DNA of 10,116 nucleotides from assembly GCA_019894655.1 (NCBI GenBank), contig JAGXNZ010000213.1, positions 1 to 10,116 on the forward strand, read 5' to 3'. The notes below the pieces were generated by a model. That model worked only from the letters and a program-made list of their open reading frames with translations, did no database searches and had not been told where the DNA came from. Below, piece after piece: positions 1 to 10,116 of this stretch. Each line of letters begins with the position of its first letter. The stretch's first letter is position 1. Source of the stretch: Promethearchaeota archaeon (GTDB lineage: Archaea; Asgardarchaeota; Lokiarchaeia; Sigynarchaeales; SOKP01). The translations under genes were made by a program, and so were the position numbers.

Positions 1-615
1 CCTAAAATAGAATAGAAGGTAGTGGAAGTAAAAAAAAAAGTAATGGAATGCAATTACTTTTAGCGGGAAAAACTCATTCGTGGAGGAATAAATTACGGGC
101 TAAAATCGAAACATTCCACTACAAGATAGAAAATCGAAATTTTCTAACATAATAATGATCTTCACATATAAAAATTTTACGAATCATTCGTTAATTTTAC
201 AAACGCTCTATTTGAATATTCAATAAAGAAAAATGACATTAACACATTTGAAATATATTCTCTTTTGCTTTAATTATCTTATCTTAGATTTAAAAATAAA
301 TGTAATGATAGTTCATAGATTTAATTTAAAAAAAAAAAATTTCTCGAATTTCTTCAGACCTAAATCAGTTTATTCAACCAAAATTAACCAAATTTGTGTG
401 TAAAATTTTTGATAGACAAGCTATTACAAAATCAAAATCAAAATTTATTAAGATCTTAATAGGCATAAATCCTTCATTAAAAGAGCAATCAACAACTCAT
501 CTTTAATTTAATTGATACTAGTCTTAAATTTGATGCATAATAACAAATTTAATTGATGAAAACATTTAATAGAAGAAAAACCTTTGGCTTACCGACTACT
601 TTTCATTTTTATCGA

Positions 616-649
616 CTATACAATTCTTGCATTGCCTAAAATTGTATAG
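616..649. repeat. Perfect 10-bp inverted repeat (potential stem-loop)
   Basis: CTATACAATT at 616-625 is the exact reverse complement of AATTGTATAG at 640-649, with a 14-nt loop between them. The stem is AU-rich (two G-C pairs) and is not followed by a T tract, so it is a poor intrinsic terminator. It could be an operator-like palindrome, an RNA hairpin or a relic of a mobile element. It overlaps the open fragment at 560-649, so at most one of the two readings is likely to be meaningful. Confidence 0.4.
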
Positions 650-733
650 CTAAAATCTTGTTTTGCTAACCGCAACCTCAGTTTCTGATTAAATTTTTCT
701 TTTTTAATTCTCTGAATCCATATTTAGAAATTA

Positions 734-932
734 ATGGGGGCTTCCCATTATCCTCTTATTATCTATTTTAAGAAATAATTTAATTAAATTTAAGAGATTA
801 AGAAAAACTAAAGAGTATTAAAAAGAACTAAAAGAGCTTGCTAAAAAAGAGGAAGAACCCGTATTTTATACACCAACAGAGGCTGCTTATGCGATAAAAG
901 TTCAGTTAGATCGCATGAAATTGAAAATGTAG
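734..932 (+). pseudogene. Broken small single-TM protein gene (frameshift plus nonsense)
   Basis: An ATG at 734 runs directly into a five-G tract. Removing one G would join it to a frame that reads MGLPIILLLSILRNNLIKF, then a basic helix RLRKTKEY, an in-frame TAA at 819-821, and then KELKELAKKEEEPVFYTPTE and onward to the TAG at 930-932. The whole would encode about 65 residues: one N-terminal membrane helix, a positively charged flank and a charged amphipathic helix, a typical small membrane-protein layout. The TAA is one transition from CAA (Gln), which would restore a continuous helix. Two separate lesions point to a decayed gene rather than one sequencing error. I do not recognise a family. 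Chance remains possible because the fragment is short. Confidence 0.35.
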
Positions 933-970
933 GATTTAAATTTAAAACATGGTAATTTTAAAATTTAATC

Positions 971-1393
971 TTATTTGTCTTCTTCCATCACTTCAAAACC
1001 ATGCTCTTGTAAAACATTTACTCCTTTTTCGTTATCATCGAGCCTCAAAACTGTCATTGTACTTATTTCTGACGAATTCTCAGCAAAAGTATACATATAT
1101 TCGATATTTACTTCGTGATTTCCAAGGGTTTTAGCGATATTATACAATTGAGTTATATTATCAGTTAATTTTACGGCGATAACTTCCGTTACTGAATGTA
1201 AATAGTCTTTATCCTCTAATAATTCAATACATTTCTCATAGGGTTTGACTAGGAGTAATAATAATCCATAATCTTCTGTTTCAGCAACAGTCAAGGATCT
1301 TATATATATTTTATTGCTCATTAGAAATTCAAAGAAATTCGCTAGCTGCCCTGGTGTATTTGGGAGAAACACAGATATTTGTTTTAACACCAT
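971..1393 (-). CDS. Tandem ACT-domain protein (amino-acid-binding regulator type)
   Basis: This is a 140-residue soluble protein made of two ACT-like modules and nothing else. The first (about residues 3-72) opens with KQISVFLPNTPGQLANFFEF; the PNTPGQL turn between strand 1 and helix 1 is the classic ACT ligand-binding loop. The second (about 73-138) keeps the layout but has TDNITQL in place of the xDxPGxL loop, so only the first site may bind a ligand in the usual way. Stand-alone double-ACT proteins of this size usually bind amino acids and act as sensors or regulatory subunits; no catalytic domain is present. The partner and ligand cannot be read from the sequence. A TATA-like box lies 25 nt before the ATG, which suggests a leaderless transcript. 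The next gene upstream on the same strand is 134 bp away and probably has its own promoter. Confidence 0.82.
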   Translation of the reverse strand: MVLKQISVFLPNTPGQLANFFEFLMSNKIYIRSLTVAETEDYGLLLLLVKPYEKCIELLEDKDYLHSVTEVIAVKLTDNITQLYNIAKTLGNHEVNIEYMYTFAENSSEISTMTVLRLDDNEKGVNVLQEHGFEVMEEDK

Positions 1394-1413
1394 TTTTTAT
1401 TCACGAAAAATCT

Positions 1414-1423
1414 ATTTTATTTA
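1414..1423 (-). promoter_or_regulatory. TATA-like box for the ACT-domain gene
   Basis: On the minus strand this reads TAAATAAAAT, centred about 25 nt upstream of the ATG whose A is at 1393. In archaea this distance puts the transcription start at or next to the start codon, that is, a leaderless mRNA. No good Shine-Dalgarno sequence precedes the ATG, which agrees with this. Confidence 0.3.
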
Positions 1424-1527
1424 GTAATTTCATCTTAAAATGATATTTTTACTTAAATTATTTGAAATTTGGATTGTTTAAAAATGATTCTGAATGAAAT
1501 TATAAAAGAATAGAATAGTACTGTTTA

Positions 1528-1923
1528 TTATTTTTCTGCATATTCCTTTTTCATTTCTTCAAATAATTTCTTATATTCTTCGATATACTTTTCATCGTTA
1601 GTTTCTTCTATCTTCTTGAGGAGTTCGACAGAATTATTTAAAGTATTAGAAGTTTTCTTAATCTTGTCGAAGTATAGTTGTTTGATTTGTTGAGATTTAG
1701 CAACTCTTAGTGAATTTTTGTATCCCTTAATAGAACTTTCAATTTCTTTTTGAGATTCTTTAACTGAGTCTGCTAATTGCTTTCTTCGCTGCTCTAACCT
1801 GATGCAATTATCACATACCAAATTATCGGATTTTTTTTGCCCCCTTTTTATCATAAAAGCATTTCCACACCGAGAACATACAACGAGAGCAACAATAAGC
1901 TTATCTTCGTTAGAATCTGGCAT
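1528..1923 (-). CDS. Small zinc-ribbon protein with C-terminal coiled coil
   Basis: This 131-residue protein has a four-cysteine zinc-binding knuckle pair near its N terminus: C16-S-R-C19 and C37-D-N-C40, 17 residues apart, with basic residues in between (MIKRGQKK). From about residue 42 to the end it is almost entirely charged and helical (Lys, Glu, Gln, with regularly spaced Leu and Ile), typical of a coiled coil. No catalytic motif is visible. Such zinc-ribbon-plus-coiled-coil proteins often serve as nucleic-acid- or protein-binding adaptors, but the function here is unknown. The start is fixed by the ATG at 1923, with a TATA-like box about 30 nt upstream. It faces the permease gene at 2067 across a 143-bp divergent promoter region. 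Confidence 0.8.
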   Translation of the reverse strand: MPDSNEDKLIVALVVCSRCGNAFMIKRGQKKSDNLVCDNCIRLEQRRKQLADSVKESQKEIESSIKGYKNSLRVAKSQQIKQLYFDKIKKTSNTLNNSVELLKKIEETNDEKYIEEYKKLFEEMKKEYAEK

Positions 1924-1948
1924 ATATGATAACTAAATTATTTTAAAT

Positions 1949-1958
1949 TTTATATTTA
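1949..1958 (-). promoter_or_regulatory. TATA-like box for the zinc-ribbon gene
   Basis: On the minus strand this reads TAAATATAAA, a good match to the archaeal TATA element, centred about 30 nt upstream of the ATG at 1923. It implies a leaderless or very short-leader mRNA. The same 143-bp spacer must also contain the promoter of the plus-strand gene at 2067. Confidence 0.35.
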
Positions 1959-2066
1959 CTAATCTAATAACTTTTTTCTAATTTAATTATTGATTTTTCT
2001 TTCAATTCTTTCATAAAGATTCTCTTTCTAATTTTTAAGAAGGTTTATGATGAATGAGTAATTTAC

Positions 2067-2876
2067 ATGCCTATGGAAGTATCTTTCTTTCTTATTTCTT
2101 TATTACTTATATTGGGACTATTATCTGGTGCTATTTCTGCTATTGCAGGAATCGGAGGAGGAGTCTTCTTTGTATCACTAATGACTCTTCTTTTTTTTGT
2201 TCCTATCAACATCGCAGTAGATACGAGTACTTTTATAATTCTTTTTTCTTCTCTTGCGGGCTTTATAACCTATTTACGACAAAAGAGGACAACTTTTAAA
2301 CTAACACTAATTTTTAGTAGTTTCTCCATACTGGGTAGTATATTAGCTTCTATTGTTTTTTCTATTATAATTATCGATAATTCAATCTTAAAACTGTTAT
2401 TTGCAGGAATACTACTTATTGCAGGATTTAATATGATGTACAAGGCTAGAAAATCAAAGAATCAAAATAATATACAGGAAATTAACCATAACGAGTTTTC
2501 CTTAAACAATCAAGATCATAAATTAAATTTTAAGAAATCCATACCGCTTTTCATATTAGCGGGATTTTTAGCAAATTTATTAGGTATTGGTGGCGGAATC
2601 ATAAACACACCATCACTTAACATAGTTCTAAGTTTTCCTATTCATAATTCTACGGCTATTTCGACATCAATAATATTTTTCACTGCAATTTACAATACTG
2701 TGATAAAAAGCTTCTTTGGTCAGATTGATTACTTAATTGGGTTAATTATTGCTATCGGCTCTATACTAGGTTCAATCCTAGGGGCCAAAATTTCCAAAAA
2801 GATGCCTAAAGTTTTATTACAATTATTCGTGGCTGTTGTGCTGATAGTTATAGCATTAAGAATGTTTTTCTCTTAG
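2067..2876 (+). CDS. TauE/SafE-family (DUF81) membrane permease
   Basis: This is a 269-residue integral membrane protein with about eight hydrophobic helices in two halves. Each half carries the family's hallmark glycine-rich turn: AIAGIGGGVFF at residues 25-35 and NLLGIGGGIINTP at 170-182. A charged, Asn-rich loop (about 127-157) separates the halves. This duplicated pattern and the length match the TauE/SafE family, whose characterised members export sulfite, sulfoacetate or related organosulfur anions. The substrate here cannot be assigned and no sulfur-metabolism gene is nearby. The ATG at 2067 is the first in frame after a TGA at 2055; ATG at 2073 is an alternative. The spacing of 151 bp to the next gene argues against tight co-transcription. 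An overlapping frame starting at 2054 is a shadow of this gene. Confidence 0.88.
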   Translation: MPMEVSFFLISLLLILGLLSGAISAIAGIGGGVFFVSLMTLLFFVPINIAVDTSTFIILFSSLAGFITYLRQKRTTFKLTLIFSSFSILGSILASIVFSIIIIDNSILKLLFAGILLIAGFNMMYKARKSKNQNNIQEINHNEFSLNNQDHKLNFKKSIPLFILAGFLANLLGIGGGIINTPSLNIVLSFPIHNSTAISTSIIFFTAIYNTVIKSFFGQIDYLIGLIIAIGSILGSILGAKISKKMPKVLLQLFVAVVLIVIALRMFFS

Positions 2877-2982
2877 AATTTAACTAGTTCACTATGATAG
2901 ATATCAAAAAAAATAGCGTATTTTGATTGGATTGAAATTAACTGAAAGATATAATAATCTAAAAAATTTTTAAATTATTTTA

Positions 2983-2990
2983 TTTATAAT
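2983..2990 (+). promoter_or_regulatory. TATA-like box upstream of the UbiA-type gene
   Basis: TTTATAAT lies about 41 nt before the ATG at 3028. Transcription starting about 25 nt downstream would give a leader of roughly 15 nt. A weak purine stretch (AAAAAAGAAGT) within that leader could serve as a ribosome site. This also suggests that the gene is transcribed separately from the permease upstream. Confidence 0.3.
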
Positions 2991-3027
2991 ATGTATTAAT
3001 TCTCAAATAAAAAAGAAGTAATTTTTC

Positions 3028-3843
3028 ATGAGTAAAGGATTCAGATTATTAAGAATAGAATACTTATTTTCAGTTCTTGTTCCCTGTTTTTTAAGCGTAT
3101 ATTTAAACGCATATGACATCACCTCTCACATTTGGATATTAGCAGGGTTTGCATTTTATGCTATTACCGGAAATACCCTGAACGATGTTATAGATATGAA
3201 AGATCCAGATGAGATAGAAACGCTAGAAAGAGTCCATGGATATAGTCGTAAAGAAATTTTAACAATTTCCTTAGCAAGCTTTTTATTAGGATCTCTTTGT
3301 TTTATTAATAGAATTGTCGTGTATCCCCTTTTAGGGCTTTATTTAGTGATTATAGTTATTTTGGTAGTTTTTTATTGTCTGTTCAAATCACTTGTTATCG
3401 TTAATCATATAATTTTAGGTATTTCACACATCGTTTTGCCATGGTTTATGATAAAAATTAATGCTGGCGATATAGTCTTAGGTTTTTTCCCTGATCTATC
3501 TGTTTTTGAATTATTAATACTACTTTCAGTGGCATCCGTCGGTTATACGGGTCAAATGCTACACGAGTTAATTGATGGAGACTCGTTATCAAATTTATCT
3601 CCAAAAGCTTCTCAATTGGTAATTTGGATTGCTTCCTTAATATCACTAGCAATAGCCATAATCTCATTAATTATTACTCAATTCATTATATTTCTGCCAA
3701 TAGTTTTCTTTCCTTTTGGGATTATGTATATATTCAGGAAACCCCGTAAAGATTTATTAGGTCGAACCTCGCTAAAGGATGTTGGCATTATTTTAGGAAA
3801 TCTAATACTTGTCTACATTATTATTTTAATTATAGCACCGTAA
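3028..3843 (+). CDS. Divergent UbiA-superfamily membrane prenyltransferase
   Basis: This 271-residue, very hydrophobic protein has about eight to nine membrane helices. UbiA enzymes join a polyprenyl diphosphate to an aromatic or glycerol-lipid acceptor within the membrane, using two Asp-rich, Mg-binding loops. The first loop is visible as NTLNDVIDMKDPDEIE (residues 49-64), with N52, D53 and D56 placed as in the NDxxDxxxD motif; the last Asp is shifted to D59 or D61. The second loop is HELIDGDS (179-186), at the expected place in the second half. The sequence ERVHGYSRKE (67-76) stands where the RP-x-G-x-I-S segment usually lies, so the family is divergent. Possible roles are lipid, quinone or chlorophyll-type side-chain synthesis; the acceptor cannot be read. 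The ATG has no strong SD but follows a TATA-like TTTATAAT at 2983-2990. Confidence 0.72.
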   Translation: MSKGFRLLRIEYLFSVLVPCFLSVYLNAYDITSHIWILAGFAFYAITGNTLNDVIDMKDPDEIETLERVHGYSRKEILTISLASFLLGSLCFINRIVVYPLLGLYLVIIVILVVFYCLFKSLVIVNHIILGISHIVLPWFMIKINAGDIVLGFFPDLSVFELLILLSVASVGYTGQMLHELIDGDSLSNLSPKASQLVIWIASLISLAIAIISLIITQFIIFLPIVFFPFGIMYIFRKPRKDLLGRTSLKDVGIILGNLILVYIIILIIAP

Positions 3844-3914
3844 AAAAAAATAGCTTTTATGATTTTAATAACAATCATACCACTAAAATTTGCTAAAGAA
3901 ATTGAAATAAAGTA

Positions 3915-3920
3915 GGTGAT
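3915..3920 (+). promoter_or_regulatory. SD-like GGTGAT before the ABM gene, spaced for a non-AUG start
   Basis: GGTGAT matches the GGAGGTGAT-type sequence complementary to the 16S rRNA 3' end. It lies 17 nt before the ATG at 3938, too far for usual use, but exactly 5 nt before the in-frame ATA at 3926. The SD of the hydrolase gene at 6060 also has a 5-nt spacer. This site therefore bears on the choice of start for the ABM-like gene. Confidence 0.4.
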
Positions 3921-3937
3921 TTAAAATATATATTCAT

Positions 3938-4207
3938 ATGTCGATTCATTTTCCTAAACAAGGGAAGGAAAGTCTTTTAATAGATTCTATGCATCGCTTT
4001 GGTAAAGCGATGGAAGGTAAAGAGGGATTGATAATGGCACAAACATCAAAAGATGAAGATCGTAATCGTTTTATTGGCTTAGCAATATGGGAATCAAAAG
4101 AAAGTTGGTTAGCTGCACGACCTGCTATGATAGATGCAGTTAAAGGCGATCCTTTTGATGATTGGGAGCTGAAACCTCCTGAAGTGTTCCATCTGATTAA
4201 AGTTTAA
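3938..4207 (+). CDS. ABM-like dimeric alpha-beta-barrel protein (small monooxygenase fold)
   Basis: This is a soluble protein of 89 residues, about the size of one antibiotic biosynthesis monooxygenase (ABM) ferredoxin-like domain. The order fits: strand 1 (SIHF), the PKQGKE turn, helix 1 (SLLIDSMHRFGKAMEG), strands 2-3 (GLIMAQTSKD and RFIGLAIWES), helix 2 (SWLAARPAMIDAVKGDPF) and a final strand (EVFHLIKV). Members of this fold dimerise; some are cofactor-free quinol monooxygenases or haem enzymes, many have no known role. The ATG at 3938 leaves strand 1 short. The preceding in-frame codons after TGA (3917) read F-K-I-Y-I-H and would complete it, so translation may begin at ATA 3926 or ATT 3932. 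Its place between a UbiA-type gene and hydrolases is compatible with quinone or aromatic-compound handling, but this is only inference. Confidence 0.75.
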   Translation: MSIHFPKQGKESLLIDSMHRFGKAMEGKEGLIMAQTSKDEDRNRFIGLAIWESKESWLAARPAMIDAVKGDPFDDWELKPPEVFHLIKV

Positions 4208-4274
4208 ATTCATCAAAGTTCTTAATATGATGTAAACACAAATTAACTGAGAAGAATTAATAAAGAATATTTTT

Positions 4275-5036
4275 TCAGAAATAATTTTTTAACCAACTTA
4301 CTGTTTCCTTAATAAATTCTTGTAAGTGTTTTTCATTAAAATCGTGAGTTGCCCCCTTAACTTCTACTAGCTTATGATTTTCATCTTGAGGCATCAACCT
4401 GAAAGCTTTCTTGGTTAGTTCTAAAGGAACTTTATCGTCCATCGTTCCTTGAACTATAAGAGTTGGGGGATTTAAACTCTTCAAAGCAGGTCTTACTTGA
4501 AATTTAGCAATGTCCATCACAAAACTCATATCAATTATTATAGGGCCCCCTTCTCCGGATGTTAGAATTTCAACGGGTCCCTTATCTATATCTTTAAACC
4601 AGTCAGATTGGTCTCCTGTTGTGTGAAGCAAGGTAAAGGGAGCCCAAAATACATAAGTAATAATTCCTGGTAAATTTGCTTTTAATACAGTCTGACCACC
4701 AAAAGAAAGCCCTAAGACAGCAATTTTTGAATATCCTTGATTTTTAACCCAACTATATACATTTTCTAGATCGCTGGCATTTTTAGTCAAAGTTATCGGT
4801 TCTCTTTTATTTTCCCCAGACCCAGAAAAATCAAAAATAAGCACATCATAACCTTCTTTATTTAAAACTTTAGCTGTTTCAGGAAAGCGCCCCCACTCAT
4901 ATTTATCGCCCGTAAATCCATGACACATTATTAAAATGGGTGGTCTGATTGAAGGGTTTTCTTCTAAAGCAAAATAAAAGACACCATGAAGATCACTTCT
5001 CTGAGGATTAGGAACTAAAACTCTTTTCTCTCTCAT
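4275..5036 (-). CDS. Alpha/beta hydrolase (esterase/acyl-hydrolase type)
   Basis: This 253-residue protein is a complete single-domain alpha/beta hydrolase. It shows the oxyanion segment MCHGFTGDK (37-45), the nucleophile elbow GLSFGG with Ser111, the acid loop GTMDDKVP with Asp200 (Asp201 adjacent) and the catalytic His231 in GATHDF. The N-terminal layout, with two strands before HGFTG and FDFSGSGEN at 68-76, resembles bacterial and archaeal acyl-ester hydrolases and cinnamoyl-esterase-like serine hydrolases. The lid between the core strands is short. No signal peptide or membrane helix is seen, so it should be cytosolic. It is not closely similar to the two hydrolases transcribed divergently from 5140 and 6060. 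The substrate is unknown. The ATG at 5036 is preferred because it precedes the first strand by a normal distance; its upstream spacer is shared with the 5140 gene. Confidence 0.85.
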   Translation of the reverse strand: MREKRVLVPNPQRSDLHGVFYFALEENPSIRPPILIMCHGFTGDKYEWGRFPETAKVLNKEGYDVLIFDFSGSGENKREPITLTKNASDLENVYSWVKNQGYSKIAVLGLSFGGQTVLKANLPGIITYVFWAPFTLLHTTGDQSDWFKDIDKGPVEILTSGEGGPIIIDMSFVMDIAKFQVRPALKSLNPPTLIVQGTMDDKVPLELTKKAFRLMPQDENHKLVEVKGATHDFNEKHLQEFIKETVSWLKNYF

Positions 5037-5110
5037 AAGACATTACTCAAAATTTTGGTATGCATGTATGAAGGTAAAAGTAAAATGAATTTAAAATTTT
5101 TTTAACTAAT

Positions 5111-5120
5111 TTTATTTTTA
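5111..5120 (+). promoter_or_regulatory. TATA-like box for the GTG-initiated hydrolase
   Basis: TTTATTTTTA is centred about 25 nt before the GTG at 5140, and no SD-like sequence lies between. This is the spacing of a leaderless archaeal promoter and supports the GTG start. Confidence 0.3.
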
Positions 5121-5139
5121 TTATAATCATATATTATTT

Positions 5140-5979
5140 GTGGCAGAAAAAATTGTTGATATTAACGGTGTGAGAATTTGTTATCAAGTCCATGGAGATG
5201 GATATCCTTTAGTTTTATTGCATGGATTTGGGATGTATAAAGAATTCTGGAAGTGGCATGCTAAGGAACTTTCCAAGGATTTTAAAATAATAACGCTTGA
5301 TATTCGTGGATGTGGCAATTCAGGCCATCCTATTGAACCTTATTTTATGGAATTATTAGCTGACGATATTAGATTATTATTAGATTATCTAAATATCGAA
5401 ATAACCCATCTAGGAGGCCATTCGTTTGGTGGAATGATTGCACAGCACTTCGCGTTAAATTACCCGAATCGACTAAATAAATCGATTCTAATGAGTACTT
5501 TTGCTAATCTACCCCTCAGTAAGTCCGGATTGGAAATGTATAAAAGGAGTCAACTCTCATTTTATGAAGCAAAAGTCAAAGATCCTTCAAAAGCATTTTG
5601 GGATAAAATGAAACAGCGGTTTAGTCGTAATTTCTTTAAGGAAATGAACCAAAATCCAGGTAAGCTATTTCATAATATGTTCTCAGCAAATGATTTAATG
5701 AAACTTGAAGAAACAAAAGGTACTTCGAAACCTCAAGATATTCTCAACCAAATCAACGCGATTACACACCACAATACCGTAAGCAGACTTAATGAAATCA
5801 AAAATGAAACTTTAATCTTGGCTGCCGAAAAAGACAGAATTGTGCCCAAAATCGCCAGTGAGCTCATTGATGAAAAAATCCCCAATAGCAAATTAATCGT
5901 CTTTAAGAGTAGTCACTTTTTTATGTTAGAAGAAGCTCCACACTTTAATTTGGAAGTCCTTAATTTTCTAAGACAATAG
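5140..5979 (+). CDS. Alpha/beta hydrolase, tandem paralogue 1 (GTG start)
   Basis: This 279-residue alpha/beta hydrolase has a complete catalytic set: oxyanion loop LLHGFG (26-31), LDIRGCGNSG (53-62), nucleophile Ser95 in GGHSFGGM, Asp232 in AEKDRIVP and His259 in SSHFF. A helical lid (about 125-210) includes DPSKAFW. It aligns without gaps to the next gene over the first 120 residues, with 58 identical by hand count, so the two arose by tandem duplication. The GTG start is supported because it gives an N terminus matching the paralogue (MAEKIVDING against MVESFAEVNG). The subfamily resembles enol-lactone hydrolases and small esterases, but the substrate cannot be set. It appears leaderless, while its paralogue has a strong SD. 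A T-rich tract follows the stop. Confidence 0.87.
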   Translation: MAEKIVDINGVRICYQVHGDGYPLVLLHGFGMYKEFWKWHAKELSKDFKIITLDIRGCGNSGHPIEPYFMELLADDIRLLLDYLNIEITHLGGHSFGGMIAQHFALNYPNRLNKSILMSTFANLPLSKSGLEMYKRSQLSFYEAKVKDPSKAFWDKMKQRFSRNFFKEMNQNPGKLFHNMFSANDLMKLEETKGTSKPQDILNQINAITHHNTVSRLNEIKNETLILAAEKDRIVPKIASELIDEKIPNSKLIVFKSSHFFMLEEAPHFNLEVLNFLRQ

Positions 5980-5995
5980 TTTTTGGGTTTTTTTT
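5980..5995 (+). terminator. T-tract terminator after the first hydrolase
   Basis: TTTTTGGGTTTTTTTT follows the TAG stop immediately: five T, three G, eight T. Archaeal RNA polymerase terminates at such T tracts without a required hairpin. It could partly or fully separate transcription of the two hydrolase genes, which are 80 bp apart. Confidence 0.4.
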
Positions 5996-6048
5996 CAAAT
6001 GGAAAAACCTTAAAATTGATTAAAACTTGTTTTTGTTAATATTTATTT

Positions 6049-6054
6049 AGGAGA
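6049..6054 (+). promoter_or_regulatory. Strong Shine-Dalgarno site of the second hydrolase
   Basis: AGGAGA is followed by a 5-nt spacer (TTTAT) and the ATG at 6060. This is the clearest SD of the annotated genes. It shows that this organism uses SD-led initiation beside leaderless starts, and it fits internal initiation on a longer transcript from the upstream paralogue. Confidence 0.7.
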
Positions 6055-6059
6055 TTTAT

Positions 6060-6896
6060 ATGGTAGAATCTTTTGCAGAAGTTAATGGTATAAAAATATG
6101 TTATGAAATTTATGGGAATGGCTATCCTGTAGTTTTAGTTCATGGATTTGGAGGAACAAAGGAAGGATGGAGGGCTCAGACACCGGATTTATCAAAGGAT
6201 TTCAAAGTTATAAGGTTTGATAATCGTGGAGCAGGAAGCTCTGATAAACCTAAAGGCAGTTACGAATTGGATGATTTCGTTGAAGATATTAAAGGTTTAT
6301 TGGATCATTTAAATATTGATAAAGCACACATAATCGGTTGGAGTTTAGGGGGGATGCTGGTTCAAAACTTCGTATTGAAGTATCCGGAAAGAGCAAATAA
6401 AGTAGTTTTAATTAATACTAACTACGGCACCCCTGATGAAACTGGTCCAGAAGCTTATAAAAACATGCGCATTGAAAAAGAAAAGCTTAAAAAAGAGGAT
6501 CCTGTTAAAGCTTTTTGGTCTACCGCGAGAACAGGATATTACATTAAATTTAGAAAACAGATGGAAGCAGAACCCTCTAAGAAGTGGTATGGTTTGTGGT
6601 CAGTAGAAGACCTTATTGAGCAAGACTCCAGATTTATTTCTTCAGAGCATGATATTGAATTACAAGGTAATGTAGTGAAAGATCATAATACTGGTGATAG
6701 ATTAAAAGATATATCAAATCCTGTACTCTTATTGACAGCATCTCATGATAGAATAATTCCAAAATCGTCTATGGAAGAAATGCACGAACGACTGCCTAAT
6801 AGCATTTTCTACGTCGTTGATAAAGCAGGACATAATAGTCCATTAGAAAAAACTCCAGAAGTAAACCGGGAAATTATAACCTTTTTAAAAGAATAA
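6060..6896 (+). CDS. Alpha/beta hydrolase, tandem paralogue 2
   Basis: This 278-residue alpha/beta hydrolase has every catalytic element: VHGFGG (27-32), FDNRGAGSSDKP (53-64), nucleophile Ser95 in GWSLGGM, Asp230 in SHDRIIP and His258 in KAGHNSP. The RGAGSSDKP and C-terminal AGHNSPLEKTPE stretches are closer to the family norm than in paralogue 1 (RGCGNSGHP and SSHFFMLEEAP), so this copy may keep the ancestral activity and the other may have diverged. The lid (about 125-215) carries EDPVKAFW, shared with its neighbour. A cytosolic hydrolase of small esters, lactones or C-C bonds is likely; the substrate is unknown. Its 3' end meets the MFS gene tail to tail with a 15-bp gap. Confidence 0.88.
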   Translation: MVESFAEVNGIKICYEIYGNGYPVVLVHGFGGTKEGWRAQTPDLSKDFKVIRFDNRGAGSSDKPKGSYELDDFVEDIKGLLDHLNIDKAHIIGWSLGGMLVQNFVLKYPERANKVVLINTNYGTPDETGPEAYKNMRIEKEKLKKEDPVKAFWSTARTGYYIKFRKQMEAEPSKKWYGLWSVEDLIEQDSRFISSEHDIELQGNVVKDHNTGDRLKDISNPVLLLTASHDRIIPKSSMEEMHERLPNSIFYVVDKAGHNSPLEKTPEVNREIITFLKE

Positions 6897-6913
6897 TTTT
6901 CTTCTCTTTTTTT
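6897..6913 (+). terminator. T-rich terminator between convergent genes
   Basis: TTTTCTTCTCTTTTTTT directly follows the TAA of the second hydrolase and runs into the stop codon of the convergent MFS gene. It is a plausible archaeal T-tract terminator for the plus-strand transcript only; on the other strand it is an A-rich run. Confidence 0.4.
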
Positions 6914-8141
6914 AATTGTCCCTAGGATGATTTGTGGAATTATTCGTAGGAACATATTTCTTTTTCTCAATTTTTTGGAAAGACATAATCAGTGCAGGTA
7001 AAGCTATCAATGCCACAATTATGCCTAACCAATAAGGTGGAAGCGTTACGATGATAAACGCCCCAGCTAAAGGTCCGATGATTTGAGCAACACTGTCTAA
7101 TCCAGAAGAGAGTCCATTTATTTTACCTTGTATTTTTGGTGAAACTGTTTGAGTAATTTTACTGTTCATAGGACCCCGAGTTATTGAGGCAGCAAAACTG
7201 ACAAACATGAATATAATCATAATTACTACCACATTACTAGAAAATCCTATTAAGAAAAAACTTACAAAAAATATTGCCAAACCTACTCGTATTGCATTAG
7301 ACTCCCCAAGATACTTTATTGCCGGTTTAAACAGCGTAAACCTTATACCGGCTCTAAATATTCCGGAGATCATAAATACGAACGACACATCAAGAACACT
7401 CAGTTTGAGAACATTAACGCTAAAAAATGATAGCGAAGACATAATAATTGTGAACGAAATAGTGTGAAAAGCCCAGAGAACTAACATGAAAAGAGCATTT
7501 TTATTCTCTGTAACTTTCAGTGTAACTTCAGTTTTTATTTCATGGGTGTGAAGTCTTTTTTCCTTAGGCCATGTTTCTTCCAGCATAGATATAGTTACTA
7601 CAATTGTTATTATTGTTAAACCGGCTGCGAACAAACCAGGTCCTAAAAGGCCAAAAAAAGTAAAGGAAAATCCACCAATCGCGGGTCCGATCAGAGAAGC
7701 TAAAACATGTGCTATACCAACATTAGCCATCTGAATACCTCTATCTTTTGGCGGAACTTTATCACTTATGATAGCCTTGGCTATTGGAAAATTTCCTCCA
7801 AACATCCCGTCAATCATACGCGCTATAACTAACATCCATAATGTGTATGAAAAAGCAGTTAGTACAAAAGCAAAAAGCGTTCCAAATTGGGAAATCAGCA
7901 GTAGCGGTTTTCTTCCATACTTATCGCTGAGTTTTGATAAAATGGGACCAAATACAAAACCAAACATCGCATTTACAGAAAATATCAATCCGATTACAAT
8001 AGCGTTAGTTTCGAATAGGTCGCTAAAAAATCCTACCAACGGGAATAGAATCGTGAAACCCAAGACATCTATGAATACAGCAATCCATAATGGTGCCAGC
8101 ATTCGATATTTGAACAGTTTTCTGTTGTTGTTTTCAGTCAT
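6912..8141 (-). CDS. MFS transporter, 12-TM drug/metabolite exporter type
   Basis: This 409-residue membrane protein has about twelve helices, in the size range of DHA1-type major facilitator transporters. Motif A is clear after helix 2 as GPILSKLSDKYGRKP (65-79). The helix-4 arginine lies in IARMIDGMFGG (R108), and the antiporter motif C is GIAHVLASLIGPAIGG (142-157). The long cytoplasmic loop between halves (about 189-215) is charged. Motif C points to proton-coupled export rather than uptake; the closest general type is tetracycline/multidrug efflux. The substrate is unknown. The short C-terminal tail is hydrophilic. It is convergent with the hydrolase pair, so joint regulation cannot be assumed. 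The ATG at 8141 is preceded by an in-frame TGA four codons upstream, which fixes it as the first ATG; no strong SD is seen. Open frames at 7207-7467 and 7768-8193 on the other strand are shadows. Confidence 0.9.
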   Translation of the reverse strand: MTENNNRKLFKYRMLAPLWIAVFIDVLGFTILFPLVGFFSDLFETNAIVIGLIFSVNAMFGFVFGPILSKLSDKYGRKPLLLISQFGTLFAFVLTAFSYTLWMLVIARMIDGMFGGNFPIAKAIISDKVPPKDRGIQMANVGIAHVLASLIGPAIGGFSFTFFGLLGPGLFAAGLTIITIVVTISMLEETWPKEKRLHTHEIKTEVTLKVTENKNALFMLVLWAFHTISFTIIMSSLSFFSVNVLKLSVLDVSFVFMISGIFRAGIRFTLFKPAIKYLGESNAIRVGLAIFFVSFFLIGFSSNVVVIMIIFMFVSFAASITRGPMNSKITQTVSPKIQGKINGLSSGLDSVAQIIGPLAGAFIIVTLPPYWLGIIVALIALPALIMSFQKIEKKKYVPTNNSTNHPRDN

Positions 8142-8302
8142 AACTCAAAATCACATTTTACCTTTCAAGCAGAATAAGGTAAAAATATACTAATATTCCC
8201 TAAACTTAACGAATAAAATAGATAATACCTATTAAACTATACTAAAAAACAGTAAGAGCATTACTTCTTCTGTAACATATCTTCTAATCCAATAATTTTA
8301 TA

Positions 8303-8353
8303 AGGAGATACCAGATGATTTATGTAGAAAAAAAAAACTTAGAGTTTTATTGA
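8303..8353 (+). other. Strong SD with a 12-codon ORF containing an A10 run
   Basis: The 291-bp spacer between the MFS and gelsolin genes contains AGGAGA (8303-8308), a 6-nt spacer and ATG 8315, opening MIYVEKKNLEFY before TGA at 8351. An A10 run lies at 8328-8337. A minus-one shift there would give MIYVEKKKLRVLLIKLTKRL, ending at TAA 8374. It may be a leader peptide, the 5' end of a decayed gene or chance; it ends 79 bp before the gelsolin-SAP start. On the opposite strand, 8261-8341 is also open for 25 codons (reads SPYKIIGLEDMLQKK at its end), so this spacer may hold gene remnants. Confidence 0.3.
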
Positions 8354-8402
8354 TCAAACTTACTAAGAGATTGTAATTACATAATTCAATAGAGTTATCT
8401 TA

Positions 8403-8412
8403 TTTTTAAATT
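8403..8412 (+). promoter_or_regulatory. TATA-like box for the gelsolin-SAP gene
   Basis: TTTTTAAATT is centred about 25 nt before the first ATG at 8433, and no SD-like sequence lies between. The spacing suggests a leaderless mRNA and favours the first of the two adjacent ATG codons. Confidence 0.3.
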
Positions 8413-8432
8413 AAAAAAATGAAACGTAATTA

Positions 8433-9563
8433 ATGATGGCTGGAACTTACGAGAACTTCATGATCTTTGGATTAGAAAGTACCGGTGAAAAAGTAAAATT
8501 AGATGTATCGGAAGACGAATTTTGCGCCAATAACGGTCAAAATGTTCTAGATCCTCACCAAGTATTAGTGATTGTTAAGGAGGATTTAAGGAGAATTTAC
8601 ATCTGGAAAGGCGTAAATTCACACGTTAGAAAAAAATTTATTGCCTCTCACATCGCTGCGGAATTACAAAGCGATTTAGTTGTTAACGGACATTTTCATC
8701 GATGTAAGATTATATCCGTAGATCAAGGAGATGAACCTCTCGAATTTATGAGAGCTTTTAGTTTGAAAGCAACTATAGTTCCTGAAGTCTTAGAAAGGGA
8801 CTCTGTAGAGTTCAAACAATTGCACGCGTCTTCTCTCAAAGGTTCTGCAGAAACTAACGATAAAAAGGTCTACGGATGGAAAGGACCACCTCCTAAACGG
8901 ACGGGTAAAGGTAAGTCCCATGTAATTGCAAGAAAGGTAGACAGGGACATTGAACTTAAACCTAAACAATCAACAAAACCTCCTAAGTTAGACAATAAAA
9001 ATGTGATTAAGAAAATCGTGACTAATAAAGTTCCCGCCAATTTTAAAAGGCAAAATTTGATTTTAGGGAATTTTCAGATTTTTGGAAATGCGATTAAAAA
9101 AGCTAAAATATTCGGCGAAGAAGTAGAAGAAGTCGAATGGGAACCAGTGAACTCGCTACCAGTAGGAATAATTGAACTAACTGATCGCACTCTAAGAATT
9201 TATGTCGATGAGACCTCTAAGACTATTGAAGGAATAGAAATTCTCCAAAAACTCGAAGCGCCTAAAGTTGTAGAACAGATGGTTGAAAAGGGAGAAGAGG
9301 TAGACTATAAAACTTGGACCGTTAAACAGCTAAGAATTTATTGTCAAGAGAACAATATAAAAGTGCCCGTACCTTACAGAAAAGCACAAATTATAAGCCT
9401 CATTAAAAAAGGTCCCTCCCAAGAATCTATTAAACCAGATTCAAATTATAAGACTTGGACAGTAAAGCAACTGAAAGAATATTGTAAAAAAAACGATATC
9501 AAAGTGCTTTCTACATATAGAAAAGCAGACATACTAAAATTTGTGGAAGAACATCAAAAATAG
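8433..9563 (+). CDS. Gelsolin-like domain protein with two C-terminal SAP-like motifs
   Basis: This 376-residue soluble protein has several modules. Residues about 36-110 match a gelsolin-type domain: the strand VLVIVKEDLRRIYIWKG (44-60), a basic turn, a long helix KKFIASHIAAELQS (67-80) and a final strand CKIISVDQGDEPLEFMRAF (91-109). Gelsolin domains bind, cap or sever actin, often under calcium control. Residues 144-200 form a Lys/Pro-rich, probably disordered linker. Residues 205-275 form an unrecognised module rich in strand-forming residues, including LPVGIIELTDRTLRIYVDE. The C terminus carries two SAP-like helix-extended-helix motifs at 294-326 and 341-373, both with TWTVKQL and YRKA and 47 residues apart; SAP motifs usually bind DNA or RNA. 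The fusion suggests a link between actin-like filaments and nucleic acid, but this is inference. Start 8433 or 8436. The next gene is convergent. Confidence 0.8.
   Translation: MMAGTYENFMIFGLESTGEKVKLDVSEDEFCANNGQNVLDPHQVLVIVKEDLRRIYIWKGVNSHVRKKFIASHIAAELQSDLVVNGHFHRCKIISVDQGDEPLEFMRAFSLKATIVPEVLERDSVEFKQLHASSLKGSAETNDKKVYGWKGPPPKRTGKGKSHVIARKVDRDIELKPKQSTKPPKLDNKNVIKKIVTNKVPANFKRQNLILGNFQIFGNAIKKAKIFGEEVEEVEWEPVNSLPVGIIELTDRTLRIYVDETSKTIEGIEILQKLEAPKVVEQMVEKGEEVDYKTWTVKQLRIYCQENNIKVPVPYRKAQIISLIKKGPSQESIKPDSNYKTWTVKQLKEYCKKNDIKVLSTYRKADILKFVEEHQK
9312..9551 (+). repeat. Internal duplication encoding two SAP-like motifs
   Basis: The segments at 9312-9410 and 9453-9551 encode the same helix-extended-helix pattern with a 141-nt period. 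Both read TWTVKQL, then Y-C four residues later, IKV, and YRKA followed by hydrophobic residues. The DNA has diverged at many third positions, so the duplication is not recent. Confidence 0.75.
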
Positions 9564-9598
9564 AAAGAACTGATAAATAAAAAAATAGAATTTTTTAC

Positions 9599-10114
9599 CT
9601 AATCCTGTGAAGCATAGAATATCTCGAAACTATCTTCTAATTGATCAATGTATAACTTTCTTTTACCGGGTATAACTTTTTTTGTAAGTAATTTTGCCTT
9701 ACTGTAGCAGGTGGATGCTTCTTCGCGCATTCCTAAGTGCTTATAGGACTTGGCTAATTTTAGAAAGGTATGAAATGCGAACCAGCCTCTTGGGTTAGCT
9801 TCTAAAGCTTGAGTAAATTTCTCGATTGCTTTTTCATACTTTTGAGAGTTCATTAATACTTCACCATATGTATCATAAAGGTTTGCGTCGGAAGGATCGA
9901 GTTTGATTGCTTTTTCAATTGCATCAACTGCTTCACTATATCTTCCAATTTTACTCAATGAGATGGATTTATTGTTTAACAAGCCAGATGAGTCCGGATA
10001 TAATTCTAAGGCTATGTCAAGAGTCTTCACCACTTCTAAATCCTTACCCATCGTGGAATAAGTAAAACTTTTAATTTTGTACAGCGATTTACGCTCATTT
10101 GGATATGATTTCAT
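9599..10114 (-). CDS. TPR-repeat protein, 5' end possibly outside the window
   Basis: The visible 171 residues consist of tetratricopeptide repeats: about 8-41, 42-75, 76-109 and a last one at about 110-145, then a C-terminal helix. The repeat signature is clear in GRYSEAVDAIEKAIKLDP (57-74) and QKYEKAIEKFTQALEANP (91-108), with the expected small and aromatic positions. TPR arrays are protein-docking scaffolds; no catalytic domain is seen. The ATG at 10114 lies two bases from the window edge and is followed directly by repeat sequence, so it may be an internal Met of a longer gene. It converges on the gelsolin-SAP gene with a 35-bp gap. The partner is unknown. Confidence 0.8.
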   Translation of the reverse strand: MKSYPNERKSLYKIKSFTYSTMGKDLEVVKTLDIALELYPDSSGLLNNKSISLSKIGRYSEAVDAIEKAIKLDPSDANLYDTYGEVLMNSQKYEKAIEKFTQALEANPRGWFAFHTFLKLAKSYKHLGMREEASTCYSKAKLLTKKVIPGKRKLYIDQLEDSFEIFYASQD

Positions 10115-10116
10115 CA

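Follow-up and report, generated by a model that had tools for sequence, protein, structure and literature searches.

How does a protein come to carry, in one chain, a domain of the actin-binding gelsolin type and motifs of the kind that touch nucleic acid? Asgard archaea have regulated actin, and the excerpts of the literature covered by our searches hold nothing on how that actin meets the chromosome. We analyzed a 10,116-nucleotide stretch of a Lokiarchaeial contig (hereafter, the window), in which a gene for a 376-amino-acid (aa) protein had been described in an earlier note as a fusion of a gelsolin-type domain and tandem SAP-like motifs, possibly tethering filaments to chromosome or RNA.

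A protein search returned 536 database proteins that match the 376-aa protein at E ≤ 0.001, and for this reason the open reading frame is no chance frame. The best 120 of these 536 homologs are 59–99% identical to it and cover 89–100% of its length. Ten loci from metagenome-assembled genomes labeled Lokiarchaeota or Lokiarchaeia code for the protein, and one protein among the 120 matches listed, of the same architecture, bears the label Hermodarchaeota (P0104). In a genome scan, 73 of 227 genomes of the same phylum contain a match at E ≤ 1e-20; of these 73, 11 have one over the full length of the protein, that of genome G001 running across a stop codon. At locus L001 (L001:5001-6131) we observed one stop codon within the gelsolin domain of the homolog frame, either a sequence error or a real loss, so that the called open reading frame begins later (333 aa). 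The 376-aa protein has no match in NCBIfam, and Pfam finds no domain in it beyond gelsolin and SAP-type matches (Table 1).

Table 1. Features of the 376-aa protein and their coordinates in the window
Feature	Position	Strand	Basis
Whole gene, GEL-MID-SAP-SAP, 376 aa	8433..9563	+	Open reading frame; 536 homologs; 10 loci
Gelsolin-type domain (GEL), residues 5-118	8445..8786	+	Limits from our own profile; PDB profile matches; ProGel fold match
W58-K59-G60, WxG gelsolin signature	8604..8612	+	W58 and G60 invariant in 149/149 rows
Linker modeled with low confidence (residues 119-189; net charge +9)	8787..8999	+	pLDDT <50 at 133-183
Middle domain (MID), residues 190-280	9000..9272	+	Own profile; helix and strands in model
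SAP/HeH motif 1, residues 288-330	9294..9422	+	Pfam HeH at 294-325; own profile; helices 297-306 and 317-326
SAP/HeH motif 2, residues 335-376	9435..9560	+	Best Pfam stretches at 338-368; helices 344-353 and 364-375

Of 11 stretches, 10 have an MFS gene upstream (at L010 a transposase gene stands between, and L007 is too short), and a TPR gene follows directly downstream in 10 of 11 (at L008 a transporter gene intervenes). In the window, the end of the sequence truncates this TPR protein to a fragment on the minus strand (9599-10114); the counterpart at L002 is 988 aa long and matches winged-helix and TPR families. The neighbors of the 376-aa gene include no actin or DNA gene. As the adjoining genes run divergently or convergently and give no hint of a common pathway, we dropped the neighborhood as a guide to function and left it out of the mechanism proposed below.

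Does the N-terminal part adopt a gelsolin fold? The single sequence falls short of the Pfam gelsolin family (PF00626, residues 39-106, 17.1 bits, E 0.005, under the cut-off of 21), and a precomputed domain column lists this family in 7 of the best 120 of the 536 homologs. A profile of 149 family members, however, matched Asgard gelsolins of known structure in the PDB, namely 7c2f (E 6e-7), 7c2h (5e-6), 7whf (8e-4), 7c2g (2e-3), and 7whg (3e-3). AlphaFold2 with the wider 149-row alignment gave a model of mean pLDDT 74.6; a first run with 50 close homologs (mean 55.7) was kept out of the fold searches. Over residues 11-110, pLDDT means per ten residues lie at 82–91 except for one block at 65, and the model matches the Thorarchaeota protein ProGel along 88 of the 88 residues of its chain. 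Profile and predicted model alike give the fold of the ProGel-like superfamily, and the model is gelsolin-like across residues 36-110, where the earlier note had located the fold; its assignment of an N-terminal gelsolin-like domain holds. Given the PDB profile matches and the fold match, we dropped the idea of a chance gelsolin call. The pTM of 0.35 led us to make no claim on the relative placement of domains, and because almost every row displayed by Foldseek and VIA is a gelsolin domain, these searches barely probed the folds of MID and the SAP motifs. Pfam and our own profiles both find a single gelsolin match, rather than two or more. Within the family, GEL is the most conserved part, with 33 of 109 columns at ≥90% versus 10 of 89 in MID (149 rows). 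The start of its helix may resemble the actin-binding helix of cofilin. Excerpts of one report name the WxG motif as a gelsolin signature (PMC9433394).

Genomic context gives a second line of evidence, from a paralogue. Actin-family genes occur in 15 of 15 genomes, all of them picked for holding family members. A divergent GEL-MID paralogue is encoded in 8 of the 11 fetched stretches, and in 7 of these 8 it stands in one array with a divergent actin-related gene; at L136 the remaining array falls outside the stretch, and at L139 the contig end cuts the paralogue. The six complete copies of the paralogue in the array measure 279–287 aa. Its array partners, with domains named by Pfam from L131 and L137, are a roadblock/LC7 protein, a VWA-domain protein, a protein with weak AbrB/MazE and ACT matches, a protein of 237–248 aa, and the divergent actin-related protein. 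This array, which is that of the paralogue and not of the 376-aa gene, speaks for GEL-MID proteins acting around filaments of the actin type. Kinship in fold and profile with gelsolins that were crystallised with actin and the gene neighborhood of this one paralogue together suggest that GEL binds actin. As further observations on the array (stretches L131, L132, L133, L134, L135, L139, and L140, e.g., L131:2034-10501), it also includes a large protein, with a CHAT match in L137, and the VWA-domain protein has a proline-rich part.

The same domain could instead have lost actin binding and act as a scaffold or bind some other partner, such as an actin-related protein. We consider this distinctly unlikely, although several features fit it: the subthreshold PF00626 score, the divergent actin-related gene in the array, and the residues Q43 and K67, which occupy positions of acidic ligands in calcium-regulated gelsolins. 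K67 sits where the type II calcium ligand of the long helix belongs; in the alignment the acidic ligand is absent there, with lysine in 143 of 149 rows, whereas 2DGel3 has glutamate. A further fitting feature is the surrounding basic stretch, R66-K67-[KR]68, which is very conserved across the 149 rows. Yet ProGel, which was crystallised with actin, likewise has lysine at the K67 position in the alignment, and it is GEL that the family has conserved most. Both points argue against a loss of actin binding.

Between GEL and the SAP motifs lies a region that the earlier account of a two-part fusion had passed over. Both of its domain assignments stand, but the protein is built from domains of three kinds and is one member of a larger family. 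The third kind, MID, is a conserved block for which we cut our own profiles from the alignment; its model, with pLDDT 84–88, comprises a helix and five strands. Pfam finds nothing in the MID region of the 376-aa protein or of ten relatives scanned, which include two SAP proteins without MID, and a profile search of MID against the PDB gave no significant match, only E 0.23 and 1.1. The linker that precedes MID carries, in the SAP-SAP class, a W-x-G-P-P-P motif (residues 142-156, window 8856-8900), and a W.[GA]..P-type pattern recurs in 124 of 131 rows; the motif is a possible proline-motif ligand.

SAP, HeH, Ish1, and Rho_N are families of motifs that can contact DNA, RNA, or proteins, and all four score above their Pfam cut-offs in the 376-aa protein: SAP with 30.4 bits (cut-off 23.9), Ish1 with 34.3 (26.6), HeH with 30.1 (28.9), and Rho_N with 29.7 (24.9). 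The best stretches of SAP, Ish1, and Rho_N fall on the second motif and that of HeH on the first, and the two motifs share 20 of 36 residues. Both are modeled as helix-extended-helix, with non-helical stretches parting the helices in the predicted model. The earlier proposal of two C-terminal SAP-like motifs is thereby borne out, including over residues 294-373, where it had called for such helix pairs. At least one of the four families is present in 120 of 120 homologs (precomputed column; best 120 of 536). With two copies, curated cut-offs passed, and presence in the 120 matches listed, we dropped the notion of chance SAP calls.

What might these motifs hold? Each carries a net charge of +4 in the 376-aa protein, and the class medians are +3 and +5 (121 SAP-SAP rows, the 376-aa protein included). 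Against the PDB, the best match of the SAP profile, at E 7e-4, was to an HeH protein of a prophage; no DNA-bound SAP domain matched significantly, that of THO1 reaching only 0.29; the sequence is therefore no direct proof of DNA binding. The types of module nonetheless suggest DNA as the ligand. An improbable alternative is that the motifs bind RNA or another protein and bring GEL to a ribonucleoprotein or protein complex. The equal match to all four Pfam families would suit it, as would the single-SAP class, whose members have a median net charge of 0 (range −5 to 5; 86 proteins) and are not basic on average, and so would the presence of SAP kin at the end of a GIFT/IFT52-like protein, which is no obvious DNA protein. 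Against it, H1-like tails and a helix-hairpin-helix (HhH) domain in relatives, together with SAP kin in Topo VI B, point more to DNA than to protein.

In some relatives, our computations show, the position of the SAP motifs is taken by different modules whose types are those of nucleic-acid binders. In L073, which the tree places among SAP proteins, an HhH domain occupies the SAP position (PF14520, E 8.8e-5, 23.4 bits, cut-off 27). Lysine- and arginine-rich repeats end other members, for example P0212, and look to us like histone H1 tails. We defined these repeats as at least 4 K/R-rich units that alternate with residues from the set A, P, S, T, V, and I. Of 435 rows, in which some proteins are counted twice, as locus and as protein, 15 have them at the C terminus. 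They appear in 13 of 138 GEL-MID rows, and most GEL-MID proteins without SAP lack them. Four members, P0198, P0202, P0207, and P0212, are 50–57% identical to the GEL-MID-SAP protein L028. Close kin of the SAP motif are also found towards the C terminus of Topo VI B in Lokiarchaeial genomes (L117:436-3774:- and L127:1067-4420:-). These proteins, identified by Pfam match in L117 only, are about 1115 aa long, with the SAP/HeH-like motif near residue 950-980. The GIFT/IFT52-like proteins (L121, L123, L129, and L130; Pfam match in L121 only) measure 410–424 aa and have a SAP/HeH-like motif at the end. Taken together, the exchangeable HhH and H1-like modules and the SAP kin in Topo VI B and GIFT/IFT52-like proteins would favor a nucleic acid target.

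Among the 330 proteins listed by three protein searches, at least 120 are GEL-MID-SAP-SAP, at least 97 GEL-MID, and at least 86 GEL-MID-SAP, with at least 25 GEL-MID-MID, one MID-SAP, and one GEL; these counts mirror the choice of the three queries. A GEL-MID paralogue without SAP accompanies the SAP-SAP form in 10 of the 11 genomes that have it (modules assigned by our own profiles for nine of the ten), G005, one of the ten, holding it only in pieces. In the cultured MK-D1 and L. ossiferum, the same profiles detect no SAP in the GEL-MID proteins P0261 and P0250, respectively. We built a quick tree, with many weak forks, of 88 representatives thinned from 302 rows, after removing those SAP-SAP proteins that came from the protein searches and any member that lacks GEL or MID. 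The three SAP-SAP rows remaining in it form one branch (SH-aLRT 97) inside an 18-row set split off at SH-aLRT 100, of which 16 rows carry SAP and another carries HhH; the remaining row, whose branch is very long, has neither. H1-type labels are scattered over the tree (14 rows, 14 changes).

Two further features emerged from the family comparison. A C-terminal R-x-L-P-x-I-P motif, which presumably resembles a class I SH3 ligand, lies in the last 30 residues of 173 of 208 GEL-MID, GEL-MID-MID, and GEL-MID-SAP proteins (e.g., P0121, P0203, and P0204). Shuffled tails would be expected to give 0.62 of 208, a stricter pattern is observed in 146 of 208, and the SAP-SAP class has the motif in 0 of 121. 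Separately, twelve further single-gelsolin proteins (L078-L080, L083-L086, L088, L089, L093, L095, and L096) have a C-terminal part that is not MID by our profile; in those of the L086 kind it appears PH-like by eye.

Based on these findings, our leading explanation, which we hold tentatively and at somewhat under an even chance, is that the 376-aa protein is a Lokiarchaeial single-domain gelsolin linking actin to the chromosome. Its ProGel-like N-terminal domain would bind actin without calcium, and its two C-terminal SAP/HeH motifs would bind nucleic acid, most likely chromosomal DNA. The basic, flexible linker may allow both ends to act independently, and with actin and nucleic acid held at opposite ends, the protein would tether filaments to the chromosome. 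We infer this joining of actin and DNA in the cell from the parts. Several observations weigh against it: the subthreshold PF00626 score, the non-basic motifs of the single-SAP class, the lack of a significant match to DNA-bound SAP structures, gene neighbors that include neither actin nor DNA genes, the SAP-less GEL-MID proteins of MK-D1 and L. ossiferum, and the minority share of H1-like repeats among SAP-less members. A wider form of the idea, that the family comprises dedicated Asgard actin-chromosome linkers in which a gelsolin domain is combined with exchangeable SAP, SAP-SAP, HhH, or H1-like modules, seems to us rather unlikely.

The same parts could also build a gene regulator in which GEL reads the actin monomer pool and controls the action of the SAP motifs on DNA. 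In animals, MRTF follows this logic, with an actin-binding part and a SAP domain in one protein: its RPEL part binds monomeric actin and its SAP domain sets promoter choice, according to the available excerpts of one account (PMC5415767). The nearest fold to GEL, that of ProGel, is moreover a single gelsolin domain solved with actin. Nevertheless, Pfam revealed no activation domain or known transcription partner in the 376-aa protein, and in an archaeal cell a switch of this type would have no nuclear barrier to work with. We regard an actin sensor of this kind as unlikely and put the tether first, while recognizing that our evidence cannot separate the two.

A conserved protein that combines gelsolin with a nucleic-acid-binding type of module makes the actin-chromosome question directly testable with soluble proteins produced in E. 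coli, and because family members differ in their C-terminal modules, natural variants are at hand for comparison. If the linker family is real, a dynamic actin cytoskeleton would have been joined to the genome without a nucleus, predating eukaryotes.

In the open-licence literature we found no publication on a gelsolin-SAP protein of Asgard archaea. Going by title and abstract, publications that pair gelsolin with the SAP domain concern muscle in animals, hair cells, and gene regulation by mechanical cues, and what pairs Asgard archaea with the SAP domain concerns amoebal adhesion. In the parts of the sources available, a divergent gelsolin-like Asgard cluster is noted (PMC6393860), eight gelsolin-like proteins are counted in L. 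ossiferum (PMC9834061), and Asgard gelsolins are mentioned without link to DNA (PMC12993045).

Among characterized proteins, the solved chain of ProGel (7c2f) spans only 88–94 residues and has neither MID nor SAP. The Asgard 2DGel proteins (7c2g, 7c2h, 7whf, and 7whg) contain gelsolin domains akin to GEL, but unlike the 376-aa protein they have two such domains and calcium sites. The 1DGelX class, reportedly defined in a PNAS 2020 paper, would by its name consist of one gelsolin domain plus something else, and our profiles find a single gelsolin domain in the 376-aa protein. The GEL-MID proteins P0261 of MK-D1 and P0250 of L. ossiferum plausibly belong to this class. Excerpts of PMC9433394 credit MK-D1 with two 1DGelX proteins and GC14_75 with three, and describe C-terminal extensions of some 2DGel proteins as a Zn-binding domain or charged tails, not SAP. 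A parallel in overall design, as far as the excerpts describe it, is the MRTF/myocardin family of animals, which couples an actin-binding part with a SAP domain within a single chain, as the 376-aa protein would. MRTF binds actin through RPEL motifs, whereas the 376 residues of the Lokiarchaeial protein include no RPxxxEL and carry a gelsolin domain instead, making it an analogue of this family and not a member.
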